Shown here: positions 1 to 64,000 of the stretch, in pieces
Layout: every line of letters begins with the position of its first letter
Numbering within the stretch: position 1 is the first letter of the stretch
NCBI RefSeq assembly: GCF_028885415.1
Contig: NZ_CP118527.1
Coordinates: 5,332,001 to 5,396,000 of the forward strand
DNA from: Streptomyces coeruleorubidus
GTDB lineage: Bacteria; Actinomycetota; Actinomycetes; Streptomycetales; Streptomycetaceae
Length of the DNA: 64,000 bases
Reading direction: 5' to 3'
Position numbers and translations under genes: made by a program
Notes under the pieces: model-generated
Told to the model about the DNA's origin: nothing
The model's database searches: none
Seen by the model: only the letters and a program-made list of their open reading frames with translations

Positions 1-2
1 TG

Positions 3-1067
3 GTCACGGCCCTGGTCGCCGACAGCGGCACCCTGCGCACGGCGAGCCCCCTCCAGCACATGCCCTGGTTGACGCCCGTCTCCTGGCTGTTCCAGACGCT
101 CGCCGTGTTCTTCCTGGTCGGCGGGCATGTCGCCACCCGCGGCCTGGCCTCGGCCCGGGCCCGTGGCATCCCGTACCACCGCTGGCTGACGGCCCGTCTG
201 TCCCGGCTGTTCACACCGGTCGCCGCCGTCCTCACCCTGTGGACGGTCGCCGCGCTCGCCCTGCTGCTGTCGGGCGCCGAGTTCGGTACGGTCCGGACGT
301 TGGTGAAGCTGGCCCTGTCCCCGCTGTGGTTCCTCGTGGTGTTCGCGGCCCTGACGGCGGCGACCCCGCTGCTGACCCGGCTCCACCCGCTCTGGCCGCT
401 GGCCGTCGTACTCCACGTGGACCTGCTGCGCTTCGGCCTCGGCGGCCCCTCCTGGCTGGGCTGGGTGAACGTGGCCGCGGGCTGGCTGGTGCCCTACACA
501 CTGGGGGCGGCCTGGACCCGGGGCGAGCTGGAGCGCCGCCGCGCGGGCTGGATCCTGGTCGCCGGCGGTGCGGCGGCGACCACGGGGCTCGTCGCGTGGG
601 CGGGCTATCCGGCGTCGATGGTCGGGGTCCCGGGGGAGGGCATGTCCAACCTGGACCCGCCGACGCTGGCCGTCGTCACCTTCGGGCTGGCCCAGTGCGG
701 TCTCGCCCTGCTGCTGCGCGAGCGGCTGCGGCGGGCGATGCGCCGACCGGTGGCGTGGGCGGCGGTGGCGCTGGTCAACCTCTCCGCGATGACCGTCTTC
801 CTGTGGCACCAGACGGCCCTGATGGCCACGACGGCCACCGGCCTCCTCGCGGGCCGGCTCCCCGGCCTGCACACGCTGCCCGACAGCCTCGGCTGGGTCG
901 GGGCCCGGCTGCTCTGGCTGCCCGTGTTCGCCCTGGCCCTCGCCGCCTGCTGGGCCGCCTTCCGGTTCTTCGAGCAGGGCGCGGGCGGCCGGGGCCGCAG
1001 GTCGCGGGTGGTGCGGGCGCATCGTCCGTCCGACCGGGGGACGGCGGTGGAGGCGCGCCATGTCTAG
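3..1067 (+). CDS. membrane acyltransferase (acyltransferase 3 family), 5' end cut off by window
   Basis: The frame is open from the first base, so the start lies upstream of the window; the first internal ATG is at 60. The visible ~355 residues are almost all hydrophobic, with about nine membrane segments, including a stretch around residues 20-40 (FQTLAVFFLVGGHVAT) and one containing MTVFLWHQT. That last motif is typical of late helices in acyltransferase-3 proteins, which move acyl groups onto sugars or lipids at the membrane. The arginine-rich tail overlaps the next gene by 8 bp, so it is probably co-transcribed with the sensor kinase. Family assignment is good; the substrate is unknown. 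Confidence 0.75.
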   Translation, partial: VTALVADSGTLRTASPLQHMPWLTPVSWLFQTLAVFFLVGGHVATRGLASARARGIPYHRWLTARLSRLFTPVAAVLTLWTVAALALLLSGAEFGTVRTLVKLALSPLWFLVVFAALTAATPLLTRLHPLWPLAVVLHVDLLRFGLGGPSWLGWVNVAAGWLVPYTLGAAWTRGELERRRAGWILVAGGAAATTGLVAWAGYPASMVGVPGEGMSNLDPPTLAVVTFGLAQCGLALLLRERLRRAMRRPVAWAAVALVNLSAMTVFLWHQTALMATTATGLLAGRLPGLHTLPDSLGWVGARLLWLPVFALALAACWAAFRFFEQGAGGRGRRSRVVRAHRPSDRGTAVEARHV

Positions 1068-2448
1068 GCTGGGGCGCGTGACGGACACGGGGGTGGGCCG
1101 CGCGCATCGAGCGCGCGTCGGGGGCTGGCTGCGGGTGCTGCGCGAGGACCTGTGGACCTTCCGGGCGGATCCGCTGCCGCCCTCCGTGTGGTTGCGCTGG
1201 TTTCCGCACGGCTCGCTGTGCCTGGTTGCGTTCGGGGTCACCTTTGGCGCGGTGGCGCAGCTCGTCGACAACGGCGGGGTGGGCCCGCAGATCGCCTTCC
1301 TGCTCGGGCTGGCGCAGGGCGGTGCCGTGGTGCTCGCGCTGTGGCGGCCCGTCCCGGCGTGGTGGCTCTCGACGGCGACCATGGTGGGGGGCGCCCTCGA
1401 GGTGCGCCGCCAACTGCTGGCAGGCGGCGCCCACGACTTCACCTGGCCCTGGACGTCGGCGGGGATCATCGGACACATGGCGGTGTTGCTGCTGCTCGCC
1501 CTGCGCGTGCGTACCCGGGTGTCCGCGGAGGCGCTCGCGCTGACCGTGCTCCTCACCTACGTCGTACAAGGACTGCTGGGCGCGGCCGGCTATCAGCCCA
1601 CCGGGGTCCTCGCGGTCACCCTGTTCGCCGTCGTCGTGGTCGTCGGCACCGCCCTGCGCGGCCGCCGCGAGGCCCGCGCGGAGCTCGTCGAGCAGACCAC
1701 GCTCACCGCCGAGGAGCGCACCCGGCGCACCCTGCTGGAGGAGCGCAGCCGCATCGCGCGGGAGCTGCACGACGTGGTGGCCCACCACATGTCCGTCATC
1801 TCCATCCAGGCTCAGGTCGCCCCGCACCTGGTCGAGAACCCGCCCGACGAACTCAAGGAGAACCTCGCGGGCATCCGGCAGAACGCCCTGGAGGCGCTGA
1901 CCGAGCTGCGCCGGGTGCTGGGCGTGCTGCGCTCGGAGCACCCCGGGCCGGGGGAGCCCGCCGGCCCGGACGGCGACACCGCCGGCCACGCCCCGCAGCC
2001 CACCCTCGACCGGCTCGACGCGCTGGTGGAGAACACCCGGGCCGCCGGCCGCGAGGTCATCACCGAGATCAACGGTGAGCGGCGGCCGCTGCCGCCCGGC
2101 GTGGAGCTGTCCGCGTACCGGATCGTGCAGGAGGCGTTGAGCAACGTCCTGCGGCACGCGCCCGGCGCGAGAGCCACGGTCCGTCTCACGTATCAGCCGG
2201 ACGGGCTGGAGGTGGAGGTCGTCAACGGCCGGCCGACCGGGCCCGCGCCGCCGTCGACGGGAGCGGGGCACGGACTGCTCGGCATGCGGGAGCGGGTCGC
2301 GATGCTCGGCGGCACCATGACGGCGCACCCGTGGCACTGGGACGGCTTCAAGGTCACCGCGTTCCTCCCGGACACCCCGCCCGCCGACGCCCCGGGCACC
2401 GCCCGTTCCACCGACCGCACCACCGATCCCCGGGGAGGGACCCCATGA
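1060..2448 (+). CDS. sensor histidine kinase, DesK/NarL (HPK7) type, first of two tandem systems
   Basis: 462 residues. The N-terminal half has about five membrane segments (roughly residues 45-210). A HisKA_3 dimerisation domain follows, with phospho-acceptor His237 in RELHDVVAHHMS, then a HATPase_c domain (YRIVQEALSNVLRHAPGA; GHGLLGMRERV). It would autophosphorylate on the His and pass phosphate to the response regulator whose ATG overlaps its stop codon (ATGA). The ATG at 1060 lies inside the end of the acyltransferase gene; a GTG at 1078 is an alternative start. The kinase core is strikingly similar to that of the kinase at 3228, pointing to a tandem duplication. The signal sensed is unknown. 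Confidence 0.9.
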   Translation: MSRLGRVTDTGVGRAHRARVGGWLRVLREDLWTFRADPLPPSVWLRWFPHGSLCLVAFGVTFGAVAQLVDNGGVGPQIAFLLGLAQGGAVVLALWRPVPAWWLSTATMVGGALEVRRQLLAGGAHDFTWPWTSAGIIGHMAVLLLLALRVRTRVSAEALALTVLLTYVVQGLLGAAGYQPTGVLAVTLFAVVVVVGTALRGRREARAELVEQTTLTAEERTRRTLLEERSRIARELHDVVAHHMSVISIQAQVAPHLVENPPDELKENLAGIRQNALEALTELRRVLGVLRSEHPGPGEPAGPDGDTAGHAPQPTLDRLDALVENTRAAGREVITEINGERRPLPPGVELSAYRIVQEALSNVLRHAPGARATVRLTYQPDGLEVEVVNGRPTGPAPPSTGAGHGLLGMRERVAMLGGTMTAHPWHWDGFKVTAFLPDTPPADAPGTARSTDRTTDPRGGTP

Positions 2449-3128
2449 CGAGCAGCTCCGGCCGACCCATCCGGGTTCTCATCGTCGACGACCAGGCGAT
2501 GGTCCGGCAGGGCTTCACCGTGCTGCTCGGCACCCAGCCCGACATAGAGGTCGTCGGCGAGGCGAAGGACGGGGAGGGCGGCATCGAGAAGGCCGCCGAG
2601 ACCGCCCCGGACGTCGTCCTCATGGACATCCGCATGCCCGGGATCGGCGGCATCGAGGCCACCGAGCGCATCACCACCGCGAACCCGGACATCAGGGTGC
2701 TGGTGCTCACCACCTTCGACCTCGACGAGTACGTGTACGACGCGCTGCGCGCCGGAGCCTCCGGGTTCCTGCTGAAGGACGCGTCGTCGGAGCAGCTCGC
2801 CGAGGCGGTCCGGGTGATCGCGGCCGGCGACGCGCTGCTCGCCCCGGTCATCACCCGCAAGCTGATCGCCGAGTTCTCCCGGCTGGACGGCCGGCCCCGC
2901 GCCCCGCTCAAGGAGCGGATCGGTGACCTGACCGAGCGGGAGACGGAGGTGCTCGCCCTGATCGCGCAGGGCCTGTCGAACGCGGAGATCTCCAAGCACC
3001 TGTTCGTCGCCGAGCAGACGGTGAAGACGCACGTCGGCCGGATCCTGGTGAAGCTGGGCCTGAGGGACCGGACACAGGCGGCGGTGTTCGCCTACGAGTC
3101 GGGGCTGGTGCGCCCGTCGGGGTACTGA
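2445..3128 (+). CDS. response regulator, NarL/LuxR type (partner of upstream kinase)
   Basis: 227 residues. An N-terminal receiver domain carries the acidic cluster IVDDQ and phosphorylatable Asp61 in VVLMDIRMPG. A LuxR-type helix-turn-helix follows at about residues 160-220 (LTERETEVLALIAQGLSNAEI, then TVKTHVGRILVKLGLRDR). The ATG at 2445 follows a GGGGAGGG ribosome site and overlaps the kinase stop. An in-frame ATG at 2331 lies deep inside the kinase gene and was rejected. It acts as a DNA-binding output regulator; target genes are unknown, with the acyltransferase upstream a possible candidate. Confidence 0.92.
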   Translation: MTSSSGRPIRVLIVDDQAMVRQGFTVLLGTQPDIEVVGEAKDGEGGIEKAAETAPDVVLMDIRMPGIGGIEATERITTANPDIRVLVLTTFDLDEYVYDALRAGASGFLLKDASSEQLAEAVRVIAAGDALLAPVITRKLIAEFSRLDGRPRAPLKERIGDLTERETEVLALIAQGLSNAEISKHLFVAEQTVKTHVGRILVKLGLRDRTQAAVFAYESGLVRPSGY

Positions 3129-3157
3129 GGCCGGGCCCCCGGGGACCCGTAGTACCT

Positions 3158-3183
3158 GAGAGGGACGCCGGGGAACCCCTCTC
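3158..3183 (+). terminator. hairpin between the two two-component systems
   Basis: GAGAGGG and CCCTCTC form a 7-bp stem around a GC-rich loop, 30 bp after the first response-regulator stop. There is no U-tract, so it may be a weak terminator or a processing hairpin separating the two operons. Confidence 0.4.
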
Positions 3184-3227
3184 ACTGGGGACGACCGCGA
3201 CCCGGGGGTGCGCATACCGTTCTGTAC

Positions 3228-4562
3228 GTGACCGAGACGACTCACCAGATGACGCCGCCGGGGGACGGGGCCAAGCCGCGCAGCCCCGAGTACCGGGTGG
3301 CCGTGGACTCCCTGCGCGGGCTGCGGCAGGACCTCATCCACGACGCGTTCGCCTACCGGCCGCTGCCGCGCAGGAGCCCGGACGGGCGGATCGTCCGGCA
3401 GTTGCCCGGCCGCCTCCGGGAGTACGCGACCTGGACGCCGCACGCCCTGATAGCCATGGCGGCCCTGTTCACCCTGATCCTCTCCGGCGTCGACACCGAC
3501 GGCGAGGTGCTGCTGGTCGCGCCGCTGACCGTGCTTCCGGTCCTGCTGACCATGATCCGGCCGGTCGGAGCGTTCTGGGCGTCCATGGCCTGCACTCCGC
3601 TGGCCGCCGTGTTCGGCAGCAATGGCGAATGGCCGTGGGCCCCCGGCAGCTTCGCCTGCCATCTGACCGTGCTGACGGTCGTGGCCATACGCACCAGGCC
3701 GCGCGCGGCCGGCTGGATGTGGGCGCTGACGGCGCTGTACGCCCTGATCGCGGACAGCGGCATCGGCCCGACCTACCTGTACGGCACCAACTCCGCCCCC
3801 ATGCTGGTCTTCTCGGCCATGATCCTGCTCTGCGTCACCGTCTGGCACATCCGTCGCCACGCGGAGCAGGAGGTCACCGCCCAGCAGACGGTCACCGCGC
3901 ACGAGCGCTCCCGCCGCACCCTGCTGGAGGAGCGCACGACGATCGCCCGCGAGCTGCACGACGTGGTCGCCCACCACATGTCGGTGGTCGCCATCCAGGC
4001 GGAGGCCGCGCCCTACCGGGTGGAGAACCCGCCGCCGGAGCTGGAGAAGGCCTTCGCCACGATCCGGGAGAACGCGGTGGCGGCCCTGACCGAGCTGCGC
4101 CGCGTCCTGGGCGTCGTCCGCGCCGAGGACTACGAGGCCCCGGACGCCCCGCAGCCCACGCTCGCCGACCTGGACGGGCTGCTGGCCAATGTGCGGGAGG
4201 CCGGACTGGGCGTCGAGAAGGTGGTGACCGGTGCGGTGCGCGAGCTGCCGCAGGGCGTGGAGCTGTCGGCGTACCGGATCGTGCAGGAGGCCCTGAGCAA
4301 CACCCTGCGGCACGCGCCGGGTGCGAGCGCCCGCGTCGAGATCGGGTACGTTCTCGGGGGCCTGGGCCTGCGCATAGTCAACGGCCCGCCGCCGAACCCC
4401 GGCCTGATCAAGCCCTCGCCGGGCGCCGGGCACGGCATCACGGGCATGCGGGAGCGCGTGACGATGCTGAACGGCGAGATGACGGCGGGCCGGACGGACG
4501 ACGGAGGCTACGAGGTGGCGGTGTTCCTGCCGGTCGCCCTGCCGGACGAGGATGACGCATGA
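3228..4562 (+). CDS. sensor histidine kinase, DesK/NarL type, second tandem system
   Basis: 444 residues from a GTG start. A cytoplasmic N-terminal stretch of ~70 residues is followed by about five membrane segments (residues ~70-205), a HisKA_3 domain with His244 in RELHDVVAHHMS, and a HATPase_c domain (YRIVQEALSNTLRHAPGA; GHGITGMRERV). The cytosolic core closely matches the kinase at 1060, while the N-terminal sensory part differs. This suggests duplication followed by divergence of the signal. The stop overlaps the start of the next response regulator (ATGA). Confidence 0.9.
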   Translation: MTETTHQMTPPGDGAKPRSPEYRVAVDSLRGLRQDLIHDAFAYRPLPRRSPDGRIVRQLPGRLREYATWTPHALIAMAALFTLILSGVDTDGEVLLVAPLTVLPVLLTMIRPVGAFWASMACTPLAAVFGSNGEWPWAPGSFACHLTVLTVVAIRTRPRAAGWMWALTALYALIADSGIGPTYLYGTNSAPMLVFSAMILLCVTVWHIRRHAEQEVTAQQTVTAHERSRRTLLEERTTIARELHDVVAHHMSVVAIQAEAAPYRVENPPPELEKAFATIRENAVAALTELRRVLGVVRAEDYEAPDAPQPTLADLDGLLANVREAGLGVEKVVTGAVRELPQGVELSAYRIVQEALSNTLRHAPGASARVEIGYVLGGLGLRIVNGPPPNPGLIKPSPGAGHGITGMRERVTMLNGEMTAGRTDDGGYEVAVFLPVALPDEDDA

Positions 4563-5224
4563 CCATTCGCGTGCTGATCGCGGACGACCAGATGATGGTG
4601 CGCGAGGGCTTCTCGGTCCTGCTGAACGCGATGCCGGACATGGAGGTCGTCGGCGAGGCGGTGAACGGCCGGGAGGCCGTCGCGAAGGTCCGCGAACTCG
4701 CCCCGGACGTCGTGCTGATGGACATCCGCATGCCCGAGCTGAACGGCATAGAGGCGACCCGCGAGATCGTCGCCGCCGACGGCGCGGCGAAGGTGCTGGT
4801 GCTCACCACCTTCGACCTCGACGAGTACGTCTACCAGGCGCTGCGCGCGGGAGCCTCCGGCTTCCTCCTCAAGGACGCCTCGGCCCGCCAGCTCGCCGAC
4901 GGGGTGCGGATCGTGGCCGACGGTGAGGCCCTCCTGGCCCCCTCGGTGACCAGGCGCCTGATCACCGAGTTCTCCAAGCTCTCCGAGACCCCGCGCCTCA
5001 TGCCCTCCGCGCAGGCGGCGTACGGCGACCTCACCGACCGGGAGACGGAGGTGCTGGTCCTCATCGCACAGGGCCTGTCGAACGCGGAGATCGCCGAGCG
5101 GCTGGTGGTCGCCGAGTCGACGATCAAGACGCATGTCAGCCGGATCCTGGTGAAGCTGGGGCTCAGGGACCGGACGCAGGCGGCGGTGTTCGCCTACGAG
5201 GCGCGGCTGGTGACGCCCGGCTAG
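4559..5224 (+). CDS. response regulator, NarL/LuxR type, second tandem system
   Basis: 221 residues. The receiver domain contains IADDQMMVREGF and Asp55 in VVLMDIRMPE. The C-terminal LuxR helix-turn-helix contains LTDRETEVLVLIAQGLSNAEI and TIKTHVSRILVKLGLRDR. It is very close in sequence to the regulator at 2445, so the pairs are paralogous and cross-talk is conceivable. Cognate kinase assigned from the 4-bp overlap. Confidence 0.92.
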   Translation: MTIRVLIADDQMMVREGFSVLLNAMPDMEVVGEAVNGREAVAKVRELAPDVVLMDIRMPELNGIEATREIVAADGAAKVLVLTTFDLDEYVYQALRAGASGFLLKDASARQLADGVRIVADGEALLAPSVTRRLITEFSKLSETPRLMPSAQAAYGDLTDRETEVLVLIAQGLSNAEIAERLVVAESTIKTHVSRILVKLGLRDRTQAAVFAYEARLVTPG

Positions 5225-5273
5225 CCGGGGACGCCGCCCCGCAGGCCCTCGGGCCCGGGGGCGACGGGCCGGA

Positions 5274-5363
5274 TCAGTCCAGCTGCATCGGCACGCAGTC
5301 GCTCACGTACGACTTGTCGACCCAGCCGGTGGTGCCCTCGGCCAGCCCGCACGCACAGCTTAA
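5274..5363 (-). pseudogene. C-terminal remnant of a small SH3-like secreted protein
   Basis: On the minus strand a short open stretch ends CGLAEGTTGWVDKSYV followed by SDCVPMQLD and a stop. This looks like the last strands of a bacterial SH3-type domain (GWV..YV and a Cys pair) as found in small secreted Streptomyces proteins. Nothing upstream in frame supplies a start or signal peptide, so it is read as a leftover fragment. The rest of the gap between 5225 and 5447 holds only the P450 promoter region. Confidence 0.35.
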
Positions 5364-5447
5364 CGATCTTGATCTGGATGGCTGACCCCGCCTGTCCTGC
5401 CGGAACACCCCTGGTCAGATGGGCGGATGTGGGGCTAGCGTCCGTCC

Positions 5448-6668
5448 ATGGCAGCTGCTTTTGACCTCGCGTTCGACCCGTGGGACTCGGCGTTCCTCGC
5501 CGACCCGTACCCCGCCTACGCCGAGCTGCGTGCCCGGGGCCGTGTGCACCACTACGAGCCCACGAACCAGTGGCTCGTCCCGCACCACGTGGACGTCTCG
5601 GCGCTGCTGCGGGACCGGCGTCTGGGCCGGACGTACCAGCACCGGTTCACGCACGAGGAGTTCGGCCGCACCGCGCCCCCGCCGGAGCAGGAGCCGTTCC
5701 ACACGCTCAACGACCACGGGATGCTCGACCTGGAGCCGCCGGACCACACCCGGATCCGGCGCCTGGTGTCGAAGGCGTTCACGCCGCGCACGGTGGAGCG
5801 GCTGAAGCCGTATGTGCGGGGCCTGGCGGACGAGCTCGCCTCGGCCCTGGTCGAAGAAGGTGGCGGCGACCTGCTGAAGGACGTAGCCGAGCCCCTCCCG
5901 GTGGCGGTGATCGCCGAGATGCTCGGCATCCCGGAGTCCGACCGGGCACCGCTGCGTCCCTGGTCGGCGGACATCTGCGGGATGTACGAGCTGAACCCGT
6001 CCGAGGAGACGGCGGCGAAGGCGGTCAGGGCGTCGGTGGAGTTCTCCGACTACCTGCGCGAACTGATCGCGGCCCGCCGCGAGGAGCCGGGCGAGGACCT
6101 CGTCTCGGGCCTGATCGCGGCCCACGACGAGGGCGACCGCCTCACCGAGCAGGAGATGATCTCGACGGCGGTCCTCCTCCTCAACGCCGGCCACGAGGCC
6201 ACGGTGAACGCCACGGTCAACGGCTGGTACGCCCTGTTCCGCAACCCGGCCCAGCTGGAGCTGCTGCGCGCGGACCACACGCTCATCCCCTCCGCCGTGG
6301 AGGAACTGATGCGCTACGACACCCCGCTCCAGCTCTTCGAGCGCTGGGTCCTGGACGACATCGAACTCGCCGGCACGACGATCCCGCGCGGCGCGGAAGT
6401 CGCCCTGCTCTTCGGCTCCGCCAACCACGACCCGACGGTGTTCGAGAACCCGTCCGCCCTGGACCTGACCCGCGCCGACAACCCCCACGTCTCGTTCAGC
6501 GCCGGCATCCACTACTGCATCGGCGCACCCCTGGCCCGCATCGAACTGGCCGCGTCGATGGGGGCGCTGCTGGAGAGGGCACCGACGCTGCGACTGGCCG
6601 CCGAGCCGGTCCGCAAGCCGAACTTCGTGATCAGGGGGTTGGAGGGGCTGGCCGTCGAGGTGGGCTGA
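5448..6668 (+). CDS. cytochrome P450 monooxygenase
   Basis: 406 residues, normal length for a soluble actinobacterial CYP. The I-helix shows LLLNAGHEATVN (G-x-E/D-T-type oxygen-activating motif), the K-helix shows EELMR (ExxR), and the haem loop reads FSAGIHYCIGAPLARIE with axial Cys357. It would hydroxylate or epoxidise a small organic substrate using electrons from a ferredoxin. No ferredoxin or reductase gene is adjacent and no biosynthetic cluster is visible, so the substrate cannot be inferred. The gene stands alone, with a long upstream gap. Confidence 0.95.
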   Translation: MAAAFDLAFDPWDSAFLADPYPAYAELRARGRVHHYEPTNQWLVPHHVDVSALLRDRRLGRTYQHRFTHEEFGRTAPPPEQEPFHTLNDHGMLDLEPPDHTRIRRLVSKAFTPRTVERLKPYVRGLADELASALVEEGGGDLLKDVAEPLPVAVIAEMLGIPESDRAPLRPWSADICGMYELNPSEETAAKAVRASVEFSDYLRELIAARREEPGEDLVSGLIAAHDEGDRLTEQEMISTAVLLLNAGHEATVNATVNGWYALFRNPAQLELLRADHTLIPSAVEELMRYDTPLQLFERWVLDDIELAGTTIPRGAEVALLFGSANHDPTVFENPSALDLTRADNPHVSFSAGIHYCIGAPLARIELAASMGALLERAPTLRLAAEPVRKPNFVIRGLEGLAVEVG

Positions 6669-6755
6669 TCACCCGATCGGATGATCAGGAAGCGTACCGA
6701 CCCGTTGTCCGAGCGGGCCTCGCCACACTGGCCACAACCTGAGAGGGGGTGCACC

Positions 6756-7358
6756 ATGACGGTTATGGCAGAGCGCGGCTTGCAGACGCCCCAGATGTCG
6801 GTCGAGGAGTTCGAGAGGATCGCTGCCTTCGCGGCCAAGGAGACCGACGACGCCGTCAGGTTGGAGTTCATCAACGGACGGATCGGGGTCAAGAAGGTGG
6901 CCGACGGGGACCACGACACCATTGTCGTGTGGCTGAGCAAGCGCTGCATGCAGGTTCGGCCCGACCTCGATCTTTACCAGGGACGGGGTCTGCACGTGGA
7001 GAAGTACCGCGAGGGCCGGGCCCGCCCCGACGCGGTGCTCGTGCCCGAGGAACACTTCGCGGGGCACGGCGAATGGGCCGATCCGAGCGGGGTGCTCCTG
7101 GTTCTCGAAGTCACGTCGCACGACTCCGACACGGATCAGCGCGACCGCCAGGACAAGCCTGTCGCATATGGCGCCGCCGGCATTCCCTTCTATCTGCTGA
7201 TCGACCGGGACGCCTGCGCGGTCAAGCTCTACAGCGATCCGGACCCGGGCGTCGGTTACGGCAACTGCCGCACCGTGCCCTTCGGAGCCACCCTGCTGCT
7301 CCCCGATCCCCTCGGCATCGAACTCGACACCGAGAAGCTCAAGCAGTACGTCGACTGA
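6756..7358 (+). CDS. Uma2-family (DUF820) PD-(D/E)XK-fold protein, copy 1
   Basis: 200 residues. The start at 6756 follows GAGAGGGGG; an in-frame ATG at 6681 lacks such a site. The family has a restriction-endonuclease-like fold. Visible core elements are LEFINGRI near the N-terminus, RPDAVLVPEEHF, and LVLEVTSHDSDTDQRDR followed by KPVAYGAAGIPFYLLIDRD, which carry the acidic residues and lysine of the predicted active site. The role of Uma2 proteins is not established. A clear paralogue lies at 24712. It is followed convergently by the ABC permease with no gap. Confidence 0.85.
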   Translation: MTVMAERGLQTPQMSVEEFERIAAFAAKETDDAVRLEFINGRIGVKKVADGDHDTIVVWLSKRCMQVRPDLDLYQGRGLHVEKYREGRARPDAVLVPEEHFAGHGEWADPSGVLLVLEVTSHDSDTDQRDRQDKPVAYGAAGIPFYLLIDRDACAVKLYSDPDPGVGYGNCRTVPFGATLLLPDPLGIELDTEKLKQYVD

Positions 7359-8957
7359 TCACGTGGTCATGTCCCGCCTGCACAACCCCGCAAGCCCCCC
7401 TGCAGCCAGCACCGCCGCCAGCCCGGTCAGGACCCCCACCGGCCCCCACTCCATGGATCCTCCCGGCAACTTCGGCAGATGCCCGAACGGCGAGAGATCC
7501 AGCACCACCTGCGGCACATCCAGCGCAGGCCCGACCCAGCCGATCAGCAGCACCGCACCGGCCACGCCCCATGCCGCCACGGCCCCCCGGGGCAGTACAC
7601 CGTGCAGCAGCACCGCCACCCCGCCGATCACCCACACCGCGGGAAGCTGCACCAGGCACGCCCCCAGGATCGGGCCGGTCTCCTTGCCGTAGCCGGCGGC
7701 CAGGCCGAGGCCGGCCAGGAGCATGATGAGCGCCGAGCCGCCGAAGGCGATCACCAGGTGGCCCGCGGCCCACCGCAGGCGCCCGACCGCGTTCGCCAGG
7801 ACCGGTTCCGCCCGGCCCGAGGTCTCCTCGCCGTGCAGGCGGAGCACCGACGCCACGATGTACAGCGCGGCGACCAGGCCGAGCATGCCGACCATCGACG
7901 CCAGGAACGCGTCCGTCAGGCCGGACCGGCCGCCCATCCGCTCGAAGATCCGCCGGGCGTTGTCGTTGTCGCCGACCAGGTCGGCCGCGCCCTCGGTCAT
8001 GCCGCCGTAGACGACCCCGGCGAGGAGGAACCCGATGCTCCAGCCCAGCACGCTGCCCCGCTGCAACCGCCAGGCCAGCGCGCCCGCACTGCCCAGGCGG
8101 CCGGTCGCCGGGCCCGGCCGGGTGGGCAGGAAGCTCATGCCGAGGTCCCGGCGGCCGACCAGCCCGTACGCCACCGCGCCCTGGAGGAGGACCGCACCGG
8201 CGAGCAGCGCCAGTACCCACCAGCGTTCGTCCGCGTACGGCCGCAGGTTCTCCAGCCAGCCGAGCGGCGACAGCCAGGTCAGCACCGACGAACCGTCGTC
8301 CGTCGCCGAGTCGCCCGCCGCGCGCAGCACGAACGCGGCGCCCAGCACCGCCGCCGTCAGACCACGGGCCAGCCGCGCGCTCTCCGTCAGCTGGGCGACG
8401 ATCGCCGCCATCGTGGCGAAGACCATGCCGACCCCGGCGATGCCGAGGCCGAGGGCCAGTGCCCCGGCCGCCCCCTGTCCGGCCAGGCCGGCCGTCAGCA
8501 GCAGCGCCAGCACCCCGTTCGCGACCGCCGCCGCCAGCAGGGCCGCCGTCAGGGAGGCCCGGCGGCCCACCATCCCGGACGCCACCAGCTCCTGACGGCC
8601 GCTCTCCTCCTCGTCCCGGGTGTGCCGTACGACGACCAGCAGGCTCGTCACGGCCGCCAGGGCGCCCGCGTAGACGCCGGCCCGCCAGGCCGTCAGCGCG
8701 CCCAGCGAGTCGCCGAAGACCGGGCCGACCATCGCGCGCAGCGAGGAGTTGGTCTCCATCTGCCGGATCAGGTCGGCGCGTTCGGCCGGGGTGCCGTAGA
8801 GGCCCTCCAGCGTGCCCGGCATGGAGAGGACCATCAGGGCGTTCACCGCGATCCACACCGGGATCATCAGCCGGTCCCGGCGCAGGGCGAACCGCAGCAG
8901 CGTGCCCGTCCCGGCCAGCTGGCGTGAGCTGCCGGGCCTCACCGCGAGGGCCGTCAT
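7359..8957 (-). CDS. ABC transporter permease (multidrug/antibiotic exporter type)
   Basis: 532 residues with about twelve predicted membrane segments arranged as two similar halves, as in large fused exporter permeases of actinomycetes. The start ATG at 8957 overlaps the ATPase stop by the ATGA arrangement, so the two form one operon. A large hydrophilic loop follows the first helix ([19 protein letters not shown]). It would form the membrane path of an exporter energised by the upstream ATPase. The divergent MarR-type gene suggests induction by a toxic small molecule. Confidence 0.85.
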
Positions 8958-9850
8958 CGGGTAGCCGCCTCGTCCTGGTAGTGCCGCAGGAACAGTTCCT
9001 CCAGCGTCGGCGGCGTCGACGTCAGCGACCGTACGCCCGACTCGCTCAGGGACCTCAGGACGGCGTCCAGCCCGTCGGTGTCGACCTGGAGCCGGACCCG
9101 GCGCCCCTGCACGTCGAGGTCGTGGACGCCGGGCAGGTTCGCCAGCCCGTCGGGGGAGGCCGCGAGTTCGGCCGTCACGCTCGTCCGGGTCAGATGGCGC
9201 AGGTCGGCGAGCGAACCCGACTCGACCGTGCGGCCCTTGCGGATGATGCTCACCCGGTCGCACAGCTCCTCGACCTCGCTCAGGATGTGGGAGGAGAGCA
9301 GGATCGTGCGGCCCCGGTCGCGATCCTCGGCCACACAGCGCTGGAAGACCTCCTCCATCAGCGGGTCCAGGCCCGAGGTCGGCTCGTCCAGGATCAGCAG
9401 GTCGACGTCCGAGGCGAACGCGGCGACCAGGGCGACCTTCTGCCGGTTGCCCTTGGAGTACGTGCGGCCCTTCTTGGTCGGGTCGAGTTCGAACCGCTCG
9501 ATCAGCTCCGCGCGGCGCCTGGGGTCCAGCCCACCGCGCAGCCTGCCGTACAGGTCGATGACCTCGCCGCCGGAGAGGTTGCGCCACAGCGTCACGTCCC
9601 CGGGGACGTAGGCGATACGGCGGTGCACCTCCACCGCGTCCGACCAGGGGTCGTGGCCGAGCACCTGTGCGGCGCCCGAGTCGGCGCGCAGCAGACCGAG
9701 CAGGACCCGGATGGTGGTGGACTTGCCCGAGCCGTTGGGGCCGAGGAAGCCGTGGACCTCGCCGGAGGCGACCTCCAGGTCGAGCCCGTCCAGCGCGTGG
9801 GTCCGCCCGAAGGACTTGTGCAGTCCGGAGACGGTGATGGCCTTCGTCAT
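8954..9850 (-). CDS. ABC transporter ATP-binding protein
   Basis: 298 residues. Walker A is GPNGSGKST, the signature loop is the variant YSKGNRQK seen in drug-resistance ATPases of this group, and Walker B is [15 protein letters not shown]-terminal extension (residues ~220-298) carries the small accessory domain common in DrrA-like exporters. It has no obvious ribosome site; a TACGTT -10-like box 7 bp before the ATG suggests a leaderless transcript, and that box overlaps the left arm of the palindrome at 9862. Confidence 0.92.
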
Positions 9851-9861
9851 GCTTCAGAACG

Positions 9862-9900
9862 TACGCTTCCTTCAGAAACTTGTGAAGTTAAGGAAGCGTA
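9862..9900. promoter_or_regulatory. 39-bp palindromic operator between ABC exporter and MarR-type gene
   Basis: TACGCTTCCTT and AAGGAAGCGTA form a perfect 11-bp inverted repeat with 17 bp between the arms. A second, smaller inverted repeat, CTTCA/TGAAG, sits inside. The left arm overlaps the -10-like box of the exporter operon and the right arm the -35 region of the regulator, whose own -10 is TAGGAT at 9912. This placement is what is expected if the regulator represses both genes. Confidence 0.7.
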
Positions 9901-9923
9901 TAAATCGCCGATAGGATGGGCGC

Positions 9924-10421
9924 ATGACGGAATCAGCCGGGGCGGACCGGAACGCGCAGGCCGTGTCGCGGTTCGTCGAGTCCTTCGCGGCGCAGCTCGT
10001 CGAGGCCGGGATGCCGCGGATGCCCGCCCGGGTCTTCGCCGCTCTCCTCTCCTCGGACGAGGGCTCGATGACCTCCGCCGGACTGGGGGAACAGCTGCGC
10101 ATCAGCCCCGCGGCGGTGTCCGGGGCGGTGCGCTACCTGGCCCAGACGCACATGGTCTCGCGCGAACGGGAGCCCGGCTCCCGCCGGGAGCGCTACCGGG
10201 TGCACGGCGACCAGTGGTACGAGGCGCTGACCAACCGCGACGCCGTCCTCAAGCGCTGGGAGGCGGCCCTGCGCGAGGGCGTCACCAGCCTCGGCGCCGA
10301 CACCCCGGCCGGCCGCCGCATGTCCGAGACGCTCGCCTTCTTCGAGTTCCTGGAGAGTGAACTCGCGGAGCTGATGGAGCGCTGGCGCGTGCACCGGGAG
10401 AAGGCGTTCGGGCAGGAATGA
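9924..10421 (+). CDS. GbsR/MarR-type transcriptional regulator
   Basis: 165 residues with a winged helix-turn-helix: FAALLSSDEGSMTSAGLGEQ, then ISPAAVSGAVRYLAQTHMVSREREPGSRRERYRV, which is the recognition helix and wing. A helical C-terminal dimerisation region follows. It is divergent from the ABC exporter across a palindrome, so it probably represses the exporter and itself and is released by a ligand. There is no ribosome site before the ATG; the -10 box is 7 bp upstream, so translation is probably leaderless. Confidence 0.88.
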   Translation: MTESAGADRNAQAVSRFVESFAAQLVEAGMPRMPARVFAALLSSDEGSMTSAGLGEQLRISPAAVSGAVRYLAQTHMVSREREPGSRRERYRVHGDQWYEALTNRDAVLKRWEAALREGVTSLGADTPAGRRMSETLAFFEFLESELAELMERWRVHREKAFGQE

Positions 10422-10435
10422 CGCGCGGGTGCGGT

Positions 10436-11299
10436 TCACGGCGCCGCCGGCACCGTCAGCCCCCAGGCCCCCTCCCGGACCACCCACGTCCGGGTCCGTA
10501 CCGGCCCCGACACCACCGTGTCCGCCCGGTAGCGGAAGTGGGCCCCCGACACCGTCACCGTCCGGCCCTCCGCGAGCAGGGGTGAGGCCTCGGCGCCCAC
10601 CGACACCGGGCGGACCTCCACCGACGCCACACCGGAGGCCGAGGGCGACACCGACACCGCCTCGACCGGCTGGTTCAGGTCGACGAGGGTTTCGCCGTCG
10701 ACCTCGACCCGCAGCCGGGAGGGGCCGGGCTCGGGAGCGGAGGCGAGCCGGGACGGGCGGGAGGCCGGGACCAGGGTGCGTATCAGGGACTGGCAGGTCC
10801 GCAGCCAGGGGCGGCCCGGCTCGGCCTCGGGGTCCGGTTCCTCGGGGTCGGTGCGCACCGGCGGTATCCGCAGTGCGCCGAGCACCACCCCGTCGCTGTC
10901 GTCGACCATCAGGTCCATCCGCCGCTCGACCCCGTCGAGCACCGCCCGCGCCGCCGCCACCGTCCCCGTCGGCACCCCCAGCGACCGGGCCAGGGACAGC
11001 ACACCCCCGACCGGCACGACCGACAGCGCACATCCGGCCAGCTCCCGATGCCGGTGCAAAAGCGACACCGCGCGGATCAGGGCCCGGTCGTCACCGACCA
11101 CGACCGGGCGCCGCGAGCCCCGCCGGGCCAGCGCCCGGGCGAACTCCTCCGGCCCCTCCGGCAGGCACAGCTTCACGGCCGCACCCGCTCCGAGCACGTC
11201 TTTCGCGATCCGTACGGACTCGCCGTCGGACCGACGGGCGACCGGGTCGATGACCACCAGCAGCTGCTCGGACGTCGCGGAAGTCGCCACCTCGGCCAT
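10436..11299 (-). CDS. diacylglycerol-kinase-fold protein, catalytic motifs degenerate
   Basis: 287 residues from ATG 11299 ([19 protein letters not shown]). The layout matches DAGK/sphingosine-kinase-like proteins: an N-terminal nucleotide-binding half, then a beta-rich half with a [21 protein letters not shown] stretch. The signature GGDGT is replaced by VGDDRAL and the GTGND loop by VGGVLSL. Catalysis as in true lipid kinases therefore looks unlikely, and a sensor or scaffold role is possible. In-frame codons upstream of 11299 overlap the purA leader and were not used. Confidence 0.65.
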
Positions 11300-11333
11300 G
11301 CCTCGCTTCCTCGGGTAGCATCTTTGTGCAAGA

Positions 11334-11359
11334 GCCCCTTGCGCTATTGCGCCAGGGGC
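11334..11359 (+). promoter_or_regulatory. purA leader hairpin
   Basis: GCCCCT-T-GCGC-TATT-GCGC-C-AGGGGC folds into a stem of 6+4 bp with a single T:C mismatch and a TATT tetraloop. It lies about 125 bp before purA and just after a TAGCAT -10-like box at 11316. It could act as an attenuator or mRNA stabiliser for purA; no known riboswitch class is recognised. Confidence 0.45.
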
Positions 11360-11484
11360 TTCGTCTATTCCGGGGCATCCGGTCCGACGGTTGGCGGCCA
11401 ACGGCGGTCGCGGTGCACGCGGCGGAGATCCTCCGCGTTCGCCCTCGACCATGGACATGCCCCGCCCGGAAGGGGTGTACGCGC

Positions 11485-12768
11485 GTGCCCGCACTTGTGC
11501 TGCTCGGTGCTCAGTGGGGTGACGAAGGCAAGGGAAAGGCCACCGACCTGCTCGGTGGCTCGGTGGATTATGTAGTGCGCTACCAGGGCGGCAACAACGC
11601 CGGCCACACCGTGGTCGTGGGCGACCAGAAGTATGCCCTCCACCTCCTCCCTTCCGGAATCCTGTCCCCCGGCTGCACGCCGGTCATCGGTAACGGTGTC
11701 GTCGTCGACCCGTCGGTCCTGCTCTCCGAGCTGAGCGGTCTGAACGAGCGTGGTGTCGACACCTCCAAGCTCCTCCTCAGCGGAAACGCGCACATCATCA
11801 CGCCGTACAACGTCACGGTCGACAAGGTGACGGAGCGTTTCCTCGGCAAGCGGAAGATCGGCACGACCGGACGCGGCATCGGGCCGACCTACGCCGACAA
11901 GATCAACCGCGTCGGCATCCGCGTGCAGGACCTGTACGACGAGTCGATCCTCACGCAGAAGGTCGAGGCGGCCCTCGACGTCAAGAACCAGATCCTCACC
12001 AAGCTCTACAACCGGCGCGCGATCGCCGTCGACCAGGTCGTCGAGGAGCTGCTGGGCTACGCCGACAAGCTCGCGCCGTACGTCGCCGACACCGTCCTGG
12101 TCATCAACCAGGCGCTGGAGGAGGACAAGGTCGTCCTGTTCGAGGGCGGTCAGGGCACGCTCCTCGACATCGACCACGGCACGTATCCGTTCGTCACCTC
12201 CTCGAACCCGACCGCGGGCGGCGCCTGCACGGGCGCGGGTGTGGGCCCGACGAAGATCAGCCGCGTCATCGGCATCCTCAAGGCCTACACGACCCGCGTC
12301 GGCGCGGGCCCGTTCCCGACGGAGCTGTTCGACGAGGACGGCGAGGCCCTGCGCCGCATCGGTGGCGAGCGCGGTGTCACCACCGGCCGTGACCGCCGCT
12401 GCGGTTGGTTCGACGCGGTGATCGCCCGCTACGCGACCCGGGTGAACGGCCTGACCGACTTCTTCCTCACCAAGCTCGACGTCCTCACCGGCTGGGAACA
12501 GATCCCGGTCTGCGTGGCGTACGAGATCGACGGCAGGCGCGTCGAGGAGCTCCCGTACTCCCAGACCGACTTCCACCACGCCAAGCCGGTCTACGAGATG
12601 CTGCCGGGCTGGAGCGAGGACATCAGCAAGGCCAAGTCCTTCGCCGACCTGCCGAAGAACGCCCAGAGCTACGTCAAGGCGCTGGAGGAGATGTCCGGCG
12701 CCCCGATCTCCGCGATCGGCGTGGGCCCGGGCCGGGACGAGACGATCGAGATCAAGTCGTTCCTGTAG
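11485..12768 (+). CDS. purA: adenylosuccinate synthetase
   Basis: 427 residues, the usual size. It catalyses GTP-dependent condensation of IMP with aspartate, the first committed step to AMP, in the cytosol. The N-terminal P-loop QWGDEGKGK, the IMP-binding NNAGHTV segment, [14 protein letters not shown] and the C-terminal [15 protein letters not shown] are all present. The GTG start at 11485 follows GGAAGGGG. In-frame codons further upstream lie in the hairpin-bearing leader and were rejected. A strong hairpin terminator follows, so purA is monocistronic. Confidence 0.98.
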
Positions 12769-12792
12769 CCGGACCGAGCGGCATACACCCTG

Positions 12793-12823
12793 CGTCCCGG
12801 CGACCCTCGTGGTCGCCGGGACG
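12793..12823 (+). terminator. purA terminator
   Basis: CGTCCCGGCGACC and GGTCGCCGGGACG form a perfect 13-bp stem with a 5-nt loop, 24 bp after the purA stop, followed by TTCCGCTGTC. Strong intrinsic-type hairpin with only a weak U-tract, as is usual in Streptomyces. Confidence 0.85.
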
Positions 12824-12902
12824 TTCCGCTGTCTGCTCCTGATGGAGCAATCAAGGGGCTTATAGGGCAAATCGGGCCATACGCTGAGCTTGCGATTAGC
12901 AG

Positions 12903-12942
12903 CAGACACCACCCCGACGAGACAGACACCACCCCGACGAGA
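12903..12942. repeat. perfect 20-bp tandem duplication before a small gene
   Basis: The unit CAGACACCACCCCGACGAGA occurs twice head to tail, with four bases of a third copy running into the ribosome site of the gene at 12960. Probably a slippage duplication in the 5' untranslated region. Confidence 0.9.
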
Positions 12943-12959
12943 CAGAGGAAGTGAGTGCT

Positions 12960-13250
12960 ATGCGCGTGATGCTCAAGGCGACGCTGGACACGGAAAAGGG
13001 CAACGAGGCGATCCGGGGCGGCAAGATGCCGCAGCTCATGCAGGAGGCCGTGGAGAAGCTCAGGCCGGAGGCGGCCTACTTCGGCCCCGAGGGCGGTCGC
13101 AGGACCTGCTTCATGGTCTTCGACATGCAGGACAGCTCCCAGATGCCTCCCGCGCTGGAGCCGTTCTTCACCGGCCTCAACGCCGAGGTCGAGGTGTTCC
13201 CGGTCATGAACAGCGACGACCTGCAAAAGGGGCTGTCCCAGCTGCGCTGA
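12960..13250 (+). CDS. small conserved hypothetical protein (DUF3303-like)
   Basis: 96 residues. ATG 12960 sits 9 bp after AGGAA; a GTG at 12951 is directly on the ribosome site and less likely. The sequence (MRVMLKATLDTEKGNEAI, then EAAYFGPEGGRRTCFMVFDM) has an alternating strand/helix pattern like the ferredoxin-like fold of small DUF3303/AraC-ligand-type proteins. No signal peptide or membrane segment. Function unknown. Confidence 0.75.
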   Translation: MRVMLKATLDTEKGNEAIRGGKMPQLMQEAVEKLRPEAAYFGPEGGRRTCFMVFDMQDSSQMPPALEPFFTGLNAEVEVFPVMNSDDLQKGLSQLR

Positions 13251-13253
13251 CGC

Positions 13254-13904
13254 TCAGCTGAAGACGATCATCGACCCCTGGGCCAGACTCCGTGTCACGG
13301 CCGCGTGCAGGCCGAGCCAGACGTGGCGCTCCCTGGCGAAGGGGCTGGGATCGTAGGGGGCCGGGACCGCGGGTTCCTCCAGTTCTGTGGGCACGAGCGG
13401 CGGTTGGGGCGGCGCCGGCGGATTGGCCGGGTCGATGCCGATGGCCGGCGCGACCAGCTCCAGCTCCCGCAGCAGGGCGTGGGAGGAGCCCAGCGGACCG
13501 CCGCCCGCGAGGAGCTCGTCGTCGGCGAGCGGGCTGGGGAAGTCGACGGGGACGTACGCGCCCGCGTGGTCGTAGTGCCAGACGAGGTGCGACTGCTGGG
13601 CCGTCGACTCGAACATCTCCAGCAACTGCTCGTAGTCGCCGCCGAGTTCGTCCACGGGCGTCACCGGCAGCCCGCACACCTGGAGCAGATAGGCGCGGCG
13701 CAGGAAGTGCAGCGCGTCGTAGTCGAAGCCCGCCACCGGGGCGACGTCGCCCGACAGGCCCGGCATGTACTGGTACACCGGCACCGGCGGCAGCCCGGCC
13801 TCGGCGAGCACCTTGTTGTATTGCGCGAGTTCCTCGGCGAACGGGTTGTCCGGCGTGTGGCACAACACGTCGACGAGCGGTACCAGCCACAGGTCACAGG
13901 CCAA
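13254..13904 (-). CDS. conserved hypothetical protein
   Basis: 216 residues starting from TTG at 13904, chosen because GAGGAG lies 7 bp upstream and homologous-looking sequence (ACDLWLVPLVDVLCHTPDNP) begins right there. The protein is soluble and acidic with a proline-rich linker (ANPPAPPQPPLVPTELEEP) before a final helical part. I do not recognise a domain. It is convergent with the small gene at 12960, with only 3 bp between stops. Confidence 0.75.
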   Translation of the reverse strand: MACDLWLVPLVDVLCHTPDNPFAEELAQYNKVLAEAGLPPVPVYQYMPGLSGDVAPVAGFDYDALHFLRRAYLLQVCGLPVTPVDELGGDYEQLLEMFESTAQQSHLVWHYDHAGAYVPVDFPSPLADDELLAGGGPLGSSHALLRELELVAPAIGIDPANPPAPPQPPLVPTELEEPAVPAPYDPSPFARERHVWLGLHAAVTRSLAQGSMIVFS

Positions 13905-14027
13905 AGAAGGCTCCTCGCTCAGCTCGTTGGTCGGGTGGCGCGGTGGTCAGGGAAGGGTATCGGTGCGGCACGAAAAGCGGCTCCTGCCGTGCATGTCCCA
14001 TACCCATACGAACACAAGCGACGCGGG

Positions 14028-14786
14028 TCATCCTGAGGCGAGGCGCTCGATCAGGGCGATGGAGTGGGCGTTGTAGCCGGCGATGATCGACCGGGCGGTG
14101 TCGTTGTCGCGGGCGATCAGGGCGTCGACCAGTTCGGTGTGACCGGCCCACAGCTCGCCGCGCAGGTCGGTGAGCCGGCGCAGGTACTGCACCGCGCAGA
14201 CCCAGCTCTGAACGCGCAGCCGGTTCAGGAAGTCGGCGAGGTAGGGGTTGCCGAAACAGGCGCCGAGCTCGCGCCAGAAGCGCAGGTCGTAGCCGATGAG
14301 GACGGTGAGATCACCGGCGGCGGCGGCCCGCTGCGCCTCCTCGCCGCGCCTGCGGACCCCGGCGACGACGGCGGCGGCCCGGGGGTCGTCGGGCCGCACG
14401 GCGCCGGGGTGCCCCTCGCTCAGCGCGAGGAACATCCCCTCGATGACCAGGCCGCGGGCCTCGATCATGCCGCGGAAGTCCTCGACCGAGTACTCGTGGA
14501 CGCGGAAGCCGCGGTGCTGGTCGGCGTCGAGGAGCCCCTGCGCGGAGAGGTCGACCAGCGCCTCGCGGACCGGAGTGGCGGACACCCCGTACTGCTCGGC
14601 GATCTCCTTGACCGTGAACTCCTGCCCCGGCTGGAGCCGTCCCGCCAGCACCTCGTCACGAAGCGCGTCGGCGATCTGCTGTCGCAGGGTGCTGCGCGTC
14701 ACGGCGCCGTTGCCGGAGCTGCGGGGCATGGTCAGAGCGTCTCCCTCGTCGCGTTCGGGGGCGTGCACGTCTATGTCTACGGGCAC
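14028..14786 (-). CDS. GntR family regulator, FadR/FCD type
   Basis: 252 residues. The N-terminal winged helix (LRQQIADALRDEVLAGRLQPGQ; VSATPVREALVDLSAQGLL) is followed by an all-helical FCD ligand domain with a predicted metal/ligand pocket. GTG 14786 follows AAGGTGG; ATG 14729 (MPRSSGNGAV) after GAGGGAG is an alternative start. It lies just downstream of, and on the same strand as, the class III aminotransferase, with 81 bp between, so it may control that catabolic gene. Confidence 0.88.
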   Translation of the reverse strand: MPVDIDVHAPERDEGDALTMPRSSGNGAVTRSTLRQQIADALRDEVLAGRLQPGQEFTVKEIAEQYGVSATPVREALVDLSAQGLLDADQHRGFRVHEYSVEDFRGMIEARGLVIEGMFLALSEGHPGAVRPDDPRAAAVVAGVRRRGEEAQRAAAAGDLTVLIGYDLRFWRELGACFGNPYLADFLNRLRVQSWVCAVQYLRRLTDLRGELWAGHTELVDALIARDNDTARSIIAGYNAHSIALIERLASG

Positions 14787-14867
14787 GCCACCTTACGCGT
14801 TCGGACGAGGGGCGAGATGGTCGGCTACTGACGGGTTGTGGTCGGCTACTGGCGGGATGACGGCTGT

Positions 14868-16223
14868 TTACTCCGTGTATTCGTCCGCCACCGAGAGCGC
14901 AGCGTCCAGGGCCGCGAGCCCCTCCTTCAGCTCCGCCTCGGTGATGTTGCAGGGCGGCACCACATGCGTCCGGTTCATGTTCACGAACGGCCACAGCCCT
15001 CCCGCCTTCGCGGCGGCGGCGAAGGCGGCCATCGGCGCGTTCGCCTCCCCGGCCGCGTTGTAGGGCACCAGCGGTTCCCGCGTCTGCCGGTTCCGGACCA
15101 GCTCCAGCGCCCAGAACATGCCGACGCCGCGCACCTCGCCGACGCTCGGGTGCCGCGCGGCCAGCTCACGCAGTTCCGGCCCGAGGACGGACGCGCCCAG
15201 CCGGGCCGCGTTCTCCACGACGCCCTCCTGCGCCATGACGTTGATCGTCGCGACGGCCGCGGCGCACGCCAGCGGATGCCCGGAGTAGGTCAGACCACCG
15301 GGGTAGGGACGCTTCCCGAAGGTCTGAGCGATCGCGCCGGAGATCGCGACACCGCCCAGCGGCACATACCCGCTGTTCACGCCCTTGGCGAAGGTCAGCA
15401 GGTCGGGCGTGACGTCGAACAGGTCCGCCGCGAACCACTCACCGGTCCGCCCGAACCCGGCCATGACCTCGTCCAGGACGAAGACGATCCCGTACTTGTC
15501 GCACAGCTCCCGCACCCCGGCGAGATAGCCGGGCGGCGGGACCATGATTCCGGCCGTCCCCGGGATCGTCTCCAGGATGATCGCCGCGACGGTCGCGGGC
15601 CCCTCGAAGGCGATCGTGGTCTCCAGGTGCTCCAGTGCCCGCGCGCACTCCTGCTCCTCGGTCTCCGCGTAGAAGCGGGAGCGGTAGAGGTAGGGCGCCC
15701 AGAAGTGCACGACCCCGGCCGTGCCGCTGTCGGAGGCCCAGCGGCGCGGGTCGCCGGTGATGTTGACGGCCTGCTGCGTACCGCCGTGGTACGAGCGGTA
15801 CGCCGAGAGCACCTTCGGGCGGCCCGTGTGCAGCCGGGCCATCCGGATCGCGTGCTCGACGGCGTCGGCGCCGCCGTTGGTGAAGAATATCTTGTTCAGG
15901 TCGCCCGGGGTCCGCTCGGCGATCAGCCGGGCCGCCTCCGACCGCGCCTCGACCGCGAACGCGGGCGCGAAGGTCGTCATCGTCGCCGCCTGCTCCTGGA
16001 TCGCGGCGACGACCGCGGGGTGCTGGTAGCCGATGTTCGTGAAGACGAGCCCGCTGGAGAAGTCGAGGTAGCGCCGGCCGTCGTAGTCCCAGAAGTAAGA
16101 CCCCTCCGCCCCGGCGACGGCGAGCGGGTCGATGAGCTCCTGAGCGGACCAGGAGTGGAACACGTGGTCACGGTCGGCGGCCTTGACGGCGGCACCGGCT
16201 TCGGGGTTCGGCTGAGGGGTCAT
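14868..16223 (-). CDS. class III (omega) aminotransferase
   Basis: 451 residues, PLP fold type I. The PLP-phosphate turn FFTNGGADAVEHAIRMAR, the ring-contacting Asp in FVLDEVMAGFGRTG, and Schiff-base Lys280 in TFAKGVNSGYVPLGG are all visible. Enzymes with this pattern move an amino group between an omega-amine or beta-amino acid and pyruvate or 2-oxoglutarate. The exact substrate cannot be read from sequence. Neighbouring GntR gene suggests substrate-induced catabolism. Confidence 0.9.
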   Translation of the reverse strand: MTPQPNPEAGAAVKAADRDHVFHSWSAQELIDPLAVAGAEGSYFWDYDGRRYLDFSSGLVFTNIGYQHPAVVAAIQEQAATMTTFAPAFAVEARSEAARLIAERTPGDLNKIFFTNGGADAVEHAIRMARLHTGRPKVLSAYRSYHGGTQQAVNITGDPRRWASDSGTAGVVHFWAPYLYRSRFYAETEEQECARALEHLETTIAFEGPATVAAIILETIPGTAGIMVPPPGYLAGVRELCDKYGIVFVLDEVMAGFGRTGEWFAADLFDVTPDLLTFAKGVNSGYVPLGGVAISGAIAQTFGKRPYPGGLTYSGHPLACAAAVATINVMAQEGVVENAARLGASVLGPELRELAARHPSVGEVRGVGMFWALELVRNRQTREPLVPYNAAGEANAPMAAFAAAAKAGGLWPFVNMNRTHVVPPCNITEAELKEGLAALDAALSVADEYTE

Positions 16224-16322
16224 GCGGGCGAGCGTAGGTGCGGGGGAGAGGGCGGTGAAATCGGCGGCCTGTCTGCCGTCGGCGGCATTCCGCGACAGGT
16301 TGTACAGGTGAGGCGTCGGATG

Positions 16323-16357
16323 TTGACAGGGTGCTGTCTAAGTGTCAGGATGCTGTC
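16323..16357 (+). promoter_or_regulatory. promoter with repeated MarR-type operator for the DJ-1/MarR operon
   Basis: A consensus -35 TTGACA (16323-16328) is followed after 17 bp by CAGGAT. Superimposed are GACAGGGTGCTGTC, a perfect 5+4+5 palindrome at 16325, and a near copy GTCAGGATGCTGTC at 16344. The 19-bp spacing puts both copies on similar helix faces over the -35 and -10. The operon encodes a MarR regulator, which probably binds here. Confidence 0.65.
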
Positions 16358-16397
16358 ATAGCCACTTCGGGTGGGAGCTCGGGTTTCAGGAGGAGCC

Positions 16398-17015
16398 ATG
16401 AACGCCATCGCAGACCGCAAGCCCGTCCATCTCGCCGTCTACGACACCCTCGCCGACTGGGAGACGGGCCACGCCACGGCCCATCTCGCCCGCGCCGGAC
16501 ACCGGATCCGCACCGTCGGCCCGTCCACGGAGCCGGTCACCAGCATCGGCGGACTGCGCATCCAGCCCGACACGGCCCTGGACGAGGTGCGGCCCGAGGA
16601 CAGCTCCCTGCTGATCCTCCCGGGCGCCGACCTCTGGGACACGGGTGACGACCTGGCGCCCTTCGCCCGCAAGGCCCGGGCGTTCCTGGCGGCGGGCGTG
16701 CCGGTCGCCGCGATCTGCGGGGCCACCGCCGGGCTCGCCCGGGAGGGCCTGCTCGACGACCGGTCCCACACCAGCGCGGTCTCCTTCTACCTGGCCGCGA
16801 CCGGCTACGCGGGCGGCGAGCGCTACGTCGAGGCCGACGCCGTCACCGACGGAAACCTCGTCACCGCGGGCCCGACCGAGCCCGTCGCCTTCGCCCGGGA
16901 GATCTTCCGGCTGCTCGGTGTGTACGAGGGCGAGGTGCTCGACGCCTGGTACCGGCTGTTCCACGACTCCGACGCGGCGGCGTACGCCGTGCTGGAGAAG
17001 GCCGGGGCGGCATGA
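16398..17015 (+). CDS. DJ-1/PfpI family protein (class I glutamine-amidotransferase fold)
   Basis: 205 residues. ATG 16398 follows CAGGAGGAG. The nucleophile-elbow Cys107 is in VAAICGATAGLAREGLL, and the domain ends with the conserved VTAGPTEPVAFAREIF. Members of this superfamily include chaperone/deglycase and stress proteins; a specific activity cannot be assigned. The stop overlaps the ATG of the MarR gene, so both are co-expressed. Confidence 0.85.
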   Translation: MNAIADRKPVHLAVYDTLADWETGHATAHLARAGHRIRTVGPSTEPVTSIGGLRIQPDTALDEVRPEDSSLLILPGADLWDTGDDLAPFARKARAFLAAGVPVAAICGATAGLAREGLLDDRSHTSAVSFYLAATGYAGGERYVEADAVTDGNLVTAGPTEPVAFAREIFRLLGVYEGEVLDAWYRLFHDSDAAAYAVLEKAGAA

Positions 17016-17479
17016 GCCGGGAGCGTCAGGACCTGCTCAGCCGCAGCGCCCTCGGGGTGTTCCGGCTGAACGGCCAGTTCCTCGCCGTCGCGGAGGAACT
17101 GGCCCGGCCGGCCGGGCTCACCGCCGCCTGGTGGCAGGTGCTCGGCGCGGTCCTCGGCGAGCCGCTGCCCGTCTCCGGCATCGCCCGCGCCATGGGCATC
17201 ACGCGGCAGAGCGTGCAGCGCATCGCCGACCTGCTGGTGGAGCGCGGGCTCGCCGAGTACCGGCCGAACCCCGCGCACCGCCGCGCCAAGCTCCTCGCGC
17301 CGACCGAGCAGGGGCGTGCGGCGATCGCCCGCATCGACCCCGGGCACGCGGCGTTCGCCGACCGGCTGGCCGAGGCGTTCGGGGAGGCGGAGCTGGCGGA
17401 GGCGGTGCGGGTGCTGGAACGGCTGTCGAAGGTGCTCGACCAGGAGGGGCTGCCCGTCCCGCCTGTTACGGAACCGTAG
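17012..17479 (+). CDS. MarR family transcriptional regulator
   Basis: 155 residues with the MarR winged helix: TAAWWQVLGAVLGEPLPVSG, recognition helix ITRQSVQRIADLLVERGLAE, then a basic wing RPNPAHRRAKLLAPTEQG. It is translationally coupled (ATGA) to the DJ-1-like gene. The paired operator copies upstream of the operon make autorepression likely. Confidence 0.9.
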   Translation: MSRERQDLLSRSALGVFRLNGQFLAVAEELARPAGLTAAWWQVLGAVLGEPLPVSGIARAMGITRQSVQRIADLLVERGLAEYRPNPAHRRAKLLAPTEQGRAAIARIDPGHAAFADRLAEAFGEAELAEAVRVLERLSKVLDQEGLPVPPVTEP

Positions 17480-17558
17480 ACATCGCCCAGGTCACCCCGC
17501 CCGGGCCCCGCACTATTCTCGATCCGTTGCTCACGTGTGGGGGGAAGGCGGCTGAGCG

Positions 17559-19547
17559 ATGGAGAAGCTGGGGCCCGGGGATCCGCAGCATATTGGTGCT
17601 TATCGGCTGCTGGCGCGGCTCGGTGCGGGTGGCATGGGGCACGTGTATCTGGCCCGCTCGGAGCGGGGTCGTACGGTCGCCGTGAAACTCGTGCGCGGGG
17701 AGCTGGCCGCGCAGGAGGAATTCCGCGAGCGGTTCCGGCAGGAGGTGCAGGCCGCGCGGCGGGTCGGCGGGTACTGGACGGCGCCGGTGCTGGACGCGGA
17801 CACCGAGGCGGCGGTGCCGTGGGTGGCCACCGGGTACGTCGCCGGGCCGAGCCTGCAGCAGGTCGTCGGACACGACCACGGCGCCCTGCCCGAGCGGACG
17901 GTCCGCATCCTCGCGGCCGGGCTCGCGCACGCGCTGAAGGACATCCACGCCGCGGGCATCGTCCACCGCGACCTCAAGCCGTCCAACGTCCTGGTCACCA
18001 TCGACGGCCCGCGCGTCATCGACTTCGGTATCGCCCGGGCCCTGCAGACCGTGACGGACGTCGGGCTCACCCGCACCGGCGCGCTCGTCGGATCGCCCGG
18101 GTTCATGGCGCCCGAGCAGGTGCGGGGCGCCCGCATCACCCCGGCGTGCGACGTCTTCTGCCTCGGCTCGGTCCTCGCCTACGCCGCCACCGGCGCCCTG
18201 CCCTTCGGCACCGCCAACAGCGGCGTGCACGCCCTGATGTTCCGCATCGCCCAGGAGGAACCGGACCTGGAGGGCGTCCCCGAGGGCATCGCCGACCTGG
18301 TCCGTGACTGCCTGCGCAAGGACCCCGCCGCACGCCCGTCCCTCGACCGCATCCTGGAGCGCACCGGAGCGGACGACACCGTCTCCGACGGCCGCGCCGT
18401 CGACCCCTGGCTGCCGAGCGCCCTGGTCGCCCAACTCGGGCGGCACGCGGTGCGGTTGCTGGACGCGGAGGATCCGGAAGGGGAGGCCGCAGGGGAGCGG
18501 GCCGGTGGCGCCGGCCTCCCGGACCTCCCTGTGGAGCAGCGGGGTTCCGGTCCTGACGAGAGCCCCGGCCCCGACCCGACACCCGAGCACGCCCCCGCCG
18601 CCGACGAATCGTCCCCGGGCCCCGCGCTGCCCCCGGCCCCCGCGACGGCGCCCGCCGCGCCCCCCGGCCCGCCCCCGCCGGGCCGCCCGGGCGAGGGCCC
18701 GCCGCTGAACCATCTGCCCACCATGGTCGTCGGCCCGAGCACCGCCCCGGCGCCCCAGCAGGCCCCGGGCGCCCCGTCCCACCCGCAGGCACCTCCGCCC
18801 CCGTACCCGGCGTACGGCTACCCCCAGCAGCACCCCCACCCCGGCGCCCCGGGCGCCGCCCCGCCGTACCACCCCGCCTACGGCGGTCTCGGCTCCACCC
18901 CGCCCTACGGCCCGCCGCCGTACGGCACGAGCCCGCCCTACGGCACGACCCCGCCCTACGGTCCACAGGAGCCGGCACGGAGAAACGGCCGTTCCACCGC
19001 ACTGCTCGTCGTGATCGCCCTGGTCGTCGCGCTGGCCGCGGGCGGCTCGGTGTACGCGCTGATGCAGGGCGGCGACGGCGACCGGGCCGGCGGCGACCCC
19101 ACCCCCACGCAGAGCACCGGCGCGCCCCCGACCACGCCGGGCCCGTCCCCGACGACCTCGGCGCCGGACACCTCCGCCTCTCCGACGGACGGCTCGATTC
19201 CGACGGCGTACCTGGGCACCTGGACCACGACCATCGACAACGCCGACGGCCGGCACACCCGTCGGCTGACCATCCAGCAGGGCGAGCCCGGCGACACGGT
19301 CCTGTCCCTCGTGGCCGACGGCCCCACGAAGGGGGGCGGCAGCTACCACTGCGTCTTCGAGGGCGAACTGACCGACGCCCCCGATGCCGACGGCCCGGTG
19401 AGGATCGGCCCGTCCACCGTGACCGTCGGGCAGCCGCGCACCGCCTGCACCCCGGGCGCCGCCACCGAGATCACCGTCCTTTCGGACGGCACGCTCCAGC
19501 GCGTGAACTCAAGCAGCGGGGAGCGGCTGACGTACACGAGGCAGTGA
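17559..19547 (+). CDS. transmembrane serine/threonine protein kinase (PknB-like)
   Basis: 662 residues. The kinase domain spans residues ~14-270: glycine loop LGAGGMGHVYLA, catalytic lysine in VAVKLVRGE, catalytic loop IVHRDLKPSN, DFG in VIDFGIARAL, and APEQ. A proline/tyrosine-rich linker (repeats of PPYGT) follows, then one membrane helix (LLVVIALVVALAAGGSVYAL, about residue 485) and an extracellular domain of ~150 residues with two Cys. There are no PASTA repeats. It senses outside and phosphorylates cytosolic targets. The external domain is not recognised. Confidence 0.93.
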   Translation: MEKLGPGDPQHIGAYRLLARLGAGGMGHVYLARSERGRTVAVKLVRGELAAQEEFRERFRQEVQAARRVGGYWTAPVLDADTEAAVPWVATGYVAGPSLQQVVGHDHGALPERTVRILAAGLAHALKDIHAAGIVHRDLKPSNVLVTIDGPRVIDFGIARALQTVTDVGLTRTGALVGSPGFMAPEQVRGARITPACDVFCLGSVLAYAATGALPFGTANSGVHALMFRIAQEEPDLEGVPEGIADLVRDCLRKDPAARPSLDRILERTGADDTVSDGRAVDPWLPSALVAQLGRHAVRLLDAEDPEGEAAGERAGGAGLPDLPVEQRGSGPDESPGPDPTPEHAPAADESSPGPALPPAPATAPAAPPGPPPPGRPGEGPPLNHLPTMVVGPSTAPAPQQAPGAPSHPQAPPPPYPAYGYPQQHPHPGAPGAAPPYHPAYGGLGSTPPYGPPPYGTSPPYGTTPPYGPQEPARRNGRSTALLVVIALVVALAAGGSVYALMQGGDGDRAGGDPTPTQSTGAPPTTPGPSPTTSAPDTSASPTDGSIPTAYLGTWTTTIDNADGRHTRRLTIQQGEPGDTVLSLVADGPTKGGGSYHCVFEGELTDAPDADGPVRIGPSTVTVGQPRTACTPGAATEITVLSDGTLQRVNSSSGERLTYTRQ

Positions 19548-19648
19548 CCGGAGGCGACGACCGAGCTTCCCCCCGCCCTCTTGTCGAGACTTGGCGTGTC
19601 CACAACCATGTTGCGGAGTCGGCCGGCACCCCAGCCCCGGGAGGACGC

Positions 19649-21046
19649 ATGCGCCCCAGCAGAAGAACGGTCCTGACCGCGACGGCGGCGTTAGGAGCGG
19701 CAGGGGCGGCGGCGGGCACGGCCGAGGCCGCATCGCAGCCGGAAGCCGGGCGCCCCCCTGCCACGGCCCAGCGCCCCACCCGCGAACTCCGCGCCCTGCT
19801 GCGGGAGATCGACCCGGCCCGCATCGAGCGGACGGTGCGGCGGCTCGTCTCCTTCGGCACCCGCCACACCCTCTCCTCCCAGGACGACCCCGCCCGCGGC
19901 ATAGGCGCCGCCCGGGACTGGCTCCTCTCCGAACTGCGCACGTACGCCGCCGCGTCCGGCGGTCGGATGACGGTGGAGCTCCAGTCGTACGTCCAGGAAC
20001 CTGCCCCGCGCATCCCGGCCCCCACCCGCATCACGAACGTCGTCGCCACCCTCCGCGGCTCGGTCACCCCCGACCGCGTCTACGTCGTCGCCGGGCACTA
20101 CGACTCCCGCGTCACGGACGTCATGGACGCCACGTCCGACGCACCCGGCGCGGACGACGACGCCTCGGGCGTGGCCGTGGTCCTGGAACTGGCCCGGGTC
20201 ATGGCCAGACGCCGCCCGGCGTCGACGATCGTCTTCGCGGCGGTGGCGGGGGAGGAGCAGGGCCTGTACGGATCGGGCCACATGGCGCAGCAGCTCAAGG
20301 CCGCCGGGGCGGACGTCCAGGGGATGTTCACCAACGACATCGTCGGCAGCTCCACGGCCGACGACGGAACGCGGGACCCGTACACGATCCGCCTGTTCGC
20401 CGAGGGCGTCCCGTCCTCCGAGACCGGGGAACAGGCGGCGATACGCCGCTCGGTGGGCGGCGAGAACGACTCCGCGACCCGCCAGCTGGCCCGCTTCGTC
20501 CGCGACGTGGCCGACAACGACGCGACCGGCATGCACGTCCGGGTGATCTACCGCCGCGACCGCTATCGCCGGGGCGGCGACCACATCCCGTTCCTCGAAC
20601 GCGGCTACCCGGCCGCCCGCTTCACCGAACCGGCCGAGGACTTCGCCCACCAGCACCAGGACGTACGCGTCGACGACACGGGCAAGCAGTACGGCGACCT
20701 GCCGGAGTTCTGCGACTTCGGCCTCATCGCGAGAGTTGCCCGGGTCAACGCGGCGACCCTGTGGACCCTCTCCCAGGCCCCCGGCACGCCGAGGGACGCG
20801 AAGATCGTCACGTCGACCCTCACGAATTCCACGGAGCTGGTCTGGACCCGGGGCACGGAACCCGACCTGGTCGGCTACGAGGTGGTCTGGCGCGAGACGA
20901 CGACCCCCGAGTGGACCCACGTCATCCCGGTGGGCGACGCGACGACCCACGAGGTGGACCTGTCGAAGGACAACGTGTTCTTCGGCGTAAGGGCGGTAAA
21001 CCGGGCTGGTCTACGCAGCCCCGTGGCGTTTCCCGACCCCGCTTGA
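19649..21046 (+). CDS. secreted M28 family metallopeptidase with C-terminal Fn3-like domain
   Basis: 465 residues. ATG 19649 follows GGGAGGA. A Tat-like signal (RRTVLTATAALGAAGAAAG) leads, suggesting folded export. The di-zinc M28 ligands are visible: His in VVAGHYDSR, Asp in GADDDASGVA, Glu pair in AGEEQGLYGSGHM. The last ~95 residues form a fibronectin-III-like domain (ELVWTRGTEPDLVGYEVVWR). It probably removes N-terminal amino acids from extracellular peptides. A GTG further upstream would extend it past the signal peptide and was rejected. Confidence 0.9.
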   Translation: MRPSRRTVLTATAALGAAGAAAGTAEAASQPEAGRPPATAQRPTRELRALLREIDPARIERTVRRLVSFGTRHTLSSQDDPARGIGAARDWLLSELRTYAAASGGRMTVELQSYVQEPAPRIPAPTRITNVVATLRGSVTPDRVYVVAGHYDSRVTDVMDATSDAPGADDDASGVAVVLELARVMARRRPASTIVFAAVAGEEQGLYGSGHMAQQLKAAGADVQGMFTNDIVGSSTADDGTRDPYTIRLFAEGVPSSETGEQAAIRRSVGGENDSATRQLARFVRDVADNDATGMHVRVIYRRDRYRRGGDHIPFLERGYPAARFTEPAEDFAHQHQDVRVDDTGKQYGDLPEFCDFGLIARVARVNAATLWTLSQAPGTPRDAKIVTSTLTNSTELVWTRGTEPDLVGYEVVWRETTTPEWTHVIPVGDATTHEVDLSKDNVFFGVRAVNRAGLRSPVAFPDPA

Positions 21047-21075
21047 CCGCGGGCATTCAGCAAACCAACGCCCGC

Positions 21076-21831
21076 TCACCGCGGCTCCGGCGGCCGCTGC
21101 CGAGGCATGTTCGGCCTCGCACCACCCCCCGGCGGCACGGAGAACCGCCCATGGAAGCCCCCCGCCTCGCCCCCGCGCCCACCCCCCGAGAACACCACCG
21201 CCTGCAACCCCACAGGCGCACCCCCGCTCCTGAACTCCCCCACCCACTCCGCCGTCTCCCCCCGCACCAGCTCACTCACATCCTCGGAGAACCTCCGCAG
21301 CACCCCGAGACACCGCTCGGCCGCCTCGCTCGCCGTCCCCTCCGCCGGCCCCAGAACCTCCCGTACGCACTCCGCCGCCCAGTCGAACTGAAGCGCCTGC
21401 AACCGCCGCTGCACGGCCTGCGCGGTAGCCACATCCCGCATCCACCCCGACGTCACCCCGAAGTACCGGTCGACGGCCACACACGCCACCCCCAGCAGCA
21501 GCGCCAGACACCCCCAGGGCGCGATCCCGCCCGCGACCCCGGTCAGATCCAGCAGGGGCAGCGCGACCCCGGTGACCGCCCCCACCGCGGCCCCACAGCG
21601 CAGCACCCGCGCGCACCGCCGCTTCCACACCCGGTCCTCGAGATACCAGGCCGCCGTCTGCAGCGCCCCGCGCTCCACCCACCGGTACAGCTCGTCCAGC
21701 CGGACCGCCGGCTCCCCCCAGTCCCCGAGCGGAAAGGCCCGCCCGGCCAGATCGCCCGGCCGCAGCCGGGCCGCCCCCTCGCCCCGTCCGTCCTGAGGCG
21801 GCCCCTCGGGCTGCATCTCCGGCTGACCCAC
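21076..21831 (-). CDS. SLATT-domain two-TM protein
   Basis: 251 residues from GTG 21831, which follows AGGGAGTG. Two membrane helices (VLRCGAAVGAVTGVALPLLD and GCLALLLGVACVAVDRYFG) lie between cytosolic parts, followed by helical VATAQAVQRRLQALQFDWA. This is the SLATT (SMODS/SLOG-associating two-TM) architecture, proposed in the literature to form pores in nucleotide-signalled defence. No SMODS cyclase or SLOG gene is adjacent, and it sits in a core-genome neighbourhood, so a housekeeping role is equally possible. Confidence 0.65.
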   Translation of the reverse strand: MGQPEMQPEGPPQDGRGEGAARLRPGDLAGRAFPLGDWGEPAVRLDELYRWVERGALQTAAWYLEDRVWKRRCARVLRCGAAVGAVTGVALPLLDLTGVAGGIAPWGCLALLLGVACVAVDRYFGVTSGWMRDVATAQAVQRRLQALQFDWAAECVREVLGPAEGTASEAAERCLGVLRRFSEDVSELVRGETAEWVGEFRSGGAPVGLQAVVFSGGGRGGEAGGFHGRFSVPPGGGARPNMPRQRPPEPR

Positions 21832-22073
21832 CCGGCACTCCCTACTGACCACGCTGCGTGACAAGCGACACACACGACGCACACGCGCCGGATCCTTCCT
21901 ACCCCCCAATGGGTGGCGAGATGTAGCTTTCGCCGCTTTTCCGCCCGGAAGTATTCCTTGATCAGTTATAGGGCGCGAGCGGAACTCACTCGAAAGAGTG
22001 CCGGGGCGACGGCAGGCCCGACCACGTAGGCTCGTGCCGAACGGGAAAACCCGTACCGAGCAAGGAGCTGATC

Positions 22074-22415
22074 GTGATCCCCGGTGGTGGCCAGCCCAAT
22101 ATGCAGCAGCTGCTCCAGCAGGCCCAGAAGATGCAACAGGACCTGGCGCGGGCGCAGGAGGAACTGGCGCAGACGGAGGTCGACGGCCAGGCGGGCGGCG
22201 GCCTCGTGACCGCGACCGTCACCGGCGCCGGAGAGCTGCGCAACCTCAAGATCGACCCGAAGGCGGTGGACCCGGAGGACACCGAGACCCTCGCCGACCT
22301 GGTCGTGGCGGCTGTGCACGCGGCCAACGAGAACGCGCAGGCGCTCCAGCAGGAGAAACTGGGCCCGCTCGCGCAGGGGCTGGGCGGCGGCGGCATCCCC
22401 GGTCTGCCGTTCTGA
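22074..22415 (+). CDS. YbaB/EbfC family nucleoid-associated protein
   Basis: 113 residues from GTG 22074 after AAGGAG. Glutamine-rich N-terminal helix ([19 protein letters not shown]), then the central sheet [14 protein letters not shown]. YbaB dimers bind DNA and are conserved next to recR. The leader contains CACTC-GAAA-GAGTG, a 5-bp stem with a GAAA tetraloop at 21989. Confidence 0.93.
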
Positions 22416-22515
22416 GACGCTCACCGCCTTCCTCGGACAGGCGGCTGACAACTACGGTACGTACGGGAAGGCCGTACGGCACGAACGACCTCGATGACCC
22501 AGGAAAGGCAGTCCG

Positions 22516-23115
22516 TTGTACGAAGGCGTGGTCCAGGACCTGATCGACGAGCTGGGGCGGCTGCCCGGCGTCGGTCCGAAGAGCGCCCAGCGGATCGCCT
22601 TCCACATCCTGCAGGCGGAGCCCACGGACGTACGACGGCTCGCCCAGGCCCTCATGGAGGTCAAGGCCAAGGTCCGCTTCTGCGCGACCTGCGGCAACGT
22701 CGCGCAGGAAGAGCTGTGCAACATCTGCCGCGACACCCGCCGCGACCCCGCCGTCATCTGCGTCGTCGAGGAACCGAAGGACGTGGTGGCGATCGAGCGC
22801 ACCCGTGAGTTCCGGGGCCGCTACCACGTCCTGGGCGGCGCGATCAGCCCGATCGACGGGGTGGGGCCGGACGACCTGCGGATCAGGGAACTCCTGGCGC
22901 GCCTGGCCGACGGCACGGTCACGGAACTCATCCTCGCCACGGACCCGAATCTCGAAGGCGAGGCGACGGCGACGTACCTCGCCCGCATGATCAAGCCCAT
23001 GGGCCTGAAGGTCACCCGCCTGGCCAGCGGCCTCCCGGTGGGTGGCGACCTGGAATACGCGGACGAGGTGACCCTCGGTCGCGCCTTCGAGGGGAGACGA
23101 CTCCTAGATGTCTGA
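22516..23115 (+). CDS. recR: recombination mediator protein RecR
   Basis: 199 residues from TTG 22516 (family begins exactly here: [20 protein letters not shown], the helix-hairpin-helix). The four-cysteine zinc finger is CATCGN...ELCNIC, and the Toprim domain contains [16 protein letters not shown] and [14 protein letters not shown]. RecR with RecO/RecF loads RecA at gaps during recombinational repair. Follows ybaB in the usual order and overlaps the next gene by 8 bp. Confidence 0.97.
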
Positions 23116-23767
23116 CGCCACGCTGCACGCGACCGACCAGAACCCGGACGACTTCGCCGTCCAGATCGCGGACCAGGTCGAGAGCTTCCTGGTCGCCGTC
23201 ACGGAGATCGCGAAGGCCGACGAGCCGGAATCGGCCGTCCCCTTCCTGCTCCTGGAGGTCTCCCAACTCCTCCTGGCCGGCGGCCGCCTCGGCGCGCACG
23301 AGGACATCGTGCCGGACGAGCGCTACGAGCCCGACTCGGGCCCCGAGCCGGACGTCGACGAGCTCCGCGAGAACCTGGCCCGCCTCCTCGACCCCATCGA
23401 CGTCTACTCGGAGGTCTTCGACCCCTACGAGCCCCGCAAGGCTCCGGTCCCGGCCCGTATCTCCGACGACCTCACCGACGTCATCACCGACCTGCGCCAC
23501 GGCATGGCCCACTACCGGGCGGGCCGCACCACGGAGGCCCTGTGGTGGTGGCAGTTCTCCTACTTCTCCAACTGGGGCTCCACCGCCTCCGCGACCCTGA
23601 GGGCCCTCCAGTCGGTCCTCGCCCACGTCCGCCTCAACCAGCCCCTGGCCGAACTCGACGGTCTGGACACGGACCAGGCCATGGGCGACGACACCCTGGA
23701 GATCGAGGCGGGCAGGGTGATGGTGGAGGAGATCGCGGAGCCGCTGGGCCTGCGGCCGGCCAAGTAG
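23108..23767 (+). CDS. DUF5063 domain protein
   Basis: 219 residues, mostly helical and acidic, with the conserved [20 protein letters not shown] and [15 protein letters not shown] segments of DUF5063. Start overlaps the end of recR, so it is part of the ybaB-recR operon. Function unknown; the conserved context suggests a link to recombination or nucleoid work, but that is inference. Confidence 0.88.
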
Positions 23768-23815
23768 CCCACCGGCCCGCCACGGCCGCCGCGCGGCCGT
23801 GACGGCGCCGCGACG

Positions 23816-24226
23816 TCACCGGCCCACGGCGGTGGCCAGCGCCTGCGCGTCGACGTAGGGAGCGGTCGGCGTGGGCTCGCTGTACCACCTGAGCGGCCAG
23901 GTGTTCCCCTCCAGTGCCGGGATCCCGATGTACGTGACCGTGACCGTACGCGGATCCCGCCCGCCCAACTGCTGCACTCCGAGCGGCCAGTGGTGTCTGC
24001 GTACCGCCCCGGGCGCCAGCAGGAAGTACACCCACCGCGGCCCACTCGCCTCGCACACGATCGGCCCCGCGTCCCCGTCCGTGGCCTCGATCAGCCACTC
24101 GGCGACCAGTTCACCCCGCACGCCTTCGGCCCGGACCGCGTCGAAGTGCACACCCACGATGTGGAGTTGATGACCTGCCGCCGGGACCCACTCAGGTCGG
24201 TGATTGCGTTCGTCATGACCACACAC
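23816..24226 (-). CDS. hypothetical protein
   Basis: 136 residues, soluble, with a beta-rich pattern (LHIVGVHFDAVRAEGVRGEL; WVYFLLAPGAVRRHHWPLGV). No domain recognised. It is divergent from a broken HTH gene. Such genes often accompany XRE/DUF397-type regulator pairs in Streptomyces, so it may be a survivor of a decayed locus. Confidence 0.6.
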   Translation of the reverse strand: MCGHDERNHRPEWVPAAGHQLHIVGVHFDAVRAEGVRGELVAEWLIEATDGDAGPIVCEASGPRWVYFLLAPGAVRRHHWPLGVQQLGGRDPRTVTVTYIGIPALEGNTWPLRWYSEPTPTAPYVDAQALATAVGR

Positions 24227-24291
24227 TCGTGCTCGGGCGGCTACTTTCGGTAGCGACTGTCGTGGTCCACGCCGTGGTGTAACCGTCGGAG

Positions 24292-24660
24292 GTGGACGCT
24301 GTGTCGGCCCAGTACAACTCCAATTCCCAGCCGCCGGTCGCCTGGCGCTACAGCGGGAACCAGATGAAGCGCTGGCGCATGAAGGCGAACATCAGCCGGG
24401 AGGAACTGGCCGCCGCCAACTACTCCCTGGACACCATCAAGTCCATGGAGCAGGGCGTACGCATGCATGTGCCCGGACTGCCGCGCCGAGTACGAGGCGG
24501 ACCTGGCGGCCGAGGCGGCCGGAGAACTGGACGCCGGGTACATCCCAGACACGTTCCTGGCCGACCCCAGTCCCGTGTACGAGGTCGTGGACGTCGCCCG
24601 CCCGCGGCCGAGGTACGGGCCGCGGGCGGCCTGCGCTCGAAGGCCGAGAGGGCGCTGTGA
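24292..24660 (+). pseudogene. chimeric remnant: XRE regulator N-terminus joined to a zinc-ribbon-like fragment
   Basis: The first ~58 codons encode the start of a Streptomyces XRE regulator (WRYSGNQMKRWRMKANISRE; DTIKSMEQGVRM). Coding sense then switches frame at about 24465 to MCPDCRAEYEADLAAEAAGE and GYIPDTFLADPSPVYEVVDV, which reads like the end of a different small protein. The usual ~200-residue regulator body is missing. Best read as a deletion junction between two neighbouring genes. Confidence 0.55.
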
Positions 24661-24711
24661 GCGTGCAGGAGGCCCCGGCCAGGGCACCATGGAGTCAAGG
24701 GAGGCGACGCC

Positions 24712-25290
24712 ATGACCCCGAGGACCGAGCACCGGCCGCAGATGACTGTCGAGGAGTTCGAGGAGCTCGAACGCCATGCCCCGGAGACCGTGCGGCTGGA
24801 GTTCATCAATGGGAAGGTCGTGGTCAAGCCCATGACGGACGGCAACCACCGCGAGATGATCGCGTGGCTGCAACCAGTGTGCATGCAACATCGCCCTGAT
24901 CTGTGGCTGCACGCGGAGAGCGGGCTGAAGACGGAGCGTTACCGCAAGGGGCGCGCTCGTGCCGACGGAGTGCTCGTCCGGGTGGGTGGGCTCAAGGGCC
25001 AAGGGGAGTGGTCGGAAGCGGACGGCGCCCTGATGGCGGTCGAGATCACGTCGTACGACTCCGACACGAACCAGCGCGACCGCGTCGAGAAGCCCGACGG
25101 CTACGCGGCAGCCGGCATTCCCGTCTACCTCCTCATCGACCGGGACGACGCATCGGTCGTCGTGTTCAACCAGCCCGAGAACGGCCGCTATCGCCACGAG
25201 GAGAAGCTGCCCTTCGGCGCCACCGTCAAGCTCCCCAAGCCGGTCGACTTCGCCCTGGACACCGAGCCGCTGAAGGAGTTCGTCGACTGA
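24712..25290 (+). CDS. Uma2-family (DUF820) PD-(D/E)XK-fold protein, copy 2
   Basis: 192 residues, clearly paralogous to the protein at 6756: MTVEEFEELERHAPETVRLEF, FINGKVVVKPM, RARADGVLVRVGG, AVEITSYDSDTNQRDR and AAGIPVYLLIDRDD. The predicted nuclease core is intact. It follows the broken HTH gene and converges on phzF-like gene at 25303. Role not established. Confidence 0.85.
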   Translation: MTPRTEHRPQMTVEEFEELERHAPETVRLEFINGKVVVKPMTDGNHREMIAWLQPVCMQHRPDLWLHAESGLKTERYRKGRARADGVLVRVGGLKGQGEWSEADGALMAVEITSYDSDTNQRDRVEKPDGYAAAGIPVYLLIDRDDASVVVFNQPENGRYRHEEKLPFGATVKLPKPVDFALDTEPLKEFVD

Positions 25291-25302
25291 GGCAGGCGCA
25301 TC

Positions 25303-26142
25303 TCAGAGCCGTACGGCCGCGCCGGTCACGCCGATCCCCGTGCCCGCCTCCGCCGGTACCGTCACCGTGATCGTGCTCGGCCGTCCCATGTCCACGCCCT
25401 GGTGAACGGTCACTGTCGCGGGGACCGGGACGAGCCCGAGTTCCCGCAGGTAGCCGCCGAACGCGGCCGCCGCCGCACCCGTGGCCGGGTCCTCGACCAC
25501 ACCGCCGGGCGGGAACGGGTTGCGGGCGTGGAAGACCGTGGGGGACTCCCGCCAGACCAGGTCGATCGTGGTCCAGTCCTTGCGGGCCATGAGGGCGCCG
25601 AGCGCGGCCATGTCGTAGTCCAGGCCGCCGGCCAGCCGGTCCCGGCTCGCCGCAGCGATGACCGGGTGCCAGGCTCCGCCGAAGGCCGCCCGGGGCGGCA
25701 GCGCCGGGTCCAGGTCCCCGGCGGACCAGCCCAGAATCCCCAGCAGCTCGGCCAGGTCGGCTTCCTCGAGCGGTGCCGTACGCGGTGCGACGCTCACCAG
25801 GGTCGCCTCGAGGGTGCCGTCCGCCGCCCGGTCGGTGGTGACGGTGACAGGGCCCGCCGCCGTGCGCAGCCGCAGGCGTCCGGTGCCGTGCCGCTCCGCG
25901 TGGGCGACGGCCGTGGCGATCGTCGCGTGGCCGCAGAACGGCACCTCGGCGAGCGGGCTGAAGTACCGCACGTCCAGGGAGCCGTCGCCGGACTCCGTCA
26001 CGAACGCCGTCTCGGAGTAGCCGACTTCGGCCGCCGTCGCCAGCATCGTCGCGTCGTCGACCCCGGTGGCGTCCAGCACCACCCCCGCGGGGTTGCCGCC
26101 CTTGGGATCCGTGCTGAACGCCAGGTAGCGCAATATCTCCAT
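25303..26142 (-). CDS. PhzF family isomerase-like protein
   Basis: 279 residues with the two-domain PhzF/DapF-like fold. Motifs GGNPAGVVLDA near the N-terminus, VPFCGHATIATA at residue ~70, and VVEDPATGAAAAAFGGYL in the second domain are all conserved. Catalytic Glu is expected in SETAFV. PhzF isomerises a phenazine intermediate, but there is no phenazine cluster here, so only the family is assigned. Confidence 0.9.
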   Translation of the reverse strand: MEILRYLAFSTDPKGGNPAGVVLDATGVDDATMLATAAEVGYSETAFVTESGDGSLDVRYFSPLAEVPFCGHATIATAVAHAERHGTGRLRLRTAAGPVTVTTDRAADGTLEATLVSVAPRTAPLEEADLAELLGILGWSAGDLDPALPPRAAFGGAWHPVIAAASRDRLAGGLDYDMAALGALMARKDWTTIDLVWRESPTVFHARNPFPPGGVVEDPATGAAAAAFGGYLRELGLVPVPATVTVHQGVDMGRPSTITVTVPAEAGTGIGVTGAAVRL

Positions 26143-26314
26143 GCCCAGACGGTAACGTCCGGCTCCACGTCACGCCGCGTGATTTGGAGGCTCCTTGTAC
26201 GGCCCCTGTACGTGAGCTGCACGGCCGCTAACCGGTGACACGCGAGTCTGGAGTCACTTCCACCGCAGAGGAAGCGGAGGCAAGTCAACTCCCCTCGATG
26301 TCACTGGAGATGTC

Positions 26315-26842
26315 ATGAACCGTCGCCCCGTACGCCGTCGCATAGCCGTCGCCACCGCTGTCGCCGTCCTGGCCGCCGGCACCTTCGCCGTCGGTGCCGG
26401 GGTCGCCGGAGCCGACTCGCGCGGCACGTCCGAGACGAAGTCCGCCAAGATGGCCACCGAGGCGCAGGTGCTCGGGCTGTTCGACCAGTGGAACGCGGCG
26501 CTGCAGACCGGCGACCCGCAGCAGGTCGCCGACCTGTACGCCAAGGACGCGGTCCTGCTGCCGACCGTCTCCAACAACGTCCGTACGGACAGAGCCGAGA
26601 TCGTCGACTACTTCGAGCACTTCCTCCAGAACAAGCCGCACGGCACGAAGGTCGAGTCGATCGTCAGTGTTCTCGACAGCGACACCGTCATCGACACCGG
26701 TGTGTACGAGTTCGCGCTCACCGACCACGCGACGGGCGCGAAGAACACCGTCAAGGCCCGCTACACGTACGCCTATGAGAAGCAGTCCGACGGCAAGTGG
26801 CTGATCGTCAACCACCACTCCTCGAAGATGCCCGAGAGCTGA
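26315..26842 (+). CDS. secreted NTF2-like protein (SgcJ/EcaC family)
   Basis: 175 residues. A signal peptide (RRRIAVATAVAVLAAGTFAV, cleavage near VAGADS) precedes an NTF2-like alpha+beta-cone domain: LFDQWNAALQTGDPQQVADL, YAKDAVLLPTVSNN, and the end WLIVNHHSSKMPES. Such domains bind small ligands or act as association domains. Its 3' end overlaps the oppositely oriented sensor kinase gene by 35 bp. Confidence 0.82.
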   Translation: MNRRPVRRRIAVATAVAVLAAGTFAVGAGVAGADSRGTSETKSAKMATEAQVLGLFDQWNAALQTGDPQQVADLYAKDAVLLPTVSNNVRTDRAEIVDYFEHFLQNKPHGTKVESIVSVLDSDTVIDTGVYEFALTDHATGAKNTVKARYTYAYEKQSDGKWLIVNHHSSKMPES

Positions 26843-28193
26843 CCGCCCGGAGGGTGATGGTCACGCACAGGCCGCCCCCGGGAGCGTCCGTCAGGGCCAC
26901 GGTCCCGCCGTCGTCCGTCGCCAGTTGCTTGACGACGGCGAGACCGAGACCGGAGCCGCCCTTGCCGGTCAGGCCCTGGCCGCGCCAGAAGCGGTCGAAG
27001 GCACGGGACTTCTCGGCGTCCGACATGCCCGGTCCCTCGTCCAGGACCGACACCCCCACCACATCGCCCAGGGGGTCCACCCGCACGGTGATCGTCCCGC
27101 CGTCCGGTGAGACCTCCAGGGCGTTGGAGAGCACGTTGTCCAGCATCTGGTCCAGATGACCGGGACTGGACAGCACAGACGGCCGGCCGTCGATACTCCC
27201 CCTGAGCGCGATGGTGACTCCGCGCTCGTCGGCGGCCGGTCTCCACACGGCGAGCCGCTCCCGCACGATGTCCAGCAGCGGGAGCGGCTCGGCAGCAGAC
27301 ACCTTGGCCTCGGCCCGGGCCAGCACCAGCAGGCCGTTGACCAGGCGGTTCATGCGCACGACCTCGGCGGTGGCCTGCTCCACGTCCTCCCGTACGAACT
27401 CGTCGTCCACACCGTCGGCGATGTTGTCCAGGGACAGCCGCAGGGCCGTGAGCGGGGTGCGCAGCTGGTGCGAGGCGTCCGCCACGAAGATGCGCTGGGC
27501 CGCGATCAGGGTGTCCAGGCGTTCCGCGCCCTGGTTGAGGGTGCGGGCCAGCGTCTGGGTCTCCGGCGGGCCCGTCACGGGGGAGCGGGCGGTCAGGTCG
27601 CCGTCGCTGAACTTGCTCGCCATGTCGTTGAGCTGGCGCAGCGGACGGGTCAGACGCCGCGCCACCCCCGCGCCGAGCAGGGCGGCCACCACGAGGACCA
27701 GCACCGCGAGGACCGCCCGGAAGCCCCAGATCGTCCACAGGCGGTCGGTCATCTCGTTCGTCGAGTAGACGATGCGCACGGCACCGACGGGGCGGTCTTC
27801 GCCGGCCGTCCTGGCGGGGACAGTGATCACCAGCTCGGGGCCCCAGATGAAGGAGGAGCCCCAGTCGGTCGTGGGCTTGCCCCGGTCGAGGGCCGTGGTC
27901 AGGGCCGCGTCCTGCCTCGGGCGGAGCAGGCCCGGCGCGCAGCCCGGGGCTCCGGCCACCTGGACGTCGCCGGGTGTCCCGGCGGCGTACGCGATGGCCA
28001 TCTTCTGGAGCGCCTCGCACGAGGTGGAGTCGCCGTTGGCCAGCAGCAGCGCCATGGTCTCGGCCTCGCGCACCACGGAATCCTCCGTGTCGCCCCGCAG
28101 CTGGGAGGTGAGCGAGAAGGCCACCGGCACCGTGAACAGGGCGATGGCGATCGCGACGAGGAAGATGTAGCTGCGGACGAGCTGGCGGATCAT
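26808..28193 (-). CDS. sensor histidine kinase, OmpR/EnvZ-type partner
   Basis: 461 residues. TM1 at residues ~8-28, an extracytoplasmic sensor of ~125 residues, TM2 (VLAVLVLVVAALLGAGVA), HAMP, HisKA (FVADASHQLRTPLTAL with phospho-His), and HATPase_c (NVLSNALEVSPDGG; DEGPGMSDAEKSRAFDRFWR; GSGLGLAVVKQL). The start ATG overlaps the response regulator stop (ATGA). The sensor region contains two cysteines about 15 residues apart. Signal unknown. Confidence 0.93.
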   Translation of the reverse strand: MIRQLVRSYIFLVAIAIALFTVPVAFSLTSQLRGDTEDSVVREAETMALLLANGDSTSCEALQKMAIAYAAGTPGDVQVAGAPGCAPGLLRPRQDAALTTALDRGKPTTDWGSSFIWGPELVITVPARTAGEDRPVGAVRIVYSTNEMTDRLWTIWGFRAVLAVLVLVVAALLGAGVARRLTRPLRQLNDMASKFSDGDLTARSPVTGPPETQTLARTLNQGAERLDTLIAAQRIFVADASHQLRTPLTALRLSLDNIADGVDDEFVREDVEQATAEVVRMNRLVNGLLVLARAEAKVSAAEPLPLLDIVRERLAVWRPAADERGVTIALRGSIDGRPSVLSSPGHLDQMLDNVLSNALEVSPDGGTITVRVDPLGDVVGVSVLDEGPGMSDAEKSRAFDRFWRGQGLTGKGGSGLGLAVVKQLATDDGGTVALTDAPGGGLCVTITLRAVSSRASSRSGG

Positions 28194-28924
28194 GAGGCGT
28201 CGCTGTCCGTGTTCGTGCCGCCGCCGTTGTCCTCGCCGCCGCCGTCCTGGACGATCTCCAGCCGGAAGCCGACCCCGCGCACCGCCTCGATCGTGATCGC
28301 GCCCGCCAGCTTCCGCCGCAGCGCCGCCACGTGCACGTCCAGCGTCTTCGTCGGCCCGAACCAGTTCGCGTCCCAGACCGCTTCCATGATCTGCTCGCGC
28401 GACATCAGCGCCCCGGGCTCCTCGGTGAGGAAGGCCAGCAGGTCGTACTCCTTGGGCGCGAGGGCCACCTCCTCGCCGTCGAGCCGCACCCGGGCCGCCT
28501 TGCGGTCGACGGTCAGGCGGGGGCCGTAGCGGTCGGGGCCTTTCTCGGGCGCAGCGGCGGCGGGGGTGCGGGGCTGCGCGCGGCGCATGACCGCCCGGAT
28601 GCGGGCGATGACCTCCCGGACGCCGAACGGCTTGGAGACGTAGTCGTCCGCGCCGATCTCCAGGCCCACCACCCGGTCGGTCTCGTCGCTGCGGGCGCTG
28701 ATCACGATGATCGGGACGTCGCCGCGCTCGCGCAGCACCTTGCAGACGTCGAGGCCGTCGGTGTCGGGCAGGCCGAGGTCGAGCAGGACGACGTCGTAGG
28801 GGTCCGTGTGGTTCAGCGCCGCCTGGCCCGTGGCGACCCACTCGACCTCGAAGCCGTAGCGCTTCAGGCCGCGTCTGAGGGACTCGGCGACCGGTTCATC
28901 GTCTTCCACCAGCAGTACGCGCAC
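28190..28924 (-). CDS. response regulator, OmpR/PhoB type
   Basis: 244 residues. Receiver domain (MRVLLVEDDEPVAESL; phospho-Asp in VVLLDLGLPDTDG; Lys in DDYVSKPFG) followed by a winged-helix C-terminal domain (APKEYDLLAFLTEEPGALMS; KTLDVHVAALRRKL; VRGVGFRLE). First gene of the two-gene operon with the kinase. Confidence 0.95.
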   Translation of the reverse strand: MRVLLVEDDEPVAESLRRGLKRYGFEVEWVATGQAALNHTDPYDVVLLDLGLPDTDGLDVCKVLRERGDVPIIVISARSDETDRVVGLEIGADDYVSKPFGVREVIARIRAVMRRAQPRTPAAAAPEKGPDRYGPRLTVDRKAARVRLDGEEVALAPKEYDLLAFLTEEPGALMSREQIMEAVWDANWFGPTKTLDVHVAALRRKLAGAITIEAVRGVGFRLEIVQDGGGEDNGGGTNTDSDAS

Positions 28925-29159
28925 AGGCGAACCCTAATGCTTGAAAGTTGGCTCACAGGGGCGAGCCCACGTGCGATTGTGACGCCGGGCACTTTCTCGC
29001 GTGGCCTGTGCCCAGATGGGCATGAGCAGCTCTGGACGAGTGCCCCGGAAATCTCAGCATGCGATATCGCGGAAGGGTTTTTCGGACGCTCGTTAGACTG
29101 AGCCGACCGCAGTACGAATGCGTATGAGCGGATAGAGACGGATTGAGCGAGGAGCGCAC

Positions 29160-30443
29160 GTGGGCCTTGTCGTGCAGAAGTACGGAGGCTCCTCCGTAGC
29201 CGATGCCGAGGGCATCAAGCGCGTCGCCAAGCGGATCGTGGAAGCGAAGCAGAACGGCAACCAGGTGGTTGCCGTCGTTTCCGCGATGGGCGACACGACG
29301 GACGAGCTGATCGATCTCGCCGAGCAGGTATCCCCGATGCCTGCCGGGCGCGAGCTCGACATGCTGCTGACCGCCGGAGAGCGGATCTCCATGGCGTTGC
29401 TGGCCATGGCGATCAAAAAGCTGGGCCACGAGGCCCAGTCGTTCACCGGCAGCCAGGCAGGTGTCATCACCGACTCGGTCCACAACAAAGCCCGGATCAT
29501 CGACGTCACGCCGGGCCGGATCAAGACCTCGGTGGACGAGGGCAACATCGCGATCGTGGCCGGTTTCCAGGGCGTCAGCCAGGACACCAAGGACATCACC
29601 ACCCTCGGCCGCGGCGGCTCCGACACCACCGCGGTGGCCCTCGCCGCCGCCCTCGACGCCGATGTGTGCGAGATCTACACCGACGTCGACGGCGTGTTCA
29701 CCGCCGACCCGCGCGTGGTGAAGAAGGCCCGGAAGATCGACTGGATCTCCTTCGAGGACATGCTCGAACTGGCGGCGTCCGGGTCGAAGGTGCTGCTCCA
29801 CCGCTGTGTGGAGTACGCCCGCCGGTACAACATCCCGATCCACGTCCGGTCCAGCTTCAGCGGACTTCAGGGCACATGGGTCAGCAGCGAGCCACTCGTT
29901 CAAAAGCAAGGGGACAAGCAGGTGGAGCAGGCTCTCATCTCCGGTGTCGCGCACGACACCTCCGAGGCCAAGGTCACGGTCGTCGGCGTGCCGGACAAGC
30001 CGGGCGAGGCGGCCTCGATCTTCCGCACGATCGCCAACGCCGAGATCAACATCGACATGGTCGTGCAGAACGTGTCCGCCGCCTCCACGGGCCTGACGGA
30101 CATCTCTTTCACGCTGCCGAAGACCGAGGGCCGCAAGGCCATCGACGCGCTCGAGAAGAACAAGGCCGACATCGGCTTCGACTCGCTGCGCTACGACGAC
30201 CAGATCGGCAAGATCTCCCTCGTCGGCGCCGGCATGAAGACCAACCCGGGCGTCACGGCCGACTTCTTCCAGGCGCTGTCCGACGCGGGCGTGAACATCG
30301 AGCTGATCTCGACCTCCGAGATCCGCATCTCGGTCGTCACGCGCGCCGACGACGTGCCCGAGGCCGTCCGCGCCGTGCACACCGCTTTCGGACTCGACTC
30401 CGACAGCGACGAGGCCGTCGTCTACGGAGGCACCGGCCGCTGA
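29160..30443 (+). CDS. lysC: aspartate kinase
   Basis: 427 residues from GTG 29160 after GAGGAG. Catalyses ATP-dependent phosphorylation of aspartate, entry step to Lys, Thr, Met, Ile and cell-wall diaminopimelate. Visible are [19 protein letters not shown] (substrate/ATP site), the [19 protein letters not shown] motif, and two C-terminal ACT domains for feedback control ([31 protein letters not shown]). An in-frame GTG at 29922 fits the internal beta-subunit start known in corynebacterial LysC. Overlaps asd by one base. Confidence 0.97.
29922..30443 (+). other. probable internal start for aspartate kinase beta subunit
   Basis: GTG 29922 begins the stretch [20 protein letters not shown], in frame with the full gene, and is preceded by AAGGGGA. 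It would give a 173-residue ACT-only polypeptide. In Corynebacterium the beta subunit starts at the equivalent position and pairs with the full-length alpha subunit. Here this is inference from position and ribosome site. Confidence 0.6.
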
Positions 30444-31519
30444 TGCCCGGTCTCCGACGGGCCGACCGGTCCGAGCGCCCGACGCTCGCCGTCGTGGGAG
30501 CGACCGGGGCCGTCGGCACGGTCATGCTCCAGATCCTGTCCCACCGTGCGGATGTCTGGGGCGAGATCCGACTGGTCGCCTCCCCGCGCTCGGCCGGCCG
30601 CAAGCTGGCCGTGCGCGGCGAGGAGACCGAGGTCGTGGCGCTCACCGAGGAGGCCTTCGACGGGGTCGACGTCGCCATGTTCGACGTCCCCGACGAGGTC
30701 GCCGAGCGGTGGGCGCCCCTGGCCGCCGCCAAGGGCGCGGTGGTGGTCGACAACTCCGGCACGTTCCGGATGGACCCGGACGTGCCACTCGTCGTGCCCG
30801 AGGTCAACCCGCACGCCGTCCGGATGCGCCCGCGCGGGATCATCGCCAACCCCAGCTGCACGACGCTCTCCATGATCGTGGCCCTGGGCGCGCTGCACGC
30901 CGAGTTCGGGCTGCGCGAGCTGGTGGTCTCCTCGTACCAGGCGGTCAGCGGCGCCGGCCGCGCGGGCGTGGCGACGCTGCGGCAGCAGTTGTCCCTGGTC
31001 GCCGGCACGGAGCTGGGGACCAGCCCCGGTGACGTGCGGCGGGTCGTGGGAGACAGCACCGGGCCGTTCCCGGAGCCGGTCGCGCTGAACGTCGTGCCGT
31101 GGGCCGGGTCGCCGCGTGAGGACGGCTGGTCGTCGGAGGAGCTGAAGGTCCGGGACGAGTCCCGCAAGATCCTCGGTCTGCCCGCCCTGCCCGTGGCCGT
31201 GACCTGTGTCCGCGTCCCGGTGATCACCACGCATTCGCTGACCGTGCACGCCCGCTTCGAGGGCGAGGTCACCGTCGACAAGGCCCGCGAGATCCTCGCC
31301 ACAGCACCCGGGGTCGTGCTGTTCGACAACCCGGCCGCGGGGGAGTTCCCGACCCCTGCCGATGTCGTCGGCACCGACCCGACGTGGGTCGGGCGGGTGC
31401 GGCGGGCGCTGGACGACCCGACGGCGCTCGAACTGTTCGTCTGCGGGGACAACCTGCGCAAGGGCTCCGCGCTCAACACCGCCCAGATCGCCGAACTGGT
31501 GGCCGCCGAGCTTTCGTGA
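30443..31519 (+). CDS. asd: aspartate-semialdehyde dehydrogenase
   Basis: 358 residues. The second step of the aspartate pathway: NADPH-dependent reduction of aspartyl phosphate. The N-terminal Rossmann motif is [12 protein letters not shown], the nucleophile is Cys139 in [13 protein letters not shown], and [10 protein letters not shown] and [17 protein letters not shown] match the dimerisation/catalytic domain. TGATG coupling to lysC. Confidence 0.96.
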
Positions 31520-31698
31520 CGTGCCGAGCCGGTGGCCGCCGCCGGGTTTTCGTGAGGTTGCCGAGTTTTCGGGAAGTTTCGGACGCGGAAAACCCCCGAC
31601 CGGTGTCATAGGCGGTTTGTAGGATCTGTGTACGACATGTGAGCCGGTCGATGGTCCGGACCACTTGTCCCGAACCCCATCGGCATCCGAGGATTTAC

Positions 31699-31734
31699 CT
31701 CCCCGCCCTCCGCAACCGTGCGGAGGGCGGGGAG
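31699..31734 (+). terminator. strong 15-bp-stem terminator between asd and the sigma-factor leader
   Basis: CTCCCCGCCCTCCGC and GCGGAGGGCGGGGAG form a perfect 15-bp stem with a 6-nt loop, followed by CGTCTTTGCGG. Very stable. Lies 180 bp after asd, so it probably ends the ask-asd transcript. In the ~450-bp gene-free stretch after asd, this hairpin and the paired hairpins just downstream are the only structure I see. Confidence 0.8.
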
Positions 31735-31772
31735 CGTCTTTGCGGTCGCCCTTCCGGGCCGTGGGACACCTT

Positions 31773-31812
31773 CAGGCGTGGGGACGCCTGGAACCGGGCG
31801 TGGGGACGCCCG
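31773..31812 (+). repeat. two successive GGGG-loop hairpins in the sigma-factor leader
   Basis: CAGGCGT-GGGG-ACGCCTG (31773-31790) and CGGGCGT-GGGG-ACGCCCG (31795-31812) are near-identical hairpins 22 bp apart. They share the core GGCGTGGGGACGCC. They lie 160 bp before the sigma-factor start and could be RNA stem-loops or a repeated protein site. Confidence 0.7.
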
Positions 31813-31970
31813 TTCACATCTGGACATAGGGGAAGAGCGGGACGCATGAGGGCATTTGATGCACCATCGGTTGTGCTGCCTGACGCGGGTAGACCTTCGG
31901 CGGCGAAGGTCGGCGTGAAAGTGATGCCCGGCACGTACAACCCTCACAGGGGTGAGCGTGTCCAACAGGC

Positions 31971-32645
31971 GTGGCAGAGGTACTCGACTTCAGCGCGGCA
32001 CGCGGCACGGTCCTTCGACCGCCCCGTCCGGCGGCTCTACGACCCCGCATGGCCGGTACTTCCGGTGGCATGCCGGTGATCGCGCCCGTGCCCGCAGCGC
32101 GGCCGGCCCGCATCCCGAACCAGCGTGACGGCGCCGAGGACGGTGTCGCGGCCGGGACCACGGTCGACCACCTCACCGAGACCTACCGCGCGCACTACCG
32201 CTCGCTGCTCGGTCTCGCGGCGCTCCTCCTCGACGACACGGCCTCCTGCGAGGACGTCGTCCAGGAGGCCTTCATCCGCGTCCACTCGGCCCGCAAGCGG
32301 GTCCGCGACCCCGAGAAGACCCTGGCGTACCTGCGCCAGACGGTCGTCAACCTGTCCCGTTCGGCGCTGCGCCGCCGCATCCTCGGCCTGAAGCTGCTGT
32401 CGAAGCCCATGCCCGACATGGCGAGCGCCGAGGAAGGCGCCTACGACCAGTTGGAGCGCGACTCCCTCATCAAGGCGATGAAGGGCCTGCAGCGCCGCCA
32501 GCGCGAGGTGCTGGTGCTGCGCTACTTCGCGGACATGACCGAGGCCCAGGTCGCCGAGACCCTCGGCATATCCCTGGGCTCGGTCAAGGCGTACGGCTCG
32601 CGCGGTATCGCGGCGCTCCGGCTGGCCATGGAGGCGCCGGTATGA
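31971..32645 (+). CDS. SigE-family ECF RNA polymerase sigma factor
   Basis: 224 residues from GTG 31971 (MAEVLDFSAARGTVLRPPRP). Region 2 is TYRAHYRSLLGLAALLLDD through EDVVQEAFIRVHSARKRV; region 4 is LQRRQREVLVLRYFADMTEA and ETLGISLGSVKAYGSRGIAA. An ATG at 32050 would still give complete sigma domains. The stop overlaps the next gene (ATGA), which is likely its membrane partner. Directs core polymerase to a small regulon, identity unknown. Confidence 0.88.
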   Translation: MAEVLDFSAARGTVLRPPRPAALRPRMAGTSGGMPVIAPVPAARPARIPNQRDGAEDGVAAGTTVDHLTETYRAHYRSLLGLAALLLDDTASCEDVVQEAFIRVHSARKRVRDPEKTLAYLRQTVVNLSRSALRRRILGLKLLSKPMPDMASAEEGAYDQLERDSLIKAMKGLQRRQREVLVLRYFADMTEAQVAETLGISLGSVKAYGSRGIAALRLAMEAPV

Positions 32646-33811
32646 GCGACGGCGCGCGCCGTGACGGGCGCGACCGGCACGAGCCCTTCGAGTGGCACGA
32701 GCCGACAAAGCTGCACGGGCAAGATCCGAAGCAATCGCACGCTGGGAACGGAACTGTGAACCACGGCCTGGACGAAAAGGGCCCCAAGGGGCTCGAGTCG
32801 GACGAGCTGGACCTGCGCAGGATGCTGCACGAAGCGGTGCAGGAGGTGGAACCGCGCGACGGCACGCTGGACTATCTGCGCAAGGCGGTGCCCCAGCGGC
32901 GGACCCGCAAGCGGCAGGCCGTCGTCGGTATGGCAGCCGCCGCGCTGTTCATCGGCACGGCCATCCCCGCCCTCGTGCACGTCTCCAACTCCACCGGCTC
33001 CGAGGCCAACCCGTCCGCGATCGGCCACGCTTCCGAGGCACAGGGCGGCGCGGGCCAGGGCAAGGGCCCGGACGGCGGCGAGAGCTCCGCGGGCGGCTCC
33101 CCCGGCAAGACCGAGGGCAAGGAAAAGGGCGAGAAGAAGCAGAAGGACAAGGAAAGCAAGGGCCCCGGCGCCTCGGCCGGAGCGTCCCAGGGTGCCGGCC
33201 CGTCCTCCACCGCCGCCGCGGGCATCCAGGCGTGCACCGCCGCCCAGCTCGGCCCCGCCGCCGGAAGCAGCGTCGCCCCCGACTCCACCGGCGCGGTCTA
33301 CGGCACCTTCCGTGTCACCAACGTCTCCGCGGCGAGCTGCACGGTCACCGACCCCGGCTCGGTGAGCGCGCTGGCGCAGGGCGCGGCCGACGTCAGCAAG
33401 GTCGGTGCGGTCCGGCACACGGCCGGGGACGCGGCGGCCGGCCTGCCCGACCCGTCCCTGGAGGCCACCCAGCTGGTGCTCTCGCCGGGAGCCGCCTACG
33501 ACGTGAAGTTCGCCTGGGTCCCCAGTGAGACCTGCCCCGCCCCCGGCGACCCCGACCCCGACCCCGACCCCACTCCCGACCCCACTCCCGACCCCACTCC
33601 GACGGAGGACAGCGCGGCCGCGGGCGGTACCTCCACCGGCGGCGACACGGGCACGGGCACGGCCCCGCAGCTGGCCACGGAGGACGGCACGGCCGACGGC
33701 AGCGTGGCGGTCACGTACACACCGGCCACCGGCTCGGGCGCGGGCTCGGTGACGGTGCCCAACGCGTGCGCGGGGACGGTCTACTGGACGGGCGTACTGG
33801 CGGCGTCGTAG
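32642..33811 (+). CDS. membrane-anchored extracytoplasmic protein coupled to the sigma factor (possible anti-sigma role)
   Basis: 389 residues. A ~100-residue cytosolic N-terminus contains LDLRRMLHEAVQEVEPRDGT, as in partners of SigE-type factors. One membrane helix follows (VVGMAAAALFIGTAIPALVH), a lysine/glycine-rich low-complexity linker, then a Cys-containing beta-rich outer domain interrupted by a (DP)n(TPDP)n spacer. ATGA coupling to the sigma gene suggests it controls it. No classical anti-sigma zinc motif (HxxxCxxC) is present. Confidence 0.75.
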   Translation: MSDGARRDGRDRHEPFEWHEPTKLHGQDPKQSHAGNGTVNHGLDEKGPKGLESDELDLRRMLHEAVQEVEPRDGTLDYLRKAVPQRRTRKRQAVVGMAAAALFIGTAIPALVHVSNSTGSEANPSAIGHASEAQGGAGQGKGPDGGESSAGGSPGKTEGKEKGEKKQKDKESKGPGASAGASQGAGPSSTAAAGIQACTAAQLGPAAGSSVAPDSTGAVYGTFRVTNVSAASCTVTDPGSVSALAQGAADVSKVGAVRHTAGDAAAGLPDPSLEATQLVLSPGAAYDVKFAWVPSETCPAPGDPDPDPDPTPDPTPDPTPTEDSAAAGGTSTGGDTGTGTAPQLATEDGTADGSVAVTYTPATGSGAGSVTVPNACAGTVYWTGVLAAS

Positions 33812-33822
33812 TTGTCCTAGCT

Positions 33823-33887
33823 GCGGGCAGTCGTGCCGCTGGGGCGGCACGGGTGGGCGCAGCGGCATCCCGCTACGCCGGGCTGCG
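33823..33887. repeat. dispersed ~65-bp GC-rich repeat, copy 1
   Basis: Begins GCGGGCAGTCGTGCCGCT and ends CTACGCCGGGCTGCG. It contains the hairpin GTGCCGC/GCGGCAC. A near-identical copy lies at 37748. Intergenic, between convergent genes. Confidence 0.85.
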
Positions 33888-33916
33888 GACCCACTGGGCC
33901 TCAGCAGCGACGCCGC

Positions 33917-34711
33917 TCACTTGGCACCGGCGTCCGCAGCGACAGGCTCCTCCTCCGGCACCAACCCCAGCTCCGCATCCCGCGCGAACTCCACTTCACG
34001 CCGCAGCAACCGGAACCACATGAAGATCACGAACCCCACGAAAGCGAACCACTCGGCGGTGTAACCGAGGTTCTGGAACGCCTTCAGGTCCAGCCCGGTG
34101 TCCGGCGGCGCACTCGCCGGCACCGCCTTCATCCCCGAGTCACCCTTCGCCAACGTGACCCACGCGTCGTACACGTCGTACGGCACCAGGTTCACCAAGG
34201 ACGCCGCACTGATCGCCGCGGTCTGCCCGGCCGGCAGCCCGCCCTGCGCACTCACGCCGTTGTCCCCCGGCGTCTCGGACGCCTGGAGCGCCCCCGTGAC
34301 CGTGACCTCACCGGCGGGCGGCGCGGGCGCCTTCGCCGCGTCGGCGGCACCCGGCAGCCACCCCCGGACCACCGGCAGCGCCTCGCCCGAGTCGGTGCGC
34401 AGCAGCGTCAGGACGTAGAAACCCTGCTTGCCGTCGAGCTCCCGGCCGGGCACCAGCAGCTGCCTGCCGTAGCGACCGGTCGCGGTGACCTGCTTGCCGG
34501 ACGTCGCCTTGGTCACCGGCAGCATCTCCCCGAGCGGCCGGGGCGCCTCGTGCCGGGCCTCGGCGACCTGCTCGGTGGCCGTGCGGTGGTCCTGCACACG
34601 GTCCTCGAACCGGCCCAGCTGCCAGGACCCCATGAAGATGCAGAAGGGGATGGACAACAGCACGAAGACGTTGATCCCCCACCATCGGGGCGTCAGCAGA
34701 AACCGGTACAC
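33917..34711 (-). CDS. SURF1 family protein
   Basis: 264 residues from GTG 34711. SURF1 layout: an N-terminal membrane helix (WWGINVFVLLSIPFCIFMGS) followed by WQLGRFEDR, a large outer loop (GFYVLTLLRTDSGEALPVVRGWLPG), and a C-terminal helix (WFAFVGFVIFMWFRLLRRE). SURF1 proteins help insert haem/copper into aa3-type cytochrome oxidase at the membrane. Confidence 0.92.
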   Translation of the reverse strand: MYRFLLTPRWWGINVFVLLSIPFCIFMGSWQLGRFEDRVQDHRTATEQVAEARHEAPRPLGEMLPVTKATSGKQVTATGRYGRQLLVPGRELDGKQGFYVLTLLRTDSGEALPVVRGWLPGAADAAKAPAPPAGEVTVTGALQASETPGDNGVSAQGGLPAGQTAAISAASLVNLVPYDVYDAWVTLAKGDSGMKAVPASAPPDTGLDLKAFQNLGYTAEWFAFVGFVIFMWFRLLRREVEFARDAELGLVPEEEPVAADAGAK

Positions 34712-34778
34712 ACCCTTACGGTACGGGGCTGCCGGGCGGGTCCGGCCTGCGGGGTCGGCACGACTCGGTACCGCTTCG

Positions 34779-35603
34779 TCAGTCCTTGCGGGCCCGGATC
34801 GAGTACATCAGCGGGATCCGCGGCCGGTCCGCCGGATAGCGGAAGTAGCCGTCCCGCCGCTCGAAGCACCCGAACCGCCGGAACAGCGAGACGTCGTGCT
34901 CGCGCAGGAACTCGATGCGCAGCCCGGCCGCCGCCAGCGCCGAGACGACCTCGCCGACCGGGTGTTGCCACTCCACGCGCCGGTTGTGGACGAAGTCGGC
35001 GCCCTCGGCCGCGTACGAACCCGGACTCTCCTCGATCCAGGCGTCACGGGCGAAGTAGTCGTACGTGATCCGCGAGCCGGTCTCGTCGTCGAGGACGTCG
35101 GTGAGCGGATGGAACTCGCAGAGGTACAGGAACCCGCCGGGCGCCACCAGCGAGGCCGCCGTCTCGGCCCAGCGCCCGATGTCGGGCAGCCAGCACAGCG
35201 CGCCGACGCCGGTGTAGACGATGTCGTACGACGGGTCCGGGACCGCGCCGGCCGCGTCGTACACGTCCGCCGCGACGAAGGCCGCCCGGTCCTCGCCGAG
35301 GCCGAGGTCGCGCGCGAGGCCGCGGGCGATGTCGACCGCCGGTGCGGAGAAGTCCAGGCCGACGACACGGGCGGCGCCGTGCCGGGCCCAGGAAAGCGTG
35401 TCCAGGCCGATATGGCACTGCAGGTGCAGCAGAGAGCGGCCGGAGACGTCGCCGACCTCGGCGAGTTCGAAGTCGCGCAAGGGGTCCTGGCCGGCCCGGA
35501 AGGAGTCGAGGTCGTAGAAATCGCCGGCGGCGTGCAGGGGGACGCGTTCGTCCCAGTGGGCGCGGTTGGCCTCGTGCCAGTCGGCCGGGGTGGGGGAGTA
35601 CAT
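34779..35603 (-). CDS. class I SAM-dependent methyltransferase
   Basis: 274 residues. ATG 35603 sits 9 bp after AGGAG; a GTG at 35612 directly on that site is less likely. Motif I for SAM binding is LLHLQCHIGLDTLSWARHGA, then VVGLDFSAPAVDIAR. Motif post-I through IV reads VAADVYDAA and YDIVYTGVGALCWLPD. Resembles small-molecule or tRNA-type Rossmann methyltransferases; substrate unknown. Confidence 0.9.
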   Translation of the reverse strand: MYSPTPADWHEANRAHWDERVPLHAAGDFYDLDSFRAGQDPLRDFELAEVGDVSGRSLLHLQCHIGLDTLSWARHGAARVVGLDFSAPAVDIARGLARDLGLGEDRAAFVAADVYDAAGAVPDPSYDIVYTGVGALCWLPDIGRWAETAASLVAPGGFLYLCEFHPLTDVLDDETGSRITYDYFARDAWIEESPGSYAAEGADFVHNRRVEWQHPVGEVVSALAAAGLRIEFLREHDVSLFRRFGCFERRDGYFRYPADRPRIPLMYSIRARKD

Positions 35604-35705
35604 GGGGGTCACTCCTGACCTGCTCAGAAGGGGGACCGGTGGAGGTTATCCACAGGCTGGGGACCTCGCCAGCGAATTGTCGGCGGGGGGAGGCACTATG
35701 GGGCC

Positions 35706-37574
35706 ATGACTGAGAGCAACGGATCCGACGCGCGGGATCAGCGGGATCAGCGGGACCAGCACGAGCAAGAGGTACAGGCGGGGCAGCAGGAGCGGATGCC
35801 GGACTGGGAGAAGCGCTTCCGGGCGCCCAGGGTGTCCCTGCCCGACTGGGCGGAGGACGCGCCGGACCGCTCCCTGTTCGTGTCGAACGCGACGGGGACG
35901 TACGAGCTGTACGCCTGGGACCGGTCGACGGGCGAGCAGCGCCAGGTGACGGACCGGCCGAACGGCACGACGGACGGCGTGCTGTCACCGGACGGCGCCT
36001 GGATCTGGTGGTTCGACGACAAGGACGGCGACGAGTTCGGAGTCTGGCGCCGCCAGCCCTTCACGGGCGGCCCGGACGAACTCGCCGCCGAGGGCCTGGA
36101 CGCCTCCTACCCGGCGGGCCTCGCCCTCGGCCGAGACGGGCGCACGGCGGTCGTCGGCCGCTCCACCGACGAGGACGGTACGACGATCCACCTCGTCCGC
36201 ACCGGCGGGGACCCGGTGGAGATCTACCGCCACCGCGAGTCGGCCGGCGTCGGCGACCTCTCCCACGACGGCTCGCTCATCGCCATCGAGCACACCGAGC
36301 ACGGCGACGCCATGCACTCCGCCCTGCGCGTCCTGCGCACCGACGGCACCCCGGTCGCCGACCTCGACGACACCGAGGGCGGTACGCGCGAGCTCGGCCT
36401 GGAGGTCCTCGGTTTCGCCCCCGTCGACGGCGACACCCGCCTTCTCATCGGCCACCAGCGCCGGGGCCGCTGGGAGCCCCTGGTCTGGGACGTCGCCTCC
36501 GGCGAGGAGACGGACCTGGCGCTGGAACTGCCGGGCGACGTCAGTGCCGAGTGGTACCCGGACGGCAGCGGCCTGCTCATCGCGCACAGCTTCGAGGCCC
36601 GCAGCGAGCTGTTCCGCTACGACCTGGCGAGCCGCGCCCTGACCGAGATCCCGACCCCGCCCGGCACGGTGTCCGGCGCCACGGCCCGGCCCGACGGCAG
36701 CGTGGAGTACCTGTGGTCCTCGGCCGCCGAGCCGTCGGCCGTCCGCTCCACGGCCGGCGGTGTCGTGCTCGACCCGCCCGGCATGAAGTCGCCCGGCTCG
36801 GTGCCGGTGGAGGACGTGTGGGTGGAAGGGCCGGGCGGCCTCATCCACGCCCTCGTCCAGAAGCCGAAGGGCACCACCGGCCCACTCCCCACGGTCTTCG
36901 ACATCCACGGCGGCCCGACCTGGCACGACAGCGACTCCTTCGCGGCGGGCCCGGCGGCGTGGGTCGACCACGGCTACGCGGTGGTCCGGGTCAACTACCG
37001 CGGCTCGACGGGCTACGGCCGTGCCTGGACCGACGCCCTGAAGCACCGCGTGGGTCTCATCGAACTGGAGGACATCGCCGCGGTCCGCGAATGGGCCGTC
37101 ACCTCCGGCCTCGCCGATCCCGACCGCCTCATCCTCACCGGTGGTTCCTGGGGCGGCTACCTCACCCTCCTCGGCCTCGGCGTCCAGCCCGACGCGTGGG
37201 CCCTGGGCATCGCGGCGGTCCCCGTCGCCGACTACGTCACGGCGTACCACGACGAGATGGAAGCGCTGAAGGCGATGGACCGCACACTCCTCGGCGGCAC
37301 CCCCGAAGAGGTCCCCGACCGCTTCGAGGCCTCCTCCCCCCTCACCTACGTCGACCAGGTCAAGGCCCCGGTCTACATCTCGGCCGGCGTCAACGACCCC
37401 CGTTGCCCCATCCGCCAGATCGAGAACTACGTCAAGCGCCTGGAGGCGAGAGGCGCGGTCCACGAGGTGTACCGCTATGACGCCGGGCACGGGTCGCTGG
37501 TGGTGGACGAACGGATCAAGCAGGTGCGGCTGGAGCTGGAGTTCGCGGAGAGGTATTTGAGCCGACGGTCGTGA
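35706..37574 (+). CDS. S9 family prolyl-oligopeptidase-like serine peptidase
   Basis: 622 residues. N-terminal ~370 residues form a WD40/beta-propeller-like domain (repeated TYELYAWDRSTGEQRQV, WDVASGEETDLA). The alpha/beta-hydrolase domain carries Ser481 in ILTGGSWGGYLTLLG, Asp in ISAGVNDPRCPIRQ and His in YDAGHGSLVVDE. No signal peptide; cytosolic. Cleaves small peptides or acylated peptides; specificity not readable. Confidence 0.93.
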   Translation: MTESNGSDARDQRDQRDQHEQEVQAGQQERMPDWEKRFRAPRVSLPDWAEDAPDRSLFVSNATGTYELYAWDRSTGEQRQVTDRPNGTTDGVLSPDGAWIWWFDDKDGDEFGVWRRQPFTGGPDELAAEGLDASYPAGLALGRDGRTAVVGRSTDEDGTTIHLVRTGGDPVEIYRHRESAGVGDLSHDGSLIAIEHTEHGDAMHSALRVLRTDGTPVADLDDTEGGTRELGLEVLGFAPVDGDTRLLIGHQRRGRWEPLVWDVASGEETDLALELPGDVSAEWYPDGSGLLIAHSFEARSELFRYDLASRALTEIPTPPGTVSGATARPDGSVEYLWSSAAEPSAVRSTAGGVVLDPPGMKSPGSVPVEDVWVEGPGGLIHALVQKPKGTTGPLPTVFDIHGGPTWHDSDSFAAGPAAWVDHGYAVVRVNYRGSTGYGRAWTDALKHRVGLIELEDIAAVREWAVTSGLADPDRLILTGGSWGGYLTLLGLGVQPDAWALGIAAVPVADYVTAYHDEMEALKAMDRTLLGGTPEEVPDRFEASSPLTYVDQVKAPVYISAGVNDPRCPIRQIENYVKRLEARGAVHEVYRYDAGHGSLVVDERIKQVRLELEFAERYLSRRS

Positions 37575-37605
37575 TGCGCGGGGCGCCGCCGCTGACGCGT
37601 GACTC

Positions 37606-37725
37606 GCGGGGCGCGGGGGCTCGTGATCCGCGGGGCGCGAGTGTTCCTGATCCGCGGGGCGCGAGTGCTCGTTACCCGCGGGGCGCGAGCGTTCGTCCCC
37701 CCGTGGCGCGGGGGCCCGTCACCCG
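37606..37725. repeat. 24-bp tandem repeat, five units
   Basis: Units begin GCGGGGCGCG and end in ATCC, ACCC or CCCC; four are well conserved and the fifth diverged. The 24-bp period equals 8 codons, giving RGAR-based octapeptides on one strand and RAPR-based on the other. No start or codon bias supports a gene. The gene-free region 37575-37983 holds only this array, the dispersed repeat and the 51-bp array. Confidence 0.85.
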
Positions 37726-37747
37726 GGGGCCGGGGTACCCGTAACCC

Positions 37748-37814
37748 GCGGGCAGTCGTGCCGCTTGGGGCGGCACGGGTGGGCGCGGGCGGCACCCCGC
37801 TGCGCCGGGCTGCG
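37748..37814. repeat. dispersed ~65-bp GC-rich repeat, copy 2
   Basis: Starts GCGGGCAGTCGTGCCGCT and ends CTGCGCCGGGCTGCG, differing at only a few positions from the copy at 33823. Contains GTGCCGC/GCGGCAC. It leads directly into the 51-bp tandem array. Confidence 0.85.
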
Positions 37815-37953
37815 CAACGCCCCGGCCTCAGCTCGACGCCGCGCACCTCGTAACGCCGGGCTGCGCAACGCCCCGGCCTCAGCTCGACGCCGCGCACCTC
37901 GTAACGCCGGGTTGTGCAACCCCCGGCCCAGCCCGACCCCCCGCACCTCGTGA
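37803..37953. repeat. 51-bp tandem repeat, two perfect units plus one diverged
   Basis: Unit 1 (37803-37853) and unit 2 (37854-37904) are identical; each starts CGCCGGGCTGCGCAACGCCC and ends GCACCTCGTAA. Unit 3 (37905-37953) is 49 bp and diverged. The start of the unit is the end of the dispersed repeat, so the array probably grew from it. Confidence 0.9.
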
Positions 37954-37983
37954 CGCCGAGCCGAGAACCCCACCGCTCGGCGT

Positions 37984-39924
37984 CTACGCCCCAGCCCGCT
38001 CCCGCCTCCTCCGCCCCAGCAACTCCGCCAACCCCCGCCGCGTAGCCGCCAGCACCACCCGATCATCCGCCCCCAGCACATACGTAGGAGGCAGATCCCA
38101 CACCAGCCCCGAAGCCGGCGCCCCTTCCTCCTCCGGACTCTCCCCCTCACCCCGCCGCCCCCCAGGACGTGCCGTATTGAGCGCCAGCACCCGCCACGCC
38201 CCCGCCCGGAACGCCTCCCTCACCGTCCGCCCCTCCAACTGCGGATGCCCGGCCACCTCCACCTCCGCGAACAGCAACACCCGCCGCTCGACCGGAATCG
38301 CCCCCAGAATCTGCCGCCCCATCATCGCTCCGGCGAACGCGGGCGCGGCCAGATGGGACACACTCCGGCTCCGGGTGAGGGCGAACGGATGCGCGGCCCG
38401 CAGCGTCCGGTACACCGCGGTCGCGAAGTCGTCGTCGTACAGCCGCAACACCACCCGCAGATCAGGCCGCACGGACCGCGCGTACAACGCGGCCTCCAGA
38501 TTCGTCGTGTCCGCACTGGTCAACGCCAGCAACGCATGCGCCCGATGGATCTTCGCGGCCTCCAGCACCCCCTCCTGCGTGACATCTCCGAGCACCACCG
38601 GCACCCGCAGCCGCCGCGCCGTCGCCATCCCCCTGGCCTCCGGATCGGACTCGACGCACACCACGGGAATGTGCAGCTCCCGCAGCCGCGTCAGCACCCG
38701 CGTCCCGATCTTGCCGAGCCCGAGCAGCACCACATGCCCGCCGAGCCCCCGCGGCGGCTTGCGCAGCGCAGACGCGCTGCGGAACGTGCCCAGTGCCTCC
38801 AGCACCGCGGCCAGCAGCACCGGCAGCAGCAGCAACCCGACCAGCCCGGACAGCAGTTGCAGGACCTGCCGCCCGGTCGACTCGTGGAACGCGGGATCGT
38901 TGATGCCGAACAGGTCGAGGAGCGTGACGTACGTGGCGTACAGCGGATGCTCCCCGGTCACGAACATCAACGCGACGGCGAGCGCGAGCACACATCCCAC
39001 CAGCCCGGCCAGCGACCACCGCAGCCGGCGTGAGAACAGCGAGGCGAACGGCGGCACACCGCCCCGCCCGGAGGGCAGGGACGGCCCGGAGTACGACACC
39101 TGCTCCAGGACGACGGTCCCGCGCCCGGTCGCCGACGCCACCGCCGCCTCGTCCGGCAGCAGTTGCGGGCCCTGCTCCCCGCTGCTCTCGGAACCGTCCG
39201 CGCCGGCCGGGTCGTTGCTCGTCGCGGACAGCAGCGCCAGGGTGCACAGACCGGGGTCGGCCACCTCGCCCGGCCGCGGTGGCTGCCGCTCCACGGCACG
39301 CAGGACGAGCCCTTCGGTCTGGACGACCTTGCTGGTCCCGACGAGGGCGGTGGCGGCCAGCGCGGGCGCGGCCGTGTCGGCGTCGGACAGCACGGTCGTC
39401 GACGCGTCCAGCCCTCCCGTGCCGGGCCCCGTGCCGGAGGCCACCGCCGCCGTCTGGTCGAGCAGTTCCTCGATGTGCTGGCCCAGCCGCCGGTTGTACA
39501 GGCGGAGTACGAGCCTGAGGCGGGGGTTGAGCCGGCGGGCGGTGAGCGCGGCGCGGATGTTGGTCTCGTCGTCGTCGTACACGAGCGCCAGGGCCGCCGC
39601 CCGGTCGGCGCCCACGTCGGTGAGCACGGCCTCGGTGACCTCGGCGGCCTCCACGACCTGCTCGTTCGCGGCCGGTTCGGCGCCGCCCGCGCCCGTCCGG
39701 TTGACCGCCGCGCTGACCCGGTCGAGCAGGGCCGCCGAGGCGGCCCGGGCCCGTCCGACCACCGGCTGCCGCACCCGGCGCCCCGAGGGCGGCACCACGA
39801 GCGTGACCTGTTCGCCGTACACACCGCGGAGTTCGGCGGCCAGCCGGTGCGCGAGTCCGTCGTCCCCGCACACGATCATGTGCGTGGCCGGATCACCTGG
39901 CAGACCTTGGTTCGGAACGCTCAC
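37984..39924 (-). CDS. TrkA-N/RCK NAD-binding ion-channel-like protein (CASTOR/POLLUX-like)
   Basis: 646 residues from GTG 39924; ATG 39879 (MIVCGDDGLAHRLAAEL) is an alternative. Two Rossmann RCK-type domains flank two membrane helices: the first starts MIVCGDDGLAHRL, the helices are LAGLVGCVLALAVALMFVTG and LLSGLVGLLLLPVLLAAVLE, and the second domain is GHVVLLGLGKIGTRVLTRLR. A final TrkA-C-like domain follows. Resembles two-TM potassium/calcium channel regulators that bind NAD. Confidence 0.85.
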   Translation of the reverse strand: MSVPNQGLPGDPATHMIVCGDDGLAHRLAAELRGVYGEQVTLVVPPSGRRVRQPVVGRARAASAALLDRVSAAVNRTGAGGAEPAANEQVVEAAEVTEAVLTDVGADRAAALALVYDDDETNIRAALTARRLNPRLRLVLRLYNRRLGQHIEELLDQTAAVASGTGPGTGGLDASTTVLSDADTAAPALAATALVGTSKVVQTEGLVLRAVERQPPRPGEVADPGLCTLALLSATSNDPAGADGSESSGEQGPQLLPDEAAVASATGRGTVVLEQVSYSGPSLPSGRGGVPPFASLFSRRLRWSLAGLVGCVLALAVALMFVTGEHPLYATYVTLLDLFGINDPAFHESTGRQVLQLLSGLVGLLLLPVLLAAVLEALGTFRSASALRKPPRGLGGHVVLLGLGKIGTRVLTRLRELHIPVVCVESDPEARGMATARRLRVPVVLGDVTQEGVLEAAKIHRAHALLALTSADTTNLEAALYARSVRPDLRVVLRLYDDDFATAVYRTLRAAHPFALTRSRSVSHLAAPAFAGAMMGRQILGAIPVERRVLLFAEVEVAGHPQLEGRTVREAFRAGAWRVLALNTARPGGRRGEGESPEEEGAPASGLVWDLPPTYVLGADDRVVLAATRRGLAELLGRRRRERAGA

Positions 39925-39957
39925 CACAAGGGAGAAGACTGCCTCACCGGGACGGCT

Positions 39958-39974
39958 GGTTCCAGAAAGGAACC
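39958..39974. promoter_or_regulatory. inverted repeat between channel and permease genes
   Basis: GGTTCC-AGAAA-GGAACC, a perfect 6-bp palindrome with 5-bp spacer in the divergent intergenic region. Candidate operator for the permease operon; it lies just before a possible GTG start at 39978. Confidence 0.45.
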
Positions 39975-40022
39975 GCAGTGGCTGAACGCCCGCCGTGGAC
40001 GGGGCGTACAGAAGGGGAGGCA

Positions 40023-41102
40023 ATGCCCGTGCGCACGACCGGAGGTACCGGGCCGGTGGCCACCACGAAACCCGCTCCGCAGGAGACCGACGAGGTCGAC
40101 AAGGCCGAAGCGGCCGACGAGGTCGACGACCTCGGCCCGGACCCGGACGAAGCCCGCCACCTCAACTCCCCCCTCCTGCTCACCCTCCTGCTGCTCACGG
40201 CGGTGATGCTCCAGGACCCGATCCGCGGGGCCCTGTCCGCACCGGTGATGCAGAGCTGGATGACCGTGTTCGTCGCGGTCCTGGTCCAGGCGCTGCCGTT
40301 CCTGGTGCTCGGCGTGCTGCTGTCGGCGGCGATCGCGGTGTTCGTGCCGCCGTCCTTCTTCGCCCGGGCCCTGCCGAAGCGCCCGGCCCTGGCGGTCCCG
40401 GTCGCGGGCGCGGCGGGCGCGGTGCTGCCGGGCTGCGAGTGCGCGTCGGTGCCGGTGGCCGGGGCGCTGGTCCGCCGAGGGGTCACACCGGCGGCGGCGC
40501 TGGCGTTCCTCCTCTCGGCGCCCGCCATCAACCCGATCGTGCTGACGGCGACGGCCGTCGCCTTCCCCGGCGACCCGGAGATGGTCCTGGCCCGCTTCGT
40601 CGCGAGCCTGCTGGTGGCCTGCGCGATGGGCTGGCTCTGGCACCGCCTCGGCCGCACGGACTGGCTGCGCCCGCCCGACAGACCCTCGTACGACGGCCGG
40701 GGCAAGGGGGCGGCCTTCTGGGGCTCGGTGCGCCACGACGTGATGCACGCCGGCGGTTTCCTGGTGGTCGGTGCGATGGCCGCGGCGACGCTGAAGGCGG
40801 TGGTGCCGGAGGAGTGGCTGCGCGCGGCGGCCGGGAATCCGGTGCTCTCGGTGCTGGCCCTCGCGGTGCTCGCCGTCCTGCTGTCCATCTGCTCGGAGGC
40901 GGACGCGTTCGTGGCGGCGTCCCTGACCCAGTTCTCCCTGACGGCCCGTCTGACGTTCCTGGTAGTAGGGCCGATGATCGACCTGAAGCTCTTCGCGATG
41001 CAGGCGGGCACCTTCGGCCGTGCCTTCGCCCTGCGCTTCGCCCCCGCGACGTTCGCCCTGGCCGTCGTCGTGTCGGCCCTGACCGGAACGGTCCTGCTGT
41101 GA
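40023..41102 (+). CDS. permease (DUF318/YraQ family)
   Basis: 359 residues from ATG 40023 after GGGGAGG; a GTG at 39978 in frame would add 15 residues. Acidic N-terminus, then about eight membrane helices in two repeats, with the conserved PGCECASVPVAGALVRRGVT and LSAPAINPIVLTATAVAFPG, and ICSEADAFVAASL in the second half. These Cys/Glu/Asn motifs are typical of the family, which includes arsenical (ArsP) exporters. Coupled by overlap to a TIGR03943 partner. Confidence 0.88.
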   Translation: MPVRTTGGTGPVATTKPAPQETDEVDKAEAADEVDDLGPDPDEARHLNSPLLLTLLLLTAVMLQDPIRGALSAPVMQSWMTVFVAVLVQALPFLVLGVLLSAAIAVFVPPSFFARALPKRPALAVPVAGAAGAVLPGCECASVPVAGALVRRGVTPAAALAFLLSAPAINPIVLTATAVAFPGDPEMVLARFVASLLVACAMGWLWHRLGRTDWLRPPDRPSYDGRGKGAAFWGSVRHDVMHAGGFLVVGAMAAATLKAVVPEEWLRAAAGNPVLSVLALAVLAVLLSICSEADAFVAASLTQFSLTARLTFLVVGPMIDLKLFAMQAGTFGRAFALRFAPATFALAVVVSALTGTVLL

Positions 41103-41803
41103 ACCGCCTGGCCCAGACCGCCCTCCTCTTCCTGCTCGGCGCGACACTCCTGCACGCCGGCCTCACCGACCTCTACCTGCGCTACGTCAAGGCGGGCCTG
41201 CGCCCGCTGGTCCTGCTGGCGGGCGTGGTGCTGATCGCGACGGCGGCGGCGACGCTCTGGTACGAACGCCGCCGCGCACCCGCGCGACAGCACCACCACG
41301 AGCCCCGCATCTCCTGGCTCCTCGCCCTCCCCGTCCTCGCCCTGATCCTGGTCGCCCCGCCGGCCCTGGGCTCCTACAGCGCGGCCCACACGGGCACGGC
41401 CCTGACCAAGCCCTTCGGCTTCCCGGACCTCCCCGCAGGCGAACCCCTCCGACTCGGCGTGGCCGACTACGCCGGCCGCGCGGTCTACGACGACGGCCGC
41501 TCCCTCCGCGACCGCGAGCTGAAGATCACCGGTTTCGTCACCCTGGACCGGGCGGGCGCCCCCTACCTGGTCCGCATGGGCCTCAACTGCTGCGCGGCGG
41601 ACGCCCAGCCGGTCAAGATCGCCCTGACCGGCAACATCCCCCCGGTCCTGAGCCCGGACACCTGGCTGGAGATCACCGGCCGGTACACACCCCGCCGGAC
41701 CAAGGACCCGGTCAACGACGGCCCGATCCCGTACCTCGAGGTCACCAGCGCCAGACCGGTACCGGCACCGGCCGACCCGTACGACGAGACGTGGAACAAC
41801 TGA
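41099..41803 (+). CDS. TIGR03943 family permease partner protein
   Basis: 234 residues from GTG 41099, overlapping the permease stop. Three N-terminal membrane helices with a histidine cluster between them (RQHHHEPR), and a C-terminal beta domain with RMGLNCCAADAQPV, the conserved Cys-Cys. This family almost always follows a DUF318 permease, and the pair is thought to move a metal or small ligand. Confidence 0.9.
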   Translation: MNRLAQTALLFLLGATLLHAGLTDLYLRYVKAGLRPLVLLAGVVLIATAAATLWYERRRAPARQHHHEPRISWLLALPVLALILVAPPALGSYSAAHTGTALTKPFGFPDLPAGEPLRLGVADYAGRAVYDDGRSLRDRELKITGFVTLDRAGAPYLVRMGLNCCAADAQPVKIALTGNIPPVLSPDTWLEITGRYTPRRTKDPVNDGPIPYLEVTSARPVPAPADPYDETWNN

Positions 41804-41808
41804 GACCC

Positions 41809-41846
41809 GCGGAGTACGCGTAGTACTCGCACTCCGCGTACTCCGC
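41809..41846. terminator. 12-bp inverted repeat after the permease operon
   Basis: GCGGAGTACGCG and CGCGTACTCCGC, perfect arms with a 14-nt loop, 6 bp after the stop. Could be a terminator; GTACTC motifs recur inside (GTAGTACTCGC), so an operator for the following gene is also possible. Confidence 0.55.
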
Positions 41847-41904
41847 GTACTAGAAGAGCCACTTCCGGGTACTCGGGAATGCCGCTGATGAGCGAGGGGG
41901 AGGT

Positions 41905-42357
41905 ATGACCACACCGAGCGGCGAGACCGGGACCGGGACCGGGACGCAAACCGACCGTGCGGCGGAACTCACCCGGGACCTGCTGACCGAGGCCCGCGAG
42001 CGACTCGCGAAGGCCGACAGCAAGGCCGGACTGACGCTGGCGACCCTGGGCGCGGCCCTGACCGCCCTGCTCGGCGCGATCGCCGGCGGCCTCATAGCGC
42101 CCGGCCAGTACGCCGTCGTCCCACAGCTCCTGGTCTGGGCCGGCTGCGCCGCCTGCGCCCCGTCCCTCGTCCTCCTCGGTCTGGCCGTCTCCCCCCGACG
42201 CCCCTCCCGGGCGCCCTCCTCCGGCGACGCGACCCAGCTGGAGATCCTGTCCCGCACCGCCTGGATCAAGTACCGCTGCATACGCCGGGCGATGGCCTGG
42301 GGCGCGGTCTTCCTCACGCTCACACTGGCGGGAACGCTGGCGGGGGTGCTGTCCTAG
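41905..42357 (+). CDS. Pycsar-effector-like (PycTM, DUF5706) membrane protein, orphan
   Basis: 150 residues. An N-terminal helix (ELTRDLLTEARERLAKADSK) leads to KAGLTLATLGAALTALLGAI, the K-A-(G/S) signature before the first helix of PycTM proteins. Two more helices follow (LLVWAGCAACAPSLVLLGLA; AVFLTLTLAGTLAGVLS). Pycsar effectors permeabilise the membrane on binding cyclic pyrimidine nucleotides. No pyrimidine cyclase gene is near, so the defence role is unproven. Confidence 0.6.
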   Translation: MTTPSGETGTGTGTQTDRAAELTRDLLTEARERLAKADSKAGLTLATLGAALTALLGAIAGGLIAPGQYAVVPQLLVWAGCAACAPSLVLLGLAVSPRRPSRAPSSGDATQLEILSRTAWIKYRCIRRAMAWGAVFLTLTLAGTLAGVLS

Positions 42358-42509
42358 CAGACCGCGTGGACAGCCTTGACGACCCTCACGCTTCCCGAAG
42401 ACCTCCGACAGTGAAGGCATCACCGCGGCCGTTGAAGGTGTGGTGAATGACCCGGTACCGCGACGTCGTCACATCGTCCCGCAGGAGCACGCGCTCGTCC
42501 GCCGACGCC

Positions 42510-43142
42510 TCAGGTCAGTTTCCTTCCCCCGCGCTTCTCGGCACGGGACAGCACCTCCCACGGCAGCAACGGCATCACGTTCCGGTCGGCGGAGAGATAG
42601 GCGAGATGCAGGACGCGCGCCGGCCCGTCCACGCACACGAGCCAGTGCGCGACGTCGATGCGGCCGAGTGGCGCGCCGGCGCGGCGGAACACGCCGTCCA
42701 CCCACTGGAGGTATCCGCCGGGCATGAGCCGCCGGATCCGCCGCGGCTTCGTGCTGGGCAGGAGGCTCACGACCACGTGCAGGTCGTCACCGAACCGCCG
42801 CCCTTCCCCGTCCCGGGCCCCGGCGACGAACGCCAGCGCGTCCTCGTCCGCCAGCCGCTTCCACCCCGGCCGCCGGGTCAGGGCCATTCCGGTGGCCTCG
42901 ACCCTGACCATGTGCTGGGGGACGACCCGCCGTATCCAGGGGCTGACCTCACCGTCCCTCTCCAGCCGGAGCACGAGGGCGTGCGCCACCGACTCGGTCG
43001 GCTCGGCCGCCGGATAGGTGGTCACCCGCGCCCCGGTGAGGCCGTCACCGGAATCCCTCTCGATCGAGTCGACGAGCTCCTGGATCTCACCGACGTCGAG
43101 GTCGTCCCCCTGATGCAGTATCAGCACTCGCTCCGCGCCCAT
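42510..43142 (-). CDS. hypothetical protein
   Basis: 210 residues from ATG 43142 (MGAERVLILHQGDDLDVGEI); a GTG at 43160 would add six residues. Soluble, charged, no motif recognised; segments such as RRPGWKRLADEDALAFVAGA and GGYLQWVDGVFRRAGAPLGR read like a normal globular protein. Begins the accessory zone. Confidence 0.6.
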   Translation of the reverse strand: MGAERVLILHQGDDLDVGEIQELVDSIERDSGDGLTGARVTTYPAAEPTESVAHALVLRLERDGEVSPWIRRVVPQHMVRVEATGMALTRRPGWKRLADEDALAFVAGARDGEGRRFGDDLHVVVSLLPSTKPRRIRRLMPGGYLQWVDGVFRRAGAPLGRIDVAHWLVCVDGPARVLHLAYLSADRNVMPLLPWEVLSRAEKRGGRKLT

Positions 43143-43235
43143 ACGGGCATGGCACCACACCGACCACGGGACCGGTCCTACGACCGGTCCCGCGACCCGT
43201 ACCGGCCGACGGCCGGGACCGATGGCGCAGGGTCC

Positions 43236-43742
43236 TCAGACCGAGCGGCTGGCCTTGAAGCCGTAGGTGCGGACGTCCTTGCCGTCCTCGTCCCAGTTGA
43301 GACGCAGGGCACCGTCGGCGTACGCGCTCTTGCCGCCGACCTTCTTCTTGATCGTGGAGGAGGTCCACGAACCGTTGCCGCTGCCGTCCATGGCGGCCAG
43401 CTTGGACTTGATGTCGAAGTCCCTCTTCAGCAGGACTGTGTCCGCGCCCGCGTCGGAGTGCATGAGGTACAGCCGGAAGTGGGCGCTGTCGAAGGTCTCC
43501 GACAGGTCCGTCCCGGAGTACCACGGGGGAGCGTCCCAGCTCGCCTTGGCCTTGGCGTAGACGTAACTGCCGGACCGGGCAACGCAGTTATTGACGGTGA
43601 AGTCCCAGTTGTCGCCCCAAGGCCCGCTGTATCCCGCGTCGTCGCTGGTCTTGGTGCTTTCCTTGCACTTCCAGCTCAGTGCGGCCGCCGGCGAGACGGA
43701 CAGCACGGACACGCCGACGACGGTGGCACCGACCAGTGCCAT
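43236..43742 (-). CDS. small secreted protein, N-terminus probably truncated
   Basis: 168 residues from ATG 43742. A short hydrophobic signal (VGATVVGVSVLSVSPAAALS) lacks the usual basic start; the upstream in-frame codons are the ASCH gene read out of frame. The mature part (WKCKESTKTSDDAGYSGPWG; WDFTVNNCVARSGSYVYAKA) has two Cys and a beta-rich pattern. No family recognised. It looks like a gene whose first codons were lost when it was joined to the ASCH gene. Confidence 0.5.
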   Translation of the reverse strand: MALVGATVVGVSVLSVSPAAALSWKCKESTKTSDDAGYSGPWGDNWDFTVNNCVARSGSYVYAKAKASWDAPPWYSGTDLSETFDSAHFRLYLMHSDAGADTVLLKRDFDIKSKLAAMDGSGNGSWTSSTIKKKVGGKSAYADGALRLNWDEDGKDVRTYGFKASRSV

Positions 43743-44193
43743 CGGAGAGGCGAAGGTCGGCGATGACGCGGAAGCGCTCCAGAACAGCCGGCGTCGTGTC
43801 GTCGACGGCAAAGTCGGGGTCCTCCAAGGCCGTACGCATCTCCTCGCTGTGCCAGAACCGCTCGTGGCCTTCGCGCCACTCGGCCACGCTGGTGTGCCCT
43901 TCGCCCTCGTCTGTTACGTGCGCAAGATCCACCTGCGCCAGTGGGACGACGCGCACGCTGGTCACCTCGATGACCGCAACCGGACGATGGTCCGAGTCGA
44001 TGACCACCGAACGGTTCCCGACTTCCGGCAGGGGCTCTCCCTCGTGCTCGTAGTCGACGACGAGTCCTGTTGTGGACGTCTTCGAACCGTTGAGGATCGC
44101 CGCGACGAGCTGGTCGCGCAGTGTGCCAGGGAAGGCGAACTCGGTCCTGGGCATCGACGCGATGTCTGCGGGTGAGATGGAGTCGGGCGTCAT
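43588..44193 (-). CDS. ASCH domain protein with aberrant C-terminal tail
   Basis: 201 residues from ATG 44193. The ASCH (RNA-binding, PUA-like beta-barrel) core is clear: PGTLRDQLVAAILNGSKTST, VIDSDHRPVAVIEVTSVRVV, EGHTSVAEWREGHERFWHSE. The family normally ends near AVLERFRVIADL (residue ~150). The remaining ~50 residues read through the start of the secreted-protein gene in another frame and are arginine-rich, so the native 3' end was replaced. Confidence 0.65.
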   Translation of the reverse strand: MTPDSISPADIASMPRTEFAFPGTLRDQLVAAILNGSKTSTTGLVVDYEHEGEPLPEVGNRSVVIDSDHRPVAVIEVTSVRVVPLAQVDLAHVTDEGEGHTSVAEWREGHERFWHSEEMRTALEDPDFAVDDTTPAVLERFRVIADLRLSDGTGRCHRRRRVRAVRLAGGRTELEVQGKHQDQRRRGIQRALGRQLGLHRQ

Positions 44194-44442
44194 GCGATCA
44201 CCGTAGCGACCCACCCCGTGCAAGTCAGAGTGTTAAGGCGCCCACGCGGTCGGCGGAACGACTTTGGCCGGGAGCTGCTTCGGCAACCTGCGCGACATGT
44301 CCCCCGTGACCCCGTGACCCCCGTGGTGGTCCGGGAGCACCTCCCTGCCGCAGCGTCTCCGTCGAACGGAACCCGCAGCGCGGCCCAGCGCTGCTCGTAC
44401 TCCTCCCGCTGCTCGCTGTGCTCCTGCTGCTCGCCGGCAGGC

Positions 44443-44724
44443 TCAGCAGCGCACCCGCCCCGTAGCCCGCGGCGCAGGCTCCGCGCTCGCCGAAGCCGTG
44501 GTCCGGGCCGCCAGTGCACGGGCTGTCGCGGCCGGCAGACGGACGTGGTCCTCCAGCGCGGCATTCACCACCTCTCCGATCTCCGTCATCTCCGCGTCGT
44601 GGGCAACCACTCCCGCGGCCCCGCTGCGCAGCGCGGAGCGGTACGCGTCCGTTCCCGGGTCGTCGAGCAGGGCGATGACGGCTCGGGAGGGCCATGCTCT
44701 CCTCAACTCCACGATCAGTGACAT
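44443..44724 (-). pseudogene. response-regulator receiver-like fragment
   Basis: 93 codons: IVELRRAWPSRAVIALLDDP, YRSALRSGAAGVVAHDAEMT, ALEDHVRLPAATARALA. This matches the second half of the receiver domain of LuxR-type regulators. The phospho-acceptor half and the HTH are both absent. Flanking DNA (44194-44442, 44725-44799) has no recognisable gene. Confidence 0.45.
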
Positions 44725-44799
44725 GTCCGACGGCCCAGGGGACAGGAGGCAGGCACTGTTGAGCGGCGTCGGACGGCCCAGGGACGGCCCGCCTCTCGC

Positions 44800-45297
44800 T
44801 CATAGGCCCGCCGCGGAGGCGGTGTCGTTGGTCGCTGTGCCTCTCTGGTGCGACCGCATTGCGGTTCGCAGAGCTTCGAGTTCGTTTCGTGGAAACGGCC
44901 GGCCCCATTGAGCCTCATAGGCTTCTTCGCCCTGCTCGTGATCGATTCGGTCGAAGGCTCGGACGGCGGACCGTGCGAGTGCCGTGATTGTGTGGCGGCC
45001 CGACCAGAGAACTTCCCCTGATCTGTCCGGAGCTTGGGCGCCGTCGGCCAGGACCAGGCGGACGTCGACCACAGATTCGTCTCTGTGGAAGAACCACCGG
45101 TACACCTGTGGCTCTCCCTCCAACGCGGCGCGTGTTTCCTCGTCACCGAGGACGAGCCGGGCAACGGCGTAGAGGAACTGCTCGGGTCCGTCGGCAATGT
45201 AGGAAGCGATGGCCTCCGCCTCGCCGTGATCATCAGCCACCTTGACGACGGCCCAGCCTTGACTGCCCAATGTCCACGTGATCGCTAGAGACGACAT
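44800..45297 (-). CDS. hypothetical protein
   Basis: 165 residues. Soluble; IASYIADGPEQFLYAVARLV and HTITALARSAVRAFDRIDHE are the clearest ordered segments, consistent with an alpha/beta cytosolic protein common in Streptomyces accessory regions. No domain name can be given. The 234 bp after it toward 45531 hold no supported gene. Confidence 0.65.
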   Translation of the reverse strand: MSSLAITWTLGSQGWAVVKVADDHGEAEAIASYIADGPEQFLYAVARLVLGDEETRAALEGEPQVYRWFFHRDESVVDVRLVLADGAQAPDRSGEVLWSGRHTITALARSAVRAFDRIDHEQGEEAYEAQWGRPFPRNELEALRTAMRSHQRGTATNDTASAAGL

Positions 45298-45531
45298 CTC
45301 GCCCTCCTCCGGGGTGACTCTATGGACTCAGGCGCTGTGCGGCCGAACCCTCAGCTTGGGAAGCTCGGGTTCCCGGTGGGAGGCTGCTTGGCTGAACTGC
45401 GGTGGAGCGGGCGCGGGGCCTGACTGACCGGCGGCCTGGTCCCCGTCATTCCCCGTGGTTCCCCGCACGATCTGGCACGTTTCTGGCACGGGCGCGGCCG
45501 TCCGATCTGTGCGTCTGCCGTGAGCCACGGG

Positions 45532-45777
45532 CTACTCGTAGGTGGTCGCAGCTCGTAGAGCTCGTGCGAAGAAGCTCCAGTCACCGGCGGGCAGATTGCG
45601 GGCGGCGTTGTCGTACCAGCCGTCCGCGTCGTCGATCCATGCTGCCAGCGCCTCCAAGAAACTCGCGAGGTCCGCGTTCTCCCATGAGTGGCCCTCCTCG
45701 GTGTGGCTCCGGTGGAGGGCACGGACGAAGGCAGCCAGGTCTTCTCTGCTGTCGACGTGCTCAGGAGAAGTGGTCAT
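45532..45777 (-). CDS. DUF7660 family small protein
   Basis: 81 residues from ATG 45777. REDLAAFVRALHRSHTEEG, SWENADLASFLEALAAWIDD and GWYDNAARNLPAGDW match this small helical family, which often appears near contact-toxin immunity genes. No toxin is adjacent. In-frame codons upstream to 46095 lack family similarity and were rejected. Confidence 0.7.
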   Translation of the reverse strand: MTTSPEHVDSREDLAAFVRALHRSHTEEGHSWENADLASFLEALAAWIDDADGWYDNAARNLPAGDWSFFARALRAATTYE

Positions 45778-45923
45778 GAGAGGCACCCTACTTGGCATGT
45801 CCGCGGTAGGGCCGAGCCTGGTGAGCACCGCTTTAGGAGTTCGATCCGCCCTCGGCCAGCCTGCCTCGTGTACCGGTGCTACGACTGGCCGCCGTCTGTT
45901 GTGGCCGTCCGGGGGCGTTGATG

Positions 45924-46121
45924 TCAGCGGAACAGTTCCGGCACGGGGCAGACCTCCAGAGGCTCGTCCGGCCGGTCGACCCAGCACCACCAGACATGCC
46001 GACTGGTACACCTCCATAGCGTCCGGCAGGTCCGTCGGCCATCTTCCTCCGGCTGAGATAGGACGAAGCCGCCGGACCTCATCGGCTGGCTGCACTCGGG
46101 ACAGGCCGGGGCGTCGGTCAT
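45924..46121 (-). CDS. small zinc-ribbon-like protein
   Basis: 65 residues from ATG 46121. CPECSQPMRSGGFVL supplies one CxxC; RTLWRCTSRHVWWCWVDRP supplies a Cys/His set; the tail is PLEVCPVPELFR. Likely binds one zinc. Function unknown. The gap up to 46326 holds only the PadR promoter. Confidence 0.65.
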   Translation of the reverse strand: MTDAPACPECSQPMRSGGFVLSQPEEDGRRTCRTLWRCTSRHVWWCWVDRPDEPLEVCPVPELFR

Positions 46122-46326
46122 GCGGCGCACCCTAACGGAGCGCCCTCTTCGTCACGAACTATCGGCTGGTTGGCCATTGCCGTCCAGGACACGACTGGGC
46201 GATATCAGCCCGCTGACGTGCCGCCGCCACAGCGGCGCAGGCCCCCAGGCAGCGGATCGGGCCTCCGGGCGGCAGAACGATGAATCGATCGACAACATAT
46301 GCCGGTCGCTGATATATATAGGCGGC

Positions 46327-46683
46327 ATGAATGAGCGACCGCTTCAGGAGCCGACGCTGCTCCTGCTCACTGCCCTGGCCGACGAGCCCAGGCACGGCTA
46401 TGGACTGATTCAGGAGATCGACGCGATCTCCCAGGGCCGTGTGCGGATGCGCACCGGTACTCTCTACGGCGCGCTGGACCGGCTGGTCCAGCAGGGCCTG
46501 ATCCGGGTCGAGCGCGAGGAGGTCGTGGACGGTCGGGCGCGCAAGGTCTACGCCCTCGCCGAGGCCGGCCGAGACGTGCTGGCCGCCGAGACGGAGCGGC
46601 TGCGTGCTGTCGTCGCCGAGGCGGAGCGTCGACTGGCCGCCCGTCGCGCCCACGCCATCCGCCCGAAGGGGGCCCTGGCATGA
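46327..46683 (+). CDS. PadR family transcriptional regulator
   Basis: 118 residues. Winged helix: LLLTALADEPRHGYGLIQEI, MRTGTLYGALDRLVQQGLIR, VEREEVVDGRARKVYALAEA. No good ribosome site before ATG 46327; an AT-rich TATATATA box ends 6 bp upstream, suggesting a leaderless transcript. ATGA-coupled to a membrane protein it may control, as in PadR/permease pairs. Confidence 0.88.
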   Translation: MNERPLQEPTLLLLTALADEPRHGYGLIQEIDAISQGRVRMRTGTLYGALDRLVQQGLIRVEREEVVDGRARKVYALAEAGRDVLAAETERLRAVVAEAERRLAARRAHAIRPKGALA

Positions 46684-47630
46684 CGCAGCAGCACAGCTCA
46701 CTCGCGTTCCGCTGGGCACTGCGCCTCCATCCGGCCGCCTACCGCGCTGAGCACGAAGCCGAGTTGACCGCGATCTATGCCGAGGCGACGCAGGATGCCG
46801 GCCCGCTCGGTCGGCTGCGCGAGGCGCTCGATGTCGCCGGCCATGGCCTGCGGCGGCGCACCGGCCTGGGCTCCGACCGGATGGCGGGTCAGGTCCTTGC
46901 GCAGGCGGCCCCGCTGGCTATCGCCGTGGCGACGGGTAGCTTCGTGGCGGGCCTGTTGTGGCTCTTCGCCCCCGGCGTCCGGACCTTGCCGGCGTCCTCG
47001 CTCCCGAATGTGCTGAGCCTGGCCAACACGGGCCTCACGCCGCTGCTCTGGCTGGCGACGCTCGCGGCTGTCTGGACCGGGCGCTGGACCGTGGCCCGTG
47101 CACTGGTCGTGCCGCCGATGGTGCTGTGCCTGGCCGACGTCCTGCTGGCGGCGTTCACCTCCTCCGGCTTCCACGGCACCCCCTCGATCGCAGTGATTCG
47201 ACTGGCCGTGCCGCTGCTCACCGGCGCCGTCGTCCTCGCCGCACCCAGGGATCTGCTCGGCCCCTCCCTGTCACAACGTCGCACGATCATGGGAACCACC
47301 GCCCTGGCGGCCGTCCTGGTGTCGGGCGGGCAGCTCGTCGACATGTACTACCCCTTTACGCTGGGCGTTCTCAGCGTCATCGGCCCGCTGTGGACCGGGG
47401 TCCTGTGGGCCGGGGTCCTCGCGATCGCCCTGCTCTTCGGCACGCGTAACCGGTTGACCGTCGCGGGCGTGGCGGTGGCCGTGCTGCCCACCACGCTGCA
47501 GGTGACGGTCCAGCTCACCCCTGCGGGCGTGGTTGTCCTGCTCCTGGTCCTGCTCAGCAGCACGGTGCCCTTCCTCCGCGCGCGCCGGCGCCACTTCCAG
47601 TCAACCCCGCCAAGCCGGATGCGATCTTGA
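46680..47630 (+). CDS. polytopic membrane protein coupled to PadR regulator
   Basis: 316 residues. A cytosolic head (WALRLHPAAYRAEHEAELTA IYAEAT, typical of Streptomyces PadR-linked proteins) is followed by about seven membrane helices. Its stop codon TGA is exactly the anticodon of the tRNA-Ser 3' half it runs into, so the native end may have been lost at the integration junction. Confidence 0.78.
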   Translation: MTQQHSSLAFRWALRLHPAAYRAEHEAELTAIYAEATQDAGPLGRLREALDVAGHGLRRRTGLGSDRMAGQVLAQAAPLAIAVATGSFVAGLLWLFAPGVRTLPASSLPNVLSLANTGLTPLLWLATLAAVWTGRWTVARALVVPPMVLCLADVLLAAFTSSGFHGTPSIAVIRLAVPLLTGAVVLAAPRDLLGPSLSQRRTIMGTTALAAVLVSGGQLVDMYYPFTLGVLSVIGPLWTGVLWAGVLAIALLFGTRNRLTVAGVAVAVLPTTLQVTVQLTPAGVVVLLLVLLSSTVPFLRARRRHFQSTPPSRMRS

Positions 47631-47681
47631 AAACCGTCGTGGCAGCGATGTCACCGTGAGTTCAAATCCCACACCCACCGC
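47626..47681 (+). other. tRNA-Ser(TGA) 3' half, attachment-site remnant
   Basis: Starts at the anticodon loop (CTTGAAAACCGTCGTGG), then the variable arm, T-arm (GAGTTCAAATCCCACAC) and acceptor strand (CCCACCG). The expected 5' half is absent; a membrane-protein gene abuts instead. This is the pattern left at the distal end of an element integrated into the 3' end of tRNA-Ser, with the element to the left. Confidence 0.85.
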
Positions 47682-47689
47682 AGATGAAT

Positions 47690-47720
47690 GGCCCCTGACC
47701 AGGTAATTCGGTCGGGGGCC
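47690..47720 (+). terminator. tRNA-Ser terminator
   Basis: GGCCCCTGACC and GGTCGGGGGCC pair as an 11-bp stem (one G:U) with a 9-nt loop, followed by GTTCTCC. The native terminator of the tRNA-Ser, still attached to its 3' half. Confidence 0.8.
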
Positions 47721-47828
47721 GTTCTCCTGTGCGTTGTCCATCGGTCACCGTGGTTCCTCCTAGTTCCCGGTCGATCGGGCACGGCAGGGGCACGGGGACC
47801 TTCTGATCCGTAGCTCTACAGAGATCGG

Positions 47829-48190
47829 TCATTGAAGGTCATACAGGCTGCCGGGAAGCCCATGAGGGGCGGCGTGGGGCGCTGCCGGTGGCTGGGGTTG
47901 CTGTACCTCGCTGCTGTACCTCAGCAGGGTCAGCAGCGCCGTCATCCGCAGCCCGAGTGCCGCCACGCGCTGACCCTGCGTGTCCGCCACCACCAGATGC
48001 GCTGCGTGGTCGGCAGGTATCTCGTGAGCCGAGACCCGCAGCCTCATCTCAGGGCCGGGATGCCCACGGGGGATGCCCAAGACTGAAGGCCCGTTCACCC
48101 TGAAGTCGGCGATGTGCTCGCCGGGCACCTCTACCGAGTCACCGAAGGCGATGGCACGCTCCCACGCGGGTCAGGGCCTTGTCCACGGCG
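47829..48190 (-). pseudogene. frameshifted fragment of an unrecognised small protein
   Basis: The minus strand encodes AVDKALTRV, then after a one-base frame change at about 48165 continues AIAFGDSVEVPGEHIADFRV and ALGLRMTALLTLLRYSSEV. The joined reading looks like one protein, but a stop and frame shift separate the parts. Family unknown. The remaining gene-free DNA of 47721-48295 shows nothing else. Confidence 0.35.
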
Positions 48191-48295
48191 ACGTTGCCCG
48201 CACGACGCCTGGGGTGGGTCGCCCTCCGTGCCGGTACCGCGAGCGCGGATGGACGCAAGGTCGCTGGCGAATCCCGCACCAGGGGATGGCCGCGA

Positions 48296-49267
48296 TCAGT
48301 TGGCACCACGCCGGAAGGTCGCGCGGTAGTCCCTTGGGCGTTGTCCGGTGTGCTTGGCGAAGAGAGCGGCGAAGGTCCCGGGGTCCTTGTATCCGACCGT
48401 GGTGGAGATGCTGGCGACGGTTCGATCCGTGGTCTCAAGCAGGTGGCGGGCACGGCGGACGCGCGATGACTGTAGGTACTCAAGAGGACTCCGGCCGGTC
48501 TCGTCAGCGAAGCGCCGCAACAGCGTCCGAGTGCTGACCCTGAACGCGTCCGCCAACGCCGCGAGGTCGTATCGGGCGGCGAGGTCCTGGTCGAGTCGTC
48601 GCATGACCCTGCGGGAGAACTCGTTTCCGGGATGCGGAAGAAGTCGCGCGTCGACGTATGGAGTCTGGGAGGACCGCGCGTCGTCGACGAGCGCCACCCG
48701 CGCGGTTGCCCGTGCCACGTCAGCACCGCTGTGTTGGCGGATCAGTTCCAGCGCGAAGTCGTACATGGCACTGAAGGCCGCGGTCGTCGTCACCCCCTTG
48801 TCGGTGACGACCAGACGTTCGGGGCGGACGTCGGCTTCCGGACAGCGTTGAGCCAGTTCGTCGGCGAGAAGCCACGCCGTCGTAGCCCGGCGCCGGTTGA
48901 GAAGCCCTGCCTCGGCGAGCAGGAAGGCGCCGACACAGATCGAGACGACGGCGTTACCCGCAGCGGTGTGTGAGCGGATCGCCGCAATCTCAGGGGCGAG
49001 GGCCGTGAGTTTCGCGTCCACGTCGAGACCCGGCACCAGCTCGAATCCCGGCACGACAAGAACGTCGACCTCGCGGAGCGGAGCGACGGCCAACGCCACA
49101 CCGCCCGATGCGGTGATGCGACGACGAGGTGAAACGACCGACACCTCGTAGCCCGAGCGGTCCGGACCGGCAACGTGCGTGGCCATCGTCAACAGGTCGG
49201 GCACGCCGAACACCTCGGACGCGAAGCAGCCCGGGTAGGCCAGAACGCCAACCCGCAGCGCGCTCAT
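48296..49267 (-). CDS. GlxA-type transcriptional regulator (DJ-1/PfpI domain plus AraC HTH)
   Basis: 323 residues. N-terminal DJ-1/PfpI-like domain (MSALRVGVLAYPGCFASEVF; Cys in NAVVSICVGAFLLAEAGLL) followed by a double AraC HTH (YDLAALADAFRVSTRTLLRR; ISTTVGYKDPGTFAALFAKH). Such proteins activate catabolic genes. Divergent from the dienelactone hydrolase at 49366, which is its likely target; the 98-bp gap holds both promoters. Confidence 0.9.
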   Translation of the reverse strand: MSALRVGVLAYPGCFASEVFGVPDLLTMATHVAGPDRSGYEVSVVSPRRRITASGGVALAVAPLREVDVLVVPGFELVPGLDVDAKLTALAPEIAAIRSHTAAGNAVVSICVGAFLLAEAGLLNRRRATTAWLLADELAQRCPEADVRPERLVVTDKGVTTTAAFSAMYDFALELIRQHSGADVARATARVALVDDARSSQTPYVDARLLPHPGNEFSRRVMRRLDQDLAARYDLAALADAFRVSTRTLLRRFADETGRSPLEYLQSSRVRRARHLLETTDRTVASISTTVGYKDPGTFAALFAKHTGQRPRDYRATFRRGAN

Positions 49268-49365
49268 GGTCGCCTCCTGACCACCACGCCCTGTGGCGAG
49301 ATCGCCCCTCTATATGGCGATCCAGCCTATCGCCTTGTGCGGGTTCATCAGTCCACGCTGTCGCC

Positions 49366-50217
49366 ATGACCGCTTCCAACGGACGTCTTGGCGACGCGAT
49401 CACGGACTTCTCCCACCGGCTGGTCGACGTGGCCGGGGTGGTGAAGACGGTGCATGTCGCCGGTTCTGGGCCGGCCGTCGTATTGATGCCGGAGATGCCT
49501 GGTATCAGCCCCGACGTCCTTCGGCTGGCGCGGTGGGTGCGGGATGCGGGTTTCACCGTGTACCTTCCCTCGCTCTTCGGGACCGACGGTGCCCATCCCA
49601 CGGTCGAGGGTGGGCAGGAGGTGATTCGCCGGGCGTGTGTCAGTGCCGAGTTCAGTGCCTTTGCCGGGGGTGGTACCAGCCCTGTCGTGGCGTGGCTGCG
49701 TGGGCTGGCGAGCCAAGCCCACGCCGAGTGTGGCGGTCCCGGAGTCGGTGCGATCGGACTGTGCTTCACGGGCAACTTCGCACTCACCATGGCGATTGAG
49801 CCTGCCGTCATCGCGCCGGTGGTCAACCATCCATCACTGCCGTTGGACGATCCCGCCGGACTGGAGATGAGCGAAGAGGACGCGCACGCGGTCCAGGAGC
49901 GCGTTGCACGCGACGGACTGAAGGTCCTCGCCTACCGCTTCGACAACGACCGTTGGTGCACCGGGCAGCGTTTCGCCGCGTACGGAGCCCTACTCGGCGA
50001 CGCCTTCGACGGCCGCGTCCTTCCAGGCGTTTCTGCGAACACGAACCCGCCCCCGTTCTTCCGTGATGTGGTGGGGTCCCCCCACAGCGTGGTTACCGCC
50101 CACCTCGTGAACGAGGACGGACACCCCACACTGAAGGCCAGAGACGAGATCCTCGCCTTTCTGACCGAACGGCTGAGCCGGACCGGGCACTCGAAGGTCA
50201 ATCGTCAAGGGCTGTAG
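49366..50217 (+). CDS. dienelactone hydrolase family protein
   Basis: 283 residues. Alpha/beta-hydrolase with Cys nucleophile Cys133 in VGAIGLCFTGNFALTM, the DLH signature. Asp and His are expected around LAYRFDNDRWC and VNEDGHPT. Hydrolyses a lactone or ester. ATG 49366 chosen because the upstream frame overlaps the GlxA-type gene. The stop lies only 4 bp before the truncated excisionase reading. Confidence 0.85.
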   Translation: MTASNGRLGDAITDFSHRLVDVAGVVKTVHVAGSGPAVVLMPEMPGISPDVLRLARWVRDAGFTVYLPSLFGTDGAHPTVEGGQEVIRRACVSAEFSAFAGGGTSPVVAWLRGLASQAHAECGGPGVGAIGLCFTGNFALTMAIEPAVIAPVVNHPSLPLDDPAGLEMSEEDAHAVQERVARDGLKVLAYRFDNDRWCTGQRFAAYGALLGDAFDGRVLPGVSANTNPPPFFRDVVGSPHSVVTAHLVNEDGHPTLKARDEILAFLTERLSRTGHSKVNRQGL

Positions 50218-50221
50218 GCAG

Positions 50222-50368
50222 GTGACGGCCCGTCTCAGGCTCGGCCGGTCCACGGTGTACGACCTGATCCGTACGCGGCAGCTGCCCTCGGTCACCATCG
50301 GCCGATGCCGGCGCATCCAAGCTGTCGCTTTGCGTGACTTCATTGCGGGACATGGAGCGTGCGGCCTG
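50222..50368 (+). pseudogene. excisionase (Xis) gene, 5' truncated
   Basis: 49 codons encode LRLGRSTVYDLIRTRQLPSV and TIGRCRRIQAVALRDFIA, the second half of the MerR/excise-type winged helix of AICE excisionases. The first ~15-20 residues, which should supply the start, are missing, so the junction at about 50220 is a deletion or recombination scar. Frame runs on into the integrase. Confidence 0.75.
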
Positions 50369-51538
50369 ATGACCAAGCGCCGGAGCCGCGGAGATGGCGG
50401 CCTGCACTGGGACGAGAAACGGCAACGCTGGATCGCCACGGCGAACCTCGGCTTCGATCCGAGCGGCAAGCGGATCGTCAAGCGGGGGAGTGGCAAGACT
50501 AAAACGGAGGCGAAGAACAAGCTCAAGGAGGTGTTGCGGGACCACGAGGACGGCCTCGCGATCGCGCCTACCAACCACACGGTCAAGGACGCGGTGACGG
50601 ACTGGCTCACCTACGGCCTGGCCGGTCTCGACCCGCGCACCGTCGAGACCACGACGCTGCTGAGCCAGAAGCACGTCATCCCGTCACTCGGCGCACGCAA
50701 ACTCCGCGACCTCAGCGCGGAGGACGTAGATCGCTGGCTGGCTGCCAAGGCGAAGATGCTCAGCACGCGCACTCTCCAGACGATCCACTCGTGCCTCAAC
50801 CGTGCGGTCAAGCGGGCCATGGCTCGGGACAAGGTGAAGCGGAACGTCGTCGAGCTGTGCTCGGTGCCCCAGGGGCAAGCCGGGCGCCCCTCCAAGGCGC
50901 TCACCTTTGCTCAGGCCGAGGCCGTGCTCAAGGGTGCCGAGGGGACCTCCATGTACGCGTACATCGTCGTTGCCCTGCTGACGGGTGCCCGTACCGAGGA
51001 GTTGCGGGCGCTCACCTGGGACCACGTCTTCCTCAAAGGCAAGCCGGATGCGGACCCGCCGCAGCCTCCGCACATCGCGGTGTGGCGCTCGGTCCGGCGG
51101 GGAGGGGACACCAAGACCCGGAAGTCCCGGCGCACGCTGGCTTTGCCGGCGCGCTGCGTCGAAGCCCTCTGGCAGCAGTTCGAAGATCAGAGATGGGATC
51201 GGCTGGCGGCCGGCGACAAGTGGGAGGAACAGGGACTCGTCTTCTCCTCGGCCGTTGGCAAGCCACTGGACGCGTCCAACGTCCGCCGTGCCTTCCGCCA
51301 GGCGCTCAAGGGCATCGACGGGATCGATGCCAACGAGTGGACGCCTCGGGAGCTCCGGCGCAGCTTCGTGTCGCTGCTGTCCGACCGTGGCGTCCCGCTG
51401 GAAGTGATCTCCCGGCTCGTCGGGCACTCAGGGACGGCCGTGACCGAGGAGGTCTATCGGAAGCAGATCCGACCCGTGATCCAGACCGGCGCCGTGGTCA
51501 TGGACGGGATCTTCGGCGCTGATCCGCAGCGGCCGTAG
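50369..51538 (+). CDS. int: tyrosine site-specific integrase (pSAM2 Int-like)
   Basis: 389 residues from ATG 50369. N-terminal arm-binding domain (GDGGLHWDEKRQRWIATANL), SAM-like core-binding domain (TVKDAVTDWLTYGLAGLDPR), catalytic domain with Arg in LLTGARTEELRALTW, RELRRSFVSLL (first His of HxxR replaced, as in several actinobacterial integrases), GH in RLVGHSG and nucleophile Tyr363 in EEVYRKQIRPV. Appears intact. Lies beside the tRNA-Pro site it presumably used. Would catalyse integration into tRNA-Pro. Confidence 0.93.
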   Translation: MTKRRSRGDGGLHWDEKRQRWIATANLGFDPSGKRIVKRGSGKTKTEAKNKLKEVLRDHEDGLAIAPTNHTVKDAVTDWLTYGLAGLDPRTVETTTLLSQKHVIPSLGARKLRDLSAEDVDRWLAAKAKMLSTRTLQTIHSCLNRAVKRAMARDKVKRNVVELCSVPQGQAGRPSKALTFAQAEAVLKGAEGTSMYAYIVVALLTGARTEELRALTWDHVFLKGKPDADPPQPPHIAVWRSVRRGGDTKTRKSRRTLALPARCVEALWQQFEDQRWDRLAAGDKWEEQGLVFSSAVGKPLDASNVRRAFRQALKGIDGIDANEWTPRELRRSFVSLLSDRGVPLEVISRLVGHSGTAVTEEVYRKQIRPVIQTGAVVMDGIFGADPQRP

Positions 51539-51583
51539 ACACGCGGGAATCGGTAGTCACGCAGATAGACACGCACGCGAAAA

Positions 51584-51621
51584 CAGATGAGCACCTCCGA
51601 AATTTCGGAGGTGCTCATCTG
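51584..51621 (-). terminator. tRNA-Pro terminator, perfect 19-bp palindrome
   Basis: CAGATGAGCACCTCCGAAA meets TTTCGGAGGTGCTCATCTG with no spacer. On the minus strand it is followed by TTTTCG, right downstream of the tRNA-Pro 3' half. Symmetric, so it can also end the int transcript from the plus side. Confidence 0.85.
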
Positions 51622-51630
51622 CTGTTTCAC

Positions 51631-51676
51631 TGTCGGGGTGGCGGGATTTGAACCCACGACCTCTTCGTCCCGAACG
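51631..51676 (-). other. tRNA-Pro(CGG) 3' half, attachment site (att)
   Basis: On the minus strand: CGTTCGGGACGAAGAGG (anticodon loop CGG and 3' stem), T-arm GTGGGTTCAAATCCCGC, acceptor CACCCCG. The matching 5' half is not upstream; unrelated DNA (GGGCTATGCAGAGGTCACAT) is there. This is the element-side junction of an AICE inserted in tRNA-Pro. Confidence 0.88.
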
Positions 51677-51765
51677 CGATGTGACCTCTGCATAGCCCGG
51701 CTGAGCTGCCCTTTTAGCTCCTGGACTGTCCAGGACTGTCCACACCGGTCTCGCCGCGTCTGCCT

Positions 51766-51791
51766 CGTTTGGCCCCCCGTTTGGCCCCCCG
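51766..51791. repeat. 26-bp repeat flanking part of the cargo, left copy
   Basis: CGTTTGGCCCCCC followed by GTTTGGCCCCCCG. It matches 25 of 26 bases at 54473. On the minus strand it would encode GGQTGGQ-like residues similar to tails of actinobacterial integrases, so both copies may be int remnants. Confidence 0.7.
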
Positions 51792-51958
51792 ATGCGGGCC
51801 CCGACGACTCGGAGAGCGCTGCCGGCATCGTGCTATTGCTGCTGCGACAAAGGAGAACCTCCGCGCTGGGGCCTCTGAAAGCTCTTGACTCCTCAACACT
51901 GTGAGCCCGACACTCTTTCACCTAGGTCGTACTGCAAGGTTCCCCCGAAAGGGTCCAG

Positions 51959-53140
51959 ATGCCCCGCAGCAGCCCACTTCGCCGCTTCGTGAATCTGTTT
52001 CGGAGTAGCCCCAGCGTTCAGAAGGGGGAGCGCGGGAATATCAGAAGGGATACCTTCCGGCCCGTTGCAATTCTAATCCACGGCACTTTCGCGGCGAAGG
52101 CTACATGGATTGAACCCGACAGCGAAATCGGGGAATACCTGTCTAGGAGCGGGATTCGAGTAATTCCTTTTAGGTGGTCGGGAAAGAACTCTCACCTCGA
52201 GAGAATCCGGGCGGCAAATGACCTTTCTGGACTGGTCCAGAAGACCCGGGCGCAGGGGGACTGTGGGCCGATCTGGCTCGTCGCGCACAGTCACGGCGGG
52301 AATGTCGCCGTAATGGCAAGAAATGTTCTACCTGCCCGGTCGGTGCAAGTAATTACGTTGGCGACACCTTTCATTTGTGCGTCTGAACGTAAGGACTCGA
52401 AAACGCGGCTTCCAAGCGGGTGGGAGATGCGAATTCAAGAGTATATGGCAATGGCCTTCATTACGGGTACCCTCTATGCCGCGTTTGAGAACCCGGGTGC
52501 ACTCGTGCGATGGATCTTTCTCTCCGCTCTGGCTATGCTGAGCGTGGGGATGTTGGTGTATTACCTGGGCTCTGTGAAGTCCAAGCAAGTAATCGCAGAA
52601 AATCGGAAAATGTTCTGCCCGGATCGAGTCCCTGACGGAGACGTTCACGTCATCAACTTGCCCCGAGATGAGGCGCGCATGGGGATCGGCATGGGGCAAA
52701 CGATGTCCTGGCTAGCAAAATTGACATCGAGCACCCTTCATCGGGCTCCTTTCTTCAGTGCAGCGATTTTCCTAGTTTTGGCAACTGCGATAGCTTCGCT
52801 AATTGAGTTCGACCTGATAGGGAATGCAGCGCTCTGGTTCTTCGTCGTGGTTTCCGTGGCAGGGGTGCTCGCCACGTACGTCCTGATTTGGGCCGACCTG
52901 TGGATGTTGGTTTACGGGCTCGACGGCCCTTACGCTGCAATCAAGTTTCATGTATCTGTAGAGCAATGCCCTTTCGGAAGTTCGACGATTCATCAATTGG
53001 GAATCGGGTATCGCAGTTCATTAATGGATAGTAAAGGGATGATGCATACGCGGATTTATGAGGAAGTTAGCGTGGTTCGCTGTGTAGTCGACATCATTTT
53101 GGGGCGTCCTCTATTGGCGTTTAGGTCGTCGCCGATCTAA
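51959..53140 (+). CDS. membrane-bound alpha/beta-hydrolase of atypical (low-GC) composition
   Basis: 393 residues. N-terminal lipase-like core: AILIHGTFAAKATW (HG oxyanion motif) and nucleophile Ser111 in WLVAHSHGGNVAVMARNV. Four membrane helices follow (WIFLSALAMLSVGMLVYYLG; FFSAAIFLVLATAIASLIEF; LWFFVVVSVAGVLATYVLIW among them), then a cytosolic tail HTRIYEEVSVVRCVVDII. Many A/T-ending codons unlike neighbours, indicating recent transfer. ATG 51959 follows AAGGG. Could be a membrane-lipid-active effector; no partner is evident. Confidence 0.7.
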   Translation: MPRSSPLRRFVNLFRSSPSVQKGERGNIRRDTFRPVAILIHGTFAAKATWIEPDSEIGEYLSRSGIRVIPFRWSGKNSHLERIRAANDLSGLVQKTRAQGDCGPIWLVAHSHGGNVAVMARNVLPARSVQVITLATPFICASERKDSKTRLPSGWEMRIQEYMAMAFITGTLYAAFENPGALVRWIFLSALAMLSVGMLVYYLGSVKSKQVIAENRKMFCPDRVPDGDVHVINLPRDEARMGIGMGQTMSWLAKLTSSTLHRAPFFSAAIFLVLATAIASLIEFDLIGNAALWFFVVVSVAGVLATYVLIWADLWMLVYGLDGPYAAIKFHVSVEQCPFGSSTIHQLGIGYRSSLMDSKGMMHTRIYEEVSVVRCVVDIILGRPLLAFRSSPI

Positions 53141-53202
53141 GGTCTCAGATTGGTGCCCCAGACGTTCAACGGCGATCTTCGCGACGATTAGGCGCGGCGA
53201 AG

Positions 53203-53235
53203 CCTCCCTCCGGTCAAGGTTGACGCGGAGGGAGG
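53203..53235 (-). terminator. terminator between convergent cargo genes
   Basis: CCTCCCTCCG and CGGAGGGAGG pair perfectly over 10 bp with a 13-nt loop. It sits just after position 53246, where the unshifted frame of the HTH-SUMF1 gene would stop. Confidence 0.75.
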
Positions 53236-53312
53236 TTGATTGGCGTCAGCCGTGTTGCCTCTTGGTGGGAGTCATTTGCTCAGGTGATGCTACGCAGCGA
53301 AATCCCGTGTCG

Positions 53313-54191
53313 TCATCGTGCATCGTGTCGCTGATCGTTCGTTGCAGCGGGCGCCCCTCGGAATAGCGGACTAGTAAAGGCGCTGCCTCGAAGTTCGTAT
53401 CTCCCGGGGGTGGTCGGTGAGGCTAACCATTCCCATACGTTTCCCACCATGTCGTAGACCCCGTAGGGCGAAACGCCGCTGTGGTACCGGGAGACAGACG
53501 TCGTGCATTCGACGCCGGTCTCTCGGACGTTGCACTTAGCGGCGGTCTTCTGGTCGCCCCACGGGAAGACGCGGCCGGCGGTTCCGCGGGCTGCCTTCTC
53601 CCACTGCTCGGCAGTGGGCAGCGCCTTCCCGGCCCATGCCGCGTACGCGTTCGCGTCTTTCCAAGTCACGTGCACCACAGGGTGGTCGTACAGCTCGCGG
53701 GGGCATCGCCCGTTCTCCCAGTGCTGCGGCACGGGATGGCGGGTGGCGGCGCAGAACCGCGCATAGTCCGCGTTGGTCGTCGGGAAGGTGTCGATGTGGA
53801 ACTCATCGACCCATACCGGGTAGTCGTCCTCGCCCGACAGGAAGATTCCTTCCGGGACGTGGGCCATGAGCTTCCCGTCGCCGGGGTGCTTCACGTACTC
53901 GCCGCTGAGCGGCTGGTCTTCGTCGGGCTCGATGATGGCCTGAGTGGGAATGTCGTCGGCCGCGAGGATGCCCACAAAGCGCCCCTGAGCGTCCTGATCG
54001 GCTTTGGCGAGCAGGGTGTCGAGGGCAGCTTGATTCACCATACGCAGGGTGGCTTGCTCGCCGTCTCCCTCCCACCGGGAAACGATGCGGTCGGAGACTC
54101 CGAGCTTCTCGGAGAACTCCATCAGGCTCATGCGCGCGGCTTGGCGCAGCGCCTTAACTTCACGGCCGGTCCATTTCGTAACGAGTGGCAT
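53313..54191 (-). CDS. XRE-HTH plus formylglycine-generating-enzyme-like (SUMF1) protein, C-terminus frameshifted
   Basis: 292 residues from ATG 54191. HTH at residues ~10-60 (VKALRQAARMSLMEFSEKLG; VSDRIVSRWEGDGEQATLRM), linker, then an FGE-sulfatase domain: VPEGIFLSGEDDYPVWVDEF, HPVVHVTWKDANAYAAWAGK, LPTAEQWEKAARGTAGRVFP, GVYDMVGNVWEWLA, RGSAFTSPLFRGAP. The end reads NDQRHDAR-stop, but a second frame encodes TMHDDDTGFRCV, the family's conserved last motif, running to a stop at 53246. A 2-bp loss at about 53335 explains this. Possibly inactive, or a ligand-sensing regulator. Confidence 0.75.
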   Translation of the reverse strand: MPLVTKWTGREVKALRQAARMSLMEFSEKLGVSDRIVSRWEGDGEQATLRMVNQAALDTLLAKADQDAQGRFVGILAADDIPTQAIIEPDEDQPLSGEYVKHPGDGKLMAHVPEGIFLSGEDDYPVWVDEFHIDTFPTTNADYARFCAATRHPVPQHWENGRCPRELYDHPVVHVTWKDANAYAAWAGKALPTAEQWEKAARGTAGRVFPWGDQKTAAKCNVRETGVECTTSVSRYHSGVSPYGVYDMVGNVWEWLASPTTPGRYELRGSAFTSPLFRGAPAATNDQRHDAR

Positions 54192-54241
54192 CGGTACCTC
54201 TGTCGTGAATCGCCGCCCCTCGGAGGGGCGGCGGTACGCGG

Positions 54242-54379
54242 CTACAGGCGGTCGCCGGGGATCCCGGCGTAACTGTCCCTCAGTGCGTCGAGCACCGGGT
54301 GGTTCTGCGGGAACTTCACGTCGTCGAGCGCGCTCACGGCACGCACCCCGATCGTCGTGTTCGTGGCGAACGCGATCGG
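54242..54379 (-). pseudogene. C-terminal fragment of a class IV aminotransferase
   Basis: 46 codons: IAFATNTTIGVRAVSALDDV, KFPQNHPVLDALRDSYAGIP and a stop. This is the characteristic end of D-amino-acid/branched-chain-type aminotransferases (FATNT..GV..V). No upstream part is present. In the gap 54192-54600 this, a hairpin at 54211 and the 26-bp repeat are all I see. Confidence 0.55.
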
Positions 54380-54472
54380 GCCTGCTCGTGACCTTGCCGT
54401 GGGGTACTGACGTGCCCGTTTCGGCTCCGGCGTCGTCCACTACCGTCCGGGACGGTCTGGGTTCGGCCGCAT

Positions 54473-54498
54473 CGTTTGGCCCCCTGTTTGGCCCCCCG
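54473..54498. repeat. 26-bp repeat flanking part of the cargo, right copy
   Basis: CGTTTGGCCCCCT followed by GTTTGGCCCCCCG; one mismatch to the copy at 51766, 2.7 kb away in the same orientation. The pair brackets the hydrolase and HTH-SUMF1 genes. Confidence 0.7.
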
Positions 54499-54600
54499 GC
54501 TGTGCGCTTCAGGGGCCCGTCCTGGACGGTCCGTCTTCAGCACACTCCCTGGCTACTTCCCTGGGCGACACCGCTCAAGGTGGTTGCAGGTGTGTGATCG

Positions 54601-54619
54601 GCGGTTATAAAATAACCGC
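54601..54619 (+). promoter_or_regulatory. palindromic operator/-10 region of the HTH-ImmA operon
   Basis: GCGGTTAT-AAA-ATAACCGC, perfect 8-bp arms around AAA, one base before the ATG at 54621. The AT-rich centre (TATAAAAT) can serve as -10, giving a leaderless mRNA. A repressor bound here would block transcription entirely. Confidence 0.7.
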
Positions 54620-54620
54620 T

Positions 54621-55253
54621 ATGCTCACACCTGAAGACGCGTCATTTATCACGGCCGCAACCGAGGGCCTCTCTGAACCTCTCTACGCTGCGCTTGACGA
54701 TGGCTACACAGCGGCGCACGCGCACTTCGACGAGCACGGCATGGTGGGAGACGGGTACTCGAAGGGGCGAACTGACCTCGCTCGGGACCATGCGCGTCGG
54801 TACGTGGAGCGTCTCCACGGTGATCGGAAGCACCTCGGTGGGTGGGAGCCAATCAACGGTTCCAGCGGGCGGTTCCACTTGCGCAACGGCATGCTCACTC
54901 TGCGCATCCTGCATGCAACGCCCTATGACCTGATCCCTGCCCCGGGGCGCAACAAGGCTCGCATCAGCTACTACTACAATCGAGCGGTTGACCTGTTCGG
55001 CGTCGAAGCGAGTAACCTCCTGGCCGTTTGGCTGTCGCCCCGCGAAGAGGGTGGGGAGATCTCCGTGCGCATCGTGCGTCCGATCGGGGAATGGAAGCCC
55101 GGTCGGCCGCCGAAGTTCGACCTCGATTTCGAGCTGCCGCGTGAGACTGAAGCGTTCACGGACTGGGAGTTCGTGCCGGACGACAAGGGCATCGTGCTGC
55201 CCTTCGAGTTCGACGAAGATGAGCGCGAAGAGGGTGAAGGAAGTGGTGCATGA
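54621..55253 (+). CDS. hypothetical protein upstream of HTH-ImmA/IrrE gene
   Basis: 210 residues from ATG 54621. Helical N-terminus (TAAHAHFDEHGMVGDGYSKG; DLARDHARRYVERLHGDRK), a beta-rich middle (GRFHLRNGMLTLRILHATPY) and a very acidic tail (EFDEDEREEGEGSGA). No known domain. The stop lies inside the next gene's start region, so the two are coupled; it could be a toxin or the substrate/partner of the peptidase. Confidence 0.7.
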   Translation: MLTPEDASFITAATEGLSEPLYAALDDGYTAAHAHFDEHGMVGDGYSKGRTDLARDHARRYVERLHGDRKHLGGWEPINGSSGRFHLRNGMLTLRILHATPYDLIPAPGRNKARISYYYNRAVDLFGVEASNLLAVWLSPREEGGEISVRIVRPIGEWKPGRPPKFDLDFELPRETEAFTDWEFVPDDKGIVLPFEFDEDEREEGEGSGA

Positions 55254-56394
55254 TCCTGCGGAGCGGATCCGGACGCTCCGGCTCCTCATGGGGTTGACCC
55301 AGGGGGAGCTGGCTCAGGCCGCAGGCGTGTCTCAGCCGATGATCTCGCAGATCCAGAAGGGCACCAAGGGCGTCACTGACGACCTGTTGGGGCGGATCGC
55401 TGAGGCAACGGGAACACCACGCTCATTCTTCGATGTCGACCCGACCGACCTGCCGACTGACACCCTTCTGTTCCGCAAGAAGGCAAGTGCATCAGTTCGT
55501 GAGGTTGGTCGGGTCGAAGCGACTGTTCGAGAGGCTTATCGGGTTGCAGCGCGGCTCCTCACTGAGACGCGAGTGCGCCGGACAACTCTGCCTAGGGCAG
55601 AAGGGAAAGTCTCTCCTGACGCCATTGAGGACCTTGCCTCTGCAACGCGAGATGCGTTGGGTATTGGCCAGGATGGTGTTCTTGGGCACGTTATCCGATC
55701 CTGTGAGCGAGCGGGAATTCCGGTCGTGCCTCTTGTGCTTGTCGACGCTCAAGGGCACGGGGAAGATATCGTTGTCGGACATTCTGGGGTCTCCTGTTGG
55801 CGGGGGCAGGCAGAGCCTTCCCTGATCAGCTACTTCTCAGCCGGAAGTGGCGATAGGCAGCGATTCACAGTGGCCCATGAGCTTGGGCACCTGGTGCTGC
55901 ATCCAGCAAGGAGAGCGGAGCTTTCCTCTAAGGAGGCAGAGGCAGAGGCTCATCGGTTCGCCGGGGCCTTCTTGCTTCCCCGCGTACGTGCTGATGAGGC
56001 GTTTTCAGGTCCTCTGATGCTTCGGGACTTCGCCGCGCTTAAGAAGCGTTGGGGTGTGTCCATCCAGGCGCTAATTCAACGAGCGTACGACCTCGGATAT
56101 GTTGATAGTGATCGCCGAGAAAGTCTATACAAGCAGATTGGCGCCCGGGGGTGGCGCACCAGTGAACCTGTTGCTGTCCATCCTGAGCAGCCATCTTTGA
56201 TGAGAGCGATGCTGGCTCGTCGCTACGGTGAGCCGCCTGCTGTTCTTCAAGCATCAGAGGACTTGGGAATTCACCCTGTCCTGATGAGGTCACTTGCCCC
56301 GGAAAATGCTGCTAACCCGGCTCCGAAAAAAGCGGCCAATGTCATTAGTCTAGGTGAGCGCCGTCAGCGTGTAGCACGTCTTAAAGCCTTATAG
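55219..56394 (+). CDS. XRE-HTH plus ImmA/IrrE metallopeptidase
   Basis: 391 residues from ATG 55219; GTG 55246 next to AAGGAA is an alternative. HTH at residues ~15-70 (LLMGLTQGELAQAAGVSQPM; SQIQKGTKGVTDDLLGRIAE) and a zinc peptidase domain with HELGH (His220, His224) in RFTVAHELGHLVLHP and a downstream Glu in AEAEAHRFAGAFLLPR. ImmA/IrrE proteases cleave repressors in phages and ICEs upon DNA damage. Middle part is A/T-rich versus flanks, a sign of transfer. Confidence 0.88.
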   Translation: MSAKRVKEVVHDPAERIRTLRLLMGLTQGELAQAAGVSQPMISQIQKGTKGVTDDLLGRIAEATGTPRSFFDVDPTDLPTDTLLFRKKASASVREVGRVEATVREAYRVAARLLTETRVRRTTLPRAEGKVSPDAIEDLASATRDALGIGQDGVLGHVIRSCERAGIPVVPLVLVDAQGHGEDIVVGHSGVSCWRGQAEPSLISYFSAGSGDRQRFTVAHELGHLVLHPARRAELSSKEAEAEAHRFAGAFLLPRVRADEAFSGPLMLRDFAALKKRWGVSIQALIQRAYDLGYVDSDRRESLYKQIGARGWRTSEPVAVHPEQPSLMRAMLARRYGEPPAVLQASEDLGIHPVLMRSLAPENAANPAPKKAANVISLGERRQRVARLKAL

Positions 56395-56398
56395 AACG

Positions 56399-56425
56399 GG
56401 GGCCCGCTCGTTGAGAGCGGGCCCC
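56399..56425. terminator. bidirectional terminator
   Basis: GGGGCCCGCTC-GTTGA-GAGCGGGCCCC, a perfect 11-bp stem between two convergent genes, followed on the plus strand by TTGGCGTCTTT. Confidence 0.85.
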
Positions 56426-56455
56426 TTGGCGTCTTTGGCAGTAGAAGCAACCCAA

Positions 56456-57703
56456 TTAGCGAGGCATGAAGCCCGGCTTTTGTTCGGCAAGCGAGTGAAG
56501 CCGTTCTAGGTAGCCCTGCGCCGCTGGCTCTGAGCTATACCGCCGCCTCATCTCGGCAGCGAGTTCGCGGCTCGTCATGATGAGCGACGGAACCGACTGG
56601 CGGTCCCCTTCGAGGGCCCGCTCACCCATGATGAGTGCCTGCTCCAAGTCGCCCTCACGCGCCGCCGTGACTCCGAGCGTGACCCGCGCTTCGGCGTTGC
56701 GCATCGGTGAGCGCTCGGTGCCGTCGAAGTCTGTTCCCGCCCTCAGCACCTCTTCGGCGAGCGTGCGCGCAAGCTTGTCTTCGCCGACCAGGCGGTAGCA
56801 GTCCATCGCGTAGAAGTCGAACTTGGCTGGGTCCACCACGAAGTGGTTGTCCAGGTTCTCGGGGTAGGGCATCCCTTCGAGCAACCGCCGCCCCTTGTCC
56901 AAGGCCACCTCGACCTGCCGGCGGTCCCCGATCCGCGCCCATGCCTTGGCCTCCTGGGCTGCGAGCTGCACGGCCACGCCGTGGTGCGCTGCCGTCTCGG
57001 CTCCGGCCCGCGCCGCGGCGATGACGCCGCGGTAGTCGCCGGTCGTGAGGGCGAACCATGCCCGCATCTCGTGCGCCCACCCGGCGACCTCCGCATGGTC
57101 GGCCTCCGTCGCGAGCGAGAGCGCCGCCTGGCGCGTCGACTCGGCCGCGTGACGGGCGCCTGTGTCGTACTCGACACAGCCGACCAGTAGCGCGAGCCAA
57201 CCGGACAGTGCGAGAACCTCGCGGTGCTGCGCGAGCGTGAGGCTCTTCGTGTGGAGTTCGACGACACGGCGCAGCCACTGGCGCCCCTCGATGAGAAGCT
57301 GCTCGCTCGGCATGAACGGGTACTCCGAGGCGAGCCTGTCGGCCGTGATCCGCAGGGCATCAAGCGTGGCGTTGTCGACGTCGGACCGGTTGAGACGGCT
57401 CATGATCTCCAGCGTCTCCATGCCGGACGCTGCCAGGATCTCCCTGTCACCGTCCCGCCGTGAGGGCGCCGGGAAGAGCGCGTGCGTCACGGTGCCGAAG
57501 AGGGCCGCGATGATCGGTTGGTAGAAGTCGTTCGGCATCTGGCCTGACTCCCAGCGCTTCCACTGGCGAATCATGCTGTCTTCCGCGGGGAGCTCCGTGG
57601 GAGCGTGCGCCCGAAGCGCCCTTACCGCGTCACGCTGCGACCAGTCACGGGCCGCTCGTTCGGCAGCGATGCGCCGCGCCCATGCGGGCCTGTCGTCGGT
57701 CAT
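56456..57703 (-). CDS. XRE-type regulator with TPR-like helical repeats
   Basis: 415 residues from ATG 57703 after GGAGGAGGG. N-terminal HTH (ERAARDWSQRDAVRALRAHA; MIRQWKRWESGQMPNDFYQP) followed by ~300 residues of helical repeats with the rhythm of TPRs (ALIMGERALEGDRQSVPSLI). Such proteins sense peptides or metabolites and are common in Streptomyces and their AICEs. It faces the ImmA gene across a shared terminator. Confidence 0.85.
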   Translation of the reverse strand: MTDDRPAWARRIAAERAARDWSQRDAVRALRAHAPTELPAEDSMIRQWKRWESGQMPNDFYQPIIAALFGTVTHALFPAPSRRDGDREILAASGMETLEIMSRLNRSDVDNATLDALRITADRLASEYPFMPSEQLLIEGRQWLRRVVELHTKSLTLAQHREVLALSGWLALLVGCVEYDTGARHAAESTRQAALSLATEADHAEVAGWAHEMRAWFALTTGDYRGVIAAARAGAETAAHHGVAVQLAAQEAKAWARIGDRRQVEVALDKGRRLLEGMPYPENLDNHFVVDPAKFDFYAMDCYRLVGEDKLARTLAEEVLRAGTDFDGTERSPMRNAEARVTLGVTAAREGDLEQALIMGERALEGDRQSVPSLIMTSRELAAEMRRRYSSEPAAQGYLERLHSLAEQKPGFMPR

Positions 57704-57861
57704 GTGCCCTCCTCCGAGTGCCTACTCCGAGTCTCACCCGCGAGCCAGGGGGACAGGGAAGGGGACACAGGGGTGTCACTGGACATGTCCCCACCTCCGC
57801 TTCGTCGTCCCCTGGCTGTCACTTACGGCACAACTCCCGTTCCTCGCATGCTGGTTGCAGA

Positions 57862-58197
57862 TCACGCACCACCCGGGACGGAACGCTCTTCGAGCGCTGC
57901 GACCCGTTCAGTCAACGCCTGAATTTGGGAGCGGATTTCCTTGATGTCGTCGCGCACGTCGCTGCTGGGGGAAGCCCCGTCGCTGACGAAGTTGCCGAGG
58001 TTCCCGGCCGACACGATCAGCCCTTCGGCCCGAAGTGCAGCCAAGCCGTTCTGGATGGTCTGGCTCGCGAATCCGAACCGGTCGATCAACTCGCGCTGTG
58101 ACGGGAGCTTGTCCCCCGGCTTCATCTTCTTGATGTCCTCGCGAAGTGCGTCCGCGACCTGCACCGCTTTCGGCTTCGGCCCTCCTGTGACAGTCAT
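57862..58197 (-). CDS. KorSA-like GntR family repressor
   Basis: 111 residues. GntR winged helix: VADALREDIKKMKPGDKLPS, QRELIDRFGFASQTIQNGLA, ALRAEGLIVSAGNLGNFVSD; C-terminal coiled coil (DIKEIRSQIQALTERVAALE) for dimerisation, no ligand domain. In pSAM2 KorSA represses pra and transfer functions. Here repeated operators lie before its gene and it is divergent from the transfer operon. Confidence 0.88.
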   Translation of the reverse strand: MTVTGGPKPKAVQVADALREDIKKMKPGDKLPSQRELIDRFGFASQTIQNGLAALRAEGLIVSAGNLGNFVSDGASPSSDVRDDIKEIRSQIQALTERVAALEERSVPGGA

Positions 58198-58211
58198 GCT
58201 TTGAGAGTACC

Positions 58212-58279
58212 CACCACAGCGAACTAGCGCGCATCACCCGACCGGGGTTGTGCACCACAGCAAACTAGTGCAAGCTAGT
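58212..58279. promoter_or_regulatory. repeated operator of the GntR repressor
   Basis: CACCACAGCGAACTAGCGC (58212) and CACCACAGCAAACTAGTGC (58253) are 19-bp direct repeats differing at two bases, 41 bp apart (about four helical turns). The second merges into ACTAG-TGCAAG-CTAGT, a perfect 5-bp palindrome. Sits between the repressor start and the transfer operon, fitting control of both. Confidence 0.7.
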
Positions 58280-58683
58280 CAACGAGCGGCCCTACCGGAT
58301 CCTCGGGAAACAGCCGCTTGACCTGCACGAATGCACAGGGCGGGGACGCTGCAATCCCGCTAAAGGCCAGGTGGAACAGGGCTTTGGCCCGTACTGGCGA
58401 GGTGGCCCGGTGACCGCGAGCAACGGCCGGAGAGTGGGGACGTGATCCCCCTTGCAGTGCTTCACCCCTGTTGACCTCGCCGAAAGGACGCCTGATGTAC
58501 CGACGAAGACCCTGAGCGCCACCGTTACGGACCGGTCGGCGGCGCCTGGACAGCATGCACGGTCCACCACGGCTCGCAGCACGTCACGCTGCGGCCGGCT
58601 GTCTCTCCCGCCCGTCCGTTCCGCGCTATGGGCGAGGACGTACGGGCGGGAGCGCGGGGAGCCGGAACCGACTCCAACGGCAA

Positions 58684-58713
58684 GCGGCTCCCGGGGGGCA
58701 TCCCGGGAGCCGC
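58684..58713 (+). promoter_or_regulatory. strong leader hairpin before the AICE operon
   Basis: GCGGCTCCCGGG and CCCGGGAGCCGC, perfect 12-bp stem with 6-nt loop, ending 36 bp before the DUF6284 start, followed by a GAGAGGAA ribosome site. Possible attenuator, RNA stabiliser or origin-associated structure. The rest of the 552-bp gap (58198-58749) shows the operators and no supported gene. Confidence 0.65.
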
Positions 58714-58749
58714 GTTCGGGCCGTTCCACGCTGAGAGGAACACGACCCA

Positions 58750-59019
58750 ATGAACCACATCGTCACACTTCAGGACGCTGTTACCGCGTTCGCACCGTGG
58801 ATGGAACCGACCGACGCTGAGCTGGACGCGATCGAGCAGGAGATGCCCGTCATCCTGGCGGACGTCGACCTGTTGGACGCGCACATCACCACCCTGGACC
58901 GCGCCCCGACCGAACTGGACGAGCGGCGTATCCGCCGGGCCCGGCGCCGGGCGCTCGCCGCCCGGGTCGCGCTGGTCAACCGCGCGGCCGGTACGAGCCT
59001 GCCCGGGGGTGCGGCATGA
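58750..59019 (+). CDS. DUF6284 family protein
   Basis: 89 residues (MNHIVTLQDAVTAFAPWMEP; TDAELDAIEQEMPVILADVD; ERRIRRARRRALAARVALVN). Small acidic-then-basic helical protein that is nearly always the first gene of AICE transfer operons in Streptomyces. Function unknown. Overlaps the next gene (ATGA). Confidence 0.85.
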   Translation: MNHIVTLQDAVTAFAPWMEPTDAELDAIEQEMPVILADVDLLDAHITTLDRAPTELDERRIRRARRRALAARVALVNRAAGTSLPGGAA

Positions 59020-59360
59020 CGCTGGACGACCTCACGGTCCCCCTGCGCGCGCTGCGGCTGTTGGCCGTGGACTTCCCGCACCTGCCCGCCCCCGACGTGG
59101 ATGTGTCCCCGATCTTCCCGGAATGGCTGCGGCTGTCCTTCCACGACACCTCGGGCGAGAGCCTCGCCGCGTTCGAGCAGTGGCGCACTGCCCTGCGGAT
59201 CGCCCCGGAAGCGGTCGACTCCCGCACCCAGAGCGCGGGCCGCACCCGCGTCCTGAAGGCCGAAGGGCAGTTCGCCGGCGCGGGCATCGTCCTGACCGCG
59301 TATGCCGATCAGCCGGACGTCGACCGTGCCCCTGCGGGGCAGGCGGGAGGTGCCCGGTGA
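59016..59360 (+). CDS. AICE-associated hypothetical protein
   Basis: 114 residues, alpha/beta pattern (PDVDVSPIFPEWLRLSFHDT; GESLAAFEQWRTALRIAPEA; GAGIVLTAYADQPDVDRAPA). No name recognised, but the position between DUF6284 and the DUF2637 protein is standard. Coupled on both sides by overlaps. Confidence 0.75.
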   Translation: MTLDDLTVPLRALRLLAVDFPHLPAPDVDVSPIFPEWLRLSFHDTSGESLAAFEQWRTALRIAPEAVDSRTQSAGRTRVLKAEGQFAGAGIVLTAYADQPDVDRAPAGQAGGAR

Positions 59361-60214
59361 AGGCCAAGACCGTGCTTCCGGCTGTCGCGATGACGGCCGT
59401 GTCGATGGTGCTCACCCTCGCGGTGGTCATGATGTGGCTGGGTGCGGCGGTGCCTTGGCCGGTCGCTCTGGTCGTCGGTCTCGGTATCGACGGTGGATGG
59501 CTGGCCACCCTCGCCTACGAACGCCGCCTGGCCGCGCAGGGCGACCACAACCGCGCCGTAACGGCGGTCGGCTGGTCCTTCGGTGTCCTGGCCGCTGGCG
59601 TCCTGGTCGTCCATGCCCTCACTGCTGAGCATTCCGCCGGGGCGTGGCTGGCTGTGGCGTGGCTGCCGATCGCGGCCAAGGCCCTGTGGCTCGTGCACAG
59701 CCTCTGGGAGCGTACGGCGCTCACTCCGCTCGCGCTGGACGCGATCCGGGGAATCCAGCAGGAGGCGCGCGACGAAGCGGCCGTGGCCCGTGCCCGGCTG
59801 CGGGCGGAAGCGGCGACGGAGGAGACGCGGCTGACGGCCGTGACGGAAGCCGGGGCCCGCGTCGCACGCGTCCAAGCCGAGACGGCGCAGACCCTCGCGG
59901 GGGCGTGGTCGACGCTGGAGACGGCACGCAAGGGCGAGGAGACGGGCAGGGCGCTGACCAGCGTGACGAGCCCCGTCACGCCCGGCGTCACGCCCCGTTG
60001 GGAGCTCCCTGTGTGGGGACCGACCGATCCGGTGCCGGCGCTGGAGACGGGGGCGCCCGCGCTGTCGGATGACGCGCTGGACACGCTGGTTCACGACATC
60101 CGGCACAGCCAGACGCCGCCCCTGTCATACCGCGACATGGCCGCCCGCTTCCGCGCCGCCGGCCACTCCGCCTCTGAGGTCCGGTTGCGGGCCGCGTGGA
60201 AGCGGGTCGCCTGA
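59357..60214 (+). CDS. DUF2637/Spd-like plasmid-spread membrane protein
   Basis: 285 residues from GTG 59357. Four membrane helices (VLPAVAMTAVSMVLTLAVVM; PWPVALVVGLGIDGGWLATL; FGVLAAGVLVVHALTAEHSA; LAVAWLPIAAKALWLVHSLW), then a coiled-coil arm (EARDEAAVARARLRAEAATE) and a C-terminal small DNA-binding-like helix pair (YRDMAARFRAAGHSASEVRL). Spd proteins help spread the element along the mycelium. Confidence 0.85.
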   Translation: MKAKTVLPAVAMTAVSMVLTLAVVMMWLGAAVPWPVALVVGLGIDGGWLATLAYERRLAAQGDHNRAVTAVGWSFGVLAAGVLVVHALTAEHSAGAWLAVAWLPIAAKALWLVHSLWERTALTPLALDAIRGIQQEARDEAAVARARLRAEAATEETRLTAVTEAGARVARVQAETAQTLAGAWSTLETARKGEETGRALTSVTSPVTPGVTPRWELPVWGPTDPVPALETGAPALSDDALDTLVHDIRHSQTPPLSYRDMAARFRAAGHSASEVRLRAAWKRVA

Positions 60215-60561
60215 TGGCTGCGCTGCCGGTCTATCGGTGGCGCCTGGCTCCGGACGGCTACGCCACCCGCCGCCAACTCCGTGCCCGGGGCTTACGGCCC
60301 GGCGGTCAGGGCGTGGCCGCGCAGCTCGAACGGCCGCGCCGCCGCCGGGGGCCGCTGGTCGCCTACCTCTACCGCGTCGACCTCGCCAAGCCGGTCCGGC
60401 CGATGACGCCGGGCCGGTGGGCGGCACTCGCTAAGGCGAACGCCGCCCGCCGCCTCTGCCCGCAGTGCCGGCGCGATGCGGGCTACGTCATCCCCGCCTC
60501 GCTCGGGGCCTGCGTGCCCTGCGCCTACCCCACCCCCGCCGACTCTCCGAGGAGCGTCTGA
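60214..60561 (+). CDS. RRQRL-motif zinc-binding protein
   Basis: 115 residues from ATG 60214 (TGATG coupling). Basic N-terminal arm GYATRRQLRARGLRPGGQGV (here RRQLR) and a zinc ribbon CPQCRRDAGYVIPASLGACVPC. Typical AICE backbone gene of unknown role; the basic motif suggests nucleic-acid contact. Confidence 0.82.
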   Translation: MAALPVYRWRLAPDGYATRRQLRARGLRPGGQGVAAQLERPRRRRGPLVAYLYRVDLAKPVRPMTPGRWAALAKANAARRLCPQCRRDAGYVIPASLGACVPCAYPTPADSPRSV

Positions 60562-60563
60562 CC

Positions 60564-60881
60564 ATGCGCAACGCCGACATCCGCCGCCTGGACAGAGAGA
60601 TTCAGGCGACCACGAAGAAGCTCGAAGCAGTCCGCCGGGGTGAATGGTGGCCGCTGAACGGCAGCGAGCGCCGGGCCATGGCCCGCTCCCTGGCCGTCGG
60701 TGGCTACAAGGTGGCCCGGGGCCGCAGCGCAGGCCGTGAAGAGCAGCGCATGGAAGCCACCGGCAACTCTGCCGAGATCCGGCTGAACGCGGAGCTGACC
60801 GCCCTGCACGGTGAGCGGCAGAGGCTCATCACTGAGGCCGCCCGCGCCAAGGCCAAGAAGAAGTCGTCCGGCTGGTTCTGA
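60564..60881 (+). CDS. small basic AICE protein
   Basis: 105 residues from ATG 60564 after CGAGGAGCG. Helical/coiled (RNADIRRLDREIQATTKKLE; AEIRLNAELTALHGERQRLI) with a lysine-rich end AKAKKKSSGWF. Unrecognised; located between the zinc protein and Tra. Confidence 0.72.
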   Translation: MRNADIRRLDREIQATTKKLEAVRRGEWWPLNGSERRAMARSLAVGGYKVARGRSAGREEQRMEATGNSAEIRLNAELTALHGERQRLITEAARAKAKKKSSGWF

Positions 60882-60982
60882 CCAGCCATCGCCCCGGGGT
60901 GGCCGCTCTTTCCACGGACCCGGCCACCCCGGCTCTCTCCCTTACTCGCGCCCCTGTGGGGGCAGTCAGGAGAACTTCCAGC

Positions 60983-63304
60983 ATGTCTGAGAACGTCGTC
61001 CACCTCCACAAGCACACCGCCCACCCGACCTCCGACACGGCCCCCACCGTGCTCACGGTCGTGCCGGACGCGCCGCCCGCGCGGCCCGTGCCGCTGTGGG
61101 TGCGCTCCGGCCGTGCCATCAAGACCGGCGTCACCCACGAGAAGACCCGCGCGACGGTCCGGGCGGCGGCCCGGCACAGCCTCTACACGTTCAACGGCGG
61201 TCGGATCGTGGCCCGTCGCGCGTGGGACGGCCGTACCGGGTCCCGGTACGAGCGGATGATCCGGGCGGCGGAAGCCGCGGGAAACCTGGAGGCGGCCGAA
61301 GAGTGGGAGGAGCGGTTGCAGCGCTTCCGCGCCGCCCGCCACCACCGCCGCATGGACCTGCTCCACTCGCCGGTGGAGGCCGCCAAGGGCGTGGCCGTCG
61401 GCGCGGGCATGAGCATCGGTGTCCTGGTCGCCCTCGGCGTCGTCATGGCCATCAACACCGGCCACGTCGGCGATGTCATCACCCCGCTGTCGGCGACCAT
61501 CGACTTCATCGCCCTGCTCATCCGGATCGTGCAGGTGGTGTGGGGTCCGGCGCTCACGATCGGCCCGTTCCTGGCCCTGCTGGCGCTGTGGTCGGTCGGC
61601 CGCAAGCAGCACGCCGCCCCCGCCTGGGCCTTGCCCGCCAACGTCCGGGGCAGCGAGGGTGAGCCGATCACCCCGTCCATCGTGGTCAAGGCCCTGCGTG
61701 ACCTCGGAGTGCCCGCCTTGGCGCGGGCCATCAAGGAGATGGGCGACGCCGGCGCGTCCATGCTCGGGCCGATCCGGATCGCCGGATGCGGCGTGGAAGT
61801 CGACGTGACCCTTCCCTCCGGGGTGGCCACGAACGAGGTGCAGAACAAGCGCCGCAAGCTCGCCGAGAACCTCACCCGGCACGAACACGAGGTGTTCATC
61901 ACCATCCCCGAGGCCGCGCGGACGGTGCGGCTGTGGATCGCCGACTCGGGGGCGCTGGACGAGCCGATCGGCCCGTCCCCGCTGGTCACCGACGAGACGC
62001 TGACCGCGAACTACAAGACCGGTCGGGCCCCGTGGGGCCAGGACCTGCGCGGGGACGCGGCTGAGCTGAGCGTGTATCAGCGTCACCTGTTGGTCACGGG
62101 CCTGTCCAACCAGGGCAAGACCGCCGCCCTGCGGGCGCTCGCCCTGTGGTTGGCGCTGGACCGTACGGTGCAGTTCTGGATTGCCGACCTGAAGGGTGTC
62201 GGCGACTGGGCACCGTTCGACGGCATCGCGAAGGTCCTGATCGAGGGGCCCTCGGACAGCCACTGCATTCAGGCGACCGAGATGGTTGAGGACGCGGTGG
62301 AGGAGATGAACCGGCGGATCGAGGCGGTTCGCAAGGACCCGTCCCTCGTGTTCCCGCCGCTAGGCGGCCCCCACCTCTCGCCAAAGAACGCGGGGCCGCC
62401 CTTGCCAGCCAGCACCATCAAGGAACTGGAGATACCCAGCATGACGCAACCCACCATCGCCCCGCGAGCCTTACCGGCGGGAGCTCCCGCCGCGAGCGGG
62501 ATGCGGTTCTACCTGACCACCCACAAACGGCACTGGGTCAAGCTCACCGACGTGCCGCTGTTCCTGAAGTCCGAGCACTTCGCCGCCGCAGCCAAGCTGT
62601 ACCCCGCCCGCGGCCGGTACGCGGTCGACTCCGGCGGCTTCTCGGAACTCCAGCGTCACGGATGCTGGACGCGCAGCCCACGCCAGTACGTGGACGACCT
62701 GCGCCGCATCTGGGAACACGTCGGCCCCTACGACTGGGCCGCCGGTCAGGACTGGATGTGTGAAGACCTCATCATCCACGGCGGCACAGCGGGCCCCCTC
62801 ACCTTCGTCGGGACCAAGCTGAGCGTGCCGGAGCACCAGCGCCGCACCGTGCACAACTTCCTGGACCTGCGCTCCCTTGCCCCGACCCTGCGCATCATCC
62901 CCACCCTTCAGGGCCGCACCGTGGCCGAGTACCACGCGTGCGCGGACCTGTACGAAAGCTACGGCGTCAACCTGCGCCGCGAACCCACCGTCGGGCTGGG
63001 CTCCGTGTGCCGGCTGCAGTCCACCAAACAAGGGGCGGCGATCGTCACCGCGATGGCCGCCCGCGGCTACCGGCTGCACGGCTTCGGGTTCAAGATCCTC
63101 GGTCTGGAACGGGTCGGACACCTGCTTGCCTCCGCGGACTCCGCGGCCTGGAGCTACCACGCCCGCAAGCGGCCACCGCTGCCCGGCCACACCCACAAGA
63201 ACTGCGCCAACTGTCTCGACTACGCCCTCAACTGGCGCCGCCGGGTCCTGGCTGCCATCCCCACCTACCACCAGACGCTGCTGACCGACGGGAGTGCGGC
63301 ATGA
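60983..63304 (+). CDS. Tra (FtsK/SpoIIIE-like) DNA translocase, C-terminally truncated and open into the next gene
   Basis: ATG 60983 after AGGAGAAC. Residues ~130-205 hold two membrane helices (GMSIGVLVALGVVMAINTGH; ALTIGPFLALLALWSVGRKQ). A winged/OB-like segment follows, then Walker A G373LSNQGKT380. Sequence similarity stops at about residue 458 (SLVFPPLGG), only ~75 residues after Walker A: Walker B, sensor and the C-terminal DNA-recognition part are missing. The frame has no stop and continues through 27 unrelated residues into the transglycosylase-like gene. Double-strand DNA transfer function is probably lost. The true Tra end is about 62358. Confidence 0.75.
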   Translation: MSENVVHLHKHTAHPTSDTAPTVLTVVPDAPPARPVPLWVRSGRAIKTGVTHEKTRATVRAAARHSLYTFNGGRIVARRAWDGRTGSRYERMIRAAEAAGNLEAAEEWEERLQRFRAARHHRRMDLLHSPVEAAKGVAVGAGMSIGVLVALGVVMAINTGHVGDVITPLSATIDFIALLIRIVQVVWGPALTIGPFLALLALWSVGRKQHAAPAWALPANVRGSEGEPITPSIVVKALRDLGVPALARAIKEMGDAGASMLGPIRIAGCGVEVDVTLPSGVATNEVQNKRRKLAENLTRHEHEVFITIPEAARTVRLWIADSGALDEPIGPSPLVTDETLTANYKTGRAPWGQDLRGDAAELSVYQRHLLVTGLSNQGKTAALRALALWLALDRTVQFWIADLKGVGDWAPFDGIAKVLIEGPSDSHCIQATEMVEDAVEEMNRRIEAVRKDPSLVFPPLGGPHLSPKNAGPPLPASTIKELEIPSMTQPTIAPRALPAGAPAASGMRFYLTTHKRHWVKLTDVPLFLKSEHFAAAAKLYPARGRYAVDSGGFSELQRHGCWTRSPRQYVDDLRRIWEHVGPYDWAAGQDWMCEDLIIHGGTAGPLTFVGTKLSVPEHQRRTVHNFLDLRSLAPTLRIIPTLQGRTVAEYHACADLYESYGVNLRREPTVGLGSVCRLQSTKQGAAIVTAMAARGYRLHGFGFKILGLERVGHLLASADSAAWSYHARKRPPLPGHTHKNCANCLDYALNWRRRVLAAIPTYHQTLLTDGSAA
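62441..63304 (+). CDS. queuine tRNA-ribosyltransferase-like protein (DUF7221)
   Basis: 287 residues counted from ATG 62441 (GGAG 10 bp upstream). TIM-barrel transglycosylase hints: Asp63 in GRYAVDSGGFSELQRHG, like the catalytic DSGGFQ of TGT, QDWMCED, RIIPTLQGRTVAEYHACADL, VGLGSVCRLQ near the place of the TGT GLAVGE motif, and a terminal CANCLDYALNWRR with CxxC. True TGT swaps guanine for a 7-deazaguanine in tRNA; relatives (DpdA) act on DNA. Encoded within AICEs; substrate unknown. Confidence 0.75.
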   Translation: MTQPTIAPRALPAGAPAASGMRFYLTTHKRHWVKLTDVPLFLKSEHFAAAAKLYPARGRYAVDSGGFSELQRHGCWTRSPRQYVDDLRRIWEHVGPYDWAAGQDWMCEDLIIHGGTAGPLTFVGTKLSVPEHQRRTVHNFLDLRSLAPTLRIIPTLQGRTVAEYHACADLYESYGVNLRREPTVGLGSVCRLQSTKQGAAIVTAMAARGYRLHGFGFKILGLERVGHLLASADSAAWSYHARKRPPLPGHTHKNCANCLDYALNWRRRVLAAIPTYHQTLLTDGSAA

Positions 63305-64000
63305 GCGAGACGCCCTACCCCCAGCACACCGCGCTGAGCCTCGCCGCTTCCGGCGTGCCGGTGCTGCCCCTGCGGCGGGGCAAGGTTCCGTTCGGTAACT
63401 GCCCTACCTGCGCGGGCAACGCGTGCGGGGGCCGGCCAAACATGAAGACCCCGGGGCCCTGCCGGTGCCCTGGCGTCTGCCACGCGTGGGCCGCCGCCAC
63501 CACCGACCCGGCAGTCATCGTCTCGCCCCCGTGGGCGGCGGCGTGGCGGCGGTCCGTCTGCGTCGCCTACCACCCCGGCGCCGCCGGGCTGACCGTCGTG
63601 GACCTGGACAACGCGGACGCCATCGCGTGGGCCCGTACCGTCCTGCCGGCCACGCGCACGGTGGCGACGACGCGCGGTGAGCACTGGATCTATCGGGGCG
63701 CCATGACTTCACACAACGCGGTCCGGCCCGGTGTCGACGTCAAGTCGTCCATGTCCTACGCCCGCTACCTGGGGCCCGGCACCGGCCACATGGTCGACCT
63801 ACCGGACGCCGTGCGCGCCCTCGCGGTGAAGAAGCCTTCCCCCGTCCGGCCGGCGCCGCATGTCGGCACCCTGCCCGCAGGGTCCGGGGAGTGCCCGCAC
63901 CGCACGCCCGCTTACCTGGAACGCGGCATCGCAATGGCCGAACAGCGCATCACCAAGGCGCGCAGCGCAATCCACGCGACCGTGTACCGGACGTTCCTCG
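63301..64000 (+). CDS. bifunctional DNA primase/polymerase (AICE replication), 3' end beyond window
   Basis: First 233 residues visible; ATG 63301 overlaps the previous stop. Prim-pol domain: ALSLAASGVPVLPLRRGKVP, a Cys-rich insertion CPTCAGNACGG...GPCRCPGVCHAW, metal-binding DLDNAD in GLTVVDLDNADAIAW, then TTRGEHWIYRG and GVDVKSS. Replaces RepSA in one AICE branch and supports rolling-circle-independent replication of the excised form. No stop before the window edge. Confidence 0.88.
   Translation, partial: MSETPYPQHTALSLAASGVPVLPLRRGKVPFGNCPTCAGNACGGRPNMKTPGPCRCPGVCHAWAAATTDPAVIVSPPWAAAWRRSVCVAYHPGAAGLTVVDLDNADAIAWARTVLPATRTVATTRGEHWIYRGAMTSHNAVRPGVDVKSSMSYARYLGPGTGHMVDLPDAVRALAVKKPSPVRPAPHVGTLPAGSGECPHRTPAYLERGIAMAEQRITKARSAIHATVYRTFL

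Follow-up and report, generated by a model that had tools for sequence, protein, structure and literature searches.

A dpdA gene in a Streptomyces AICE occupies a slot that sister elements mostly leave empty or fill with DNA-methyltransferase-like genes

Described DpdA systems and the AICE locus

Among solved structures, the closest in fold to the protein described here is the DNA preQ0 insertase DpdA of PDB entry 7ui4, which we take to be the enzyme of Salmonella Montevideo; at 413 residues it is the larger of the two, and the shared TGT-type fold is accompanied by only 10 to 12% identity. Bacterial dpd islands, compared here by description, contain dpdB and dpdC in addition to a restriction operon, and the available portion of the GATOR-GC preprint covers dpdAB islands (PMC11888242). 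Phages such as Orion encode DpdA only, and their modification was left open in the available sections of Hutinet et al. (2019, PMC6884629), which report that Orion DNA contains no 7-deazaguanine, though its DpdA is encoded without preQ0 genes, and that expression of dpdA from phage 9g led to preQ0 in plasmid DNA. The DpdA-only mycobacteriophages, with Orion compared through that paper alone, resemble the present locus in carrying DpdA without preQ0 genes. They are phage-borne, whereas the DpdA proteins of AICEs form one clade of their own (19 rows of a 38-row tree; support, 100/100). AICEs are described, in excerpts from two sources, as transferring in the form of double-stranded DNA (PMC9513070, PMC3218068), and decay is common among them according to the first of these excerpts (PMC9513070).

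Some actinobacterial plasmids and Streptomyces genomes encode DpdA proteins approximately 43 to 53% identical to that of the locus and paired with VUT (YhhQ), a queuosine-precursor transporter-family gene that overlaps or adjoins dpdA, whereas none of 18 AICE-clade loci has such a gene. Orphan C5-methyltransferase-like genes of AICEs (phrog_363-like) have the same slot, leader and MTQPT-like start as dpdA but encode an enzyme of unrelated fold and chemistry; C5-methyltransferases transfer a methyl group and do not exchange a base. In the literature searched, which mostly excluded subscription journals, we found neither a DpdA described from an AICE nor an earlier account of such a slot.

The dpdA gene, its protein and the surrounding element

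The window, which is the whole stretch of 64,000 nucleotides that was analyzed, comprises positions 5332001 to 5396000 of the one-contig genome (9,411,092 bases) of Streptomyces coeruleorubidus. The dpdA open reading frame (ORF) is intact and runs exactly as an earlier note on this DNA had drawn it (Table 1). Its protein matched the DpdA profile PF23859, the sole Pfam family listed, with an E value of 4.9e-67 and 226.4 bits (cut-off, 27), and phrog_1279 with an E value of 3.4e-68. No match was obtained with the queuine/archaeosine tRNA TGT family PF01702 up to an E value of 1, or in NCBIfam and PADLOC scans. A protein search identified 2461 relatives, the best being 93% identical, and many of the best 120 of these carry the name "deazapurine DNA modification protein DpdA family protein" or a similar one; thus, the family label is already in public annotation, and it is the setting of the gene rather than its family name that is unusual.

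In an alignment of 77 rows, the TGT-like motif singled out by the earlier note, DSGGFSELQ, was confirmed to start at residue 63, with D63, S64 and F67 invariant and D63 presumably having the catalytic role. Among the candidate residues for a zinc site and a second catalytic Asp, C190, D233, H252 and C258 are also invariant, and C255 is conserved in at least 90% of rows. The CxxC that had been called terminal is present, as C255-A-N-C258 following H252, although it lies approximately 30 residues before the C terminus and is better termed near-terminal. At each of the 53 columns with at least 97% conservation among 55 other rows, the window protein has the conserved residue. An AlphaFold model (pLDDT 90) has a TGT-type fold, and in the structural overlay that had been proposed as a check, the best Foldseek match of the model was 7ui4, and the nearest solved folds include archaeosine and queuine tRNA TGTs, which matched at the same Z as DpdA. 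The fold match does not separate enzymes acting on DNA from those acting on tRNA. Sequence searches of the PDB, with the protein and then with the alignment profile as the query, found nothing, so that the tie to 7ui4 comes from the fold search only. Profile, fold and context agree with the earlier reading of a TGT/DpdA-type enzyme in an AICE and support the conclusion that its product is a base-exchange enzyme of the DpdA type, an activity predicted from these three.

DpdA was found above the cut-off in 27 of the 246 genomes of the genus Streptomyces examined, including that of the window. Values of dN/dS for the window gene against 16 relatives ranged from 0.17 to 0.43, and the gene is under purifying selection. 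Phage relatives amounted to 399 records, of which 392 cover at least 80% of the query; those listed share approximately 41 to 46% identity over most of DpdA, and most are annotated as queuine tRNA-ribosyltransferase. In Streptomyces phage Gilgamesh (L098, 4002-6774), dpdA lies near a PAPS-reductase-like gene and a gene for a 190-amino-acid hypothetical protein, a possible modification cluster.

The 45-bp exact copy of the tRNA-Pro(CGG) 3' end within the window delimits an element of approximately 16.0 kb. Its tyrosine integrase matched PF00589 (E value, 5.2e-23), while its Rep gave no Pfam match at an E value of ≤0.001 and was itself matched in at least 97 of the 246 genus genomes, with no more than six candidates scored per genome. 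The tRNA-borne att repeats, the integrase and the prim-pol replication module support the identification of the dpdA-bearing element as an AICE. A 26-bp exact direct repeat is present near both ends of the element (window 54472-54497 and L002:11548-11573), perhaps as an arm site for integrase or excision, and a single frame inside the element (window 54988-56394) combines HTH_3 with an IrrE-type peptidase domain (PF06114).

The earlier note correctly placed dpdA between tra and the primase-polymerase gene; it did not mention that tra is truncated, its remnant reading in frame into dpdA to form an 801-amino-acid ORF (60899-63304). The FtsK profile match of this tra covers positions 35 to 124 of 221. 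Alignment to relatives breaks off at 62361 and picks up again at 62363, which lies 78 bases ahead of dpdA; the second half of tra has been removed by a deletion. In L060 the equivalent stretch measures 1,835 bases, and in L051, L053, L054 and L055 it holds the remainder of tra together with an ORF of approximately 150 amino acids. In L053, an HNH-like ORF (4949-5998; recognized by eye) is located on the opposite strand between a membrane ORF and dpdA. Among a second set of 47 named loci, which partly overlaps the earlier genus loci (at least nine in common), a Tra of the same family (at least 71% identity) was found in nine loci and covered at least positions 1 to 704 of 706, the query having been taken from the same element as one of these nine (L237). 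The nine include S. griseomycini L227, which encodes a DpdA with 93% identity to that of the window. None of the other copies examined shows the deletion, and with tra broken in this copy, the window element is probably no longer self-transmissible.

Table 1. Features of the dpdA-bearing element in the window
Feature	Position	Strand	Basis or remark
attL-like 45-bp repeat	51632..51676	+	Identical to tRNA-Pro(CGG) 3' end, L002:11624-11668, beyond the window
GntR-family regulator within the element	57862..58197	-	Pfam
Second, weaker leader match, before tra	60871..60971	+	R1, 25.8 bits, E 0.001; folding z -2.55
Truncated tra (FtsK/TraB-like)	60983..62361	+	Stops short of the Walker B region of relatives
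Leader hairpin, 9-bp stem left	62363..62400	+	R1 match 62336-62441
SD-like GGAG before dpdA	62428-62431	+	Sequence
dpdA, 287 amino acids	62441..63304	+	ATG to TGA; intact ORF
MTQPT codons, start peptide of dpdA	62441..62455	+	Variants in slot methyltransferases and prim-pol of sister elements
DSGGF codons (residues 63-67), TGT/DpdA-like active-site motif	62627..62641	+	Alignment
H252-x2-C255-x2-C258 codons, candidate zinc ligands	63194..63214	+	Alignment
prim-pol gene (PF09250)	63301..64000, on to L002:8143 beyond the window	+	Overlaps dpdA stop by 4 nt

The slot between the leader and prim-pol

The interval between the hairpin leader and prim-pol, referred to here as the slot, was surveyed in 106 elements, made up of 96 dpdA-less elements with a close Rep, minus L221 (988 bases), plus 11 elements with dpdA, including that of the window. 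Fragmentary, contig-edge, duplicate or weaker Rep copies were left out of this set, and the survey includes a few near-copies from a single genome. The slot was defined after the first loci had been seen, the methyltransferase queries were taken from the same loci, and a slot was scored as empty when no more than approximately 125 nt separated the end of the match to the leader model, R1, from the beginning of the match to prim-pol. So defined, the slot was empty in 60 of 106 elements, harbored a C5-DNA-methyltransferase-like gene in 34 (including L180, an open frame) and harbored dpdA in 10. In L137 (1 of 106), prim-pol is joined to the N terminus of a methyltransferase, a remnant suggesting that such a gene was lost from the slot, and in L167 (1 of 106) a 115-amino-acid ORF, not recognized as a DNA-modifying enzyme, lies between leader and prim-pol (6261-6606). 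Three elements counted as empty carry a related gene close by, as L041 has dpdA just ahead of the leader and L197 and L214 have a methyltransferase with its own leader directly upstream. As the slot is empty in 60 of the elements, its function is dispensable. On the 38-row tree, the slot label needed four changes, at least three of them forced by well-supported branches; thus, slot and non-slot copies of the AICE DpdA are mixed within the clade.

In all 33 methyltransferase slots checked, the matched frame was free of stops and contained the PC motif. Four of the 34 (L135, L155, L193 and L201) hold a tandem pair of different C5-methyltransferase-like genes behind one leader, and in L052 the leader, a methyltransferase and dpdA form one operon. 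Among the 38 of the 47 named loci that belong to the AICE clade (at least 65% identity), a methyltransferase is located directly after dpdA in three and directly before it in one, and an MTQPT-like tag is present in 15. PHROG DNA methyltransferase families were matched by all 16 slot or near-slot proteins scanned; Pfam gave a match in only one of 10 methyltransferase-like proteins scanned (PF00145) and none in the other nine. The short proteins of the slot are putative methyltransferases, so named by PHROGs and motif and not by Pfam.

Many occupants of the slot also share a start peptide. Searched as a DNA pattern, an MTQPT-like start plus an SD occurred, under the initial classification of the elements, in 33 of 36 methyltransferase elements, 44 of 59 elements scored as "none" and 11 of 11 dpdA elements, where L180 still stands under "none," the tag of L041 is that of prim-pol and the match in L153 belongs to an earlier gene. 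The start peptide in the window, MTQPTIAPRA, is a variant of the commoner MTQPTxIRR.

R1 was built from 32 leaders, of which at least 31 come from the surveyed set and so necessarily match it, and it matched 106 of 106 surveyed elements. The window copy, which lies outside the R1-building set, scored 58.4 bits, and across the whole genome R1 found one place at an E value of ≤0.001 (150 of 16,990 candidates scored). Covariation analysis of the 32 leaders revealed both-side changes in 11 of 15 pairs, with 47 both-side-change cells against a shuffled mean of 8.6; none of 500 shuffles reached as high a count, and sliding the pairing partners destroyed the signal. Folding of the window copy gave a z of -1.23, with 20 of 200 shuffles as good, so that this copy folds no better than shuffles and its support is comparative only. 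The leader has a conserved loop, and in AICEs the gene that follows it is prim-pol, a methyltransferase gene, dpdA or tra or, judged by eye, another gene resembling prim-pol. Rfam found nothing at the leader in 10 sister loci at the gathering cut-off, and an E-value search of window positions 60850-62460 found none at the leader and one chance-like match elsewhere. On the basis of sequence comparison, the leader may act either as RNA or as a signal in single-stranded DNA. A leader is also present at the prim-pol gene of a 14.3-kb S. longwoodensis plasmid (NZ_CP108973.1, 4233-4313), which may represent such an element in its free state.

Source of the base and candidate functions

The earlier note had seen no preQ0 pathway genes in the window, and the genome search for que genes that it proposed extends this to the whole genome, with some partial or weak matches. 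QueC (TIGR00364) gave no match at an E value of ≤0.001 (12 of 13 candidates scored), QueE (TIGR03365) gave none, and QueD (TIGR03367) gave a single match that fell below the cut-off. No match to VUT/YhhQ or TGT was found in the genome. Two partial matches to PF06508 exceeded the cut-off and were rejected as QueC, as they cover approximately 70 of 210 positions, lie in long frames (915 and 541 amino acids) and are sites at which TIGR00364 is silent.

Across the genus, QueC was above the cut-off in 4 of 27 dpdA-positive genomes versus 20 of the 219 others, which gives no clear link of dpdA to preQ0 synthesis. Full-length QueC matches just below the cut-off were present in G079, G136, G193 and G198, none of them dpdA-positive, and the dpdA-positive G098 had a weak two-piece match. 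QueE and QueD were searched in 12 dpdA-positive genomes picked to include the four with QueC, and in these four, serving as positive controls, queC, queE-like and queD genes are close together. VUT was above the cut-off in 5 of 27 dpdA-positive genomes, and neither QueC nor VUT was above it in 20 of 27. VUT adjoins dpdA in 4 of 13 genus loci outside the AICE clade versus 0 of 18 inside it, and the two are paired in 3 of the 9 non-clade named loci and in 3 of 3 plasmid loci opened, two of which had been picked for their listed VUT label. VUT pairing, considered as a precursor route for the AICE clade, was thus not found in the 18 clade loci. In L066, L067, L068, L035, L044, L050 and L065, from actinobacterial plasmids and Streptomyces genomes, dpdA overlaps or follows a VUT gene, and such pairs are possibly salvage-fed modification pairs. 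With no complete pathway, known transporter or TGT in the host, the base for the window enzyme would be scavenged by some other route; alternatively, the enzyme may be active only after transfer into a recipient that possesses the base, or may use another base.

We consider it probable that the gene encodes a DpdA-type enzyme which sits in a DNA-modification slot of the AICE and replaces guanines in the element's own DNA. The position after the hairpin leader and before prim-pol, which in related elements is for the most part empty or taken by a methyltransferase-like gene, suggests that dpdA chemically alters this DNA. Some guanines in the double-stranded DNA of the element, and perhaps of the host, would be swapped for a 7-deazaguanine-type base before or during TraB-driven transfer, and the DNA would then go unrecognized by nucleases of the recipient. 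Several observations count against this explanation: the lack of QueE, VUT, TGT and a full QueC in the genome, the weak relation of dpdA to QueC across the genus, the absence of 7-deazaguanine from Orion DNA, the fold match shared with tRNA enzymes, the many empty slots, the unassigned ORF of L167 and the silence of Pfam on nine of the 10 methyltransferase-like proteins. The earlier note had left the choice between element DNA and host tRNA open; that the slot is shared with DNA-methyltransferase-like genes in sister elements favors DNA and makes tRNA less likely. A tRNA-modifying transglycosylase would place 7-deazaguanine in host tRNA, replacing the absent TGT and tuning translation or marking tRNA. 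The lack of a TGT match in the genome, the tRNA TGT folds matching at the same Z as DpdA and the annotation of most listed phage relatives are in keeping with such a role, but it is made improbable by the silence of PF01702, the frequency of relatives on phages, and the way in which dpdA trades places or shares operons with DNA-methyltransferase-like genes, and the complete precursor pathway is absent for tRNA as well.

As a sub-case of the DNA-modification explanation, guanine in DNA might be exchanged for a base outside the preQ0 family, leaving the que genes unneeded. The 20 dpdA-positive genomes with neither QueC nor VUT above the cut-off, despite purifying selection on dpdA, and the lack of an adjacent VUT in the AICE clade point in this direction; however, the frequent VUT pairing of relatives outside the clade in the genus and plasmid loci argues against it, we know of no alternative base for DpdA, and the sub-case appears unlikely. 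Compatible with DNA modification by the family as a whole, dpdA in this particular copy could instead be a passenger on a decaying element, weakly expressed or expressed as a Tra::DpdA fusion, with no substrate or effect. This is a serious possibility, although we lean against it, as dpdA agrees with all the conserved columns and retains an SD-like sequence and a start of its own, even though the second half of tra is lost with an in-frame ORF left behind, the genome holds no complete precursor pathway and decay is common among AICEs in the excerpt cited above (PMC9513070). Returning to DNA modification, a broader picture, which we offer tentatively and regard as rather doubtful, is that Streptomyces AICEs maintain a standing slot whose leader and start peptide are grafted in frame onto a C5-methyltransferase, single or in tandem, or onto a DpdA, with the DpdA producing a hypermodified base that has no co-encoded pathway and is not necessarily derived from preQ0.

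The interchangeability of dpdA with DNA-methyltransferase-like genes behind a common leader was newly seen by comparison of the 106 elements, and as natural elements differ in slot content, the DNA-modification hypothesis is directly testable. The role of DpdA proteins encoded without preQ0 genes was left open in the available sections of PMC6884629, and such proteins are found here in conjugative elements. If the DNA-modification explanation is true, the slot DpdA of AICEs would hide from restriction an element that moves between cells in double-stranded form, adding a further strategy for such elements to orphan methylation and the empty slot.
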